Assembly (NCBI GenBank): GCA_035578155.1
Contig: JAPWDM010000001.1
Span: 162,165,498 to 162,229,497, forward strand
Source: Brachynemurus nebulosus
Lineage: Eukaryota > Arthropoda > Insecta > Neuroptera > Myrmeleontidae
Direction of reading: 5' to 3'
DNA: 64,000 nucleotides
A model generated the notes under the pieces. It made no database searches, was not told the origin of the DNA, and saw nothing but the letters and a program-made list of their open reading frames with translations. Numbering within the stretch: position 1 is the stretch's first letter; every line of letters begins with the position of its first letter. The position numbers were made by a program, and so were the translations under genes. This document shows positions 1 through 64,000 of this stretch, piece by piece.

Positions 1-288
1 TTTACTTTAACCTCTTCGCTACTGGTGTCCATTATACTGGACATTAAATTTAGGGGTACTCTAACATGAAATTTAACTGAGAAAAATTAAAAATTTCTAA
101 ATATTATTTAAAATTACACAAATTACGGTTATATAGAGATAAGATATTAAAAATTTTAATTAAAATAAACGCTTGTTTAAAATGATATCCAGTACGCTAG
201 ACAAATACATAGTCATTGAGTATAAAAAATTTTAAAAAATCAGTAGTGAAGAGGTTAAAGACGTTCAAGTGAAAATGTTATTATTATC
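1..288. other. AT-rich sequence, no gene seen
   Basis: Plain AT-rich DNA. No convincing open frame, RNA gene or repeat boundary was found. Confidence 0.5.
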
Positions 289-404
289 GAATTTTCAGAA
301 TGGAATTCAGCTATTACAGCCACTGTCATGACGCGACCTGAGCCCGTAACTATGGCAGAAATTTGTTTTGAGGTCCCTAGAAACCGAAAATAATATTCAC
401 TAAA

Positions 405-410
<6 letters not shown>
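289..410 (+). repeat. Dispersed repeat R1, copy 1
   Basis: This roughly 120-bp segment recurs at 49,508-49,636 in the same orientation, where it also runs straight into a (TA)n tract. Reverse-complement relatives lie at 26,009-26,115 and 42,000-42,109. Shared landmarks are GTCATGACGCGAC, TTTTGAGGTCCCTAGAAAC and TATTCACTAAAATTTATA. The same TA-tailed junction in copies 1 and 4 suggests the (TA)n tract belongs to the element. Confidence 0.75.
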
Positions 411-463
<53 letters not shown>

Positions 464-487
464 TATAGATATATATATACATATATA

Positions 488-558
<71 letters not shown>

Positions 559-572
559 TGTGTGTGTGTGTG
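408..572. repeat. (TA)n microsatellite with short (GT)n tail
   Basis: About 150 bp of almost pure TA, interrupted by AGATATAGAT and TAAATATTA, then a short GT run ending near 572. It directly follows the R1 repeat. Repetitive Tyr-Ile frames through it are not genes. Confidence 0.95.
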
Positions 573-1313
573 TCCGCGCGATAACTCCAATATCATCATA
601 TTAATTTTACCATAACCTTTTCCACTTACACTATGTAATTTTCAAAGGTATAATTACTCATGTTAAAATATACTTGAAATGTCAAATATGAATTTCATTG
701 ACTTTGAAGAAAAAAAAATCATTAGAAAAATTTATTTTACTTAAACCAGTAATGTGTATTATTCTAAATAAATAATTTATAATTTAATTACATTTTATAA
801 TTGTTTTTTTCCTGGAGTTGTGGTTCATTTATAATGTATCGTAATTTTTTCAAGGAATTCATGAAATCTAAATTACTTGTCTGTCTGATGTAGAACATTC
901 TCACGAAATAAATTGAAAGTCAATACTCTAAAATCCTTCAATTTAATTTCTTATAATGTAGGTAAAACTAAAAACGCTATTTTTTAAACAAATATAAATC
1001 AAATTCAATGAGTTCAAGTTTTTCTCACAGAGGTCCTAAAATCAAGTTTAAATCAAGTCTTTGGACGTGGAAACAATTTTAGACATAGGAACCGTCAGGG
1101 GTGATGGGGGGGGGGGGTGTACCCCTCTGCAAGTTTTTACACTTACTTCTTGAAATGTTAGGGGCGCCAAAACGAATTTGACGTTTTTAATTTTTTTTTT
1201 TTTGCTCGTCACTTACCCCCTCGTAATAACTGTAGGTCTGGCCCTAGGCACCGTAGAATATTATATTTCAAACATGTAGTGATGGGTGAACAATGATTAA
1301 GTGCATTTATTTA
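573..1313. other. Non-coding stretch with a G-run
   Basis: AT-rich sequence with a G11 run near 1,107 and fragments that resemble transposon interior (GGGGCGCCAAAACG near 1,163). I see no gene. Confidence 0.4.
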
Positions 1314-1587
1314 CACCAGTACCTCGCTTTGCGTTGTTTCGTTTTGCGTTTTTTCGAAGTTGCGTCGCTGCTGAATTAGTACTAATTTTCACTGTGCGTC
1401 GTTAGATTTTCGAAGTTGCGTTGTTTTGGGTTCGAGTCTTTAATTTTCTTTTTCGAAATTTTTTGAATTTTTTTTTTTTTTCTAAAGGATAGCACGACTT
1501 TGATCATAATTCACTTTGCGTCGCGTCGTTTCAATTCGCGTCGTGTTTTTTAGGAACGTAACCACGACGCAAATTGAGGTATTGGTG
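1314..1587. mobile_element. TA-flanked MITE (Tc1/mariner-like), 274 bp
   Basis: The ends are inverted repeats: CACCAGTACCTC on the left and GAGGTATTGGTG on the right, with TA immediately outside both. The interior is rich in TTTGCGTYG-like motifs and has no coding capacity. TA duplication is the signature of the Tc1/mariner superfamily; that assignment is inference. Confidence 0.65.
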
Positions 1588-2054
1588 TATTATCTATAAA
1601 TATAATGAAACTGTAACGAAACCGTTTTTGTACATGGAATATTTTTTGAAAATTGTACTGCTACTGTAAATACATAGTTATCGACGTAAATACCAAAACA
1701 GCTATTTTTAAAATTTTTATCTGTCTGTCTATCTGTTCACGCATCACGCAAAAACTACTGGACGAATATTGCAGAAATTTGGTATGACGACAACTTACCC
1801 GTCTTACCTGCGGGTCAACATCTATAATACTTTTTACTCCGGGAAAATGTCTCAATCCGGCGGGAAAATAGAAAACCCATTTTGAACATGTGCACAAATA
1901 CTCAAAAACTATTAAACGGATTTTGATGAAATTTAGTGTGGTGATAACTTATTGCCTGGGTCAACATCTAAGATACTTCTACTTCAGAACAATGTCTCAT
2001 TCCCACACGGGAAAAAAGAAAACCCATTTTGAGAGAAATATACTGGTAAAAAAC

Positions 2055-3009
2055 CAGTGGTCAAATTTTTGTGTTAAATAAGTAACACAACCCTGCGTTA
2101 ATGTAACATTTCGTGTTTGCGTTAAATAAAAATATTAACACAAATTTCGATTTAACAGAATAAAAATATTAACCTGTTTTGAACAGCAAGGAAGTAACAC
2201 AATATTTGGTAGAGCAAAAGAATGCTATAAGTACCTAACTTACATTAGAATATATATCTACCAAAATATATATAATAAAAAGGATGAGAGTAGTTCTTAT
2301 TATTAAACAAAACCGAAAAATTATAAGTTTTTTCTGTTATTGACGAATATAGTTTTATTAAACGTTTAAAAATGAAACAATTTTCTTACATATTAAGTTA
2401 TTTTGTTACAGATTCAGTTACAAAAAATCATGTAAGCTTACCTGAGATTGTATTATATACGAGTCACATACAATCTCGTAAGCTTACATGATTTTTTTAA
2501 CTGAATATGTAACAAAATAACCTTAAAATGTAAGAAAATTGTTTCATTTTTAAAAGTTTAATAAAACTATATTCGTCAATAACTGAATAAACTTATAATT
2601 TTTCGGTCTTGTTTAATAATGAGAACTACTCTCATCCTTTTTATTATATATATTTTCGTAGATATATATGGACATAATTAAGAATTGTTACAATTAAAGA
2701 ACCGACTTACTTTGCGCTGTTTGAGTCTCATTTATAATAATATATGAACAAAATCGTTATAATTTTTGATGACTTTCAAATATCTTAAGCTTCAGTGAAA
2801 TTAAAATATTGAATAAAAAAGTTTAACAACTAACTGTGATAAATCTGAAGAATTAACACAAAATGTATGTCCCCTTGTGTGTTAAATCATTGACAAAAAT
2901 CTTGTGTATAAATTTAACACATATGCTTTGTGTTAAAATAACACAAAAAATAGAGTAGACCGTTCTGGACATGTGAAATGTGTTAATATTAACTCAAATT
3001 TTTTCACTG
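2055..3009. mobile_element. CAGTG-ended element nested in R2
   Basis: The left end CAGTGGTCAAATTTTTGTG matches the reverse complement of the right end (CAGTGAAAAAATTTGAGTT). The surrounding R2 unit is interrupted just here, near 2,030 and 3,010, which supports an insertion. Both flanks inside are rich in TTAACACA motifs in opposite orientation. No exact TSD is clear and the precise outer boundary is uncertain by about 20 bp. Confidence 0.55.
2250..2669. repeat. 420-bp near-perfect palindrome
   Basis: The arms 2,250-2,452 and 2,469-2,669 are reverse complements with few mismatches. The centre includes CATGTAAGCTTAC and its mate, separated by a 16-bp loop. It sits inside the CAGTG-ended element, so this is a third nesting level. 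Confidence 0.85.
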
Positions 3010-3474
3010 TGTATGCACACATTACACAAAAACTATTGAACGGATTTTGATGAAATTTGGTACGATGATAACTTATTACCTGGATCAACGTTTAAGATAC
3101 TTTTTACTCCAAGAAAATGTCCTCTTTCCACTGAAAAATAGAAAAACCATTTTGACCATATGCACGCATTACTCAAAAACTATTGTTCTATGCAAGTTAT
3201 GTATAATTATTACACTTTGTATATATACTTTTCATTGATTTTATAACAAATCGGGTACAGCTAGTAATATCTAAATATGTATACTTAATCGTTTATGCTT
3301 CTATTAGTCGTCGTCTAACTTCTGAACGACTTGACCGATCAATGGTATATTCACACAATATATGTATTTGTTTTATCGAGATGATAGTTTGGAGCTAAAA
3401 AAAATATACAAAATCCGGGAGCACTGCTTACCAGGAAAGATAGAACAACGTCTGTCGAGCCAGCTAGTTATTAC

Positions 3475-4538
3475 CAGTGTTGTGCTTATCTAGATAACGT
3501 TATCTGAAATTTTATCTAGATAACGTTTTCGTTATCTATTATATTTTATCTATAGATATTTTTAAAAGAAGTTATCTTTTATCTTATCTTTTTATTAGGC
3601 AAAGGAAAAAGATAAGATAATAACAATACATTTTTATTTTTTCCTAAAAAAAGAAATTTGAAGCTAAATTCACCATTTTCCTATATTTACTTGGTCGACC
3701 ATGTAATTCAGATAACTTTTAACACTTTCTTAAGAATTACAAAAATATATTTAAAAGCAGTTATTTAATTTTAAAACAGAATTCTTGTAGCCTCGAATCA
3801 TTTTCCTCATTAGTTGGAATCACATTTAGTCGTGGAATATGAAATGTCGTATTTCGACCACCTGTCGGAACCCGATATAGCTTGGAATCATTTCCGTCAT
3901 TAATTAGAATAATAGTAGGTTGTGTAATATAAAATGTCGTTTCCCGACCACTTGTTCGGCCATGTAATTCAGACAAATATCAACTCTTTTTTAAACGTTA
4001 GAGAAATGTTTATCTACGTATTTTAAATGGAATTCTGGTAGCTAGGAATCATTTCGGCCATTAGTTGAAATAACATTTAGTTGAAAACATGAAATGTGGT
4101 TTTCCGACCACTAGGTTGATCATATAATTCAGAAAAATATCGTCACAATTTAAGCACTTTTTTTTAAACAAAAATTTTGTAAGTACTTTACTGTGCTAGA
4201 CGTGTGCTATTACGGGCAGTAAATAAAAAAAAAATTCTAAGCGATTTTGTCACCAAAAATATTTCTTTAACATTTTTATAATTCATTATAATTATGTAAT
4301 TAACACATCTTTCTGGGACCCGGCAACGTACCTTCTCAGCCCAGCACAAGTCTACGAATCGACGCGGCGGTTGACGAAAACTGACCTGCATTATTTCTGT
4401 AAATATTATCTTATCTGTTATCTAAAATTTTATCTAGATAACGGTTAAATTATCTGTTATCTTTATCTAGATATTTTAAATTATGTTATCTATTATCTGT
4501 TATCTAGACAATAAAAGTCGATATCTTGCCCAACACTG
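3475..4538. mobile_element. Non-autonomous hAT element, 1,064 bp
   Basis: The ends CAGTGTTGTGC and GCCCAACACTG form terminal inverted repeats, and the 8-bp sequence GTTATTAC flanks both sides exactly (3,467-3,474 and 4,539-4,546). An 8-bp TSD with CAGTG termini is characteristic of hAT transposons. Subterminal regions are packed with TTATCTAGATAACG-type motifs in both orientations. The middle holds about three diverged units containing GGAATCATTT and GTAATTCAGA. No transposase frame is present. Confidence 0.88.
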
Positions 4539-4546
4539 GTTATTAC

Positions 4547-6130
4547 ATATTATTATAATATGTATATAGGCATAATAAAAAATAATGTGTCTTTTAAGTG
4601 CGTTTTCACACCTGCTCTCGGAATGAAATCTTTTAATGGATGAAACAGTGCTTGTGAATTTTGTGATAATTGTAATAAAGTGTTAAAATTTTTTAATTAA
4701 ACTGCGAAACCATTGTCAGATAGGCATGGTAGATAATCTATCAAAATTCCTTAAGCTGTATAATGGTTCAATTCAAACATGCCGTATACAAGACCTCCTT
4801 ACATTCCAAGCTTATACATATTGAACACACTGTATACAAGAGTAAACATAATACAGAAATAAGTTATTCCAATTTAGATAGAGTTTAAGTATTTTGATTG
4901 CCATTAAAATCAAATACCAATGTGCACAATTCATTTAGAAAGAGATAATATAATTGATTGTGTACTAATAAGCACTAATGGGACAAGTTTTCGTTTTAAT
5001 TATAACTTTGGCTACTAATAAAAATCAAATATGTAAACAGGTTTATAAAATAAAATGAAATATTTCAAATCAATATTCAATAATAATATATTTATTGAAG
5101 CAATTTTAAAATATGTAAAAACTTATAAAGATTGTCTTATGGAGGATCTGTCATAGTTCAATGCAGAGGCGGTTTTAAGGTATATTAATTAAAACGGTAA
5201 TATTTATTACAATTCATGCCAAAACGATTCTATTCCTGTTGTTGGCAAAGCCGATAAATCCACTTACGCTTGGTTTACTTCTCGAAAATTTTTAGAAATT
5301 TGGTATCAAAACCGACGCAATACAAAATGTTGCACACTGAACGTTTTACATTGATAATTAATACTTATAGGCAACATGGCTCATTCCTTGCGTCCACACT
5401 AAACTGGTGAAGCAAATTTTTATTCACAATTCTATGGCTACCAATTAATTAGCTAAAAAAGTCAAAAAAGTGAGCTAGTCATTTCTGAATATATAGGTAC
5501 AAATATAGGAAAAATGACCTATACCACATTTTCGCGCTCTTCAAAAACTCAATACTCGTAAAAAGTGGAAATTTTAAAAGTCGATTTGACTAGCTTACAG
5601 GGAAAAAGTAAACATGACAGAATCGCAACCAACGACGCGGCGTATTTGGGAAATATACCCGTATTCAGAGCTCAATGTATCTGAACTCGGGTATACATTC
5701 AATGTTTAATAAGCATAGTTCGATACTTGAAAATATATACCCATTAAAAGCGCTGAGCTCGGGTATATTTTCAAAGTCAATATTTGCCGTTCGCCGTGTC
5801 CGCCGTCTGTAATTTGGCTAAGTTGAGGACGGCGGACACGACGAACGGCGTACCATTTTTGTCGGACAAATATATTTACGCTTAGGTTACTTCATTATCT
5901 TTTACGTAAACTTAAAAGTAAAACGTTGGTAATAACTGTTTATAACATCGTTGAATTAACGTCTTTCGCAACTGTGTATTTAGTAAACGCCGCACTTATA
6001 AGAATTTTCGTAGATAAAAAACTTGGAAGACTCGTCAAAATGAAGCCGCACACGAAGTTACAGACGAGTGGTAATCAATGATGAAAACACCCCCTGGCCC
6101 CCGGACCATTATTATTGAAAAACAAGATGG
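4547..6130. other. Non-coding stretch, 1.6 kb
   Basis: No gene or RNA seen. It contains a short paired segment near 5,652-5,700 (TATACCCG and CGGGTATA) and the GC-rich hairpin at 5,786-5,849. Confidence 0.4.
5786..5849. repeat. GC-rich hairpin in AT-rich DNA
   Basis: The arms, about 22 bp each (5,786-5,807 and 5,828-5,849; core GTGTCCGCCGTC and GACGGCGGACAC), flank a 20-bp loop. The base composition differs sharply from the surroundings. It could be a MITE remnant or a structured RNA; I see no promoter. Confidence 0.7.
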
Positions 6131-6138
6131 CTCTTAGT

Positions 6139-7051
6139 CAGGCCCGGATCTAAGGGGGGACAAACCGGGGCCCCTGCCCCGGGCGTCAGCTTCAGGGGGC
6201 GCCAAAATCATACTAGGTCGGTCTATATCAAATGGTCTAAAAAAAAGTTGGTTTCTCGACCATTTTAGAAAAAATTAATATTCTTCCAGTTGTTTCTATA
6301 TTAAATTTGAAGTATTGAGAACAATTCTTAAAAAAATTATCTTGAACCGTTTAAGCGTGGTAGCCATTTATATTCCCAATTTGCGCTGATTTTTGTGCTT
6401 GCACCCATTTGTGATAAAGCACATATTTCATAAACTGTCCATCCTAAAAGGTTGAAATAAAAACCAGTTTAAAGGTAATAAATGTCTCTTTATATTAAGT
6501 GATGTCCATATTTAATCTATTTTCGTCCCTTCCGTAAGAAAACTTTACCTAAATTTGGATATCAAAATTTAGCAAAATTCACTTTTTGAACATTTTCTCC
6601 CTTATAGAAGAAATGTCTTAAACCTCTTAGTATTTTTCATGAGAATAGCTATATACGGGTACAACTACCCATTATGAAACAAATCCACACTATTTCAATT
6701 GTGAAACTTGTATCCTTTAATTTTTACAAACTTCCGAAAATTGACTTTTTTCCAAATTTTAGAAATTTGCGCCCCTGCATCTCTGACGGGGCTGGTGATA
6801 AAATTTTGAAATTTGTACAACTTGTAGTGTTTTCGGTGTAGATTTATTAAAATAAAAAATCAACTCTTACCTATGTTGATTCTTTACAAGGCCCTCAATT
6901 TTTATTATTGCCGTAACGAGAAAAATATGAGTTTTGTAAAGGCCTTATATACTTATGAGTTTTTTTGACAACTTATGTCAAACGTTGGAGAGGGGGGGGC
7001 GCCATTTTCAAGTTTTTGCCCCGGTTCTAAAAAATTGTAGATCCGGGGCTG
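6139..7051. mobile_element. hAT-type MITE, 913 bp
   Basis: The terminal inverted repeats are CAGGCCCGGATCTA and TAGATCCGGGGCTG, flanked exactly by the 8-bp TSD CTCTTAGT (6,131-6,138 and 7,052-7,059). The first 580 bp recur as an inverted, end-truncated copy at 59,358-59,927. There is no coding frame. The length of the TSD points to hAT. Confidence 0.88.
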
Positions 7052-7059
7052 CTCTTAGT

Positions 7060-7604
7060 ACATTTACATACTTCATTCAGTAAATATCACTGTTCATTTC
7101 TGGTAAACGTCAACAGACCAAGATAACTATACGATCTTTTGAAATCGAAAATAAGGTTTACTTTAGGAATGAAATTTATTCATTAAGAAATATATATCAT
7201 TCACTTTCATATCCTGTTACAATAAATTCATAAAACAAACTGATTGTACGAAACACTATTAGCGTAAGTACAACTTACACTTGACGACTTGTTTATTTTA
7301 CTTATTACTTACCGCTTCGGTGTGAATGGGATAGAAATCGAATAATGTTACAATATTTTTATATATATACATACAGATTTGAGATTAATTAAAATACACC
7401 TGTTGTACTTAACTTATTCTCTCTGTCTCTCCTATAAATAACGCAACGTTTCTTCTGAAATAGCAGTAATGGCGTTATATCAACTGACGTTTATATGTTA
7501 ATATTATAACGTAAAATAATTGCACAGTTCCGTGCATTGTTTTCATTTTAATAATCATAGTACTACCGTCTGGCTCATCAGGACATTTTGCATCGAATAG
7601 GTTC
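7060..7604. other. Non-coding stretch
   Basis: AT-rich, no recognisable gene or repeat. Confidence 0.4.
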
Positions 7605-8261
7605 TAACAAGGAGAGATGCAGGTATGGTCGCCACCGATTTCAATCAAATTTCGTCTGCTAGTAGAGCATAATATCGTTATTAAAAATTTACAATATTAA
7701 AATCCACCTCTCAAAAATACAGGAAATATTTTTATTTAAAATTTGGACAAAAATATAGGTAAGATATAATCAAGTTAATTAGAACGTTTCATCAAAATGG
7801 CCACAGCTAAGCGGTAGTAATAACAATTAATTTATTAATTACGTTAACAAAATTAAGGTACGAAATATTACTTGCAGCAAAATTAATGAATTAATATAGT
7901 TTTTTTTAAAATCATTTTTCTTCGATATCAGTATATCACATAAACACAAGTCAATTAGATACATTACAACTTTTAAAATATGAACATTTTACATTTTGAA
8001 AAATGTAAAAAAACATTTTGTAAAAATATGTGGGTAACATATTTTTACATGTTTCAAAATTTAATAATTTCATATTTTAAAAGTTTTAATGTACTTAATT
8101 GACTTATGTGTTTATGTGAAACGATTTTACGAAAAATTATATTAATTCATTAATTTTGCGACAAGTTTTAGGAAAAATTATAATCAATAAATTAATTGTT
8201 ATTAAAAAGAAAAAAAAAATAAAAAAAAAAAAAGAAGAAGAAGAAAAAATTGAATAATCAC

Positions 8262-8330
8262 TTGTACCGAGATTTGATCCTGGTACCCCACTATCCGCAC
8301 TGCGTCGCTCTACCGTTGAGCTGTGGCCAT
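8262..8330 (-). pseudogene. tRNA-like sequence (probable SINE head)
   Basis: Read on the minus strand, it starts GGCCACAGCTCAACGGTAGA. It has a good A-box-like D arm (GCTC..GGTAGAGC) and a B-box-like T arm (GGATCAAATC) at tRNA-like spacing. The acceptor ends do not pair and the anticodon stem is poor, so it is not a working tRNA gene. An A/GAA-rich run abuts it at 8,210-8,248. The left arm of the host palindrome keeps only the first ~20 bases (near 7,800). Confidence 0.5.
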
Positions 8331-8377
8331 TTTGGCGAAACGTTCTAAATTAAACGATGATTGATTGATTAAATCTA

Positions 8378-8689
8378 TCTCAGAAATTTGAAAGAAATAA
8401 ACTCTGTCTTTTTACTTATTTTTATAAAGATTAGGCCTTTAAAAATATGTCCTCAAAGGGAAACTTTGAAATTCTTACGAAGCGAGAGCTATTTAAATGA
8501 GGCGGTAATTACGCTTCGCCCAAATAGTCCACGCACAAAACCTAACTAGCTAAACTGTTACCGCTATAAATATTTCTACATAGGCCGGCAGGGCCGGCAT
8601 AACTCTAAGTGCCCTCCTAGGCACAGTGAAAAATGCCGCCCCTACCATTTGTTTAAAAAGAAGAAAATCTTAACTTTTTCTACTTTTTT
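8378..8689. repeat. ~310-bp dispersed repeat, copy 1
   Basis: Nearly identical to 16,951-17,262, in direct orientation. Landmarks are TCTCAGAAATTTGAAAGAAA, GGCGGTAATTACGCTTCGCC and GGCCGGCA.GGCCGGCATAA. It interrupts the right arm of the surrounding palindrome. ACGATGAT occurs on both sides (8,354 and 8,691), a probable TSD of 8-13 bp, which together with the lack of inverted ends suggests a SINE-type insertion. Confidence 0.7.
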
Positions 8690-8804
8690 TACGATGATGA
8701 ATGATTATATCTTACCTATATTTTTGTCCAAATTTTAAATAATTTTTTACTAGCAGACGAAATTTGATTGAAATCAGGGACGACCACACCTGAACTTCTC
8801 CTTG

Positions 8805-10159
8805 TAAGTAACGAAGAGGAGAACTGATGATAAAGTACCACGTTGAATAAAGTTTGGTAAATAATTTTATTATCATAGTGGAGTAATTTTGTTGTTCTCT
8901 GCTTATTGCGTTAAAATGGTTCCGAAATGCTTTGCTGAGCTACACTGTATATACTTGCAAACTGCGACATAAAGTATACTAATTTCAAATATGAATATAA
9001 TGTAATGTTATGTGAGATAGAATATTTGCATTATAGTTACGAAAGAAGGTACCGTACTACCCATACTAGATGTAGATATAAATGTAAATTTAATGAAGAT
9101 AATTAGTTTTAATTGAATAATTTATTTTTACAGGAGAATATTAATGATAATAAAAGTATATGTAAAACAAATTGAAAATCTTAAATAATATTTCAAAGTC
9201 TCGCAAATAGACACTAGATATATAAAACAAAGCTCAGTACCATATCTGCTACAAATTTCTTAATAATAATTATTAAACAGACTGATTCCGGTTTTAACTA
9301 ATAATGGATAAAAGTGATTTAGAAGAACGATTTATCGTATAAGTTATAAATGTTTTGTATAAATTAGCCGATCTATAAAATAAATATTGATGAAATCAGT
9401 AAAAAATCAATTTTGACGCACGCTGCATAAATAGTTAAAGACGGACGTTATTTTGTTAGGCCTTCGAAGAAGCCTTATAACTTTGGTCTGTTATAAAAAT
9501 TTGAGAGAGGGGGAATCGGTAATAATAATAATAAAATATAAAAAAATAATTAATGAGTTGCACATGCATATACTAGAGGGGTGTATATTCACTGTACTTA
9601 AAAAATAAAAACCAGCCAAAAAACCAGCCAAAAATCATAAATTAACACTTTCACCATTATATGTGAAGAATACATAAAGAAAAAATGACTACAGCAATTT
9701 TGCGTTTTCATAAAAGAAAGCTAATTTTTTTTTTGACAAACAATTATATTGTGCTCTTGCTTGTTGTATATTAACTTTATCAATTGTTTCAATTGTATAT
9801 ATAATCTTTTACTTGTTTATCATTAACATGTAGTCTGTGCAATGTTAGAAATATAAATATTACTATATTATACATATGTATCGTTGTATGTATAATTTTG
9901 CTAACGTCTAGTTTACAAAAGAAAATAAATTTTCAAAACAAAATATTATTATTATATTAATAATTCTATCAATATTTTATAAAATATTTACGATGAATTT
10001 AATATTCTTAAATTCTTGATATGTAACCTATTTTATATTTCATATGTAGTATTTTAAGTGACGAATAGATGGCAACACCGTCCACGAAAATACGAAAATT
10101 ATTTGACAGCTTATTGCTGTCAGTTTATAAAATACAAAATTGTACAAAAGTAATCAGAA
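8805..10159. other. Non-coding stretch upstream of the CSN8 relic
   Basis: Over 1.3 kb of AT-rich sequence with no supported gene. Promoter elements of CSN8 cannot be recognised by eye. Confidence 0.4.
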
Positions 10160-10734
10160 ATGACATTAAATATTGAAAAATTAGTCGACGATTTAGAAAA
10201 ACAAGAATTGGAAGCATGGGTATGATATTTCGTAAATTCTCAAAGTAGGTTACAGTCTCTTATCTGGCTTCACATTTCACACTTCAATAAAAAAAAAAAA
10301 AAATTGACCTTTTTCGAGACCGTAATAAATTTTATGACTTTTTTTGGTAAAAATATTTTATCCTTTTAAATTTTTCAATATTTTTAAATTATGTTAAAAA
10401 AAAGTTTAAGTTCAATATGGATTTATATGTGACGAAGCAAAAAATCATAGATCCTTGATATTGCTTGCATTAAAGTTGGGAATTTCAAAATGCCAATTAG
10501 ATTGTGAACTTTATTTTATCGGCTGATTTTTCTGACATAGCAGTAATTTTATTAGGTAAATTTAATAATTTTAATAAATAATTTTTTCTTATTTGAAATT
10601 GAATTAACTATGATAAGCAAACTAAGTAAATAATTTATGATAATTTTTATAGCGTAATGATTTCCATAACAGTTAATAATTTAAAATAATTTTCTTTTTC
10701 ATAACATACTTTGATGTTACATATGTTACGTCAC

Positions 10735-11120
10735 ACGAAAATGGATATACAAACATTGACAGACAAAGGACTAGTAGACAGACAGATGGGACCGACTGAC
10801 AAACAGACAAGACCGATTAACAGACAGACAGGACTGGTAGACGGACAGACAGGACTATTATACAAGACAGACAGGATAAACAGGCAGACAGGATTTGATG
10901 GGCAGACAAAAAAGACAGCCAGACAGCCAGACAGACAGGATAAAATTAAAATACAGACAGACGAACAAGCAAACAGGAATGACTGACAGACAGACTGTAG
11001 ACTAAACGGACAGACAGACACAGAACATACAGCCAGTTAATAGGACAGGACTGACATACAGACAAGACACACGGTAAGACATGACAGACAGACGGGGCAA
11101 ACAAACAGACAGACAGACGA
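10735..11120 (+). repeat. (GACA)n-type imperfect microsatellite
   Basis: About 380 bp dominated by GACA/CAGA tetranucleotides with scattered substitutions, inside the intron-1 element. The open frames through it on both strands are low-complexity artefacts. Confidence 0.9.
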
Positions 11121-11639
11121 GGAAATTTTATTGTGGAAAAAAGTGTTTTATTGCTTCTATATAATTATAAAACAATTCTTCTGAGTTAGGAATCATGCTT
11201 CTCCTCTTCAGTGAGGACAAATGTACCTTGTGACCGCGGAATGCAATTCATATGTTTTTTTTACGTCCGAAATTTTCAAGTCCACACTGTAGGTAATTAT
11301 TACAGACAATTGCAAATCCCTAAAAACTAAGTATATATGTATAGTTTCAGGTAATATTTTTCTGAGAATTTGAATATAGCGGAAAAATCCAATTTTAATC
11401 CAGTTATAGGACAGCAAATAATTACTACATTCATTCTTTGGGAATTAAATTAACTATATAATTACGAAAATATCGAATATTATTAATTAAATTCTGCCCC
11501 ACCCCCGTTTTGAAAATATGGCTATGTAAATTGTTCAAAAATGGTTTAAAATCGCACTACAAGTTTTTCAAATTTTCAAAGGATCAAAGGATCTTTGATT
11601 TTTTGCTGTTATTATAATTAAATAATATTGAATCCCACA

Positions 11640-12480
11640 GGAACATTTAATCGGGATAAGATTACACCATGTGTTAGATCAGGGTAAATAGTGTCTCTGT
11701 GTGTACTATAAATTTCATCGACTTCGATTTAGTTAGTTGGATGTGATTTAGCAGTTGATTTTGTTTCCACCGGGAACCTTCAATTGGGATAAAACTATCC
11801 TATGTATTATTATTGCTATTGCATTCACTATGAATTTCCATAATCATTTCAACACATTTTTATAATGTAACTAAGTCTGACCCGCGGTTTCACCCGCATT
11901 GAATTAAGCCCCCCTTGTGTCCCCCCTTCTTCCCCCGGAAACCTTCAATCGGGATAGTTTAATCCTTTAATCGGGATTAAACTATCCCGATTGAACTAAA
12001 ATTATTACTATATATGTGTTCATAGTAAATAACGTTTGTATATTAAATTTTATCAAATTCGATTCAGTCATCCTACAGGAACCTTTAATCAGGATAAGAT
12101 TAGCCTATGCGTTAATTCAGGATTAATCATGTCTGTGTACAAAATTTTATCAAATTCTGTTTAATTATCTGGACATGATTTTGGAATTTATTTTGCATCC
12201 CCTGGGAACATTCAATCGGGATAAAACTATTCTACGTGTTATTAAAATTCTAACTACATGTGCTCATAGTAAATAGTGTCTCTATATTTTATTTAATCGA
12301 ATTCGGTTCAGTCATCCTACAGGAACCTTTAGTCGGGATAAGATTATCCTATTTGTTAACTCAGGATAAATAATGTCAGTGTACCAAATTTCATCGAATT
12401 GAGTTTTTTTTTTGGGGTGTGTTTGAATAATTGTTTTTGTATCCCTCAAGGACTTGCAACCGGGATAAAATTTAAACATC
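11640..12480 (+). repeat. Tandem array of ~135-bp units
   Basis: Repeated units are marked by AACCTTTAATCGGGATAAGA or variants, followed by AATAGTGTCTCTGTGT or variants and an AATTTCATC segment. At least six recognisable copies occur. ACCCGCGGTTTCACCCGC lies within the array near 11,880. Similar arrays are frequent in insect genomes as transposon interiors. The array lies within the intron-1 element. Confidence 0.75.
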
Positions 12481-13466
12481 GAACAAATTTAAACATCTAA
12501 ACATCCAAACTTTCACATTTATAATATTATTTAGATATTAATTTTTGTTAAGTTATATATAAACCGATATAGAACTTAAACTTTTTTTTTAACGCAATTT
12601 AAAAATACTGAAAATTTAAAAGGATAAAATATTTTTACCAAAAAAAGTCATAAAATTTATTACGGTCTCGAAAACGGTCAATTTTTTTTTTTTTTATTGA
12701 AGTGTGAAATGTGAAGCCAGATAAGAGATACAAGCCCTCAAAGTATAAAATTAAAATTTGATTATATTTCAGGCACAAAATAACACCCATCAGCGCAAAT
12801 ATATGCTTAATTATTAGCTGCGTACTTATATCAGCATGATTTGTAAGTATTTTTTTTTAGTAATTACTAAAAATGTTTAAATTTTTTGACCGAATAAATT
12901 TAATTTTGTAGATGTAATGTCAAATACCTTTGGAAACGAATTCCGGTAGCAGTCAAATCATCCCATCCGGAATTGTTACAAATATGGACGGTCGGGCAAC
13001 ATATGTGGAAAAGAGATTATCCCGCGACGTACACGGCACTTTGTGCGGCAACTTGATCAGAATCTCTCAGTGAAATTATGAAAGTATTAACTGGTATGTA
13101 AAATAATTTTTTTGCGGTACATTTGGATATTTTATAACCTCAATCGATCAATTTTTTCAGTAAATGTAAAATCGCGTGCAATAAATTTAATTGCTCAAGC
13201 TTATTCCTCGCTTTCGGTTGAGCCTGTGTCGGTAATGACGGGTCTAAATGCCGCGGAAGTGGCAAAAGTGGCCGCAGAACATGGATGGAAAGTGGAGCCG
13301 GAATTTAATATGACTCTTCCGTGTCGGCCGGTAATTGTTCCTACGGGTGAAACCTCGAGCGAGGACCAACTTTATAAACTTACGGAATTTGTTTTGTTTT
13401 TAGAAAATTAATAAAAATATTAATTTATATATTTATTTAAATAATATTTGTAATTGATTGAATAAA

Positions 13467-14800
13467 TAAAATAATTTTTTTTGAATACATTTTTTTTATT
13501 AATCGTAAAAAAATATTTTTGTTACCGTGCGTCCAATTTTTGATGATTTTGTTGGTAAAGGAATGAGCGGAGCTAGTGAAAAAAAAAATAAAGATATTGA
13601 TTATCTTTCATAATTGAAAGAGACGGAGTCTTAAACTACGTAAGTATATGACCACAGATGAGACAGATCAACCCTACATATGAAAAAGTGTAATCCAAAA
13701 GTTTCAATAAGTAGCAATTTACACCACTACTGATTTAGTCTGTTACTGTCCGTCGTGGTGTTCACGTCGTAATAAATATCATGTTTTTAATCAACTCGTG
13801 AAATATAAACTGAAAAAAATATGAAGTGTGTCGTATTTAAGTGTAAAAATTCTATTGAATAAAAATTTCCTCAAAATAAAGGGATATCTTTCTTAAAATA
13901 AATAAATTTATTGCTTTCGAGACTGCTAAAGTAGTGTTGTGATCACATTTGAAAATAAAAAATTTTTCTCTCCAAAATCAAATTTTTTACGCACATTTTA
14001 CGTTTTAGAGCTTCCTGAACAATTTTGGTTTGGTGTCTGTCTGTCCGTCTGTCTGTGTGTCTCCAATTTTGCACCAAGTGGCATAACTTCTGAACTATTC
14101 GATTGTTTTTAATGAAATTTTCAGGAATTATGCAGTTTGGCTCCTCGACGGTCCCCTATGAATTTAATTAAAATGTAATTTTTTTATTAATTTGATTTAA
14201 TAAACGCATATAATTAACTTATAGTTTCATTTCCTGATTTCTTGAATAAGTTTAATTTATTGATATAAAAATTACTTCTATACCTCTACTAATTCGTTAT
14301 CAATAATGTTTTCTGTTTTTATTAAGCATATTTCAAAATAATCGACTACCGAACTGAATAATTAAATATCGACCTTTTAATCATCGATTTAATCGAGAAC
14401 CGATTCCAGCCCACTCGATTCCAATCGAATCGGAAATCGATTTTTTTTTAATGAATCGACATGCCTACTCCACCGGAAAAATTTGCTTTAACCTTAAGGG
14501 GATGGTAATGAATTTAATTTTTTTCTCTTTTTTATACTTTCATATGATTGGACATTTTAAGATTGTTGTGTCAAAATTTGAAACAAATCGGAGTAAAACT
14601 AACTAAGATATAGAATTTTGAGCGTTTGTTGCGCCGATAGGTTTTTGTATTCCAGCCCAGCAGGTACGTGGGAATCCCTGAATTCTTTTATTCATCGATA
14701 GGTCTTTGGAAGTATATTAATGTATACTATAATCAATGACGTAGTTATGAATAAATTTTTCATATTTAATATTGCATTTGGTAATTATGCACCAATTTTT
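13467..14800. other. Non-coding stretch with repeat fragments
   Basis: No gene seen. GTCTGTCTGTCCGTCTGTCTG near 14,036 and an ATCGATTTAATCG-rich patch at 14,360-14,460 look like transposon fragments. Confidence 0.4.
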
Positions 14801-16340
14801 GGCTCCAAAAGAAAAACTAATATTCCGATTTTAATGATTTTTTTAAATGTTCATTGCTATGGCTGATTAGTTAAAAAAATACTACAACTCGATATTGTTA
14901 TTGAAAATGCTGGGAAACAGTTGTTAAATTTAAAAAATTCTATTTTTTAAGATTTCTTTTTTTATTTTGTATGCATGTATGTCAAAGTCGAAGTATATTG
15001 TCAAAACTACCTAAACTAACCTAACCTTAACTAATCTCACCATCTAGTTTTTATATCAAAGTCGAAGTATATTGTCAAAACTAACTAAACCTACCTAACT
15101 TTAACTAACCTCACCACCTAGTTTTTATAATAAAGTCGAAGTATATGTAGAAGCACGGCTCCACCTATTCTTAGCTCTAATAGAAAAACTAATGATCCGA
15201 TTTTAATGATTTTTTCTTTTAATGTTCATTGCTATGGCAGATTAATTAAAAAAAATACTACAACTCGATATCGTTACTGAAAATGCTGGGAAACTTGTTA
15301 AATTTGAAAAAATTCAATTTTTTTAGATTTCTTTTTTTATTTTATAAGCATGTGTCAAAGTCGAAGTATATTGTCAAAGCTACCTAAACTAACCTAACCT
15401 TAACTAATCTCACCATCTAGTTTTTATATCAAAGTCGAAGTGTATTGTCAAAACTACCTAAACTAACCTAACTTTAACTAACCTCACTACCTAGTTTTTA
15501 TAACAAAGCCGAAGTATATGCAGAAGCACGGCTCCACCTATTTTTGGCTCTAAAAAAAAAACTAATGATTCGATTTTAATGATTTTTTTAATGTTCATTG
15601 CTATGGGGGATTAGTTAAAAAAAATACTACAACTCGATATCGTTACTGAAAATGCTGGGAAACTTGTTAAACTTGAAGAAATTCAATTTTTTTAGATTTC
15701 TTTTTTTATTTTGCAAGCATGTGTCTCAAAGTTGAAGTACACCGATATTCCGTTAACCGTACGACAATACATACACGTGGTACCCTTAACGGAATCATAT
15801 ACAGAATGTTTCTCTAGACAATTTATTTTTTAATAAAAATTAAAATATTTTTATAAAAATAAATTTTTAAGTCATATTTTCTAGCTACATAATATTTATT
15901 TCTAATTGTAAGCTTAGAAATTATAATATATATGTGTATTAATAATTTTTATTATTACTATTATCATATATTTATGTTAACTTTCAAAATAATCGCCTGT
16001 ATATGTTAAAAATTGAAGTTTTATTTACATAAAAATGTTTATTTACATTAAAAATTTTGTCACGTAGATTGTGTATGTATACACAAACACACACAAACGG
16101 TACGCATAATGGTAGTACGGATATCGGAAAACCGCGGTATATTGTCAAAACTACCGAAACTAACCTAACCTTAACTAATCTCACCATCTAGTTTTTATAT
16201 CAAAGTCGAAGTATATTGTCAAAACTACCTAAACTAACCTAACCTTAGCTAATTTCGCCATCTAGTTTTTATATAAAAATCGAAGTATATTGTCAAAACT
16301 AACTAAACTAACCTAACTTTAACTAACCTCACCACCTACT
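14801..16340 (+). repeat. ~373-bp tandem repeat with ~73-bp sub-repeats
   Basis: Units begin at 14,801, 15,173 and 15,546 (GGCTC..AAAAACTAATG). Each ends with two diverged ~73-bp sub-repeats carrying AAAGTCGAAGTATATTGTCA and CTAACCTAACCTTAACTAAT. The third unit is interrupted by the TA-flanked element at 15,740-16,137, after which three more sub-repeats follow to about 16,340. A reverse-complement scrap lies at 16,614-16,690. No coding content. Confidence 0.85.
15740..16137. mobile_element. TA-flanked element inside the tandem array, 398 bp
   Basis: The repeat motif GAAG-TA-TATTGTC is split so that TA lies on both sides. The left end CACCGATATTCCGTTAACCG matches the inverted right end (CCGCGGTTTTCCGATATCCG) at most positions. 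The interior is AT-rich with a short CA run. Tc1/mariner-like by TSD. Confidence 0.7.
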
Positions 16341-16950
16341 CTTGCCTCGACCCACAGTATTCGATTTGACCCATCTAACGGGACAAAAGGTATATTTACG
16401 AAGTATAACAGATGTTTAAACCAATATGTTATTTGGGTAGCCGAATGTCAGGTACATTTATTATGATAACAATAAACACCACCCGTACATGTCCTTGCAT
16501 GTTACCAATAGTACAAAGTTAACATTGGTTTTGGTCTATTGTTTATTTTGGTCTATTTTATCGAAATATGCACTCAAAAGTTCATACAAACGCAGACACA
16601 CAAAATGATAAAAAAAAATTTGAAAAAATTGAATTTTTTCAAATTTTAAAAGTTTCCCAGCCTTTCCATTATCGATATCGAATTGTGTTTCGCTGGTATC
16701 TATGATTTAAGGTAACAAAATATTTTAAAATAATGAAAAAAATTCGTCAAGTCCTCTGAGAAGGCCTAACTTAATGCGTGTCAAAAACACGCACTTGACG
16801 AATTTTTTTTCTAAAGAATAACTTTCAACACAAAAACTAAATGGACGCGTTAAAATTCTTCAACAAAAAGAAGCGTTTAGACAGGAAAAAATAAATACTT
16901 GTCACAATTATATTAAATAAGTTGTATTGTACATTTAAGGTCGTATTCTG
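16341..16950. other. Non-coding stretch
   Basis: Apart from the inverted scrap of the neighbouring tandem repeat (16,614-16,690), nothing recognisable. CGTCAAGT and ACTTGACG (near 16,745 and 16,793) form a short hairpin. Confidence 0.4.
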
Positions 16951-17262
16951 TCTCAGAAATTTGAAAGAAATAAACTCAGTCTTTTTGCTTATTCTTATAA
17001 AGATTAGGCCTTTAAAAATATGTCCTCAAAGGGAAGCTTTGAAATTCTTACGAAGCGAGAGCTATTTAAATGAGGCGGTAATTACGCTTCGCCCAAACAG
17101 TCCACGCACAAAACCTAACTAGTTAAACTGTTACCGCTATAAATATTTCTACATAGGCCGGCAGAGCCGGCATAACCCTAAGTGCCCTCCTAGGCACAGT
17201 GAAATATGCCGCCCCTACCTTTTGTTAAAAAAGAAGAAAATCTTAACTTTTCCTACTTTTTC
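16951..17262. repeat. ~310-bp dispersed repeat, copy 2
   Basis: Second copy of the repeat at 8,378-8,689, in the same orientation, with only scattered substitutions. It starts TCTCAGAAATTTGAAAG and ends in a T-rich run near CTACTTTTTC. A frame through it is open by chance. Confidence 0.8.
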
Positions 17263-17776
17263 TTCGAACCTTCTCTTAAAAAAAATAACTAAAGAGCAAA
17301 AAAAAGAGCCTAAGTTACAACTTTTGCCATACCCCCAAAAACCCCTAGGTTGGCTTATTAACTAATCTGGTCCTGATAAATAGTCATTATATAGTTAATT
17401 TAGCTGAATTTTTAGTTTAATTTTAACCTTCTAGCAACATAGACTGCGATTGTATTAAATATTATTAAAAACTTTAAATTGCGTTTTTTCTTGAAATTGT
17501 ATTATTTCGATTTGGTTGACATAAAATCTCCGAGCAGATCTAAATGCCTATATAATTTAAAGTACATTTTTCCTTTTAATTAATATAATGCTCACTGGAT
17601 TGCAGAGTAAATTCACGAAATATAGTTGTTTTTTTGTGCTTATGGGACAGTCAAGCAATGGATGACCTCTATATTTGAAAACATTGGCCTGGAAGAAATT
17701 AATTGTATAAATCAGGAAGTGATAATCCAAGTACCCACCTCTTGTTGAACCTAAGAATGTTATATGACTTTTTCTA
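17263..17776. other. Non-coding stretch
   Basis: AT-rich sequence, no gene seen. Confidence 0.4.
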
Positions 17777-17778
17777 TA

Positions 17779-18655
17779 CCGTAAAACCGTCTAGACCCGG
17801 ACACTTTTTTACATTTTTTGGTATAATTTTATGTTTATACATGTTTCCTTCATAGATATCACCAATAAAAGTATTATCATTAGAAAGAGCGTATATTATT
17901 TGTTATATCTCTGACTCATTTGTTTCATTATAAGTAAAAAAAAAAGAAAATAATTAGTAAGTGTCCGGGTTTACACCCCAAATCCGTCTTGACCCGGATA
18001 TTTACTTAAATAATGTAATAACATGCAAACTAACCTCTCCCGTCGGGGTTAGGACAGTGTTTTATATCGTCTGATGTCTTTGAACCTGTCAAAGGCTTCA
18101 AAACATTTTGTGGGAAGGGAGAGGGTCAATACATAGTATGCCTCTCTATGAAGTAAACATGCGATATGACACCAGAAGGAGGCATAAACCGCGTAATTCT
18201 GGCGGGAATATAACGTATGGATAGTGGAAGTTACAGCTAGTGCGAATCGCGGTCATAGTGTATTAAACTGATGTGTCCGGGTCTAAACGGATATATGTAT
18301 ATAGCATGTATTTTTTTTTATATATACATCGAATATAACTTCAAACATCATTAAATGATGCGCGATAAAATTCTGAACACATACATATCAAAATTAAAAC
18401 AATATGACAATTATGACGAAAATTACGTGTCTAAGTTAGACACACATTTTATTTCTTTGAAAAACTGGCGAATAGTAATCCTGTAAAATAAGATAGTAAG
18501 AGTTGAAATCCGTAGTTTTTATTAGTACAGCTGTTTAGAGGATGTTTTTCTCTCTCTAATGACGTTAAGAACAAATGTTTATTGTAGCATGTTAATGTAG
18601 AAACTACTTACTTTGAAGATTGGTGCAAAGTGTCCGGGTCTAGACGGTTTTACGG
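17779..18655. mobile_element. Tc1/mariner-like MITE, 877 bp
   Basis: The terminal inverted repeats are about 28 bp and match closely (CCGTAAAACCGTCTAGACCC at the left and its complement at the right), with TA outside each end. Related internal motifs (GTGTCCGGGT) occur near 17,963 and 18,268. There is no transposase frame. Confidence 0.85.
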
Positions 18656-20590
<1,935 letters not shown>

Positions 20591-20592
20591 TT

Positions 20593-21403
20593 AGTGATGG
20601 GCAAATAATGGGCAAAAATCATACCTATTCTTTTAATAATGGTATTCGTGAATTATGAATGATTTAAAAAATTAAATAACAATTTGAATTGATATGATTC
20701 GAATTATTTGCTAGTACCGGATAATATCGCTATATACACACGTATGTACATAGATAGGTATTTAAGAATATGGGCCATTCGTATCGACGTAAACGGAAGC
20801 GGCTTGCGCTCAAGTGTAAGCAATATGTGTTTGAAAACAAGCACATTTGGCTTGCTATTGATATGTATGTATATTTCTGTCTCACTTTCTGTTCTAGTGA
20901 GAAGGGTGAGAAGCATATATAGTTTATAGTCAACATGACGACACATATACTTCTCACCCTTATCATTAGAACATGGAAAATGAGACAGGAATATACATAC
21001 ATATCGATAGCAAGCCAAATGTGTTTGTTTTCAAGCACACATTGCTTACAATTGAGCGTAAGCCGCTTTCGCCTACGCCGAAACAATTTGGCCCTATGTT
21101 TCTCTCTCTGTGGACTAACATTCAATAAGAACACTCATGCAATCTTACTCATCAAGACCATACTGTAGATACTATATACATATAGTGTAACATATTTTTG
21201 TGTCTTATCTCATACAGGCGAAAAAATCGTATCAGTTTAGAGAAAACAACCCTAATTCCTTCATACACGTACAGTTTCTTCTATATCGCATTACTGTACC
21301 TGAATTATGTATTATTAATTCGAGTTATTTCCATAGTCGGATGTTATCAATTATTTAAAAAATCCGATTATCGATTACTTTTAATTCGAATTATCCCATC
21401 GTT
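20593..21403. mobile_element. Possible hAT-like element around a palindrome
   Basis: TAGTGATGGGCAAATAA near 20,593 resembles the inverted right-hand sequence TAACGATGGGATAATTCG ending near 21,403. Subterminal CGAATTAT motifs occur on both sides. The central palindrome at 20,768-21,100 sits between them. No TSD is convincing, so the outer limits are tentative. Confidence 0.35.
20768..21100. repeat. ~330-bp palindrome
   Basis: The arms (about 20,768-20,920 and 20,942-21,100) share AAGCGGCTT, CAAGCACA, TTTGGCTTGC and TATGTATGTATATT in opposite orientation. The several overlapping open frames here on both strands are mirror images of the same palindrome and not genes. Confidence 0.8.
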
Positions 21404-21774
21404 AAATACATACATATAATGATAATGAGTACAATGAATACTAAGAATTCATACAAATGCGTATGATGTTTCTTTCATTCATCAAACAATTTTGTAAAAG
21501 AATACTACAGAATGTAGATAAAAGAGAACGGTCGGTGTCTAATTTCACTACGTTTAGAAACGATGTCAAACGTAAAAGTTAATTCTATTGTTATAATTAA
21601 AAACTAAATACGTAGACAAGAATCACACGTCAGGGAAAAAATGTTTTTTTATCATCATTTATTACACAATAGTAGATTAGTTGAATTTAATAATTTGAAA
21701 TTATAGTGGCAAATTTCTTAAGTACTAATACTTAATAAAATCTATTCAGTTGGAACATTAATCAAGGGTTTTAT
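21101..21774. other. Non-coding stretch
   Basis: No gene seen. Confidence 0.35.
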
Positions 21775-21898
21775 TAGTCGAATTTTCTCCGAAAAATTAG
21801 ACTTATACAGTCTATACGATAAGAGCTGCGAGAGGCGAGACCAGGGGCGCTATCCGTTTTCGGACCCGTAGAACACGATTATGTAAAAAAAAAAGATG

Positions 21899-22067
<169 letters not shown>

Positions 22068-22388
22068 CCCGCAACCTTTTAATATGTGTAGGGCCCCCCT
22101 ATGGAAGTTAAGAGATGAAATTTGGTAAGTGGGGCTTATTCCGATGCACAACAATACTATCAAAGTGGGGTCAAATTTTGGGCAAATTTTTTTTCGGACC
22201 CGACCTTTAAGGGGGTCGTGGGGGGCTGAAAAGCAATAAAACTTTTTCAAACCGGTTTTAAATAATGTTTCGGTCAATTATCTACAACATATCCAAAATT
22301 CAGCTTCCTAGGATGATATGGTGGGAGTAGAGGGGGGAAAAACGATTTTCGCTGGATCTAACAGGCCCCCAGCCCCCCAGAATTAACG

Positions 22389-23030
22389 TAGAGGGTTGAA
22401 ATTTGGTGTGTTGATAAAGTTCGTACCTAGGTTGTGCTTTTTGGAGGTTTTAATATTTTACCCCCACCCCCCTCATTTTTAAGCTACAATTTCATGCATT
22501 TTCGACGTTTTCGAAGTTTGTACCACTCGCACAGGTCACCCGAATAAACCTAGAGGGCTGAAATTTTGTATTGGGATTAAGTTAGTATCAAGGGGGTGCC
22601 TTTTGGGGGTCTCGACTTTTAACCCCTACCCCCACCATTTTTATACCCAAAAGAACATGATTTTTCTTGTTTTTTAACAGTTTCGTTCGGGTCAAAATCT
22701 CCCCAAATAAACCTAGAGGGCTGAAATTTGGTGTACAGGTTAAGCTAATAGCCAGACACTGTTTTTTGGAGGTTTCAACTTTTAACCCTTACCCCCACGA
22801 TTTTGACGCCAATATTTCCTTAATTTTTTTGCTTGTTTTCTAACACGTCTAGAGACTCGATAAGGAAACCTAGAGGGCTGAAATTTTGTACGTGTATTCA
22901 GTTAGTATCCAGCTAGTACCTTGTAGGGAGTCCGCATCACTTTTCCCCCCACTTCTCCCATTTTTACATCGGAATTGAATGCTATTGTTAAATGTGTTTT
23001 AAAAGCATTATGTTTATTCTAAATACAAGT
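22389..23030 (+). repeat. Four ~160-bp tandem units in copy A
   Basis: Units start near 22,389, 22,551, 22,714 and 22,871, each with AGAGGG.TGAAATTT.GT, then a GGAGGTTT-like or GGGGGTCTC-like motif and a C-rich run. A weaker unit may precede at 22,111. The same array is present in copy B from about 31,036. Confidence 0.85.
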
Positions 23031-23570
23031 AGGCGAATAGTAATTTTAAAAAATTTAAAAAAAAGTGAACTTACTTTTATGACAAATGAAATACATACAT
23101 ATTAAGTAATTTAAAAATGTTATTAAAGTCACTGTTTATTTATAAATTAGGAATTTTGGATTTTTAGTATTTATAAAATAGAAATTTTGGATTTTTTTGG
23201 AAAGAAAAAATATCTTTATAAAGGCCTTCCAGTTTACTATTTAGGTCCTTTTTTAATTTTTAAAACTAAAACATAAAGGCAATTAGCGGATAAACATGGG
23301 CAGGAATGTCCTCGTACGAATTGTGTTGGCTTTTTTTCTGCTACCTGTTTTCGGCACAAAATTGAAATTTACTGAGATACAGCCCTTAAATACTTAAAAC
23401 CTTTTTTTAAAGCCTCGATCAGCCGAACACTCATCACCAGTTTTGAAACCAACAAAATGACAATTCGGTTGTAGACTTTCAATCACATTTCGCTTGTAGA
23501 CATTCAATACCGAAGATGAAGGGGAAAATTCGACTACCGTGATGGGGCCCCGCTGCTCACGGCGTTTTTA

Positions 23571-23978
23571 TTTATAAAATAGAAATTTTGGATTTTTTTG
23601 GAAAGAAAAAATATCTTCATAGAGGCCTCCCAGTTTACTATTTAAGGTCCTTTTTTTAATATTTAAAATAAAATTAAAACACAAAGGCAATTGGCGGATA
23701 AGCATGAGTAGGAATTCCCTCGTACGAACTATTGGTTTTTTTTTCCCGATAACTGCTATCGGCATAAAATTGAAATTTACAGAGATTCAGCCCTTAAAAA
23801 CTTAAAACCTTTTTTTAAAGCCCCGATCAGCCGGACACACATCATCACTTTGGAAACCACCAAAATGACAAATCGCTTGTAGACTTTCAATCACATTTCG
23901 CTTGTAAACATTCAATACCGAAGATGAAGGGAAAAATTCGACTTCCGTGATGGGGCGCCGCTGTTCACGGCGTTTTTT
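23571..23978 (+). repeat. Extra diverged tail of the 1.8-kb repeat
   Basis: A second version of the last ~400 bp of copy A (compare 23,170-23,570), from TTTATAAAATAGAAATTTTG to CACGGCGTTTTTTT. It differs from copy A's own tail far more than copy A differs from copy B. It is probably the remnant of an older insertion next to which copy A landed or recombined. Confidence 0.75.
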
Positions 23979-24188
23979 TATAGTACGATAACAATACATG
24001 ATTGTACCACCACCTACATTCTTCTAGCTAGCTAGTTACTTACCACAATGCTTGCTTATATGCAAATGACAATTTGAGAGCAATTTACACAAAGAAGTTT
24101 TTTTTTTTTTAAATATTTAAATAATACATAAGAAGTAAAATAACAACAATTTTTGTATGCGGTTAAAGTAAAGAAGTACTTAAAAGTA

Positions 24189-25719
24189 CAGCAGAATCTT
24201 TTTTCATGCGGTGGATAGGGACCGCATTAAAAAAACCGCACAAAAAATAGTATGTTATTCAACGATCTGGTAATGACAGAGCTATTACTCACAAAGATGA
24301 AATTGCGACACGAGCCGAATTTACGAGGCGAGTGTCGTAATGCATCTGAGTGAGTAATAGCCATTGCAAGTGAGTAGAATACTATATTTTTTCTACTCCT
24401 GTTGAAGCACACACTCATTATATAACTGTTAATTGTTGAGAAAATTAAGCATTATTCAAAGGTTGATCATTACTCAATACCTTTTTGACCAATGAAATCA
24501 CAGTATTAACCAGTATTCAATGGGTTTGCGATTGTTTTATGTATAATGTGTGTATCAAGTTTTAATTTAATATATGTTGCGTAGTAACGTTCAAGTAAAC
24601 AAAGTAGTATATATTTTATTTTGATCGCTTTATACATATTATACCTACAAACATTAAATGAAATTAGAAATAGATTAAAAATTTGATTTAAAATTTATAT
24701 TCAATTTTATTTAAATCAAAAAGGAAAAAAGTCGTAGAAAAAATATCGTATTCTACTCGCTTACAATGGCTATTACTCACTCAGATGCATTACGACACTC
24801 GCCTCGCATGCTCGGCTCGTGTCGCAATTTCATCGTGAGTGATAGCTATCATTACCAGCTCGTTGAATAATACACTATTTTCTACGACTTTTTTCCTTTT
24901 TGATTTAAATAAAATTGAATATAAATTTTAAATCAATAGAATACAATTTTTAATCTAATTTCATTAAATGTTTCGTATATGTATCTATGGAAATGATCAA
25001 AATAAAATTCAAATTGCTTTGTTTACTTTCACGTTATTACGCAACATATATGAAATCAAAACTTATAGACATATTATTCACAAAACAATCGCAAACCCAT
25101 TGAATAATGGTTAATACGATGATTTCATTGATCGAAAAGTATTAAGTAATGATCATTCCTCCACATCTTTGAATAATGCGTAACTTTCTCAACAATTAAC
25201 GGATATGTAATGAGTGTGCACCGTGCTCTTCAACAGGAGTAGAAAAAAATTTTAATAGCTATCTATGAAGGTAAATAGTATAAAAAAGTATAGTCACTAG
25301 AGATTGTAAAAAGAACTTTTTTTGTGCAATGAATCGGGACCGAATAAAAAAGTTTTATAGAAAATACATAACTCAAAACGCTCAAAACCTCACGATTTTC
25401 TTAGAAGTTCCTTTTTAAACAAAATAAAACATTATTTTACACATGAGAACATTTTAATTCATTTTCATATTATAATATGTATTATAAACGTTGTGATAAA
25501 TTAATCTGTAAAAAAAAAACTTAGTGATGCAGTAACGTGTATTCTTATGCAATATACTGATTAATAAGTAATTTTATCAAAGTAAATTGTTATAATTAAT
25601 GTTTAGGTTTCTTACTTTCTCTTGCTTTTGATTCACATTATGCACTTTAGTGGCTATTTTTTTAAATACCGCACAAAGAAACTTGCACTAACAAGACCGT
25701 ATAAAAGAAGGTTCAGCTG
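24189..25719. mobile_element. TA-flanked Tc1-like element carrying a nested foldback
   Basis: The left end CAGCAGAATCTTTTTTCATG and the right end (read inward CAGCTGAACCTTCTTTTATA) are inverted repeats flanked by TA (24,187 and 25,720). Subterminal sequence has GCGGT and CCGCA motifs. A related end fragment lies at 54,800-54,975. The middle is occupied by the foldback palindrome at 24,248-25,251. Confidence 0.65.
24248..25251. repeat. 1-kb compound palindrome (foldback)
   Basis: Large arms at about 24,388-24,743 and 24,878-25,251 are reverse complements (CTACTCCTGTTGAAG, CAATTAAC, AATCGCAAACCCATTGAAT). The ~135-bp loop (24,744-24,877) is itself an inverted copy of 24,248-24,387, with GATGCATTACGACACTCGCC as landmark. 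The structure could fold in two alternative ways. Confidence 0.8.
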
Positions 25720-25721
25720 TA

Positions 25722-27450
25722 TAGTTATAATTAAACATTGTAATACTGACAACGGTAACGAAAATATAAAATAAAACACTCAATTATTATCATGTAAATT
25801 GAAAGAATAAATTTTATAAATGTGCTATTATTGTAGAAGTTAAGATAATTGAGTGCTAAAATTTTTCTGTAAACTTCAAATATTGTTCTATTACATACAT
25901 GCGATTCACACTAAAATATCAAAGAAAAACTAGATTAGAGACAAAAAAAAAAGAAAAAAGTCAACAAAACAAATTTTCTTTCTTTTCTTTTAATCAATTC
26001 AAAAGTGTCGGCTTCTAGGAGCCTCATAACAAATTTCTATCATAGTCCCGAGCTCAAGTCGCGTCATGGCAGTGGCTGTAATGGCTGAATTTTCGATTCG
26101 AAAATTCGCTAAAAGAATCAAAGAATCATCTTGTGAGCTAGGTCTTATGATTTTAATTAATTAACATAAGTAGGTCTGTGGGGTTATTAAAATCAAAATT
26201 TGAAAGGCAGACCATATTTTGTAAAATATGCATAATTTTACATAAAATATAAAATTTTCAAAGAATCATCAGATAAATAACACTGATTTGAGTTACTTAT
26301 AAAAATTAATTAAATATATAATTTGATCTAGGTATTAATATTTTAGGATACATTTTCGATTAATTTAGACTACTTCCAATTTCCAAATAGTCATCTGGTG
26401 GGGTAGTCAAAAACACGATTGGAGCTTCGTCTATATACACGCTTTTAAATGATGAAACTAATCCTTCAACTATAATCTTAAAAATTTAAAAATTTCATCA
26501 ACTATTAAACTTTTGAGTTCCAACTTTGAGGGATGCTTCACCCCTTAAAATCGATTTTACACTAACTGGCATTTTTTGTGTTATTAGCTAGCCACCCTCT
26601 ACGTACTGGCGAAGTTTCAGATTTTTTTGAATTTTCGACTTCTTGCGGTTACTTTGTAAATTTAGCTGCAGATATACAGATTACGATGTTCACGAGAAAT
26701 GTGCGTCATCCTGTATAATTTCTTAAAATAAATAAAATACCAATATTTATCTCTAAATTTTCATGGCATTCCATGAAAATTAAACTATTTTAGGTACGAC
26801 TGAATCATAAAAGCCTATTTTATTATACTGTTAAGAGATATAAAAAGTATTGCTTTTTGGCACTAGTTGCATAATGAAAAGCAAAAACCACTAGTGCCAT
26901 AAAGAATAATAGTCTACTTGATAATTTTACAATAAACAGAAAAAAACACTAACTTTATTTGTATACCATATTTACAAATGTTGGCATAATTAATATTAAT
27001 TACACAATCTGAATCATTATTAATATTTATTCCAGGCAGCTTTTTCTCCTTTCTTTTTTAAATATTAATAAGTTTTGTTGAAAAATCTTTTAAAAATGCT
27101 CCAATATTTTATTAGCTTTAGATGACAGATAATAACCAAACTATACTTTAAACACAATAAATTTGTCAATGCCAACTATATATAAAATACATTTTTTATT
27201 TAAAATATAGACGTGACATTTATAAATTCGATTTTTATCGATAACTAGGAATTCTAACAGTCGTACATAAAGCTTTGTATGCAACTTATACATAATTTGA
27301 CTTTATGAACTCGCCTTTTTTTATTGGCCTCGCTCGCAAGCTCGCTCAGCCATAAACACGGCTCGTTCATAAAGATCTTCATTATGTACTTGTTGCATAA
27401 ATAGCTATTACAAAACGGATAAAGTCAAAAAAATAACACATTTTTGACAA
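25722..27450. other. Non-coding stretch, 1.7 kb, with repeat fragments
   Basis: Holds an inverted R1 fragment (26,009-26,115), a hairpin around GGCACTAGT/ACTAGTGCC (26,860-26,903), and a paired segment at 27,268-27,405 (TTGTATGCAACTTATACATAA and its mate). No gene seen. Its end gives way to the first RNA-gene promoter. Confidence 0.45.
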
Positions 27451-27491
27451 TTCCCATAAGTGACATGATGTAGCAATATTAAGTATATATA
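27451..27491 (+). promoter_or_regulatory. U6-type promoter of RNA copy 1 (PSE-like + TATA)
   Basis: TTCCCATAAGTGACATGATG at 27,451-27,470 is followed after 13 bp by TATATATA (27,484-27,491). The same 20-bp motif precedes three other copies at the same distance. A proximal sequence element (PSE) plus TATA box at fixed spacing is how insect U6-class genes recruit RNA polymerase III. The motif itself is new to me. Confidence 0.65.
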
Positions 27492-27516
27492 CAGCTGTTG
27501 TGTTCGTTTTCCCTTG

Positions 27517-27633
27517 AAATTAAGGCTAAAACTAATCGGGAAAATGGTAACTTATAAAACTTTGACATAAATTAACGATATATACCAGTTAATAGGAGTA
27601 AAAAGCATGTTAAGTGAGTAAGCCTAATATTTT
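27517..27633 (+). ncRNA. Unknown Pol III-type ncRNA, copy 1 (decayed 3' side)
   Basis: The 5' part has the family core AAAACTAATCGGGAAAATGG and GTAACTTA. The 3' part ends AGCCTAAT and then TTTT. The 3' strand of the main helix has drifted (GTTAAGTG in place of TATTAGTG) and the CACCG block is lost, so pairing is weak. Promoter and about 40 bp further upstream match copy 2, which suggests a tandem duplication before the intervening transposons arrived. Probably a decayed copy. Confidence 0.55.
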
Positions 27634-28848
27634 CTTTAAAATTTCGCTTCAATACACAATAAACATAATATGTGAAGAGCAGCAGAATAAAACTTCATAA
27701 ATCAATTTTGAATGAAAGTGACTTTTTTTCGATTCAACTATCACCGAATTGATCAACCACGGATCAAATACTGTTAAATCCTCTTTAAATATGGCTTTAA
27801 AAACGTGTCTCTGAACGAAAGCCAGCAAATCAAGTTCGAAACATAAGAAGACAAATTCTTTGAGAAAATTAACCGATGATGATATTATGAATCAAAACTG
27901 GGAAAAGCTTTCATTTTTTACGTTTTTGAGTTAACAAGACTTCTTGATTATGTCAGACCAATTTTGGATGAGACGAGCCGAAAACAACTGGGCAATTCCA
28001 TGGAAAAGGTTCCATAATTGAAAAAAATAAATAATTGTTATTGGTAGTAAAAATACGTTAATATACTTAGTGCTAAATTCCAATTATAACGCATATAGCC
28101 TTGGATGCTGCGCGTTTAAATAATAATAAATAAATAAATAAATACGTTAATATGATGGCAACACTATATAATAGTACTTTAAGTTCCCAAAATTTCAATA
28201 AAAGTTTGTTTTTAGTTTTTTAGAAATAGTGTAATTTTCAATGTTTTGTCGTAAGTATAAGCTAATAGTGTATTTTATAGTGGTGTTTTAATTAAATTTT
28301 CACGGCAAGTATTTAGAATTATTGTAATCCTAATTGAATCCTTAACGGGAATAGAATTTATTATAAATTTACAGATTTTGAAAAATCTTAAGAAATTTTG
28401 TATTTTAGGTAATAAATAATAAAATAAGTACATTTTTGTACCTTTAAAATTATTTTAAAGTTCCTATTTTATGTCCTTTAGTGTCAGTTTCTAGGATTTC
28501 ATTTAAAAATACTACTTTTTTGCAATTCAAAGTGATGGTAGTGTCAGTCACGTTTTGATCTGTACTGTCAGTCACGAATTATTTTTTGAATAACTACTTT
28601 TCTAAAAAAGTAAAGTCTTTCATTTTATCATTTTCCAATAATTTGTTTCATATACTTCAGTTAAATATACAATTTAAAATTATAACGGCTGTACATAAAT
28701 CATATTTCACAACTTTATTTGTGCACACTTTTTATTACAGAGGGATAATTGGGGTATCAACTATAAAACCATGCTAAAATTGAAACTGTAAACATAGTGA
28801 TATTCGTAATATAAGGCAAAATAAAACGTAAATTGTGTCAAATGTAGA
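27634..28848. other. Non-coding stretch, 1.2 kb
   Basis: No gene supported. A short (TAAA)n run lies at 28,125-28,143. The stretch 27,730-28,020 has slightly richer codon-like composition but stops in all frames; it may be an old transposon or gene scrap. Confidence 0.35.
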
Positions 28849-28857
28849 GTCAGCCAC

Positions 28858-30264
28858 GGCTCCATGCTGCTGGCACACCATCTGAAAAGTTAAACATTGA
28901 AAAAATTTTGTCTAATAGGTCACAAATTGGTCATAATTGGTCACTTAGTCCTACTAATTGGTCAGCAGTAGAAAATTTTTAAATAAATTTTAAAAAATTT
29001 GTAAAAATTTCAAGGTCACTCAAAAATTTTGGCACACCATCTAAAGAAAAAAACAAAAATAATAAGAGCAGTCGATAGGATTTTAAACCTTGATAATTGG
29101 TCAGTTAAAATAAAAAATTGGTCAGGTCCCCAGAATTAAAAAAAAATTAAAAAAGGCCTTTTCATACTGTCACGCATGCGCGAAATCTCTACTGGTAAAT
29201 CTAGCTGTCAGTAAATCTAATCGATACGTTGAATTTTTCAATAGGGTAAAGCGACCAGCATTCGATTAGCCTATATTAGCATTATTTTTATATATTAAGG
29301 TATTTTGAAAATAATCAACAAACATTAATTATATTTATTGTTTTGATTTCAACTTTATTTTCTGGCATTTTAGTAATTAACTTAATTTATAAGTTCATTT
29401 AGTTATCAATTTTATTATAAACATTTTTAAATACTATAAGATCTTTAATTGGAATATTGAAATTTTTGTCCACGCAAATTTGCCCTATTATATTTCTTCG
29501 AAAATAAACGTTATTTCCTTATGACCCATTGTTAGGGCTCCGCGGTCTTAGCACCCCAAATGTGCGATTTCGAGGGACCAATTAAATCGTTCAGAAGGTC
29601 TGAAATTGGTCATAAAAGGTCAACTGATTTGATTAATTGAAGAGCGATAGAAAATTTTTTACTAAGGTTTAAAGTTCTTTCAAGGTCATTCAAAAAATTT
29701 TAGCACCTCATATGTGAAATTTTGAATGACAATTAGATCATTTAAAAGGTCAGAAAATAGTCATAAAAGGTCAATTGATTTGAATAATTGGTCATTGATA
29801 GAAAATTTTTTTATTAAGGATTCCAATTTTTCAGAATCATTTAAAAATATTGGGTTGTCGAATACTGGTGGCTTTGCCGTATTGAAAAATTCAACGTATC
29901 AACTAGATTTACTGACAGTTAGATTTACCAGTAAGATTTCGCGCATGCGTCACAGTATGAAAATGCCTTTTTTAATTTTTTTAAAATTCTGGGGACCTGA
30001 CCAATTTTTTATTTTAACTGACCAATTATCAGGGTTTAAAATCCTATCGATTGCTCTTATTATTTTTATTTTTTTCTTTAGATGTTGTGCCAAAATTTTT
30101 GAGTGACCTTGAAATTTTTACAAATTTTTTAAAATTTATTTAAAAATTTCCTATTGCTGACCAATTAGTGGGACTAAGTGACCAATTATGACCAATTTGT
30201 GACCTATTAGACAAAATTTTTTCAATGTTCATCTTTTTAGATGGTGTGCCAGCATCGCGAAGCC
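28858..30264. mobile_element. Mutator-like/foldback element, 1,407 bp
   Basis: Exact 9-bp TSD GTCAGCCAC on both sides (28,849-28,857 and 30,265-30,273). The ends are GGCTCCATGCTGCTGGCACA and, inverted, GGCTTCGCGATGCTGGCACA. The inverted arms are about 390 bp (to about 29,246 and from about 29,880). The interior has diverged repeats of the arm motif with GGTCATAAAAGGTCAA. The 9-bp TSD, GGCT start and long arms match the element in CSN8 intron 1. The 126-codon frame at 29,726-30,106 is part of the repeat and not a gene. Confidence 0.88.
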
Positions 30265-30444
30265 GTCAGCCACATATGGAATTGCCCAACTTGTAACTCA
30301 CAATCAGTGATTATATTGATTGTTTGCAAAATAAAATAATTTAAGAAAAATTAATGAATATAAAGAAGATATGAGATTAAAAAATACATAGTTTTATTTA
30401 AATTCACTGTCACAAAACTTATTGGTAAATAATTTTACTCTTTT

Positions 30445-32229
<1,785 letters not shown>

Positions 32230-32791
32230 GATTTTTGGTATCTCTTATTTTCTGTTACATGAAGTATACCTGTATACAAATTGTTAAATATTCATAAATT
32301 TAAGTCAATTAATCTCGCGAAAAATGTTTTATATTTTTGTAGTTTAGATTCCATCAAGTTTAATAATTCCTCAGATTCAACATTGAACTATTCTCGTAAC
32401 ATAACTCACATACGCAGGGCTTTCATACTTTTGAATAACTTCGGTTAAAATGCCACGTAAAATTGAAATGTTGATGTAAAAAATTATTTTAGCGACTATT
32501 TTGAATTGGCAAGTGGATTAGTTACGCTAGTTACCTATAGTGGACTCCAGTAATCAAGTCCAATAAAATAGTCTACTGTAATTCACGCTTTACTGTCTAC
32601 TCGTCTTAACGACATAAACCGACTAAGTTTACGAATGGATGACGATATCCACGGACACAACCGCTACCGTGTATTTTTTATTAAAACAAGTAAAATGAAA
32701 ATATTTATCCTAGAATTTTCATGAGTTTTTCGCAATTATTAAACAATGTGTCAAAGTATATAAAGTTAGAAAAATAATACATTTCTAACAT
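32230..32791. other. Non-coding stretch between copy B and RNA copy 2
   Basis: No gene seen. The last 40 bp (from about 32,755, ATAAAGTTAGAAAAATAATA) resemble the corresponding region upstream of RNA copy 1. Confidence 0.4.
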
Positions 32792-32832
32792 TTCTCAGAA
32801 GTGACATGATGTAGCAATACACAGTATATATA
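32792..32832 (+). promoter_or_regulatory. U6-type promoter of RNA copy 2
   Basis: TTCTCAGAAGTGACATGATG (32,792-32,811), 13 bp, then TATATATA (32,825-32,832). This is the best-preserved version of the promoter in the window. Confidence 0.7.
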
Positions 32833-32858
32833 CACAATTATATGAATTAAACTATGTA

Positions 32859-32985
32859 ATTAGGCTGAAACTAATCGGGAAAATGGTAACTTACAAGAAC
32901 TTTCTGAGTTCACAATATACCGTCGGTATGAAAGCAAGCAAACTTTATGTTGAGCACCAGAACCGTATTAGTGACTATGCCTAAT
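32859..32985 (+). ncRNA. Unknown Pol III-type ncRNA, copy 2 (best copy)
   Basis: RNA of about 125 nt. The ends pair: TTAGGC with GCCTAA, then an internal loop (TGAA against GACTAT), then ACTAAT with ATTAGT and CGG with CCG around one bulged T. The loop keeps AAAATGGTAACTT and ATATACCG. T-rich sequence follows (TTATTT, then TTTTT at about 32,994). Start is placed just before TTAGGC, about 34 bp after the TATA box. No match to U6, U6atac, 7SK, RNase P or MRP that I recognise. A bulged end-helix around a variable loop resembles the architecture of Y RNA/stem-bulge RNAs, but the sequence does not identify it. Confidence 0.62.
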
Positions 32986-32998
32986 TATTTAATATTTT

Positions 32999-33931
32999 TG
33001 ATAGTCCACAATAAACAAATGGTGTCAAATTGAAAACAAAGCAGTCCTCATTAGTGATGTCGAGCTGAAGAGAAATTAGTTGTTTAATCGACTAAAGTTA
33101 TTTTTTATACGAAATTATTCTTTAGTCGAAAATATCAAGTACCTAATAGTCGAATAATCGACTAAATTTTTAGTCGATTCCATGAATGGGGTAACCTATG
33201 TAATTCTTTCAAAAAAAATGTTTAATAGTCCTCATATCTTTGGAACAAGTAATTAAAATTTATCAAAACCGGTTGTAGAACATGGAGGGGGAACCATTAT
33301 GACCACAGAATAATCAGAAACCAAGTTGCTATCTCTGCACTAGTGATACCACTGTAGACAAAAAAAAACCCTCTACTTCCCACCACTATGTTATGTAGGT
33401 ACACACTGTTTGTAATGGTGTTGGTTTTATGTTTGCTTCTGTGTGAGTATTCATACACACAACTACAAAACACGTATTCTCGGACAGAGCAACGTGCAGT
33501 TCAAGTAACAATGGTTTAAAAATACATTACAATGCATTGTGCGTTCGGTAACCGACATCGACCAACTAAATGCCTTAAGCGGTATCGGCCACACACAGAC
33601 ACATTGGTATCCACAATTTTTTACACATACGCTTAGGGCTTGATTATGACCAATATGAAATCTTCTGCGATCAACTCCTTAGGCTCTAACACCCACAACC
33701 CTATTTTTTAAAATTGTAAGACCCCCTTGTGGTACATCATTGGAAAACTCTATAAAAATGTTATTCATTAGTACCCAACTTATATCACTATAGAGATTGT
33801 CGAGATTGAAGCAACTAATTTTTGAAATTAAAAAATAATCTTATTAGCTGATACATTAATATAATATCTTTAGGTATAATACGAAATAATTTCAACATCA
33901 TAAACTAAAACAAATTATTAAAGTTTACTAA
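32999..33931. other. Non-coding stretch between RNA copies 2 and 3
   Basis: Contains TAGTCGA/TCGACTA-rich sequence at 33,070-33,185, probably a transposon scrap. No gene seen. Confidence 0.4.
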
Positions 33932-33972
33932 TTCTCACCTGTGACATGGTGAAGTATATTTCAATGAATACC
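33932..33972 (+). promoter_or_regulatory. U6-type promoter of RNA copy 3
   Basis: TTCTCACCTGTGACATGGTG (33,932-33,951), then 13 bp, then the weak TATA-like TGAATACC starting at 33,965. The distance from the motif to TTAGGC is 69 bp, within 1 bp of the other copies. Confidence 0.6.
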
Positions 33973-33998
33973 TGCTTCCGTTTAAATATAGTTCGTAT

Positions 33999-34132
33999 AA
34001 TTAGGCTGTTACTAATCGGAAAAATGGTAACTAAATAAAAACATATCCTTATTATACCGTATAAACCGCCTACTTGTCAACAATACTTGGTATTAGACAG
34101 CAGCACCGTATTAGTGATTGGGCCTAACTTTT
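33999..34132 (+). ncRNA. Unknown Pol III-type ncRNA, copy 3
   Basis: The end helix is intact: TTAGGC/GCCTAA and ACTAAT/ATTAGT with CGG/CCG. The internal loop is TGTT against GATTG. The middle (about 34,033-34,095) differs strongly from copy 2 apart from ATTATACCG. A strong T8 terminator follows GGCCTAAC. Conserved ends with a freely varying middle argue for selection on the helix. Confidence 0.62.
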
Positions 34133-34139
34133 TTTTCCG

Positions 34140-34731
34140 TTACTTTAATTATTCTAAATACACCGAGTATTCGTTTGGTAATATACTTTGAATAGATGGG
34201 AATGATATTATATTTCTTTCTCGTTTTAACTAAGGATTTGAAATATGCAGGATGATAACTTTGACTGGCGAATTCGATATGTATAATACAAGTAATATTA
34301 AGTATGTTTTCAATATATTTTAATGTAAAATATTTACTAATCAGATAAAAACTGAAACTGTTACCAAAAAAATAAAGAAAGAAGTTCTGCTGTCAAAATA
34401 TTTTACTGCTAGGAATGTTATGGAAGTGTCTCCAGCGATTTTTAACATAATATACTGTAGTATTGGGTCGTAGTATACTTCCAATCGGCAACCGATTTTT
34501 TTCAAAATAGTGTAACAGTGAGTAGGTGCAACTTGAAATATGGACTTGCTCCCCTGGGAGGGACCGGGGGCAATATTTCGAAAATTTTTATAAAACGTAA
34601 TTTGTATAAATTTTAATTTATACAACAACTTTGTTTTCAATCGCAAAATAAATTTTTATTCTTTATAACCTTTGAACCGAATAGTCTTTTTCATTGAGTG
34701 TTTTTGCCTTTTATTCACAAATGCTTATATA
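34140..34731. other. Non-coding stretch
   Basis: Open for about 100 codons on the minus strand (34,646-34,341), but the sequence has no recognised protein match and the tail is hydrophobic and AT-driven. I do not call a gene. Confidence 0.4.
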
Positions 34732-34970
34732 CAGTGACTTGTCAAAAGTATATGGACAATACAATTTTGCATTCTTTATCAGTTTAACAGTTGGATCGTT
34801 AAATAATAATAATTAACACAAAAAAATAATAAAAAATCAAACTTCGGCTATATGTAGAAAGAAATTACAATTATTTTTTAAGTTAATTATTATTATTTAA
34901 TAATCCAACTACTGTTAAACTGATAAAGATTGCAAAATTTTATTAACCAAATACTTTTGATCAGTCACTG
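34732..34970. mobile_element. Tc1/mariner-like MITE, 239 bp
   Basis: Inverted ends CAGTGACTTGTCAAAAGTAT and (read inward) CAGTGACTGATCAAAAGTAT, with TA flanks. The two halves are largely complementary around the centre (ATAATAATTAACAC and GTTAATTATTATTA). Confidence 0.85.
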
Positions 34971-34972
34971 TA

Positions 34973-36724
34973 TATTATATCAATCTCTTATCAGTTATTA
35001 CTTTCTGATCCTAGCCCCTCTCACCAAGTAAGTTTTATTTTACAAATATTGTCCTGATGATAGACAAATATAAAGAAACATAGAAACATATTATGTCAAA
35101 AATTATGTGATTATTGTCAGTTAAAAAAGCTCACAAAATAACAGTAAAAGTTTAATTTTAAGTGGGACTTTTATCATAAAACAAGGAAATACAACCGTAA
35201 AATTTGCTATTATATAATATTTATGAATTTATAAATGTAGAACAATAACATAGCAGTAATATAATAATATGTATTAATTCACGATCCTATTTAATATATT
35301 TGGTTATTCAATTTACATAATATCAATTACGATCTGAATTTTTAGGTTCTATAGATACAATAACAAAACGCACAAAAAAAAAAAATTATTAACGGTAAAA
35401 TTTGAATTATTTTTTGAAAAGAGTTAATTAAAAAATTTTTTAAACAAAAAATAATTTACAGTTAACAAATAATTTTGATTTGAAAGGCACCAATAACAAA
35501 TTTTTTTCCATTGATACAATTATTTTAATAAATAATTTTTTTTTTCATTTTTTGTATAAAATTTTGTATCGTATCTATATGTATGTATACAACAATATTT
35601 GAGTGAAAGTAGTTCAGTATTTTTGATAATTGAGCAAAAAAGGTACCATAATACGTTTCTTTTAAAATTCTATGTATTATTTGTTATAATGAAATTGGAT
35701 ACTTTTTTTAGTGTTCCGTACCAAAATTGACAAAATTAAGCACGTATGTAATCTCTTTCGTCTCCGTCTGTGTCTGAAACACAATATGAAATTTAACACG
35801 GGGGCACAAGGTGGTGGCCCAATTATAGAAAGTTAAATTTTGATTCTGGCATTCATTTTAGGGGATAACCCGAAAAGTGGTAAAAAAGAGTACCGTGTCG
35901 AATTGTCAAGAGAAGTTTATTGAAGGGCGAATTTAATAATTTTTTTGGGAGTGGAGGAGTGAAAGGGAGTAATAAAGAATGAGATGTAAATTGAGCGAAA
36001 ATTATCAAAATTAAAAAATTCAAGCGCGATCAATTGTTATTAGCTATCAAATTCATGTTTAAAAACAACTGATTATACGGAGCACTATTTGTGTAATTAC
36101 GACTTGCTGATGACCAATTTTTTTATTAAAAAAACCTACATAATACTCAATTATTGTAAACTTATTATGAAGAAATTAAAGACAATAACTAATTTCATTT
36201 TCCAGCTTTTGTATGTTGCAATAAAAACCAGTGGCGGTAACAATTTCATCTATGAAGAAGAAAAATTATCTTATTTTTTCTGTTATTACTTTCAATATTT
36301 CGATAAAAGTAAAATATGATAGTTAAAGTGGTTGTGCGCACTAGCGATTAAGAAACTACAAAATCGCAAAAGAGTTTAACAATTACTGTCGCAAATTAAA
36401 ATTGATTAATTTTAAAATTTTTTCTCCCAAAATCTTTTTTCTGTCGTCTTCCTAATTTCTAATCCTCATAATTTTAATTCTTAACAAAATATATTTATTT
36501 ATTCTATTAAATGTTGGTTCTCAGCGTGCTCTAGGAATTCCCTCTTAATATTGTGTTACAAAAATAATTTTTTAAAGTCTTTATCTCACAGACTATACCT
36601 TAGAATTGCTTGAAATTTTAACAGTCTGTCTATTATAATCTACTTTTAGATGTGAAAAGAGATTATTATAATCTCTTTTAAATGTGCCAATTACATTAAA
36701 GCTAGAAGTTCCTAGCTAACTAGT
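34973..36724. other. Non-coding stretch, 1.75 kb
   Basis: Includes GTGTTCCGTACC at 35,712, an end-like fragment of the repeat family seen at 48,015. No gene seen. Confidence 0.4.
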
Positions 36725-37017
36725 CATAGGCGGGATTTGCGGGGGGGGGGGGCAAGGGGGCGCAACTTCCCCCCCTGCCAGATTCCGTGCGAATAAGAAA
36801 TTAGAAACTTATACAAGATTTATTAAAATGATAGAGCAGAAGACAAAAGGTGAGGATGCAGAAATTAAGTCAAGCATTTGTCAACCTGAACTGGTTTGAT
36901 AGCAAACCAGTTCAGTAACAAACCAGCAAAATATAATAGTTTGAGAATTTCACACGGCGGTTTTTATATTAAATATATTTCTTGCCCCTCAATATTTTCC
37001 TTGAAATCCCGCCTATG
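36725..37017. mobile_element. hAT-like MITE with G-run, 293 bp
   Basis: The ends CATAGGCGGGATTT and AAATCCCGCCTATG are perfect inverted repeats. They are flanked by TAACTAGT and ATACTAGT, an imperfect 8-bp duplication. The interior has a G13 run at about 36,739-36,752. Confidence 0.7.
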
Positions 37018-37248
37018 ATACTAGTCTCAATTATAATATTGGTAAGTTAGGATTCTTTAACAGATTACTTTGTAATTTTTTTTTACAGTTCTAAGAAATA
37101 CAATATACAGTCGAATATCTAATATTACTGAATACTGATTACATTCAAATATTTTGTTTTCTTATCTTACGCTTTCATTTTGTATCTCTTGAATTAAGTC
37201 ATTGTTTTACTAATTAATTAGGTATGCATAGTTATTTAATTTTAACAC
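37018..37248. other. Spacer upstream of RNA copy 4
   Basis: AT-rich, nothing recognised. Confidence 0.4.
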
Positions 37249-37289
37249 TTCTCGTTTGTGACATGATGCAAACTTTTATAATAAATACA
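37249..37289 (+). promoter_or_regulatory. U6-type promoter of RNA copy 4
   Basis: TTCTCGTTTGTGACATGATG (37,249-37,268), then 13 bp, then TAAATACA (from 37,282). The TATA box is weaker than in copies 1 and 2. Confidence 0.6.
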
Positions 37290-37317
37290 TTTTTTTTTCG
37301 GAATCGTACTTACAATA

Positions 37318-37636
37318 ATTAGGCTGAAACTAATCGGGAAAATGGTAACTTAAAACTCTATGGAGTTGATAATATATGTAATATACCGCATTGGGAATAA
37401 TACAGATCGATTATAAAATGTAAATAAATTGATCACCAGCACCGTATGGGCCCGTCCACACGCTCAAGCTTTACCACCGACTTACCTGCGCAAACCAGGT
37501 TTGTGCAAGTAAGTCGCTACGTTTTTTCCCGGCCATACGTACATGTTTACTTGCACAAACTGGTTTGCGCAAGTAAGTCGGTGGTAAAGCTTGTGTCGTG
37601 TGGACGGACCCTATTAGTGACTTATGCCTAATCTTT
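37318..37636 (+). pseudogene. ncRNA copy 4, interrupted by a MITE
   Basis: Family 5' part is intact (TTAGGCTGAAACTAATCGGG). The loop has ATATACCG and CACCAGCACCG, and the 3' part TATTAGTGACTTATGCCTAA is followed by TCTTTT. A 164-bp MITE splits the 3' strand of the helix exactly in CCGTAT|TAG. A T6 run inside the MITE (near 37,522) should stop RNA polymerase III before the 3' helix strand is made. The insertion is bounded by a TAT duplication. Confidence 0.6.
37448..37611. mobile_element. 164-bp MITE inside RNA copy 4
   Basis: The ends GGGCCCGTCCACACG and CGTGTGGACGGACCC are inverted repeats, and TAT flanks both sides (37,445-37,447 and 37,612-37,614). The uninterrupted site is seen in copies 2 and 3 (CCGTATTAGTG). 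The element folds almost end to end (AGTAAGTCG and CGACTTACT arms). A 3-bp TSD suggests PIF/Harbinger, though TA plus one base is possible. Confidence 0.85.
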
Positions 37637-38899
37637 TATCAATGAAGAGTAAAATTTTTACTCTTACTTAAATTTATTATGACCAAACATATGATTAATC
37701 ATAAACACACTTACGGGGAGAAATACCTTTAAACGGGTGAAAATAAAGATGAATTCGGGAATTTTTTAATACTGAAAAAATTTTTGAAGTTTGAAGTTTG
37801 ATTTTTGAAGTAAAGGTTCCGCTTTTCCTCTTAAGGTACGGAACCCTAAAAATGGCGACTGCAAAAATCTTTTATTGGAGCGGGTCACTTATCAAAATCC
37901 CAAACAGCGGGCAATTTGTGGTACTTTGAAAAATTTAAAATTTTTTTCCATATAATAATTAACATAAAGTTAAATAAAAAAAATAAAATAAAAAAAGTAA
38001 AAAAACTAACCAATTTTAACCATTTTTTAATTTTAACCATTGTTTATTTCGATGAAAATTTTATCTAGTTTCCTATTAAAAAATCCTTTTCTTCGGCTAT
38101 TGGAAAAGTTTGGCTAGTTTGGTATAAATGAGAAAAATCAGTGTAATAGTTTTTGAATGAAAATTTCCAACAATTTTAAAATTGTTTAAAAATTTTGTAT
38201 GTCTAATATCGGTGTTTAATTTTACGATTGAAAAGTTACAAGAGGGGGAATTAACAAAACCTCGTCTTTACAAACAGGGGTTAGAAATCAAAAGTAGCAA
38301 AAAGATAGAGTGGCTAAGAAAAAATTTGCATCCCCAAATTTCAATACCAAAAAATATAACACACCAAGAAGTTAAAAAAATTTTTTATTTATCATTGAAA
38401 TCTATAATAGTATATACTTGCAAAATTTCATATTCATAGTAGCAGAGATATATAAATTTTGAAAGTATGACAGATAGGCACGACGAAACTGTAAGAATTC
38501 CGAAATTTCTTCTTCGGAATCCTAATAACCACTCAAAGAATTCTAAAAGAGTGCACTAATAGATGCTAGTGGGTTGATAAATGTTTTACAATAAATCATT
38601 AAATTAATTTATTTTCAATAATCTTTTTTAAAAATTACTCAAATTCATCCATTTTTTTGAAAATTTCACACTCAAGCATATTATAGGTACATAAATATTG
38701 CGATTACATTAAAAAAAAAAAAAAATAAAACACAAAATACAAAATACAAAACAGTTAGAATAACTACTTCTTAATAACTTGGAAACACGATAGTATGCAA
38801 AAATACATCTTTTAACTGCGCTTTTGTAGGGAAGGAAATCATTTATTTCTCTTTGTTTAGTTTTTAATTAAGTTATTAAAAGGTTGTTAAAATTACCTT
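37637..38899. other. Non-coding stretch with a repeat end
   Basis: GTTCCGCTTTTCCTCTTAAG followed by GTACGGAACCCT (37,816-37,847) is the inverted counterpart of the repeat start at 48,015. CGGAATCC near 38,514 may be its far end. The 85-codon frame at 38,182 has no recognised homology. Confidence 0.4.
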
Positions 38900-38928
38900 T
38901 CTCTCTCTCTGTGTGTGTGTGTGTGTGT
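38900..38928 (+). repeat. (CT)n(GT)n microsatellite
   Basis: Short CT run followed by a GT run. Confidence 0.9.
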
Positions 38929-41410
38929 TACGCTGTGCTAGTGTTAACTGCTAATTATAGATTGCATTTATAAATTAATCTAATAAATGATATTCAATTT
39001 ATATTAACTGGTCAAGCAAAAATGCTAACATGAAATTAATAAAATAGTAAGTAAACCAAGTTGCTTTTTATGTGAGTATTTTAACACGCAACTATTTAAA
39101 CAGTTATAATAAATCAGGTGAATAATATAAATAGATATTTCATCCTCATTTGACAGTACGTATAACGATTCAATGTAATTTATAACTGCAGTTATAACGT
39201 TTGGAACGTAATTGTAATTTATTACGCAAAATGTCCTGTAATTATGACAGGATAAGTGCTGGTTAAAAATTTATATAAAGGTATCTTATAGATGTCTGAA
39301 ATATAAACATGGTGCTGACCTCTTAGGTGTTCCAAAAGTGTTCCAAAAGTCAATGAGAAATGAAACCCATGTGTACAATCTAATTCATTATACTTATATA
39401 CATACATATTTTGTTTTCCTATGTAAGGACTCCTATTCAAAATATGTACATTTGGTTGAAAATATGGCACAACAATAAAACAATATATTGGCAGAAATGT
39501 TCTCGCAAAGTAACCACTTTTTAACTTATTGCTTCTTTTTAGAAATTAGGGTTAGTTAATTAAGATATCGCTCAGTTTAATTTAATTGTACCCCGCTTCC
39601 CGAAAAATCGAATTATTCGAAAAATCGAATTATTCGTTTTCTTTCGAATAACTCGATTTTTCGAATTATTCGAAAAAATGAATTATTCGATTCGAAATCG
39701 AATCGAATAGCACTATTCGATTCGCTTCTATTCGAGCACTATTCACACACCCGTAATATAAAATTATTTAATGTCATGGATATGACATTAATGAAGGTGG
39801 AGTTTATTTTCAAAAAAAAAATTTCTAACAAAATGTAATTTTCGAGTAAAATGAGATCCTCTATCACCAGCAACATTTTCACGGATTTTTTACCAGTGTT
39901 GTCACAGTTGTGTTGTCACACACAATAACAATGTTGTCACAATTTCAAAAGTAAAAGTCCTACTTTGCGAAGTAAAGTACCTATTTGTTTGTTATTAAAA
40001 AATATGCAATACCATAAAGTAACGCTCAGATCTATTGATATTATCTTACTTTGTTTGAAAATTGGCTTTTAAACTTGAAACAATTGTCACAATTAAAAAA
40101 TAAACGTGATTTTTTGCTAAGTAAAATCTTTGCTTTGTTATCTAAAATATGGAATAACATTAATTAAATTAGATTTATCTATTTTTCTTTTACCGTTTGG
40201 TTTGCAGCACTTTTTGTTTCCGGTATTTTTTCAGACACTAGTAGTTGTAACACGCTATTCATATTATCCATGATGCTATTGTGACCGTGTAACAAAAAAT
40301 AAGTCAAAAGCTCTCAAACGTAATATTTTCTGTTGGATATTCAGTTCCAGTTTTATTTTTTGTTTGTAAAGGTACATTTTTGTAAGTTAAAAATTTCAAA
40401 TTAACGATCATTATTAATTCAAGGAATTAAAAACGCAATTTCTAAAATTAATTTTTATTCAGATTTTTTTTTTTTTTTTTGAAAATAAACTTAAAATTTG
40501 ATGTCCTTTTTCGGTACTTTGTAATTAGTTTTAGAAAAAAATTTCCGTTTAGAATATTGACTCCTTATATAGCTCCTTTTTGTCCATACAAAAAAAGGTC
40601 AAAACACAATTTTATAAAAACCACTTGAAAAAAAACACACTTATTTAAAATTTTTGTCCCTTTCATTTACTGCACAAATAGATATTTTGAATTGTGTGAA
40701 AAGGCATACTACAGATAATATTATATTTATACTAGGGTAATTTTTGCATAGTCAAAATGAAATGAAATTCAACATTTAGTGTTGGAGTAAAGCACTGTAA
40801 ACTGTATCTGCAAGGGTGGGAACTGGCCGGCACGATGCCGTGAAATATTGTAAACTACATTGCAGGAGGCGTCAAAATCCCTCAAAACGCTCTACTAATA
40901 TTAAAAGTAATTTAGATAAATTTTAAATGAATCATACTGTATATATTATATAAATATTATTAGGATAATAATTGAAGAACATTTGATTTAAACTTTATAT
41001 CAGAAATTATCACTCAAAATTTATATATATCCATATGTAAGTAAATACGAAAGCCTTGAAGCAGAATCCATTGAACCAGTTTTATACATTTGGTTAATAA
41101 AATACCACTACACACATAAATATAATTTTATTTTATACGTACAGTCACGGACTGAATTTTTTTAATATATGTACATACGAGTGCTAGTTTTTAACAAACT
41201 AACAAATTTATCTTTTTTCTTTAATTAATTAACTTTAAAATTCCAATTATTCGCCAATATTTTGAGTAAAAATCGTATGTTATACAATATTATGAAATAT
41301 TTAAACAATTCTTTATTTAATTTTTTTTTCCAAAAATTATCCTTATTTAATTTTTTAATAAACAGTCAGAATCTCAATATGTAAGTCAGTCCAGTTAAAA
41401 ATAAACGGAA
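38929..41410. other. Non-coding stretch, 2.5 kb
   Basis: Contains an ATCGAATTATTCG-type palindromic patch at 39,598-39,745, probably a hAT-type subterminal region. No gene supported. Confidence 0.4.
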
Positions 41411-41417
41411 AACTTAC

Positions 41418-42589
41418 AGACGATACCGTACATGCCCGTTTGAAGATTCCGTAGATGGTGGATACCTTATAGCAGGGATCTGCAACCCGCGGCTCGCGGG
41501 CCGTGCGGCCGACCAAGCAACATAATTTTTCGAAGAATTTGTTCCGCTTATGCACAGTTGCGCATACACTGACTTATTTTGTTTTCCGTTATTATTATAA
41601 GATGTAAATAAAATTGTTACTAAAAGTCTTCGTCGTTTCCCCTGCATAATATAGCGAATTTCCGTTCACAAAAATTAGTTTTTCTCGGAACCTAATTGAC
41701 ATAGAATAATAAATTGTTCAAAAACCTATTTTATATGATTTTTTCTCCTCTTTCCAACGGTCGCGGTGTAAGAAAATGTCGCAAAAACTTTTAAACTTCG
41801 GAAAATTTTAGCAAAAAAGCTTATTTTTTCACGGTATATGCCTAAAAAACCATGTTCCGGGCATGAGACGGGTTTGGTTGAAGAACTGATCCAAGGTTTT
41901 GGACTTCCTACATTTTAACCGAATTTCGTAGAAATAGGATATTTTGTTCGAGAGTTATTGCGCGAACACATAAATACAAACCTTAATGAATGTTGTTTTC
42001 GACTTCTAGGGATTTCAAAACTAAGTTTCTATTATGGTCACGGGCTCAAGTTGCGTCATAACAGTGGCTCTAATAACTGAATTTTCGATCCGGAAATTCG
42101 CTAAAAGGGAAACACTTATTTAAGCCACATACTACATTACAAAATATCTAACTGTGCGACCCGCTTAAAAATAATGTTTCTTAAAATGGCCCGCCATCCA
42201 AAAAAGGTTGCCGACCTCTGCCTTATAGTTTCTTCAAATCTATCACTGTCATCGTTTGTCACATTCCTCATCTTCTTCCACATTTTTGGACCTACGAAGG
42301 CGAAATTTTGCTTGTGCGTGCTATACATAGAAATCTCTTTCTTAATTTTTAAAGAGTCATTCCCGTATTTAAAATTGGGAATGTAAAATTTTTTTCCACA
42401 TACTATTTCGAAAAATAAAGATGATGTTCGTTTGTGAAATACTACACTTCCGAGTGAGGGTTTTCGTCTCGCAGCCTGTAATTTTGCAACCATGGGCCCA
42501 AAAAATTTGAACAAAATACGGTCCAATTTATCTGTACGATAATGTACAAATTTATGTATCAAACGCTTGTGTATTATATTCAAAACATT
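41418..42589 (-). pseudogene. Long open frame/possible exon split by a hAT MITE
   Basis: On the minus strand, 42,589 to 42,221 is open for 123 codons. After removal of the hAT element and one TSD copy, the frame continues without a break at 41,464 for 16 more codons. It ends at a strong splice donor, CT|GTAAGT (exon end 41,418). A possible acceptor, AAATTACAG, precedes 42,475. So long an open frame is unusual in this AT-rich region and suggests a formerly coding exon. Residues include RRKPSLGSVVFHKR, NFAFVGPKMWKK and NDDSDRFEET. I do not recognise the protein. The GPKMW segment loosely recalls the C-terminal part of some retrotransposon proteins, so a transposon origin is possible. Confidence 0.4.
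41473..42220. mobile_element. hAT MITE inside the open frame, 748 bp
   Basis: The ends CAGGGATCTGCAACC and (read inward from the right) CAGAGGTCGGCAACC are flanked by the exact 8-bp TSD CCTTATAG (41,465-41,472 and 42,221-42,228). CCCGCGGCTCGCGGGCC lies near the left end. The interior holds a nested R1-family segment (about 41,652-42,103, TAGCGAATTTCCG to CGGAAATTCGCTA). Confidence 0.9.
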
Positions 42590-42994
42590 TCATTTACATT
42601 ATGAATAGACGTATGTAAATTTATATTAAATACATAAACTCAACTTGAACGACATATTATGCATAGAAATAAATAGATATAAATACGGAGATGCAACATA
42701 TTTTAAACAGAATTTGCGAACTATGTGAATTGACATATGGAATTTAAATTTTCACATAAAAGCCAGCGTTTGTTATCTAATACCTATATATTTACCAAAA
42801 TAAATATACATTAGGTGTACGTCCAAGCCGGAAATTTTACGATATTAAAAAATATAAAACTTAAATATCTAAAAAAAACTCAAAATTTTGTCCTGAAACT
42901 CCACTCAATTTTTAGAAGTATTAAAAATTACAAAGAGAATTGTCTAAGTCTGGTTATGAGATAAAAATTTTTACATAGTTGAAGATTCAGCAAG

Positions 42995-43440
42995 TCGTCC
43001 GTCAGCTGAAAATTGATTTGTACCGAGTCCATTTTTCAAAAAATTTTTCTAGGTGTCTGTTTTGACTATTTTTGATTAGCGTCTCTATAATAAATAGAGT
43101 CTTGACATGTTGTAAAATTAATTATCACATGTTTGAGTAAATATTTTTGAGTAGGTACTTAATTATTGTTAATAAGTTATGAATTAATGAACAATTAAAA
43201 ATTTTTAAGTTAATTATTCTTTCTAGATTAAACTAAATGATTTTTTTTAATATTTAATTTATTTCCAATTGATTTTACACAAACTTTAGACAGAAAATGC
43301 CGGAACCAATCACCGGTGAGCACACATGTCACGACTCTATTTATTATAGGGACTCTATTTTTGATGTTGAGATAGTCGAAACAACTATCAAAATTTTTTT
43401 TTTTTTTAAATGGACTTGGTACAAACTCAAGCTGACGAAG
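42995..43440. repeat. ~445-bp inverted repeat
   Basis: The arms near 43,010-43,120 and 43,320-43,435 share CTCTATTTATTATAG and TTGTACC.AGTCCA in opposite orientation. The 110-codon minus-strand frame across it (43,560-43,228) is not convincing as a gene. Confidence 0.6.
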
Positions 43441-43566
43441 TGTGTATACAACTATACATAAGTATATTTTTACGGTAAAAGTATCAAGAAATAACGATAA
43501 AAGTTTGAGCTGTTCCATGATAATCGTTAATTTCGGGCATTTATCTTGCTCTTTCGGCAAATCTTA

Positions 43567-44026
43567 AGCCCGATTTACATTAACGCTCTTCTCTCACTCC
43601 GATATCACTCCGCTCCAGGTTCGATAAAGTATTCTTACACAATAAACAATGAGCGTATTCACATCACCGCTCTGATATCGGTCCGATATCAGTCACGGTT
43701 CTCTCTCGCTCCAATGTCACTCCAATATCAATACCACTCAGGTAATATTTTATCGGAGCGATATCAGACTTGTTATGGCTTGTACCTATAGTGTAAACAC
43801 TTTTTTGATTCCGCTCCACTCCGCTTGCATTCAGTTGTTATGAAAAGATATTTATTTCGAACTGGGACCGAACTGGCAGTGTACCCAGAGCAGCATTATA
43901 ATGTCAATAGAGAACGAATAGGTACCAGCATGATATCAGCACTGTAATGTGAACACAACAAGATTGTATCAAATCGGGAGCGTAGTGATATCGGAGTGAG
44001 AGCAGAGCGTTAATGTAAATCGGGCC
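43567..44026. mobile_element. Harbinger-like MITE, 460 bp
   Basis: Terminal inverted repeats GCCCGATTTACATTAACGCT and its mate AGCGTTAATGTAAATCGGGC are flanked by TTA (43,564-43,566 and 44,027-44,029). The interior is full of CCGATATCAC/GTGATATCGG-type short motifs in both orientations. A 3-bp TTA duplication is typical of PIF/Harbinger. Confidence 0.82.
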
Positions 44027-44200
44027 TTATAGGTTTTATCTCTACGACAGGGTAAGCATTAAAAAAAAGTTATATTTAGATATGGACAACGCATTACTGT
44101 ACTCTCGGATAGAGTGCTGTATAATTCCAAATGCCACAAGAATTCATCATGTTATAACAAGTAAAATATATCGCTTAAATTTCTTTCTTATGTATATTAA

Positions 44201-44742
44201 ACCTAGAATCATACGTTGGTCTACGAGTCAAGTTAATCATACATCGGCGTCATTTTGACGAATGGACTTTTTACGGGGAGTTTTAGAGTTTATTTGTAAA
44301 AAACATTTTTTTTACATAACAATACTACAAAAGCGAACAAAATACTTAGAAAATTTGTATTTGGAAAAATTTCTTAATATAAATATTTATTAATTTTTTT
44401 AATCTTTTTATCAAAGCATATTTTCATTATAAAAATTAAAAAAAATATAGATAAATACATCAATTGTATCATAAAACATGTCTTTTAAATAATTAATTTA
44501 TGAACTATTATGAGTTAGTGGACATGTGTGACTTTACAGAATGTGAAATTTCTCAGTCATAAATATTCCTATAGATATGTAGTTATTTCCATATTAGGCA
44601 CATTTGTAAATTTTCTAAAATTTGTTAGTAATTTTTCGAATAAGATCTCAAAAAATAATAAAAAGTAAAATATTTCCCACAAAATAAATTGTTAACCTTT
44701 TATTAAGTCATTCGAAACGCATTCTTTAGTTTTCGATTCAAT
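44201..44742 (+). mobile_element. piggyBac-like MITE relic (left part)
   Basis: TTAA (44,197-44,200) is followed by ACCTAGAATCATACGTTGGT. The 540 bp are clearly related to 53,426-53,935. It is broken by the foldback insertion at 44,743, resumes at 47,477 (ATATTAAAA), and similarity fades within about 100 bp. The right end was not found. Confidence 0.7.
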
Positions 44743-44759
44743 TAGCGATATTCTAAAGG

Positions 44760-44849
44760 ATGCTCATGCTCATGCTCATGCTCATACTCATGCTCATGCT
44801 CATGCTCATGCTCATGCTCATGCTCATACTCATACTCATACTCATACTC
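44760..44849 (+). repeat. (GCTCAT)n array, left arm
   Basis: About 15 hexamers, mostly GCTCAT with some ACTCAT, just inside the left end of the foldback element. Confidence 0.95.
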
Positions 44850-47339
44850 TACTTGTTCATACTTACTTTGCTTCATTTGCTTACAATAATTTTCGTATAA
44901 CATTTCCAATAATTTTTGGGATGACTTTTCGAGAGGGTGTTATTAGTAACCATAAACTTTCAAGATGTTAAATTATTTTTTATTACTCATGCGGGAGAAG
45001 TACTAACTTAACGCACACATTTCTGTACGCAAAATAGCTGTTTGTCCACTGTACTCTTCCCGCATACTTTTTTGCGTGTGGAAAGTAACTTTCCACACGC
45101 AAATTGACAATAGAACACGCAAAATTTAATCAAAACACGCAAAGCCGCCTCTTAATTTTTCATTTAATAAATATTTCATAATTATTTCTATAGAAACCAC
45201 CAACAAAGTAATTTAAACGATAATTAATTCAGAAAAAAAAGACAAACACTTAAAAATATTATTTTAAAAAGTAATAAAAATGTCAAAAATAGGTGATAAT
45301 AATAGAGAAAAGTATGTGAAATTCGTAATAAAAAATAGTATGTGCAACTCGTGCGGGATTGTCGATTGCCCCACTCAAGCGAATGAGCGCACTCACTACG
45401 TTCGTGCGCTCAACTTCGCTTCCGTGGGCAATCGACAATTTCCCACACTTATTGCACAATATACTATTATTGCTTACAACAAATATCACCCTATGTTCAC
45501 TCCAATTGTATTTAAATTTGTTACCTGTTTCACAAGCAACGGTTTCTTTTTGCATTCATACAGATAAGTAGGTAACATGCTGCGAACAATACTGCTGATT
45601 ATTGTCGTACTTGAAAAGTCATCTCATTTAAATATTGAAAAACTATACTTACGTACATAAATTATATACCTACATTTTTTCAAAGTCTGCGTTGAAATGT
45701 ATTCACAATTATTGTCAATAGTTTTATGAAGGGTCATCTTTTGTTATATTTTTCACAACTTGGACTAGTGAAAGTACATATTTGTACAGATTAATTTCTT
45801 TTATCTAATAAAAACAGGTAAATTTTTAAGAAATTGTTCTAAATAGATATTTATGATAATTGTTATTTTCTTATTTTTAATATGAATTTATATAAATATA
45901 AAATCCTTATATAGAGTCTATGTCAGATTAAACTTTTTTAGTTAGTTAGACTAAAGTTATATAATATTATGATAATAATTATTCATTCAATCATTTGTTG
46001 AAAGGTCTATCATTATGTGTGTGGAGATATTTGGATAACTAGTAACTTTTCCTATAAATTAAAATATATCAAAGAATGGACAGATTTTTATTTTATCTGT
46101 ATTAATTATTTTGAGTTTAAGAAATATTGCCCTAATTTTTAAAGTTTTATTCTTGTAAAATATTGCATTAATTTGTACATCGAAATTTGTATGTTTGACT
46201 GTATTGCATATTTGTATGAAATTTTTCTAATGCATAATCGTCGATTGTTAACTATCGAAAAATTTTCCAATGTCATTTTTGGAAAAGCTTGTTAATTTTA
46301 AATAAAACAAGGAACCGATAGGTTAATTGATTGTTAAAATTTTATGTTACTGATGGGACTAAAATTATGTGCAAGCTTAGTTTTTAAAATTAAACATTTA
46401 CAGATTGATGGTTTACATGATCTAGTAGCAAAACAGTAATTTTCATTATAATCAATAATTACCAATGCCTTATATTGCATAGAATGTAAAAATGTACAGT
46501 ATGAGAAAACGGTTAGAAATTACTGTCCTCCACTATTAGCGTCAAAAGTATCGCCCAGAGAAATCTTGAACATAGATCAATATTTAAATGAGATGACTTT
46601 TCAAGTACGGCAATAATCAGCAGTATTGTTGGCAGCATGTTGCCTACTTATCTGTATGAATGCAAAAAGAAACCGTTGCTTGTGAAACAGGTAACAAATT
46701 TAAATACAATTGGAGTGAGCATAGGGTGGTATTTGTTGTAAGCAATAATAGTATATTGTGCAATAAGTGTGGAAAATTGTCGATTGCCCACGAAAGCGAA
46801 GTTGAGCGCGAGTGGGGCAATCGACAATCCCGCACGAGTTGCACATACTATTTTTTATTACGAATTTCACATACTTTTTTCTATTATTATCACCTATTTT
46901 TGACATTTTTATTACTTTTTAAAATAATATTTTTAAGTGTTTGTCTTTTTTTTCTGAATTAATTATCGTTTAAATTACTTTGTTGGTGGTTTCTATAGAA
47001 ATAATTATGAAATATTTATTAAATGAAAAATTAAGAGGCGGCTTTGTGTGTTTTGATTAAATTTTGCGTGTTTTATTGTCAATTTGCGTGTGGAAAGTTA
47101 CTTTCCATACGCAAAAAAGTATGCGGGAAGAGTACAGTGGACAAACAGCTATTTTGCGTACAGAAATGTGTGCGCTAAGTTAGTACTTCTCCCGCATGAG
47201 TAATAAAAAATAATTTAACATCTTGAAAGTTTATGGTCACTAATAACACCCTCTCGAAAAGTCATCCCAAAAATTATTGGAAAAGGTATACGAAAATTAT
47301 TGTAAGCAAATGAAGCAAAGTAAGTATGAACAAGTAGAG

Positions 47340-47458
47340 TATGAGTATGAGTATGAGTATGAGCATGAGCATGAGCATGAGCATGAGCATGAGCATGAGC
47401 ATGAGCATTAGCATGAGCATGAGAATGAGTATGAGCATGAGCATGAGCATGAGCATCC
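47340..47458 (+). repeat. (ATGAGC)n array, right arm
   Basis: Reverse-complement counterpart of the left array, with about 20 hexamers including ATGAGT variants and one ATTAGC. It is longer than the left array. Confidence 0.95.
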
Positions 47459-47476
47459 TTTAGAATATCGCTAAAT

Positions 47477-48012
47477 ATATTAAAATTTCACATTATCATA
47501 ATCATCTTTCACATTATCATAATCATTGAGTAAAGTATTTTAGCCTTTAATAGAAAATAAACCTTCAATAGAAAGTGACATTAATCGCTGAAAAAACATC
47601 GGCATTGTCATTACAAGAATAAAATATACGAAAATCTAAAAATCCTGGCTTTATTGCTAACTAAAAAAAAAAAAATGTAAATTCACTGACCGTTTACAAA
47701 TTTGCTATTAAATTTCAAACAATTTTTTTATTTCAATATTAAATATTTTTTTTTACAAAAGAGAAATAATGCCACATCTTCGTATGATTTGATCGCTCGA
47801 ACATTTTCAGATAGTTGCTATTTAATAATCTGTTTTGACATGTTCATTACTTAATAACGTGAATGTCTGATACAAACTTGGGAAGGTTAGTGATCGATAT
47901 ACAGTTAGATTAGATCAATATACATATAGTTGACTGATTGATTGATTTATTGATTATTGATCATTCAACTCATATATCTACTCAAAATTCACATAAATAC
48001 TAATGGTAAATA
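47477..48012. other. Non-coding stretch after the foldback
   Basis: Begins as the continuation of the piggyBac-like relic, then AT-rich sequence with no gene. Confidence 0.4.
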
Positions 48013-48014
48013 CA

Positions 48015-48597
48015 GGGTTCCGTACCTTAAAAGGAAAGATAGTACCCTTATAAGATCACTCTCACTACGAAAATGTTTTTTTTTTTTGGAAAAAATTAAT
48101 TTTTTTAGAAACTATTCAACATTTTGTAATATTACAAAAACATTCTTAATCCACTAGGCAAAGACTACACTTTCACCAAGTTCCATCAAAAAAAAAAATT
48201 TTTAAAACATGAACAGTTGGAAAACTTTTGCGGTTTTTTCTCAATAACTAACTCATTTGTGCACTAATTTGTATTAAACTGGTCTCATTCTGCCAGTATT
48301 AAATAGTTTTGTAACTTTTGTATCCAACTTCTTTTGTACGAAGTCTGATTTTTTTATAACGCGAAAACTGTTTTTGGTCGACTTTAGACGCCATTCTGAG
48401 GAATTTCTGAAGTGACTAAGCTGTTCAAACATAATTCACTGAATTTTACTGAATTTTTCTTATTTTTCGATATTTTCCTTTCCTGGTACAATTTTTGGTA
48501 CGTAAAAATAATAGCAAATTTTAATAAAAAGGTTTAAAAACTCGTAAATAAAAATAGTTTAATTTGATATATTGAATGTTCACTGTGCGGGACCCTA
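48015..48597 (+). mobile_element. Possible MITE starting GGGTTCCGTACC
   Basis: AGGGTTCCGTACCTTAAAAG at the left and GGACCCTAA at the right look like imperfect inverted ends. The left end has an inverted relative at 37,816-37,847. Sequences beginning AGGGTTCCGTACC are abundant in many insect genomes. No TSD recognised. Confidence 0.45.
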
Positions 48598-49507
48598 ATT
48601 GTTCAAGCTCAACCCGCTCTTGGCTGATTTTTTAAAACTTTTGCAAAAATTCCGGTTTATACGTTATAAACTTTATGTACACCTGTTTGTATAGTTTCAA
48701 TGTAGCTAATAAAATTTATAATGTTTCTTTCTACCCGATAAAAGTTAGAATGTAGAAATACTCTACATTTTTATTGCAGAGTGCGCACTTTATACGTCCT
48801 CAACTTTTATTGCACACTTACTCAGAAACATAGCTACCGCAGCAGTCCCGGTGTTATATAAAGGTACATGGGTCGGGTGCCACAGGTCCCTATTTTATGG
48901 GTACCCCGGAGCGCCCTCTACAAAATCGAATATAATCTCAAAATTGAAGAATATAACAAAATGAATCAGGGCTTCTTCGTTTTTTTTTTTGTTCTGTAAC
49001 TCCATTTTTTTGGAAAATTTGAAACATTTCGGAAATTCTCCAAGAGGGCCTCAACAAGTGAGGTATTTAGGAATCACCACATTAGAAGTGCCCCGGGTCC
49101 TTCACACAGATAAATCCGGCCCCGTACCGCAGGCTTTATCAAGTACATCAATAATGGACCCTTGTGCTATAAAGACTCTAATATATATAAACAAAAATCC
49201 GAAAATGTTATTCATATAGTTTTATTTACAAGAGAGCACTAATGAAGGCATAATTCAAACTGTTTGAAATTTGAAACTTGGAAAATTCATAGGTACTATT
49301 AAGGAAACTGTACAATTTTTGTTAATAAATTTCAATAGTCAAGCTTCCAATTTCCCAGTTGAAAATATGGCTAGGTAAAATTTTTTAAGATCACTTAAAA
49401 TCACACAACGACACGTTTTTAAATATTAATGGCTCCGCTCCTAATTGAGCTAAAAACTTGAGAATGGGTAAATAATACACTATATTTGTCAAAACAATAT
49501 ATTTTTA
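48598..49507. other. Non-coding stretch
   Basis: No gene supported. The 76-codon frame at 48,989-49,219 has no recognised homology. Confidence 0.4.
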
Positions 49508-49633
49508 GCGAATTTCCAGAAAGAATTCTGGAAATTCAGCTATTAGAGTAGGTGTCATGACGCGACTTGAGCCCTGGACTATGGCAAAAATTTGTTTTGA
49601 GGTCCCTAGAAACTGAAAATAATATTCACTAAA

Positions 49634-49636
<3 letters not shown>
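49508..49636 (+). repeat. Dispersed repeat R1, copy 4
   Basis: Matches 289-410 and also ends in AAAATTTATATATA before a (TA)n tract. It begins GCGAATTTCC. Confidence 0.75.
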
Positions 49637-49719
<83 letters not shown>

Positions 49720-49727
49720 GTATGTAT
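49637..49727. repeat. (TA)n followed by (TATG)n
   Basis: About 70 bp TA and then about five TATG/GTAT units. Confidence 0.95.
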
Positions 49728-50010
49728 ATATGTATCAGCACGATAACTCTTCAGGAAAAACTGCTAGCTTTGCGAAATTTGGTGACAACGTTGGAAATCC
49801 AAAAATCTTGGATGAGTTCTTCAGCCAAACACGTCGGTTGCCAGGAACATGGTTTTTGTTCTTACAAAAAATTAGTTTTTTGCCAAAATTTGCTACAATT
49901 TAAAAATTTTTGCCACATTTTTTTACACCATTGCAAAGACGGAAAAAAATCACATAAAAAAGGTTTCTGGACTATTATTCTAGGTTAGCTAGTTTTTGAG
50001 AAAATAAGAA

Positions 50011-50329
50011 AATACCCCTGTCGCAGCATCCTGCATAACATAGCGAATTTCCATTTACAAAAGTACGTTTTTCACGGAAACTAGTTGATATAGAGTAATT
50101 GTAAATAAAAACGACCTTCTTTATGTGATTTTTCCGCCTAATTCCGCCAAATTTTTTACGCAAAAAATTTCATTTCACGAAAACAATTTGGCGGAATGAG
50201 GCGGAAAAATCACATAAAGAAGGTCTTTTTTATTTACAATTACTCTATATCAACTAGTTTCCGAGAAAAACGTACTTTTATAAATGGAAATTCGCTATGT
50301 TATGCAGGATGCTGCGACAGGGGTATTTT
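50011..50329. repeat. ~320-bp near-perfect hairpin
   Basis: Arms 50,011-50,152 and 50,184-50,329 match almost base for base (CTGTCGCAGCATCCTGCATA, ATAGCGAATTTCCATTTA, GACCTTCTTTATGTGATTTT), with a 31-bp loop. The arm is related to the R1-family segment at about 41,641-41,700. Confidence 0.9.
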
Positions 50330-53249
50330 AGTTTTTAAAGAAAGAACTAGGTAATTTTAAAATAACTAAAAAAACCCATTCTTGAAAATTTTCAAAAAAT
50401 TATGGCAAATAGGTTACTTTATTATTTAACTATAAGTATAGGACGTTTAAAAATGGGAGAATGGAAGATCAATTATTTCTATATATTTTCTTCAGACCTA
50501 AAATTTCGATTTCCAGACTTTAGTTTTAGTTGATTATTCATAACCTTTACTGTAACTATACTAATATACGTATACACCAACTTCATAAACTATCTTATAA
50601 AAAGTTACATACTTGGAATTTTTTGTTGAAACTTACGCTTAGAAGGTTGCAAAAAAATTTTTATAGCTTTTTAATTATGTCTCTAAAAATTTAATTGTAT
50701 AATATCTAAAAATATGTATGGAGATATATATGCACAGATAAACGAAAACATTATCAGTATATAATAAAATAGTTACATAACTATAAATGTAAAGATAACA
50801 TACCAAATTAATATAAAACATCGTTTATACATATTAGGAATTTTTTGTATATAAAAATCTTTAATGGCGGTCTTTTTCCCTTCTTGTGCTAATAAAATTA
50901 TTAGTCCATTATGTAATAAAATTTGAGCACGGTGTAATTCTTAATCGAAAACAAGAGAATAAATTACATATACACTTTAACGTATTGCTTGATAATAAAA
51001 TTGATGCAAGAAAAATACAAATTCGATTTCACAACCAATTTAGAATTACCAGGGAACAACTTGAAATCAAACTGAGTTGAGCTTTTAAACTAACTGCCTA
51101 TTTAATACCATTATAGCCCTCTTGACGCCAATGTCTGTCAATTTTGCCCTGTGTTAATGTTTGTAAACTTCGTTTATTATATTATATTTATGCTGATTTA
51201 AGGGCGAAATTCACGCCAGAAACGGCTAATAAACTAATTTTTTTCGAATCTCGTTGTTTGTTTTTATTTTGTTGTGTGGTTCTTTACAAACACGGTGATA
51301 TATAAAACATGGCCAAAAATTTTTTTTTCAAGTAGGAAAATATTTATTTGTGAGCCGCTGCACAGCCAAGTTGCTGCTCCTTTGCAGACAACGCTCGTCC
51401 CCCTCGCGATTTGATCAGTAATGTAACTGCTTGAAGATGAAGAATCTTCAGGATCAAGAAAATAAAAAGGAACGAGAGGGGACAATGTATGGGGTTGGAG
51501 AGTTTTAATAAATAGTGAGTAAACCGCTTCTTTTGTTATTATGTTTGTTTTTTACCGTTTCCCGAAAGTTGTGTTTTTGCCGACAAGGAAAGTCATATCT
51601 CAAGTTCTAGAAAAGATACAGGCTTAATTTTTTTTTAATTTTATTCATAAACATATTGCGCATAAAGTGGAGTATGCTTTTTCCATTTGAACAATTGTAA
51701 CTATTTTTAAACATTTTTTTAAATAAAAAATTGGGTTTTATAATTTTTAGAAGTTTGGGATTACAATTTTATAGTTAATTTTTAAAATTACCTGAAACCC
51801 ATAGTTAGCTTTATGGACAGGTCCTTTAGAAATAAAATAATGAAAAAATATTTGAAAAATATTCATTACTTTTTAAGATATGGCGTTCCTTGAAAACGCT
51901 TAAAAACTTGTGAAAAAGGCCCTCCTTCCCCAACAGGGAAGAGTAATGAATGTTTCAAAAACAAAATTTTTTATTTGAAATCCTCCCTAATTTGAAAAAA
52001 AATTTCATCAAGCAAAATAATCATAAATAAAAAAGTTGCTTTTTTATTTGCACACCCCCCTTAATTCAACAAATTGTAATAGCTGTGAATGATCTAAGAA
52101 TCGGTGGCCAAATAAAGTCTGAATTATTCATCAATTAATTTCTTTTTTTTGTTTTAGTAAAAAATTGAAACAGAGTTGTTTATAAAGCAATTTATAATTG
52201 CTTATATTCAGTTAAAATTTAAAGTCAATTGAATAAAAAAGCCTGAGTTATTTTGCCGATCAGTTTAAAAGATGTGATTTTGTGAATATGTTTCCGAGTT
52301 TTTTATTATCATTTGGTATTATAGAAACATATAACATTTCCTGAACCCTATAGCCTAAATTTTGCTTTTCATTCTCCTCTCTGAACCGTGCTACTGTGCT
52401 AGAAAGAGAGTGACCACTCAACTATTTCGGAGCGCTCGGAGGCCACTGTTTTAGAGAAGTAGGAACATACATATTTTAAGATGGAAAAAATTTGTTGAGA
52501 TCAAAATGTGTTTATTTTTTTATGGATATGATTTTTATGCGGTTTCCATGATTATTTTCGTATAATTAATTTTCGTATTAGAATAAATTTAAAAAAAAAA
52601 AGAGATTATTTTAAATTAAAATCTTTTATATCTAAATTATCATTTTTGTTAATGGAAAAAAGAAACAAGATTTTTTAAATATTTTACAAATTTTAAATAA
52701 TGAACACCGATTTTTTTTCTCATTTACTGGTCTGTTATAAATGTTCAACGTCCTACGCATTCTGTACACACTTCACAAGAATTATGTATTATTGTTTAAA
52801 TATTTAAATTGAATCTTTATTTTTATTTTATTTTTCAATTTAAACAAATTATATATTTGGCAAGAAGTATTTTAACATTAGACTTCAAATATCTATTATT
52901 TAATTCTAACTGAAGAAACCTACCGTCTTTTTTTGATAAAAAGAAAAATTCAAATCAAACAAAAATTTATTATACGAAAAATTAAGGTATCTCAACAAGT
53001 AACAAAATTATGGAACTTTGTAGTTGCACTTGTGTGCAAATGAGCAAATGAGGTCACTGATGTGTGACCTCATTTTGACAGTTTGTGACGTCTTTTTTTT
53101 TACGGCATTGCGAATAGAGCGAAGAGTCTGTTTTTATTGAACTTTCCACAGTTTTTTCTTAAAATGCCGATGAAAGTGCATAATGAAAATGAAAAGTAAG
53201 ATAGAATAAGAAATATGAACATTAATCTATACGTACATGTAGGTACATA
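50330..53249. other. Non-coding stretch, 2.9 kb
   Basis: No gene or transposon boundary that I can support. The 73-codon minus-strand frame at 51,485-51,264 contains a serine run but no recognised domain. Confidence 0.4.
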
Positions 53250-54580
53250 TAATCAAACTGTAACGAGACCATTTCTGTACATGGAATATTTTTTGAAAAT
53301 TGTAATGGCAAAATTGTAATAAATAGTTATCGATGTCGATATCAAAAGAGCGATTTTTAAAATTTTCGTCCCTCTGTTTGTCTGTCTGTTCACGCATCAT
53401 ACAAAAACTATTGGACGGAATTTAATCCTTGAATCATACGTTGGTCTACGAAAATGGACTTTTTACGGAGAGTTTTAGAGTTTATTTGCAAAAAACATTT
53501 CTTTTTTACACAACAATACTACAAAATCGAACAAAATGTTTACAAAAATTGGATTTGGAAAAATGTTTTAATATAAATATGTATTAATTTTTTAATTTTT
53601 TTATCAAAGCATATTTTCATTATAAAAATTAAAAAATAGATAAATACATCAATTGTATCATAAGACATGTCTTTCAAATAATTACTTTATGAACTATTAT
53701 GAGTCGGTGGACATGTGTCACTTTACAGAATGTGAAATTTCACGGTCACAAATATTACCGTAGATATGTAGTTATTTCCTGACTATAGGCACATTTGTAA
53801 ATGTTCTAAAATTTCTTAGTAATTTTTTGAATAAGATCTCAAAAATAATAAAATTATTTTCCACAAAATAAATTGTTAACCTTTTATTAAGTCACTTTAA
53901 ACGCATTGTTTGGTTTTCGATTCAATATATTAAAACTTCAGTATTATGTCGTCTCTATAAGTCAAACAGTTGTAATCACCTTTCATATTATCATTATCAT
54001 TGAATAAATTAATCATAACATCCATATCTTTAATAAATTTTAGAAAAATTAGGAAAACTTTAATATGTGAAGTACAAACTGTCTAAAAAAAAAAAATCGG
54101 TTAATCATACATCGTGGTTCTTTTGATGCACACTATTTCAATACAAACAAAACGACAGCAACTATAAACAAAATTTATATATTTGCTGTGTTATAATAAC
54201 AAATAAATTAGATAACAGCAGTTTCACAGCAAGCAGGCAACGACAAGTTGTAGTATTGGAGCAGGTAGAGAAGTTCATTCGTCATTTTGACGAGTACGTA
54301 TGATTCTAGAGTTAATGAAATTTGGTGTAACTACGATAACTTATTACCTGGTTCAACATCTAGGACACTTTTTATCATGGGAAAATGTTTCCTTCCCTCG
54401 GGAAAATACAAAAACCATTCAGAGCGTATGCGCACATTATGCAAAAATTACTGCACGGATTTCAATGAAATTTGGTGTGATGATAACTTATTAGCTGGAT
54501 CAACATCTAAGATAATTGTTACTCCGGAAAAGTGTCTCATTCGAACGACGTCGCGGGTACAGTTAGTTTGCAATAAAGTT
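53250..54580 (+). repeat. Dispersed repeat R2, second copy
   Basis: Starts as at 1,601 (ACTGTAACGAGACCATTTCT) and ends GTCGCGGGTACAGTTAGT near 54,570, with two ~150-bp units at 54,312 and 54,430. It is interrupted at 53,426-54,311. The open frames at 54,287-54,589 are translations of this repeat. Confidence 0.7.
53426..54311. mobile_element. piggyBac-like MITE, 886 bp
   Basis: TTAA flanks both ends (53,422-53,425 and 54,312-54,315) and interrupts the R2 unit GACGG-AATTT/TTAATGAAATTTGG. The ends are TCCTTGAATCATACGT and, inverted, CTCTAGAATCATACGT. TTAA duplication with C/T-rich YCTAGA-like ends is typical of piggyBac. There is no transposase. Confidence 0.82.
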
Positions 54581-54799
54581 ACTTATTGACTGTCTTTAAG
54601 CATTTCTTTCGTTCATTACATAATAATACGTATAAATTATTAGATTATTCAGTTGTTTTTTTTTCTTTTTACTTATGTAAATCGGTACGTATTGTAATTT
54701 TTGTAATATTATAAAAATGAAATATATATTTAGAAATGTTCTTATGTGTAAATTAATTCTTTATTTTACTTAGAAATGCAACTTCTAGGGAAATCGTGA

Positions 54800-54975
54800 G
54801 GTTTTGAGAGTTCTGAGTTACTTATGTATTTTCTGTGAAACTTTTTTTTGCGGTTCCTTTACCGCATGAAAAAATTTTTTTTTTAAAAACTGCAACGAAT
54901 GAAGTTTTTGAATAGTTTTTGTGCGATTTTTTTTATGCGGTTCCTTCTCTGCCGCATAAAAAGGACATGCTGTAC
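54800..54975. repeat. Fragment of the TACAGC-ended Tc1-like family
   Basis: GCGGTTCC..ACCGCATGAAAAA twice, ending AAAGGACATGCTGTA, resembles the termini of the element at 24,189-25,719. Confidence 0.5.
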
Positions 54976-55386
54976 TTAATGTAGGTAAATAAGAGTTCAT
55001 AAGAAGATTTACATTTTAAAAATTTTTATTTCCGTTTATTTACACAATTAAATCAAAACTATATAATACTTTGGTACAATGAAAGAAAAATTCATATGAT
55101 ATGTATTTAAATAAAATTTAGGCCATAATAATATATATCATTTTCGGACGGCAGTGTATTGTTTGTTGATTTTCTTTTATCGCATAAACTGGTTGGTTGG
55201 ACCACAGCTCAACAGATTGTTGTTGGTATTTACATATTTCAAAAAAAAAGAAAAAAAAATGCGTGGTCGCACTTGAATAAATTGATCACCGTGTCTGTAC
55301 CAAACACAAAGTCCAAGAGGTGATTGCCAAAAATGTTGCGATAATTTTCAATGAAGATATTTAATATCCAACGAGATATCTTGATT
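54976..55386. other. Non-coding stretch
   Basis: No gene seen. Confidence 0.4.
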
Positions 55387-55394
55387 GTCTAAAC

Positions 55395-55626
55395 CAATGG
55401 TGACCAACCCGCGGCCCGCCTTGAATTTTTTTTGGCCCGCGAGATTCATCACACTTTACAAAATATGTTTATTTTCTATTGACCAAGGTATTAAAAAAAC
55501 CAATGAAAACCAATGTATTTAAAAAATACATAATATATGGGAACACATAATTTTATATGCGGCCCGCGGAGTTATGACGCACTTCCAAAGTGGCCCCCGC
55601 AGGATCATTTGGGTCGGCCACCCGTG
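55395..55626. mobile_element. hAT MITE, 232 bp
   Basis: Exact 8-bp TSD GTCTAAAC (55,387-55,394 and 55,627-55,634). The ends are CAATGGTGACCAACCCGCGG and, inverted, CACGGGTGGCCGACCC. GCGGCCCGC-type motifs lie near both ends, as in the hAT MITE at 41,473. Confidence 0.88.
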
Positions 55627-55634
55627 GTCTAAAC

Positions 55635-56992
55635 AAAACCTGCTGGGGGAAAGAAAATAGTCGAAAGGAGTGAAAATTATATTTAGTGAAAAGTGCTGAA
55701 TCCACTGTAAGTCTGAGTCTCACATCTAGAGCTCCGTATAATACTGAAAATAAACACTATTAACATAAAGAGTTTAGTTGTTGTTTATTAGTTAAGTCAA
55801 TTTTTAACGAGAAATATACATACAAAAATTACATAGTTACCATTGTTTACCGTTAATACTGCTGTACATCAATTTAATAATATAAGTATTATTAATTATT
55901 AATAATAACGTAAAAGCCCCTATACCGGAACACTATTTTTAGGTGTGTAATTAAACTGTCATAAAAATTGACAAATAAATTAAACACCCATTTTTTTTTT
56001 CTTAATAAGCATGAAAGAAAGTTTTTTTTTAATCCAATGTACCTATATGCTTTTAAAAATATACAACCCAAAAATTTTTATTTATTAATGTTTTTCTTTT
56101 ACAAAATGTCGACATCTATATCCAAACAAAGAAATATTAATGACACTCGGAGTTGGGAACCGATATACAAACAGACGTGTAATATGAGTAAGCTGACACA
56201 TAGAGTGACATTTAGACATCAAAGCAGGAAGCATAGAATGGTTTCAGTATCAAACATAAATAAAGGATTAAAATACTGTATTCAACAAAAATTGTTATAT
56301 ATACATATATAATAATATGTATACCCTGTGAGATTTTTGGAAGTTGTTTTTACAGCCAAACCGTTGACTTAATCGAAAAATTGTTCAAATAAGAGTTGTA
56401 GATATCGACAGGGGCAACAGATTGCTATAGTCAGGAGCTTTATAGCTCTTATGGTTTTCGAGCTATGATACGAACTTATAGATTTTTAAATGAGACTATA
56501 TATTAATTTTTCGATAAAACTGATCTAATGCATTAATTAACAACATAAATGAGAAAAAAAAATTTTTTACCCAAGTTTAATTTTTGAATTTTTTTTTTAA
56601 ATTTATCCATCAGCCGGTAAAAATACCGACAGTGTTTTCTTTTTGGTTACATTTCTATTACATCCAAGAAAAAAACCTTTTTCAGTACCATTTCTATCAT
56701 ACAATCTGGCTGTAATAAAAATGGCAACTCTCAAAAAACTCACCTGTTATATATATCAGCGTCTCAGAGGTATACTATGTTAAGTCACAATAAAGTCAGT
56801 TCAGTCAGATGTCAGTTAAGTCAGAAAAAATAAAAAGTTTTTGTTTAAGTACCGTAACTTGGGGTAAGATTGGCCCATTTTTTGCGTTTTTTTACGTAAA
56901 CTGTCTTATATTTCACATATATATTTAGGTAACTTCCTCTTACTATTAGCTATTGAACTCTGCATATTTCAAAGTACACATTGACTAGTTAC
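55635..56992. other. Non-coding stretch, 1.4 kb
   Basis: The 114-codon frame at 55,968-56,312 is Asn/Lys/Phe-rich with no recognised homology. ACCGTAACTTGGGGTAAGAT at about 56,850 looks like the left end of a transposon around the following hairpin. Confidence 0.4.
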
Positions 56993-57302
56993 ACAACCAC
57001 ACACAAAAAAAAAAAAATTTCTGACCTGGAGGTCTCACTATATGTACTATATGTTTTTGGGTCGCTGAATCCGAATTTGGGGTCAGTTTCATTCCAGTAC
57101 ATCTGGGTTCGGCCATAACCTCAAAAAACACCCTCAAAATTGCTATATTTGTTAATTTTGAGGGTGTTTTTTGGGGTTATGGCCGAACCCAGATGTACTG
57201 GAATGAAACTGATCCCAAATTCGGATTCAGCGACCCCAAAAACATATAGTACATATAGTGAGACCTCCAGGTCAGAAAATTTTTTTTTTTTGTGTGGCTG
57301 TG
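56993..57302. repeat. ~310-bp near-perfect hairpin
   Basis: The arms are about 145 bp (CTGACCTGGAGGTCTCACTA, TTCGGCCATAACC, CACCCTCAAAATT and mates) with a loop of about 11 bases near 57,143-57,153. It includes A13/T12 runs at the bases of the arms. The 69-codon frame here is an artefact. Confidence 0.9.
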
Positions 57303-57497
57303 TTATTAGAGCTCAGAACTTATTTAATTTCTATTTTAAGATGTTTTGAAAATTTGAGACAATCGTGCCTTTATTTGGGGTAACATTGTCCCAAATACAA
57401 AATGTCATAATGATTAATGCCAAATATTATTTGGGACAATGTTCGACATTTGTAATTTTGGTTGTACGTAAGTAGATAGTGTACAATATGTTAGGGA
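57303..57497. other. Flank of the hairpin
   Basis: GGGGTAACATTGTCCCAAAT near 57,378 resembles the sequence left of the hairpin at 56,860, consistent with both lying in one transposon. Confidence 0.35.
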
Positions 57498-57575
57498 CAG
57501 GGCCCGCTCCAAGGGCGGGCAACCCGGGCATTTGCCCGGGGCGGCAAATTTTAAGGGCGGTAATTTTGTAAATTT
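57498..57575 (+). repeat. GGGCCCGCTCC-type repeat, copy 1
   Basis: GGGCGGGCAACCCGGGCATT followed by TGCCCGGGGCGGCAAATTTT. Repeated in direct orientation at 58,550-58,622. Confidence 0.7.
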
Positions 57576-57631
57576 TTTTCATTTAATTCCTGATTTTTCA
57601 TTTAATAAACGGATCACGGATTATATCAGAC

Positions 57632-57712
57632 AATTAATAACAATAATCAAAATAATATGTTTATAATCATCACGGATTATAAACATATTATTTTGATTAT
57701 TGTTATTAATTG
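57632..57712. repeat. ~80-bp AT-rich hairpin
   Basis: AATAACAATAATCAAAATAA and its mate, with TATGTTTATAATC and GATTATAAACATA meeting around a 7-9 base loop. Confidence 0.9.
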
Positions 57713-58549
57713 TATTTTTCTTTAAAGGTTTTTGTCGGAAAAATGTTCCGTGCGTCACACAGAAAATCGCTACACAACTGACACGTCCCCGGCGTAACCT
57801 ACTTACGGTACAATAGGAATCATTAAAGATGAAATTTTTAGATAATGTGGGTCAATAGTAAATTTTTGTGCTAAAGTTGAGTATTTATATACTATAAACT
57901 CAGAGAGAAGTATCTTCTCTAAAAAAATTTCGAATAAAAAAGACTGTAAATCCACTACATAGTTTACAACATTATGATTAATTATTTAAGCTTCATTCCT
58001 GGAGGAGTCTTTTGCACCTTCGCAATAGGTTTTGTCGAAGGAATCAAGGTATTTCTTTTTTGCAACAATGAACACTACCTTTTCTAAAATTATTAGCTTT
58101 TGGAAAATACCTCGACATTTTTGACGGTCGGCTCTCAGCCCATATAAACACAATCATACTCATTTGCATATACATATTTATGTCTAGTATGTGTAAATAT
58201 ACAGATGAAAATTCATTCATATTACACATGGTATGGAGAAGTAGGCATTATATAAATATGAAAAACTTACGTAAAATATAAAAGTTGTAAATAAATAGTG
58301 ATAAATCAAGAAAGAGTAGGAAATTTTATTAACGAATTTGTTCCTACATGCTGTCTATAATACTCAATAAGTTTAAAAGTACACGGAAATACGTTTAAGG
58401 TATTCATAAATAATTTTAAATATCCAATGATTTTATAAAAGTCGTAAAAATATTATATTATCATGTTTATCTCAGTAAGAAAGATATTTTCGCCCTTTCG
58501 TTACAAACGATAACGAATGAAACAAGTCATCTGGTACAAGTTGTATTGC
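57713..58549. other. Non-coding stretch
   Basis: No gene seen. Confidence 0.4.
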
Positions 58550-58622
58550 GCACGGCCCGCTCTAGGGGCGGGAAATCGGTGCACTTGCCCGGGGCGGCAA
58601 ATTTTAAGAGCGGCATTTTCGA
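58550..58622 (+). repeat. GGGCCCGCTCC-type repeat, copy 2
   Basis: GGCCCGCTCTAGGGGCGGGA and TTGCCCGGGGCGGCAAATTT, matching 57,498-57,575. Confidence 0.7.
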
Positions 58623-59357
58623 AAAATTAAAGAAACAGAAAACTTTTAAGAGTCGCTCACTTGTATTTTGGCGGAAAAGATAAAAGATACAACTGAGAAG
58701 AAAAAAACAAAAAAAGGTCGCTGCTCTTGCCAAGGTGGAATTTCTTTTTTTCACAGGTCGAAGTAAACGCTGGAGTGGGCGCTAACATGCGCAAAAAGTA
58801 TCCCGTACGATCAGTTATTATTTATGGATTTGATGTACATATAATAGCATATAACGGTTCTGATACTTGGGGGAAAATAGGTATAGAACCTTTTTTGTAG
58901 ATAATTTTATAAGCTTTAATTTTATACTGAACCATTTTTCCTGCAAAACTAAAAAAATAAAAAAAAGGAATTGGCCAGAAAGTAACATTTTGTCCAGTCT
59001 CTTCTCAGAAAGGGCCTCGCGATGGGGTAAAATTTGATAATTTGTGAACGACATCTAAATTAACAATTTTATGAAAAATAAACTTAAGTCGAAATTCTTT
59101 CCAAATTTCGTGCCAGGTAAATATCGACTTGGTTACTGGTCTAAAAAGAAACGATTTTTAATTTTATAAAACTTTTTTTGATATTTTAAGTTGTCAAATA
59201 CTGTCTTGCAAAAATTGTCGTTGCAATTTATAATTTTTAGAGTTATGTTTGATTTGAGTGAGCTTGAAATTATAGCCATTGAAGTTATAGTTTCATTACT
59301 CATCTTCCAGCTCCACATCAGACCAGCACAATGGTCACAACCAGCAAACCAGCAAAA
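58623..59357. other. Non-coding stretch
   Basis: No gene seen. AACCAGCAAACCAGCAAAAT abuts the following repeat. Confidence 0.4.
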
Positions 59358-59927
59358 TTAAAGGATACAAGTTTCACAATGGAAATAGTGTGTATTTGTT
59401 TCATAATGGGTAGTTGTATCCGTATACAGCTATTCTCATAAAAAATACTGAAAGTTTTAAAACATTCCCTCTATAAGAAAAAAATGTTCAAAAAGTGAAT
59501 TTTGCTAAATTTTGATATCCAACTTTAGGAAAAGTTTTCTTATGGAAGGGACGAAAATAGGTTAAATATGGACATCACTTAAAATAAAGAGACATTTATT
59601 ACCTTTAAAATGGTTTTTATTTCAACCTTTTAGGATGAACGGTTTATGAAATATGTGCTTTGGCATAAATGGCTTCAAATACAAAAATCAGCGCAATTTG
59701 GAAAACAAAAATGGCTACCACGCTTAAACGGTTCAAGATAATTTTTTTAAGAATAATTGTTCTCAATACATCAAATATAATATAGAAACAACTGGAAGAA
59801 TATTAATTTTTTTTAAAATGGTCAAGCAACCAGCTTTTTTTTAGACCATTTGATATAGACCGACCTAGTATGATTTTGGCGCCCCCTGAAGCTGACGCCC
59901 GGGGCAGGGGCCCTGGAGATCCGGGTC
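59358..59927 (-). mobile_element. Inverted, truncated copy of the hAT MITE at 6,139
   Basis: Reverse complement of about 6,141-6,722, ending GGCAGGGGCCC..GATCCGGGTC. The half equivalent to 6,723-7,051 is missing. Confidence 0.85.
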
Positions 59928-60718
59928 TGTGTAAATCTAATTTATACATTTAATAATAATCGTTGATAAAATCAAAACAAAGGTTGTCAAATCACATTGG
60001 TATTTTACATATTGTGTATACCTACATTCTATATAATATTGTTATCAAATTTACATTTTAATCGACACATTATACGTTTGTATTCTACTAACTGCCCACC
60101 AAAACAAACACCGGAGTCTAAATCGTTCATGCAAAACAGATCAAATTTATTTTTTGAACACAATCAGTACCTTCTTAAAAAAATATTGATCTTGATAACG
60201 CATGTAAATTGTCTCAAATTTCACCACACATTACAATAATAATACCTATATTAAATTCCACTCTGACTCATATAGTATACACGTGTAGAGGTTAATTTCA
60301 ATGGTCAGGGTGACAAGTTTTTGCAAATTTTAATTAAATTTACAAAAATTTATTTTCAGGTTAATTATCTTTCTGATAGAAGAATTAATTAGGTACTAGT
60401 TTATAAAGAAATGTTGGTTTAAATACTAGTTTACAAAGAAATGTTATTCTAACTAATGATGGCGTAAATGATTCCAGGATAGAATAATTATATTTAAAAT
60501 TAAAGAATAGCTTTTAACTATCCCTCTACTGACTCATCTCCACTGGCAAGTTTTACTCTACCAAGTCGCTCTCTGAGAGCACTTGCTGCAAGTTTTGGCT
60601 CTCTCTGCAAGTACTCTATGCTTGCACGGACTTGCTAGTGTACACGTACGACTTATGAGAGTGACTTGCGAGAAGTCAGATTTGAAATTTTTTCTGCAAT
60701 TTTTTAGGTAAATATGTA
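59928..60718. other. Non-coding stretch with ACTTGC motifs
   Basis: ACTTGC/GCAAGT occurs many times at 60,545-60,675 and again at 61,999-62,108. These may be the two ends of one larger element, but no TSD was found. Confidence 0.35.
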
Positions 60719-60948
60719 CCCTCAAACGGAGCTATTTGAAATCGGTGGGGCTATTTGAAACAAAAAAAAAAGATTTAAACTCTTAAAGAAGATTTTCAAA
60801 AAAGATTTAAACTCTAAAATAACATCCCCTCTTAAAGACGGATTAACGTTCTGAATACGTTCAGAAATCAAACAGATATAAGAGCTAAAATCTTTTTTTT
60901 GCTTAGTTTTAAATAGCTCCACCTATTTCAAATAGCGCCATTTGATGG
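60719..60948. mobile_element. TA-flanked MITE, 230 bp
   Basis: The ends CCCTCAAACGGAGCTATTTG and, inverted, CCATCAAATGGCGCTATTTG are flanked by TA. GGTGGGGCTATTTGAAAC repeats the terminal motif. Confidence 0.75.
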
Positions 60949-61375
60949 TAATTATTTATGGAGAATTGGAGATAGGAAGTAATACAATAGACAAAGCAAA
61001 AAATCAATAAAAATATATAAAAGGAGATATTTCGGTTTACGACAGTTGCACTAAAACCTATTTCGTGTCAGAACTTCGCCAATAAGTACGTTCATAAAAC
61101 GACTTGCAAACAAATATCAAGATTTAGTAAACTGGCAGTTGCCTAAATGAATTGAGTAGAAACAAGTTAAGTCTAAACAGTTTAGAAAAGTTGTCCCAAA
61201 TTTTTACACACATACATATTTTATATACATGTATACACAACTCTTTTGTGAGAGTATGTATTTTATACCTACAAATATTACTTTTTATATTTTTATTCAA
61301 TATGTTTACAGTAGCATCATAAAATATAAATGGAAATATATTTATTGTGAGAAGTAATTACCAGTTTGAAAAATA

Positions 61376-61532
61376 TAGCCCAACCAACATAAGGTTGCCG
61401 GTCAGATGCGCAATTGAAAGAGTGCGACAACAAGAATTAAACATGTAACATACATGCATAAAAGTGTGATAGAAGTTGTGTTTGTCTACTGTGCGTACAA
61501 CCTTGACCGACAACCTTATGTTGGTTGAGCTG
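61376..61532. mobile_element. TA-flanked MITE, 157 bp
   Basis: TAGCCCAACCAACATAAGGT and, inverted, CAGCTCAACCAACATAAGGT, with TA outside each end. CGGTCA/TGACCG extends the inverted repeat to about 28 bp. Confidence 0.75.
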
Positions 61533-64000
61533 TAATAATAACAAATTCATAAATATTCTATTAATTTTTTATTCAATGCTTGTATAGGTAAATTTTTTGG
61601 AAAAACTGGGCTTTTGCTTTCGATCAACTCAACTACAATCATAATTTGAACTGATTAATTGAAATTTAGTATGGCGGATGCTAATCATATTAATTAACCT
61701 TCAACATTATATTTCAACCCCATAGATACTGCCTATATCAGCAGTTTTCAAAATTTTTTAGCTACCTACATTATTACAACTTACAGCAGCAACATTATTA
61801 CAACTTTTATATAAATTCCATATCAACATGTTAGATTTAACATAAAAATTACAACTCTTCACGAAGTGTTGAGATGAGTATATACATATACAAAAACACG
61901 GCTCTGATGTCTGAGAGAACTAAAAATCATTTGTGAATAAAGTGCGCAGGTACTATCGACCGAAAATTTCCAAATAGTATGAAGTATGTTTATACGTGAT
62001 CGCAAGTTCTTTCGTAGAGTAACTTGCGAAAGAAAACTTGCAGAAAGTATAAAACATGTGGACACGTATGTGCAAGTAGTGTCTGCAAAAACTTCCGCAC
62101 GTAACTTGCATGTGTACACTAAGCATAATGTTTAAAAAAAGTGTCGATATGTATATGAATTACAGGATAAACGAAGTAGTCGGAAAACCACATTTCATAC
62201 TACACGACCAAATTTCATTTCAACTAATGGCAGAAATAATTCCAGGGTTACAATATATGCTTCCCTGGTCCCATCCACACCACATCGCTTTTAGGAATTA
62301 AGTTTGGATCAAGAATAAAGCAAATTCTAGTGCAACAATAGCAAGCGGTACTCACTCGTAAAAATCACAGCCACAAAGATTCTGGTACATTACTGGCGAT
62401 GGTTTTAGAATGACGCAGAAGATTCAGATGTCCTATTCAGAGAGATACACGTTTCAGAAACTCAGTTTCGAAAAGAAGCGAATAATGTGACTTTTGGAAT
62501 AAACCGTCTAAACAAGTCGTGTATAAAATAAATACATAAAGAATACGTTGCTACGAATTTCTCATTTTCGAAATTGGTTTAATGAAATTAACCTCTCTCT
62601 ATTCAATCATGTACAACGAAATTTTATCTTTTAATTTTTCCATTTAATAAATTTCGACATAAATAATTGTATTCTTTATTTTATTTCAATTTCCTTTCTG
62701 TAGTTTTTTATTTAACGAAAAAAAAAAACTACGATTACTTATTTATTTATTAATTTTGTTTCCAAGTGAAACACAATATGTATATTCCTTGCTGGGGCCC
62801 CCTGTTCACAATAATTACCAAATATGTAATAAAAACCCTCCAATTTCGCGACATTAGATTATACGTTCTTTTCCCTCCACTCATTTCACAAAAATTTTCA
62901 ATTCAGACAGAAATAATCAAACATAAAAACAAGAACCTAACACGCAACAGAATAAAAAAATTTGCCATTAAAGAGAAGAGAAAAAAAATTGTAACCTTGT
63001 ACTACACATTAAGTTTGTGTTGTGAGTAAATAATTTTATTTATAAAATTTTTGATTGTACTAATGTCTGTGTTACGTACTTATATAAATATTAAGAAATT
63101 CATCATCACACCATGGATAGTCACTGTTTTATTATGTGTACCTGTTATTATTACAGTAAAACTTCGCTTAACCATCATTCATTTAACCAATAATTTCTAT
63201 TATCCGTCAACGCGTAATAAAGCAACAAGTGTCATCTCCTTGGTATTAGGTATAGGGTAAACATGCCAGTGAATGAACACTTCCAGTGAATGAACAATGG
63301 AAGTTGAATTCCAAAAAACAAGATGTAAATATTGCGGGCCTTTTTTAAATTGGCACCAGTGTATTCCTTGTTTATAACAATCAGAATTCACTTAACTGAA
63401 TCCCACACAATACGGCGAAATTATTTCAAACACGTGTATAATCGATTTTTTCTCAAAAATTATAAAGTAAGTTACTTTTTACTTATATTACTTGATTGTT
63501 TTCGGATCAAAAAGGATTGATTCAGATTGTTTTATATGATTTTTAATAAGGGTTTATTTGATTTAGAAATTTTTTAACAATTGGATTTTGAAGTTTGGGG
63601 GGTGTTTACTTACTTTTCGAAGAATTTGTCGTAAACTCTAGTGAATAAACAGTTGTCCATTCATTGGGGCTAAGTCATAATGCAGCCAAAAACATTGAGT
63701 GTGTGCTTTCCTAGAACTTTATCGAGTTTTATGCATGAGAAGTTAATCGGGATTTTTAAAAAGATCCTCTACCCAGTAAGTGAACGCGGGTCTTCATTTA
63801 TTGGAAAACATAAAATTTAATGTGTGTAGTAAATGAACAGGTAGTATATTTTATTATGAAAGAATACTTTGTCGAGTTAAATGAGTTGCTGGTTCTATTT
63901 GGATTCGATAGCATCTCCAACACCATCTCGTGTTTCAAATAAAACGCCAGAGGATATTTGGAATAAACATTTGCACTGAGCAGTTATCAGCGGAAATAAA
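61533..64000. other. Non-coding stretch, 2.5 kb
   Basis: No gene supported. Near 63,157 TAAAACTTCGCTTAACCATC, and 63,265-63,840 with repeated AGTGAATGAACA motifs, look like transposon scraps. Confidence 0.35.

Follow-up and report, generated by a model that had tools for sequence, protein, structure and literature searches.

Which kind of gene is represented by four related units in the 64-kb stretch of DNA analyzed here (the window), and which polymerase would transcribe it? The list of RNAs made by Pol III in animals is short, and the first-pass annotation had proposed a clustered family of Pol III-type small RNA genes that it could not name. We examined the members of this family, their promoters, the predicted RNA and its possible relatives.

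Results

Members of the family

Four units (c1 to c4), all on the + strand, were found in the window, with TTAGGC or TTAAGGC at 27520, 32860, 34001, and 37319 (Table 1); the four same-strand loci reported earlier are therefore real. The 21-mer of the 5′ block, ACTAATCGGGAAAATGGTAAC, was exact in three of the four copies and had one mismatch in the fourth, and the closest other stretch of the window had six mismatches. At one mismatch or fewer, 30 first-order Markov shuffles averaged 0.0 occurrences as compared to the four observed. When only c2 and c3 were used to build a covariance model, it recovered c1 (41.0 bits, E 4e-6) and c4 (40.8 bits); its next match echoed c2 in antisense (22.1 bits, E 0.03), and the remaining matches were unrelated places scoring at most 19.5 bits (E at least 0.1).

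A search of the 960-Mb source genome by the 5′ block showed a low-copy family, with 11 loci found, ten of them full-length and one (L015) consisting of a 5′ half only. At up to three mismatches, 40 places were returned vs. 15 for a reversed control pattern. Members accounted for all nine places at 0–1 mismatches, two of the four at two mismatches (L015 and L017), and none of the seven that were read among the 27 at three mismatches. The corresponding search by the 3′ block at three mismatches gave six places, all of them known members, and recovered 6 of the 11 loci. An exact-pattern scan of a collection of genome contigs yielded no match. The sole match of the exact-pattern scans in viral contigs (L001) lacked the second half of the block and was judged to be due to chance. 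Among five places resembling the proximal sequence element (PSE), two further ones (L056 and L057) scored neither with the family model (13.8 bits at best) nor with Rfam. The description of the family as clustered holds in part, as six copies lie within 264 kb of a single contig, with three more elsewhere on that contig and two on other contigs. The four copies in the window are the weaker members of the family. Because of its insert, c4 was excluded from the family alignment and covariance model, as was L015 because it is only half a copy.

Table 1. Coordinates of the family units and associated elements in the window
Feature	Positions	Strand	Basis
c1 PSE	27449..27471	+	PWM scan; same motif in U6 promoters
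c1 TATA element (TATATATA)	27484..27491	+	TATA pattern
c1 RNA unit with intact 5′ block and degenerate 3′ block; a probable pseudogene	27516..27633	+	Block and model matches; fold z −0.3
c2 PSE	32790..32812	+	PWM scan
c2 TATA element (TATATATA)	32825..32832	+	TATA pattern
c2 RNA unit, H1 TTAGGC/GCCTAA, H2 ACTAATCGG/CCG-T-ATTAGT	32856..32999	+	
c3 PSE, one change (GTGACATGGTG)	33930..33952	+	PWM scan
c3 TATA position, weak (TGAATACC), fails TATA pattern	33965..33972	+	
c3 RNA unit, T8 at +2	33997..34136	+	
c4 PSE	37247..37269	+	PWM scan
c4 TATA-like element (TAAATACA)	37282..37289	+	
c4 RNA unit, broken by insert	37315..37637	+	
MITE-like insert, 164 nt, near-palindromic, in c4 3′ block	37448..37611	+	TAT on both sides

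Promoter elements

An upstream promoter motif at a fixed distance from the RNA had been noted previously, and GTGACATG was indeed located 60, 59, 60, and 61 nt before TTAGGC in c1 to c4, respectively. In leave-one-out PWM scans with the upstream motif, the left-out copy scored 20.3–26.1 bits and the best non-member 11.4–15.7 bits. The PSE is present in 9/10 full-length copies, having been lost in L013. All nine PSE-bearing copies contain TGACATG, followed after 23–24 nt by the TATA pattern in seven of them (c3 and L017 fail). Both elements match the U6 genes of the source genome, in agreement with the insect PSE plus TATA promoter of the Pol III kind assigned by the first-pass annotation. Specifically, the five U6 genes scoring at least 117 bits all possess TG[A/T]CATG (TGACATG in four) with the TATA pattern 22–24 nt after it, and TGACATG lies 52–53 nt from U6 +1 as compared to 55–63 nt from TTAGGC in the family. 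The U1 promoters that were read (6 of 11 genes) showed CTCTC in 6/6 and neither TG[A/T]CATG nor the TATA pattern (0/6 each). Since U6 shares the PSE and the TATA spacing, and the U1 genes read are without TGACATG and TATA, Pol III is the likely polymerase of the family, judging from these promoter sequences.

A Pol II-transcribed family of snRNA-type genes, like beetle telomerase RNA, was considered and is very improbable. In beetles, telomerase RNA genes have promoters of the Pol II type 3 kind, with two paralogues in Tribolium (PMC13023368); in the present family, c1 and c2 have the short stretch CACAATAAA in common ~30 nt past the 3′ end, and the two TATA failures also speak for this possibility. 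On the other hand, the TGACATG half of the PSE together with TATA (7/9) is of U6 type, unlike the U1 genes read, and the RNA end bears T6–T8. The TTAGG-like end had suggested telomerase RNA itself, a reading that was dropped for lack of a template: none of the ten copies contained a 7-nt template for TTAGG or TCAGG or a telomere-template-like 7-mer for CCTAA or CCTGA.

RNA ends, helices, and folding

Of the window copies, only c2 and c3 have an intact version of the common 3′ block described earlier, ACCGTATTAGTGA; it is split by the 164-nt insert in c4 and is degenerate (GCATGTTAAGTGA) in c1. Likewise, the terminal T-run is weak in c1 and c4 (T4 at +3) and in c2 (T5 at +11, where GCCTAA ends at 32984), with c3 showing T8 at +2. 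By chance, TTTT occurs within 20 nt at 26% of window positions, so that a T-run in the window is by itself weak evidence. Outside the window, T6–T8 is found directly 3′ of GCCTAA in 6/6 full-length copies, where the distance from TTAGGC to GCCTAA is 126–150 nt. A middle motif that was absent from the earlier list, TATACC[G/A], occurs in 10/10 full-length copies.

As read from the alignment, a loop of the UGAU/GACUAU type lies between H1 and H2, and H2 (ACUAAUCGG) has a bulged U. The named helices show pairing in 95.4% of alignment cells vs. 27–41% when slid. In H1–H3, no pair was changed on both sides and the observed covariation values were reached by all 500 shuffles; the helices are thus predicted from complementarity. 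Folding relative to shuffles gave z scores of −3.5 for c2, −1.9 for c3, and −3.6 for c4 with its flanks joined, and the fold of c1 was no better than that of its shuffles (z −0.3).

Conservation and decay

Among the five PSE-bearing copies outside the window, identity was 86.4% in the PSE and 94.4% in the RNA 5′ block, as opposed to 44.5% in the PSE–TATA spacer, 30.9% in the TATA-to-start spacer, and ~30% in the flanks. In the window copies, local similarity does not extend beyond ~100 nt of upstream sequence and the RNA's 5′ part. Conservation, measured among paralogues of one genome, is confined to the blocks of the RNA and the elements of the promoter. The units are regarded as putative small RNA genes on the strength of the promoter, the terminator, and this conservation among paralogues.

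The family is prone to decay, given the loss of the PSE in L013, the lack of PSE and 3′ half in L015, and the damage to c1 and c4, which are probably dead or dying. The insert in c4 is a young MITE-like element, represented at 41 genome places at 99–100% among those scored (c4 copy counted; 925 candidates). The family unit itself, with its 11 loci, does not show the behavior of a high-copy transposon; a transposon of that kind would, according to the first-pass annotation, have argued against a gene family. A functionless unit, either a gene family that is decaying or dead or a mobile repeat derived from an RNA, would accord with the four damaged copies and with the occurrence of both tandem and dispersed ones. 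We regard it as quite improbable in view of the 86–94% conservation of the elements vs. flanks at ~30%, the T6–T8 runs of all six copies outside the window, the low number of loci in 960 Mb, and the confined similarity of the window copies.

Comparison with curated RNA families

Rfam gave no match at the gathering threshold in the 64-kb window. At E ≤10, the 27.4–37.7 kb region, c2, c3, the 5′ part of c4, and five outside loci gave chance matches only, far below cut-offs and to models as diverse as CRISPR repeat, twister, snoRNA, miRNA, viral, and bacterial ones. A tRNA search found none, and literature searches for the 5′ block string or for such a family, supplementary files being outside their scope, returned no match. 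As to snoRNAs of the C/D or H/ACA type, a C box was found in 0/10 copies and an ACA-like box (A-N-A at the end) in 1/10 (ends set at the T-run). By these sequence comparisons, the family matches no curated RNA family, in keeping with the earlier statement that it was not nameable; its promoter is of the known U6 kind.

7SK RNA is roughly 300 nt or more in length and has GAUC as its signature. That the family represents an insect 7SK, or some other known RNA of Pol III (U6atac, RNase P/MRP, vault) diverged beyond recognition, is highly unlikely: the TTAGGC–GCCTAA distance outside the window is 126–150 nt, GATC occurs in 2/10 copies and box B in 0/10, and Rfam, arthropod 7SK included, gave no match. 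In its favor are the type 3 promoter and the variable primary sequence of 7SK in protostomes, as stated in PMC8406779.

A Ro60-like exon was identified in the source genome (38.6 bits with PF05731; among PDB chains, Xenopus Ro60 was best, with E 2.6e-18). The genome-wide Rfam search for Y RNA gave 0 matches, a weak test in that control genomes also gave none. The family and Y RNAs have a common layout, namely an own Pol III-type promoter, paired ends, a bulged stem, a 9-bp upper stem, a variable loop, a U-tail, and several paralogues. Moreover, RNAs like Y RNA or stem-bulge RNA (sbRNA) are reported from Anopheles and Bombyx (cited in PMC4726728). That the family is the true Y RNA or sbRNA of the source species, a homolog rather than a mere analog and too diverged for Rfam, is nonetheless unlikely. 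The UUA[U/C]C loop motif is found in 0/10 copies, the upper stem ACUAAUCGG is without a UG-CA core, a UGAU/GACUAU internal loop stands in place of the single bulged C that lies between the stems of Y RNA (PMC4450293), and copies scanned alone at E ≤10 gave no Rfam Y_RNA match. As the tested Y RNA motifs are lacking, the link to Ro60 is the presence of the protein alone.

Discussion

Taken together, the analysis points to a probable family of Pol III genes with U6-type promoters that would make a structured RNA, a Y-RNA-like RNP scaffold, and of which several copies appear to have been inactivated. In the proposed mechanism, SNAPc and Pol III would produce an RNA starting a few nt 5′ of TTAGGC and closed by H1 (UUAGGC/GCCUAA) and H2 (ACUAAUCGG/CCG-U-AUUAGU). 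Protein binding would fall to the conserved core (GGGAAAAUGGUAAC, AUACCG, and the H2 bulge), leaving two inner loops free to vary. By analogy with Y RNAs, the role of such an RNA may be that of an RNP scaffold or protein sink and not that of a base-pairing guide, with several copies, c1 and c4 among them, appearing inactivated.

More tentatively, and at somewhat less than even chances, the family could constitute an undescribed Pol III RNA class with its own RNP, unrelated to curated families and comprising about ten genes with fixed ends and free loops, possibly serving as Ro60's RNA instead of Y RNA. In the mechanism proposed above, Ro60 is the most testable partner of the family RNA, a pairing that we consider doubtful by itself. 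Even so, the family offers a concrete candidate for a Ro60-bound RNA in the source species, and the copies outside the window supply clean probes and a covariance model for public genomes.

With regard to known systems, 7SK, vault, and RNase P/MRP RNAs are likewise structured RNAs of Pol III classes; the family differs in having no Rfam match, no GATC common to all copies, and no box B. Insect telomerase RNAs (Pol III in Hymenoptera; Pol II in Lepidoptera and Coleoptera) share an snRNA-type promoter with the family, which differs in its ten full-length copies, its U6- rather than U1-type promoter, and the lack of a TTAGG/TCAGG template-like sequence. Y RNAs and sbRNAs belong to the same size class and likewise have paired ends, a bulged stem whose loops vary, and several paralogues, and a Ro60-like exon is present in the genome; the single bulged C between stems, the UG-CA core, the UUA[U/C]C loop, and an Rfam score are missing from the family. 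According to the Rfam U6 model, the RNA of U6 snRNA genes (Pol III type 3, insect PSE plus TATA) has no relation to that of the family, and [A/G]TG follows TGACATG in 9/9 PSE-bearing family copies vs. 0/5 U6 genes. In their promoters, both have the PSE TTCTCAnnnn-TGACATG with small changes, TATA 22–24 nt past TGACATG, a start ~53 nt past it, and a T-run at the 3′ end.

Family Members in the Window and the Genome

All four loci of the putative small RNA family proposed in the first-pass annotation (c1-c4) were found where they had been placed. The shared 5′ block, a conserved 21-mer near the RNA start, occurred four times in the window at ≤1 mismatch, the next best place having 6 mismatches, and was absent from shuffled versions of the window (0.0 per shuffle; 30 shuffles). 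Each copy was preceded by the expected promoter motif, GTGACATG, 59-61 nt upstream of TTAGGC. Leave-one-out scoring of this upstream 23-mer (PSE) gave 20.3-26.1 bits for members vs. 11.4-15.7 bits for the best non-member in the window. A covariance model built from c2 and c3 retrieved c1 and c4 at 41 bits; the runners-up were an antisense echo of c2 (22 bits) and places with no relation to the family, which scored no higher than 19.5 bits. The 3′ block, previously described for all four loci, was intact only in c2 and c3, as it is split by an insert in c4 and degenerate in c1.

In silico analysis of the whole genome (960,095,421 bases; 138 contigs) revealed 40 places with the 5′ block at ≤3 mismatches vs. 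15 with a reversed control pattern, and inspection of the flanks of the fetched places left 11 family members (Table). Seven of the 27 three-mismatch places were inspected, so a very diverged copy could have been missed among the other 20. A separate search with the 3′ block at ≤3 mismatches gave six places, every one a member (6 of 11), and one place with the control. A nine-copy model trained without c4 and L015 found exactly six copies over 264 kb including the window, namely five training copies and c4. It also scored L015 at 34.5 bits and, at E up to 10, detected nothing in nine places judged to be chance. L013 resembles L012 from the TATA stretch onward and, as a natural promoter-loss duplicate, should be a useful expression control.

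Table. Locations of family members and other features; the window is C1:162,165,498-162,229,497.
Feature	Location	Description
c1-c4	Window (C1); TTAGGC/TTAAGGC at 27520, 32860, 34001, 37319	Family members
L011	C1:161.98 Mb	Family member
L012	C1:162.09 Mb	Family member
L010	C1:136.5 Mb	Family member
L013	C1:169.3 Mb (C1:169,347,100-169,347,900)	Close relative of L012; PSE lost, TATA stretch kept
L014	C74	Family member
L017	C95	Family member
L015	C1:132.4 Mb	5′ half of family unit
c4 insert	Window 37448-37611	164 nt, young MITE-like element
CSN8 gene	Window ~12,773-12,822 (+); exons at ~12,913-13,411	COP9 signalosome subunit 8
1.8-kb segment	Window 21771-23573 and 30441-32220	Two copies, 97.9% identity
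Inverted pair	Window 44760-45638 / 46577-47426	879 nt, 94.7%
L031	C80:778,796-778,902	U6-like copy, 95 bits
L056	C1:157,556,464-157,556,486 (-)	PSE and TATA-like element
L064	C1:169,094,189-169,094,521	Ro60-like exon

With 11 loci found, the family is low-copy, which argues against a high-copy transposon and distinguishes it from the near-palindromic MITE, bounded by TAT on both sides, that interrupts c4. A first look at the genome gave 925 candidates for this MITE, and among the best candidates scored at least 41 places were 99-100% identical (38 of 41 on C1). Given how nearly identical these copies are to the insert, the disruption of c4 appears to be recent.

Segment identities, calculated without gaps for the five PSE-bearing copies located beyond the window, two of which belong to the same cluster region, were 86.4% in the PSE and 94.4% in the RNA 5′ block vs. 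44.5% in the PSE-TATA spacer, 30.9% in the TATA-to-start spacer, and 30.4% and 29.9% in the upstream and downstream flanks. Identities of ~30% are near random for this base composition. Among these copies, which are all paralogues, the contrast between elements and flanks is what purifying selection on the promoter and RNA ends would produce.

Other features of the window were also recorded. The repeated 1.8-kb segment, one copy of which lies just 5′ of c2, contains (TA)n and internal repeats and either was duplicated recently or is a mobile element; the inverted pair carries (ATGCTC)n / (GAGCAT)n hexanucleotide arrays. The two CSN8 exons, the second of which encodes Pfam domain PF10075, have beetles as their closest named relatives (Rhamnusium, 60%; the firefly Abscondita, 64%), the first named non-beetle being row 24 of 52. 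By eye, the second exon contains an in-frame TAA (AQIYA*LLAAYLYQHDL); CSN8 may be a pseudogene, or the TAA may be a polymorphism or assembly error.

Promoter and Terminator Elements

The PSE-plus-TATA promoter assigned to the family matches the U6 promoters of the same genome. Rfam U6 gave seven matches, five of them at 117-118 bits, and these five genes carry slightly altered forms of TTCTCAnnnn-TGACATG (an exact TGACATG in four, TGTCATG in one). All five have a TATA pattern 22-24 nt past the TGACATG motif, with +1 at 52-53 nt. TGACATG was likewise present in 9/9 PSE-bearing family copies, 55-63 nt upstream of TTAGGC, and was followed after 23-24 nt by a U6-like TATA pattern in seven (c3 and L017 fail). 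The genome also has 11 U1 matches; in the 90 nt upstream of the six inspected, CTCTC occurred at -59/-60 in every case, and neither TG[A/T]CATG nor a TATA pattern was found in any. According to PMC9841428, the insect Pol III genes are distinguished by PSEA plus a TATA box and the Pol II genes by PSEA plus PSEB. Because the family shares TGACATG and, in seven of nine copies, TATA with the U6 genes and not with the six U1 genes inspected, it is predicted under this rule to be of Pol III type. Furthermore, T6-T8 lies directly 3′ of GCCTAA in all six full-length copies outside the window. The original reading as an unnamed Pol III-type small RNA family stands, strengthened in promoter and copy number.

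Two related places were noted. L031 has no recognisable upstream PSE and is a probable U6 pseudogene. L056 has its two elements at about the right spacing, and neither the family model nor Rfam recognises the sequence downstream; L056 is an orphan Pol III promoter or a chance occurrence.

Predicted RNA Structure

The RNA ends are complementary and are predicted to form helices H1 (UUAGGC/GCCUAA) and H2 (ACUAAUCGG/CCG-U-AUUAGU), with poor pairing in c1. TATACC[G/A] was found in 10/10 full-length copies, and an inner pairing, UGGUA/UACC(G or A), is possible. In the named helices, 95.4% of cells pair vs. 27-41% when slid. Covariation gave these helices no support: no pair had changes in both partners, and the observed values were reached by every one of 500 shuffles. 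A hairpin after GGTAACT (AACUC/GAGUU-like) was predicted in 7/10 copies (L010-L014, c2, and c4), the exceptions being c1, c3, and L017. Fold z-scores were -3.5 for c2, -3.6 for c4 with its flanks joined, -1.9 for c3, and -0.3 for c1.

Comparison with Known RNA Classes

In agreement with the possible novelty initially proposed, the window had no Rfam match at the cut-offs and the copies gave only chance matches below them; a tRNA search found none. PMC13023368 describes beetle telomerase RNAs as template-containing products of Pol II type 3 genes. Telomerase RNA was rejected, since 0/10 copies contain a template-like 7-mer for TTAGG or TCAGG, with the proviso that the host's own telomere repeat may differ. 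The family appears to be undescribed within Rfam 15 and the literature searched by sequence string and word.

A Ro60-like exon was the sole TROVE match in the genome (38.6 bits; profile positions 55-177 of 442), with Xenopus Ro60 as its best solved relative (E 2.6e-18). It lies ~253 kb from L013 on the same contig, and a MITE copy occurs ~1.4 kb from it. No Y RNA was recognised in the genome by Rfam, a weak negative given that the control genomes gave none either. PMC4450293 and PMC4726728 list UUA[U/C]C, a single bulged C, and a UG-CA core as marks of Y RNAs and sbRNAs, and the family lacks all three. PMC4726728 cites reports of Y- or sbRNA-like RNAs in Anopheles and Bombyx; the family is set apart by the published marks, as distinct from a comparison with those insect sequences. 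The family shares with Y RNAs closed ends, a conserved core, free loops, and several paralogues, a layout resembling that of protein-carrying RNAs. By this analogy, the family RNA most likely serves as an RNP scaffold, and we infer that Ro60 would be the first candidate partner.
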